Below, one piece after another: positions 1 through 5,631 of a stretch of DNA of 5,631 nucleotides. The position numbers were made by a program, and so were the translations under genes. Origin of the DNA: Streptococcus oralis. GTDB taxonomy: Bacteria > Bacillota > Bacilli > Lactobacillales > Streptococcaceae. The notes under the pieces are model-generated. The model searched no databases, had not been told where the DNA came from, and saw nothing but the letters and a program-made list of their open reading frames with translations. Each line of letters starts with the position of its first letter. The first letter of the stretch is position 1. The stretch spans positions 1-5,631 of the forward strand of contig CAJPKC010000091.1 in NCBI GenBank assembly GCA_905370255.1, given 5' to 3'.

Positions 1-41
1 GCCTTAAATTAGTAATGATTATTTGATGAGAAGTTTTTTCT

Positions 42-1241
42 CTAACCTTTCTTCTTCATGTAAAGGAGATTGAGAAGAAGCCCAACAACTGCGAGAGCGA
101 TAGCAACGTAGAATGCGGCACTGTAATTTCCATTGTTGGCTGCTGCCATTTGAACCGCAACTTTAGGTGCAAAAAATGCAGCTAAAGAATAACCTGTGAA
201 GACGATACCGTAGTTGACTCCCTGATTAGCAGGTCCGTAGTTCTCCATGACAATAGATGGGAAGACACCCATAACACCGCCGAAGCAGATGCCAAGACCG
301 ATGATTCCTAGAGTAAAGCCAAATTGTCCAGGGATGATTGTTAAGGAGAAAAGTGCCAATACGATGACTGAATAGATAATTAATAGAGTCTGAGAACGAC
401 CAATTTTATCAGAGAGTGATCCCCAGATAAAGCGTCCGCTAGAGTTTGCGATTGAATAGAGAGAGACATAGAGAGCTGCTGTACCAGCAGAGAGTCCAAA
501 CATGGATTGACCAATTGGGGATGCTTGAGAGGCAATCATCAAACCAGAGAAGGCACCGACAAAGAACATGCTGATAATGATGTAAAATAGTGGACTTTGT
601 AGCATTTCTTTCCAGTTTTTATTAGCAGGTCCTTGTTTAGTTTGTACGGGAGCTTTCCAACCTGCTGGTTGGTAGCCACTTGGTGCAGCCTTGATGAAGA
701 AAATGGCAGCGATAATCACAACAATATAGATAAGTCCAATGGTTCGAAAAGCAAAGAAGGCATCTTGTTTTTGAATGAGACTACTTGCAACTGGTGACGC
801 AATAACTGCGGCAAATCCCATACCTCCTGTTAGAATCCCAGAAGCTAAACCACGTTTATCTGGGAAGAGGCGAAGAGAATTTGAGAGGGCTCCTGAATAG
901 GCAAATCCTTGACCAAGACCTGCCATCAAACCATAGGTAAGATAGAGCATGGCTGGTGAACTAGCATAACCAGTTAGGAAAAAGCCACTAGCAAATAGAA
1001 GGGCACCAAGTGCAATTGTCCATTTCACATATCCCTTGTCTACCAGGTAACCTCCAAGAATCATCGGAATCGGTCCGATAGCTGAGTTAATAGCAAATGC
1101 GAGCATAATCTCGGACATAGACCAACCTGTTGAGGAGCTTAAAGGTCCAGCAAAAACTGAAAAGGAATAGACAGCACCTGTACAGAGAAGAATAGCAGTT
1201 GACGCAGCTAGAACTTGCCAACGATTGAATGTCTCTTTCAT
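42..1241 (-). CDS. OFA-family MFS carboxylate transporter (oxalate:formate antiporter-like)
   Basis: This is a 399-residue integral membrane carrier of the major facilitator superfamily, expected to move small organic anions across the cytoplasmic membrane. About 12 hydrophobic helices are visible, roughly at 8-32, 46-67, 74-93, 98-120, 131-155, 167-184, 217-239, 252-275, 284-304, 308-333, 341-364 and 373-395, with a hydrophilic central loop at 185-213. MFS motif A appears after helix 2 (GGYLVDKG, 63-70) and again after helix 8 (GSLSDKIGR, 274-282). The N-terminal RWQVLAAS...GAVYSFSVF pattern is typical of the OFA family. R270 in helix 8 and K360 in helix 11 may correspond to the two basic residues that bind oxalate in OxlT; this match is from memory and untested. 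The start is fixed by AAAGGAGG (complement of 1250-1257), 8 nt before ATG. It is transcribed divergently from the reductase operon, so its cargo may be that enzyme's substrate or product. Family assignment is solid; substrate is unknown and 'oxalate/formate' should not be taken literally. Confidence 0.93.
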   Translation of the reverse strand: MKETFNRWQVLAASTAILLCTGAVYSFSVFAGPLSSSTGWSMSEIMLAFAINSAIGPIPMILGGYLVDKGYVKWTIALGALLFASGFFLTGYASSPAMLYLTYGLMAGLGQGFAYSGALSNSLRLFPDKRGLASGILTGGMGFAAVIASPVASSLIQKQDAFFAFRTIGLIYIVVIIAAIFFIKAAPSGYQPAGWKAPVQTKQGPANKNWKEMLQSPLFYIIISMFFVGAFSGLMIASQASPIGQSMFGLSAGTAALYVSLYSIANSSGRFIWGSLSDKIGRSQTLLIIYSVIVLALFSLTIIPGQFGFTLGIIGLGICFGGVMGVFPSIVMENYGPANQGVNYGIVFTGYSLAAFFAPKVAVQMAAANNGNYSAAFYVAIALAVVGLLLNLLYMKKKG

Positions 1242-1280
1242 AAGAAGACCCTCCTTTAACTTAATACATTTTTCACAAAG

Positions 1281-1309
1281 ACTATAACATAGTTAAAAAT
1301 GAGGGTCAA
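1281..1309 (-). promoter_or_regulatory. Promoter of the OFA transporter gene
   Basis: Read on the minus strand, a -35 box TTGACC (complement of 1304-1309) is followed by a 17-bp spacer and a -10 box TATAGT (complement of 1281-1286). The -10 box is preceded by TG plus one base, an extended -10. Each box matches the sigma-A consensus at 5 of 6 positions. Transcription would start near 1274, leaving a leader of about 33 nt that carries the AAAGGAGG ribosome binding site. The -35 box overlaps the palindrome at 1307-1329, which suggests control by a DNA-binding protein. Confidence 0.8.
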
Positions 1310-1329
1310 TACTTTCTCGGAAAATATTG
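1307..1329. promoter_or_regulatory. Imperfect 23-bp palindrome, candidate operator
   Basis: Arms CAATACTTTC (1307-1316) and GAAAATATTG (1320-1329) are inverted copies with 9 of 10 pairs matching, around the 3-bp centre TCG. The site covers the -35 box of the transporter promoter and lies about 70 bp upstream of the reductase operon's -35 region. It is therefore placed to repress the transporter directly and possibly to affect both divergent promoters. The cognate regulator is not in the window. The dyad is seen directly; operator function is inference. Confidence 0.5.
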
Positions 1330-1340
1330 TTAATTTTTTC

Positions 1341-1360
1341 ACTAAGTTATACTAAGATAA
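1341..1360. repeat. Tandem 10-bp imperfect direct repeat in the divergent promoter region
   Basis: ACTAAGTTAT (1341-1350) is followed immediately by ACTAAGATAA (1351-1360), matching at 7 of 10 positions. The 10-bp period is about one helical turn, so a protein could bind both copies on the same face of the DNA. It lies about 60 bp upstream of the plus-strand -10 box, a usual place for an activator. It could also be chance in AT-rich DNA. Confidence 0.3.
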
Positions 1361-1399
1361 GATAAACTGATAGAATAACACAATGTTTTAGTGTCATGA

Positions 1400-1428
1400 A
1401 TGTCGAAGATAATTTAAAGTAGTATAAT
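1400..1428 (+). promoter_or_regulatory. Probable promoter of the flavoprotein reductase operon
   Basis: A perfect -10 box TATAAT sits at 1423-1428. At a 17-bp spacing the -35 position (1400-1405) reads ATGTCG, which matches TTGACA at only 3 of 6 bases. Transcription would begin near 1435, giving a leader of about 27 nt before the ATG at 1462. A strong -10 with a weak -35 is common in activator-dependent promoters. A second -10-like hexamer, TATACT at 1348-1353, has only a poorly spaced TTGTTA (1327-1332) upstream and is less convincing. Confidence 0.6.
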
Positions 1429-1461
1429 GAAAGTGAATAAAACAAAAAAGGGGGTAGCAAG

Positions 1462-2070
1462 ATGAAATTAGTTGCTATCGTTGGAACAAACTCTGACCGC
1501 TCAACCAATCGGAAACTTTTGAAATTTATGCAAAAGCATTTTTCAGATAAAGCCGACATTGAGGTGTTGGAAATCAAACACTTGCCAGCATTTAACGAAC
1601 CTGAGGACAAGCTAGCGCCTGCCGAAGTTCAAGCTTTTTCAGAAAAAATCCTTGCTGCAGATGGTGTGATTATCTCAACACCTGAGTATGACCACACCAT
1701 ACCGGCACCCCTGGCTTCAGCCTTGGAATGGATTGCTTACACTAGTCGCGCTTTGATTAACAAACCAACGATGATTGTCGGAGCTTCTCTTGGATTGCTT
1801 GGAACATCTAGAGCCCAAGCGCACTTGCGTCAGATTCTTGATGCGCCTGAACTGAAAGCAAGAGTGATGCCAGGGACAGAATTTCTCCTAGGTCATTCTG
1901 AACAAGTATTGGATGATGACAATCATTTGAACAATCCTGAAAAAGTTGCAGAGTTGGAAGAACATTTTTCAGAGTTCCAAAACTTTGTTGAACTAACAAA
2001 AGCTTTGGTCAAACCAGAAGATACAAACCGTAAGAAATCATTCATCTGGGAAGAATGGTTGAAAGCATAA
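1462..2070 (+). CDS. FMN_red-family NAD(P)H-dependent flavoprotein, probable small subunit of the reductase
   Basis: This 202-residue protein has the flavodoxin fold of NADPH-dependent FMN reductases/azoreductases. The FMN phosphate loop is [10 protein letters not shown] (8-17), with the family's S-x-N at S14 and N16. The second flavin loop is TPEYDHTIP (73-81), close to the canonical PEYN but with Asp replacing Asn at 77. A GAS...[13 protein letters not shown] segment (107-125) follows. There is no signal peptide or membrane segment, so it is cytoplasmic. Ungapped over 180 residues it matches the first domain of the next protein at about 97 positions; residues 181-202 are a distinct basic and aromatic tail. 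The ATG is 7 nt after a GGGGG ribosome binding site (1450-1454). The next gene starts 25 nt downstream, so the two are almost certainly cotranscribed. Family members dimerise with FMN near the interface, so pairing with the large protein's N-terminal domain is the likely role. By gene order it resembles HcrA of Lactiplantibacillus plantarum. A free-standing FMN reductase remains possible. Confidence 0.88.
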
Positions 2071-2095
2071 GTATTTCAAGAAAGGAGAACAATCC

Positions 2096-4507
2096 ATGAA
2101 ATTAGTAGCTATTGTTGGTACCAATGCCAAACAATCCTATAATCGCAGTTTGTTGCAATTTATGAAAAAACATTTTGCGTCAAAAGCCGATATTGAGATT
2201 TTAGAAATTACCGATGTACCGATGTTCAATGAAACCGATGATCAAACAGATACACCTGTTATTCAGAAGTTTAACAAAGCGATTTCGGAAGCTGATGGTG
2301 TCATTATCGCGACACCTGAGCATAATCATACAATCCCATCAAGTTTAAATAGTTTGCTCGAATGGTTGTCTTTTAACATTCATCCACTAGATGGGAAACC
2401 AACCATGATTGTAGGGGCTTCCTATGATGTTCAAGGATCTTCGCGTGCCCAACTTCATCTTCGTCAGATTCTTGATGCACCCGGGGTAAATGCAACAGTT
2501 ATGCCAGGAAGTGAATTTTTACTTGGTCGAGCTCATCGAGCATTTGATGCAAATGGAGATTTGATTAATGAGCGAACTGTTGATTTCTTAGATAGCTGTT
2601 TCTATCGTTTCCTTCGCTTTGTATCTGTTGCAAACCAACTAAACCTTCCTGAAGAAATCCGATTTGAACCAGGAACTTATCATGTTACAACTGAAGGTCA
2701 CAATGGTAAGTTACCGATGGACGTCACCGTTTCTGAAGACCGTATTGAAAAAATTGAAATCGATTCTTCTGGAGAATCTTCAGGAATCGCAGATGTTGTT
2801 TTCACTCGTATTCCAGCAGAAATCATTGAGGGACAAACTTTAAATGTTGATGCGGTGTCAGGAGCTTCTGTGACTTCAAATGGTGTCTGGGACGGAGTTG
2901 CACGTGCGGTCAAACAAGCCGGTGCAAATCCAGATGTTTTACGGAAACGTTCCAAAGCACCATCTGCCTTGGATAAAGAAGATAAAACTTATCAGGCCGA
3001 CGTTGTCATTGTCGGAGGTGGAGGAGCTGGTTTAGCTGCAGCTGCTGCAGTTTTACAAGCTGGTAAAAAGCCAATTATCGTAGAGAAATTCCCAGCAATT
3101 GGAGGAAATACGGTTCGTGCAGGTGGTCCAATGAATGCACCAGATCCAGCATGGCAAGGGACCTTCGCAGCTCATCCAGGTGAGGCACATACGCTTCAAG
3201 AATTGATTGCGACAGATGAATCAACGATTGACCCAGAATATTTAGAGGACTTTAGAGCCTTGAAGGTTGAGGTTGAGAAGTATTTGCAAGATCCAAGCTA
3301 TTTGTTTGATTCTACCTTACTTTACCGTATCCAAACCTATATCGGTGGAAAACGAAAAGATTTACAAGGACATGAAATTCATGGCCAATATGATTTGGTT
3401 TCTGTATTGACTGAACGTGCCCTAGAATCTGTTCGCTGGTTGGAAGACATCGGTGTTGAATTTGTTCGTAGTGAAGTAACAATGCCAGTTGGAGCCCTTT
3501 GGCGTCGTGGTCATAAGCCGGTTCAACCAATGGGGTATGCCTTTATATCTGTCCTACAAAAATATGTTCTAGAACATGGTGGCAAGATCTTGACTGACTC
3601 TCCAGTTAAAGAATTGCTTGTAAAAGACGGGGCTGTCAAGGGTGTCAGAGCAGAAGGTCGAAACGGTCAAACCATCATTGTCAATGCAGATGCTGTTGTT
3701 CTAGCTTCTGGAGGATTTGGTGCCAATACCAAGATGCTACAAAAATACAATACTTACTGGACCGAAATTGCGGATGATATTGCCACATCTAATACACCAG
3801 CTGTAACAGGAGATGGAATCCTCTTAGGTCAAAGTGTAGGTGCAGATCTAGTGGGTATGGGCTTTAGTCAAATGATGCCAGTATCCGATCCAGTGACAGG
3901 GGCTCTCTTCTCAGGACTTCAAGTTCCTCCAGCTAACTTCATCATGGTAAATACTGAAGGGAAGCGATTTGTAGATGAGTACGGCAGTCGAGATAAGCTA
4001 TCTCAAGCAGCGATTGATAATGGAGGCTTGTTCTACTTGATCGCAGATGATCGCATCAAGGCAACAGCCTACAATACTAGCCAAGAAAAAATCGATGCCC
4101 AAGTCAAAGCAGGCACTCTCTACCGTGCAGATACGATAGAAGAGTTGGCGGTTCAGATTGGTATGGCCCCACAAGTTCTAGTGGAAACGATTAAGAATTA
4201 CAATTCCTATGTAGATGCAGGTTTTGATCCTGAATTTAATAAAGGTAGTTTTGATCTCAAGTGTGAGGTTGCGCCATTTTACGCAACACCGAGAAAACCA
4301 GCCGTTCACCATACAATGGGTGGGCTCAAGATTGATACTTCAACACACGTTTTGAATGAACAAGGTCAGATTATTCCTGGTTTGTATGCTGCCGGAGAAG
4401 TTGCAGGAGGACTTCATGCAGGTAACCGTCTAGGAGGAAATTCGCTTACGGATATCTTTACGTTTGGACGTATTGCAGGTCAAACAGCTGTTCAAGAAAA
4501 TTGTTAA
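2096..4507 (+). CDS. Multidomain flavin 2-enoate reductase (FMN_red–FMN_bind–FAD_binding_2), fumarate reductase superfamily
   Basis: An 803-residue three-flavin enzyme. Residues 1-180 form an FMN_red domain: S14/N16 in the phosphate loop and TPEHNHT (73-79), where His replaces the Tyr of PEYN. Residues about 193-275 form an FMN_bind domain with DAVSGAS (252-258), the ApbE flavinylation motif; S258 is the predicted covalent-FMN acceptor. Residues 301 to about 797 form a fumarate reductase-type FAD domain: GGGGAG (307-312), E330 ending the second strand, [10 protein letters not shown] (336-345), SRDK (631-634) with general acid R632, HHTMGG (738-743) and NRLGGNS (777-783) with R778. M594 and G607 fall where fumarate reductases have His and Glu, arguing against fumarate. 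No signal peptide, haem motifs or membrane helix are present, so it should be a cytosolic NAD(P)H-driven reductase rather than a periplasmic flavocytochrome. Ribosome binding site AAAGGAG (2081-2087), spacing 8. Tandem stops end it. Likely substrates are other unsaturated carboxylates such as acrylate or hydroxycinnamates; the exact one is not determinable here. Confidence 0.92.
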
Positions 4508-4546
4508 TAATGGATTTAAAATCTTAAGCTAATTTTAAGTATTGTC

Positions 4547-4618
4547 TTATATCATATAGTTATTAAGTAAAGACCTCCTAACTTTATTTAATAGAAATCC
4601 TAAACTTTTCTTTTTCAT
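4547..4618 (-). CDS. Possible 23-residue cationic peptide antisense to the operon's 3' region
   Basis: A complete 23-codon ORF on the minus strand begins MKKKSLGF and ends NNYMI before TAA. It has an AGGGAG ribosome binding site (complement of 4625-4630) 6 nt before the ATG. The product would carry six basic residues (K2-K4, K12, R14, R15) and no acidic ones. Leu/Val at 6, 9, 10, 13 and 17 fit one face of an amphipathic helix. It is convergent with the reductase operon and lies between its stop codon and its terminator. I see no convincing minus-strand promoter and recognise no family. In DNA this AT-rich a 23-codon ORF is easily random, though the site and composition make it worth recording. 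Confidence 0.25.
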   Translation of the reverse strand: MKKKSLGFLLNKVRRSLLNNYMI

Positions 4619-4634
4619 AATAATCTCCCTAAAG

Positions 4635-4662
4635 AAGCCACCAAATTCGGTGGCTTTTTTTT
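4635..4662 (+). terminator. Intrinsic terminator of the reductase operon
   Basis: A perfect 8-bp stem, AAGCCACC (4635-4642) with GGTGGCTT (4649-4656), encloses a 6-nt loop and runs into eight T residues (4655-4662). This is a textbook Rho-independent terminator on the plus strand, about 130 nt after the stop codon of the large flavoprotein. The minus-strand reading lacks a comparable U tract after the stem, so it acts in one direction. It separates the operon from the ABC transporter gene. Confidence 0.9.
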
Positions 4663-4694
4663 ATGTTCACCTGTAGAAATTTTAAAATAAAATT

Positions 4695-4724
4695 GACCAC
4701 ATAATCATCCATTTCGACCACATA
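4695..4724 (+). promoter_or_regulatory. 9-12-9 direct repeat upstream of the ABC gene, candidate LytTR-type response-regulator site
   Basis: Two exact copies of GACCACATA (4695-4703 and 4716-4724) are separated by 12 bp, giving a 21-bp period or two helical turns. That geometry is known for LytTR-domain regulators such as ComE of Streptococcus pneumoniae, although this repeat sequence is not the ComE consensus. A weak -10 candidate TAAACT (4759-4764) lies 34 bp beyond the second copy, with no good -35, as expected for an activated promoter. The repeat is seen directly; the regulator family is inferred from spacing alone. Confidence 0.45.
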
Positions 4725-4790
4725 GCTCCAAAGTATATTTTTTCTTTTTCCTTTTTGTTAAACTGAGAGTGTGAAAAGGAGGAAAGAAAT

Positions 4791-5631
4791 ATGATTTTAC
4801 AAGCAAAAGGTCTCACTAAGAACTATGGAGACCATATAGCAGTTAGAAATATAAATTTAGAGTTTAAAAAAGGGAGTTTTAATGCAATATTAGGACCTAA
4901 CGGGGCTGGGAAATCGACAACGATTTCAATGTTAATCGGACTTAAACGAGCAACTAATGGTCAAATCATCTATGCGCCCAATACTAGGATTGGAGTTGTT
5001 TTTCAAGCAAGTGTATTGGATGAAAAGTTGACAGTCAAAGAAAACCTAACCATTCGAGCCCAGCAGTATAAGGGGATTAAAGGTGGTCGTGTGGAAGATT
5101 TAATCAATCAACTAGGGTTGACTGCTTTTCAGAAACAACTTTATGGAACTTTATCAGGAGGACAGAAACGTCGAGTTGATATTGCTCGGGCTCTCCTATC
5201 CAATCCCGATATTTTATTTCTAGATGAGCCTACGACTGGACTAGATATTCAGACTCGCAAATCCATTTGGGATTTATTGTATCGTCTACAAAGAGATGAA
5301 GGGATGACTATTATCTTAACGACTCATTATCTGGATGAAGCAGATGAGGCAGATCAACTTTATATTATAGATCATGGAAAGGTTATTGCCCAAGGTTCTG
5401 CTGCTGAAATTAAAAGTGAGTACGCTTCCAATCTTTTAAAAATTTGTTTTAAAGACAAGCAGGTGGAGAAATTCTTACCTAAAAATATGCCTGTGGAAAA
5501 GGAAAATGAGTTTGAGTATAGTCTTTATCCCGAGAACCAATTGGAAGCTATTGATTATTTGACCCAAGTTCGTGAGAAGATTGCTGGCTTTGAATTTCGT
5601 CCAGGAACTATGGATGATGCCTTCATAGCCC
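4791..5631 (+). CDS. ABC transporter ATP-binding subunit, DrrA/NatA-type exporter (3' end cut by window)
   Basis: The reading frame stays open to the window edge, giving 280 codons with no stop. It encodes a cytoplasmic ATPase that would power an ABC-2-type exporter. All nucleotide-binding motifs are intact: Walker A GPNGAGKST (35-43), Q-loop Q72, signature LSGGQ (121-125), Walker B ILFLDE (141-146) and switch histidine H179. Residues about 215-280 form the C-terminal extension of DrrA-like subunits and end in TMDDAFIA, which in this family lies a few residues from the C-terminus, so almost the whole gene is present. The start follows AAAAGGAGG (4774-4782) by 8 nt. The terminator at 4635-4662 makes it a separate unit from the reductase operon, and it has its own repeat-containing upstream region. 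An ABC-2 permease gene is expected immediately downstream, outside the window. Cargo cannot be told from this subunit; drugs, sodium, peptides or lipids are all known in the group. Confidence 0.93.
   Translation, partial: MILQAKGLTKNYGDHIAVRNINLEFKKGSFNAILGPNGAGKSTTISMLIGLKRATNGQIIYAPNTRIGVVFQASVLDEKLTVKENLTIRAQQYKGIKGGRVEDLINQLGLTAFQKQLYGTLSGGQKRRVDIARALLSNPDILFLDEPTTGLDIQTRKSIWDLLYRLQRDEGMTIILTTHYLDEADEADQLYIIDHGKVIAQGSAAEIKSEYASNLLKICFKDKQVEKFLPKNMPVEKENEFEYSLYPENQLEAIDYLTQVREKIAGFEFRPGTMDDAFIA

Follow-up and report, generated by a model that had tools for sequence, protein, structure and literature searches.

We analysed a DNA stretch of 5,631 nucleotides from Streptococcus oralis (the whole stretch is called the window below) and conclude, from comparison of sequences, that it carries a streptococcal HcrA-HcrB system, a member of one two-gene HcrA+HcrB family. 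It is reasonably likely that the natural role of the predicted enzyme is that of an aryl-acrylate reductase, with hydroxycinnamates as the first substrates. The kind of enzyme is already known from Lactobacillus HcrB, of which the putative reductase described here is a further, streptococcal member. The useful results are a residue signature that tells HcrB from UrdA, and evidence that hcrB and the gene named urdA in Lactiplantibacillus plantarum are one gene. Papers are cited by PMC number.

The gene pair and its match to L. plantarum HcrAB

The reductase of 803 residues has the domain order FMN_red (residues 1-147), FMN_bind (201-273) and FAD_binding_2 (302-796). It also matches the flavocytochrome c model TIGR01813, and a heme domain is absent. 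The gene of an FMN_red partner protein lies directly upstream, which is the layout of HcrAB (lp_1424/lp_1425) of L. plantarum. The reductase is 68.6% identical to L. plantarum HcrB over 797 residues, and the partner is 61% identical to HcrA. At 20 pocket positions, which we picked from the UrdA and Fcc3 papers, the window protein and HcrB are identical in 20/20 cases, against a background of 70% for the FAD part. In E. coli extracts supplied with NADH and FMN, HcrB is reported to reduce six hydroxycinnamic acids, with partial conversions; cinnamic acid was not a substrate (PMC10295242).

The two systems differ in their neighbours. In L. plantarum a LysR gene and hcrC adjoin the pair, while streptococcal copies are without LysR, and within the window we found no LysR-type (hcrR-like) regulator. 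The text of PMC10295242 places hcrR downstream of hcrB; the L. plantarum hcr locus that we compared has its LysR gene upstream, in divergent orientation, in agreement with the order lp_1422-1426 in a legend of the same paper.

Upstream of the pair, in the opposite orientation, the window encodes an MFS transporter (Table 1), whose score exceeds the threshold set for an L-lactate transporter model and stays below that of an oxalate/formate antiporter model. For a monocarboxylate carrier of this type, an aryl acrylate is a better fit than fumarate. The window also includes the start of an ABC ATPase gene. By similarity its DNA is of the mitis group: over 4.1-4.7 kb, the window is 93-96% identical at the nucleotide level to loci of S. 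infantis and S. pseudopneumoniae and to that of one further genome.

Table 1. Genes, motifs and pocket residues in the window
Feature	Position	Strand	Evidence
MFS transporter, L-lactate/monocarboxylate type, divergent	42..1241	-	NF049980, 419.8 bits vs cut-off 320
HcrA-type partner, 202 aa, FMN_red protein	1462..2067	+	61% identity to L. plantarum HcrA
HcrB-type reductase, 803 aa, FMN_red / FMN_bind / FAD_binding_2	2096..4504	+	domains; 68.6% identity to L. plantarum HcrB
SGAS flavinylation motif, residues 255-258, with S258 as putative FMN acceptor	2858..2869	+	S258 in 168/168 relatives
M594, replaces Fcc3 H365 / UrdA Y373	3875..3877	+	phmmer, MAFFT
S606-G607, replaces Fcc3 T377-E378	3911..3916	+	MAFFT
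Q609, replaces UrdA D388	3920..3922	+	phmmer, MAFFT; hhalign disagrees
P611-P612, replaces proton-relay Arg (R381/R390) and UrdA lid F391	3926..3931	+	MAFFT
R632, catalytic general acid (Fcc3 R402, UrdA R411)	3989..3991	+	phmmer, MAFFT
H738-H739 of HHTMGG; H738 = Fcc3 H504 / UrdA H520	4307..4312	+	phmmer, MAFFT
R778, carboxylate ligand (Fcc3 R544, UrdA R560)	4427..4429	+	phmmer, MAFFT

Residues of the substrate pocket

Residues were mapped by phmmer against PDB chains, by a MAFFT alignment of 100 rows and by a second MAFFT alignment with 120 UrdA-like proteins. The numbering was checked, with the UrdA residue number equal to the index in chain 6t85 plus 128, and the Fcc3 numbers were verified likewise. 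Note that the S. frigidimarina Fcc3 chain is the H365A mutant and has Ala at this site, while the S. oneidensis chain has His.

The original prediction, which compared the reductase with Shewanella flavocytochrome c3, assigned R632 to the general acid R402, H738/H739 to the HHTMGG histidine and R778 to R544, and saw M594 in place of H365. All these assignments are borne out by phmmer and both MAFFT alignments, with H738 as the binding histidine; the same three alignments place G781 at G547/G563. The pair T377/E378 falls on S606/G607 in MAFFT, as had been proposed, and is shifted by one residue in phmmer (G607/L608, a one-residue indel).

Several equivalences go beyond that prediction. UrdA D388 corresponds to Q609, gap-free in phmmer and both MAFFT alignments; hhalign against a single UrdA sequence sets D388 opposite P612 with compensating gaps, and the 120-sequence alignment disagrees with it. 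In MAFFT, P611 takes the place of the second proton-relay arginine of Fcc3 (R381), which UrdA keeps as R390. According to the 100-row alignment, the lid residues F391, F243 and F245 of UrdA correspond to P612, T462 and P464, and E177 to P345. The first AlphaFold model had a pLDDT below 50 across residues 587-614, so we did not use it for the pocket. A second model, of residues 290-803, has a mean pLDDT of 86.9 and agrees in fold, with UrdA as the closest solved fold and Fcc3 just behind; it gave no residue map.

In comparison with the known enzymes, the window protein shares with canonical UrdA (Shewanella oneidensis, 6t85-6t88) the FMN_bind and FAD domains, the catalytic arginine and the carboxylate ligands. 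It differs by its FMN_red domain and by the pocket, where Tyr373, Asp388, Arg390 and Phe391 (Y/D/R/F) are replaced by M594, Q609, P611 and P612 (M/Q/P/P). With Shewanella flavocytochrome c3 it shares the fold and the equivalents of R402, H504 and R544, whereas H365, E378 and R381 have become M594, G607 and P611 and the heme domain of Fcc3 is missing.

The original prediction also held that the residues here (Met, and Gln or Gly) match neither fumarate nor urocanate reductase, and that the substrate might be one not yet described. The comparison does not support a pocket unlike anything known: L. plantarum HcrB has both Met and Gln and the same pocket throughout the compared positions, and among UrdA homologues Met (PMC11872695) and Gln (PMC7921117) have been reported. 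Asp388 is essential in UrdA, and among gut UrdAs it is exchanged for Asn or Gln (PMC7921117). At the place of UrdA residue 373 the window protein has Met, the residue by which a review (PMC11872695, citing Koh 2018) names 'M' homologues of UrdA; as that review states that bacteria with 'Y' or 'M' homologues do produce imidazole propionate, M594 alone is no sign of an unknown substrate.

Conservation and phylogeny

To quantify conservation we used 168 relatives, namely the best 120 of 1148 protein-search hits and 48 others among the best 120 of 1291; these are close relatives, and the search words were drawn from the first 500 residues, hence outside the pocket loop. M594, G607, Q609, P611, P612, R632, H738 and R778 are each present in 168/168, as is the flavinylation residue S258. 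The UrdA-like proteins, for which we took the best 120 of 7915 hits, share 58-96% identity with the S. oneidensis stretch and all have Y373, D388, R390, F391, F243 and F245 (each 120/120). An 88-row Hcr set was composed of the window, HcrB, six plasmid loci and 80 genome loci (the best 80 of 211), and in it we find M594 in 87/88, Q609 in 85/88, P611 in 87/88 and P612 in 88/88 rows. The counts of M593 and M594 in the genome loci are not independent, since 80/80 carry the motif MGF[ST]QMM by which they were selected, and these M594 counts were set aside.

Fixed differences between Hcr and UrdA proteins are concentrated in the loop 590-615 (7/26 positions vs 25/419 elsewhere, p = 0.0013). Without positions 593 and 594, which belong to the motif used for row selection, the enrichment is 5/24 (p = 0.017). 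In a tree of 64 rows, the Hcr, UrdA and H-type (fumarate-like) proteins form three groups with support of 100/100, 100/100 and 99/93, respectively; we make no claim about their branching order, because the join of Hcr and UrdA lies between long branches. The window reductase and HcrB fall together in a starred clade of 82 rows that represents the two-gene type. Judged by tree and alignment, HcrB-type and UrdA-type proteins are separate clades with distinct fixed pockets.

Genomic context and distribution

The FMN_red partner was found in 80/80 genome loci, the best 80 of 211. An MFS homologue lies within 2.5 kb of the B gene in 18 of the 29 streptococcal loci, divergent and upstream, and in 24 of the 51 non-streptococcal loci, downstream and on the same strand; the pair has no MFS gene near it in 38/80. 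A LysR gene is found upstream in 50/51 non-streptococcal vs 0/29 streptococcal loci, and ApbE is adjacent in 35/51 vs 0/29. Among the 197 Streptococcus genomes, however, 192 encode an ApbE, and each of the 39 that have an intact reductase gene is one of these. As the streptococcal loci have no LysR gene, inducibility by phenolics is not implied for them; the missing regulator bears on regulation and not on catalysis.

An intact, full-length reductase gene occurs in 39 of the 197 Streptococcus genomes (one of them only 53% identical), and S. oralis is among the carriers (L009, L064). Partial or interrupted copies were seen in at least nine further genomes (G039, G062, G080, G113, G121, G130, G136, G144 and G195), although some of these may be contig ends. 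The gene is thus patchy and decaying in Streptococcus. Proteins 80-97% identical to the canonical UrdA of S. cuniculi are found in 5/197 Streptococcus genomes, one of which is also a carrier.

Histidine ammonia-lyase genes (hutH) above the cut-off are found in 3 of the 39 carriers vs 52 of the 158 other genomes (p = 0.0012, with shared ancestry ignored), and one further carrier (G094) has a match below the cut-off. Since hutH is rare among them, most carriers show no recognisable way of making urocanate from histidine and would need urocanate from outside. Strains with urdA and without hutH still convert supplied urocanate (PMC13320830).

The urdA gene of L. plantarum

When a stop codon was base-edited into the gene called urdA in L. 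plantarum, imidazole propionate became more than tenfold lower in urocanate-fed cultures (PMC12014835). The forward primer of that paper has one match, in 1 of 21 Lactiplantibacillus genomes, and the reverse primer, which we searched in that locus, has a single match there. The amplicon spans the region from the end of a 204-residue FMN_red gene into an 812-residue three-domain gene. The proteins of this locus have 315 (LysR), 204, 812 and 186 residues, in agreement with the sizes reported for hcrR, hcrA, hcrB and hcrC in strain WCFS1 (PMC11126511). From the primers and the genus we infer that the genome is L. plantarum. Because the primers lie on the hcr locus and the protein sizes match, the knocked-out urdA appears to be hcrB. 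There is one discrepancy: the edited residue Q111 of PMC12014835 is Ser in the primer-bearing genome, where the nearest editable Gln is Q113.

A search of this genome with canonical UrdA gave nothing above 39% identity, and HcrB itself was found at 35%; the 39% match has His at the key site. In the open-licence literature, we found no paper naming a hydroxycinnamate reductase together with urocanate, and none among the matches listed paired hcrB with urdA, urocanate reductase or imidazole propionate. The qPCR primer strings for strain SN13T do not match the L. plantarum locus over any 15 bases; the hcrB of SN13T is given as 90% identical to that of WCFS1 (PMC11126511).

Proposed function and alternative readings

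The pocket of the window protein equals that of L. plantarum HcrB, which supports a substrate of the hydroxycinnamate type; the original prediction had likewise pointed to another 2-enoate such as a hydroxycinnamate. We consider the protein to be probably an aryl-acrylate reductase that is NADH-dependent and flavinylated, and not a fumarate reductase. Several points count against the HcrAB reading: the partial conversions by HcrB and its inactivity on cinnamic acid, the lack of LysR at streptococcal loci, the lack of an MFS gene near the pair in 38/80 loci, and the rarity of phenolic acid decarboxylase (3/197 Streptococcus genomes), whose co-occurrence is uninformative.

The protein could instead be mainly an 'M'-kind urocanate reductase, converting outside urocanate to imidazole propionate with hydroxycinnamates as side substrates, but we regard this as rather unlikely. 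It would agree with PMC11872695, which (citing Koh 2018) counts UrdA homologues with 'Y' or 'M' as true producers of imidazole propionate, with the occurrence of Gln in place of D388 among gut UrdAs (PMC7921117) and with the more than tenfold loss caused by editing the apparent L. plantarum orthologue (PMC12014835), in a species whose primer-bearing genome yielded no canonical UrdA above 39% identity. On the other hand, all six UrdA ring-side residues that we compared differ (E177, F243, F245, D388, R390 and F391), and hutH is depleted in carrier streptococci, again with kinship ignored. Fumarate, too, was doubted in the original prediction, for which the fumarate-specific residues were lost, and our results agree: none of H365, E378 and R381 is retained, and the replacements are fixed in 168/168 relatives. 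That the protein is a fumarate reductase whose pocket is unusual, for which one could cite the common superfamily, the TIGR01813 match, and the conservation of the catalytic arginine and both carboxylate ligands, is hardly credible. The window clade is separate from the H-type proteins in the 64-row tree, and UrdA, which is without fumarate activity, gains a little of it when Tyr373 is changed to His (PMC7921117).

The reductase might also act on acrylate or another small 2-enoate, like the OYE-fused Vibrio type, which seems improbable to us. Vibrio and Staphylococcus plasmids encode OYE-FMN_bind-FAD proteins that are 55-58% identical in the shared domains, keep M594 and P612 and have their apbE adjacent. 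We take the Vibrio proteins to be of the NADH:acrylate reductase type, with an OYE-like N-terminal domain. However, these proteins have Ile at 609 and a different donor domain (OYE-like, where the window protein has FMN_red), and they branch outside the two-gene clade. A Vibrio cinnamate reductase was not matched by name, either in the open-licence literature or among the best 120 of 1291 proteins.

For the aryl-acrylate reductase that we favour, a mechanism can be proposed; residues, family and gene linkage are as observed above, and the chemistry, with cofactors and substrate, is modelled on UrdA, Fcc3 and HcrB. NADH, by analogy with HcrB, would reduce the N-terminal FMN_red domain, perhaps aided by the partner protein, and electrons would pass to a covalent FMN presumably bound at S258, in a motif of the [S/T]GA[S/T] type described in PMC8238504, and then to FAD. 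The aryl 2-enoate (hydroxycinnamates first, urocanate likely second) would bind through its one carboxylate to R778, H738 and the backbone of G781, with M594, Q609, P611 and P612 forming an uncharged aryl pocket. Since Met, Gln and Pro replace His, Glu and Arg, the second carboxylate of fumarate would find no partner. C3 would receive a hydride from FADH- and C2 a proton from R632, which would yield the aryl propionate. As P611 stands where the relay arginine would be, R632 would probably be reprotonated from solvent, as has been proposed for the proton resupply in UrdA (PMC7921117). The system may serve as a soluble NADH sink at low oxygen, and the MFS protein would move the acids.

A wider reading is that NADH:aryl-acrylate reductases with the M-Q-P-P pocket form a single promiscuous class under two names, hcrB (for plant phenolics) and 'M-type urdA' (for imidazole propionate), and that oral and gut streptococci with the gene, mostly without hutH, cross-feed through the linked MFS protein, taking up urocanate or hydroxycinnamates that other organisms release and giving off imidazole propionate or phenylpropionates. 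We put this forward tentatively, as an idea that may well be wrong. If true, such cross-feeding would account for part of the reported association of Streptococcus with imidazole propionate.

Consequences for annotation and surveys

Sequence sources label proteins of this family 'urocanate reductase' or 'flavocytochrome c'. In one metagenome survey, any homologue lacking His at 373 was taken for a true UrdA (PMC7676231), and by this rule the HcrB-type family would be pooled with canonical UrdA. With the signature M/Q/P/P vs Y/D/R/F, surveys can separate the two types. Should hcrB and the L. plantarum urdA prove to be the same gene, a single enzyme would join dietary phenolics and imidazole propionate. 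The signature also makes the output of imidazole propionate from supplied urocanate testable in carrier streptococci, including S. oralis, and the streptococcal HcrB-type reductase offers a testable link to gut metabolites.

Further observations

Rex- or CcpA-like regulatory sites upstream of the genes were considered and dropped; Rex-like sites have at least two mismatches in each of the 19 upstream regions compared. The spacer between the MFS gene and the A gene (1242-1461) contains a TATAAT-like box that is kept in most of these regions. Directly 3' of the reductase gene, at 4562-4660 on the plus strand, there is a match to the Cia-dependent small RNA csRNA1 (Rfam csRNA, RF02379; 98 bits vs a gathering score of 57), whose 3' hairpin (4631-4660) looks like a terminator.

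In three streptococcal loci (L028, L029 and L031) a gene of a family 1 glycosidase (GH1) is found upstream of the A-B pair, a weak hint that the reductase is possibly tied to the use of plant glucosides. Bee-gut Gilliamella (Pseudomonadota; L037-L040, L043, L053 and L063) have an A-B pair that is about 73% identical, and its position in the tree among Enterococcus and Vagococcus suggests transfer from Gram-positive bacteria. The genome with the S. pseudopneumoniae locus contains a second cluster (L098, 22-2736) with an ApbE-like frame, a 209-residue FMN_red protein like the A protein of the window and a 411-residue protein whose N-terminus is FMN_red. Many Streptococcus genomes have similar-sized open frames (about 410-425 residues) that match residues 1-190 of the reductase.
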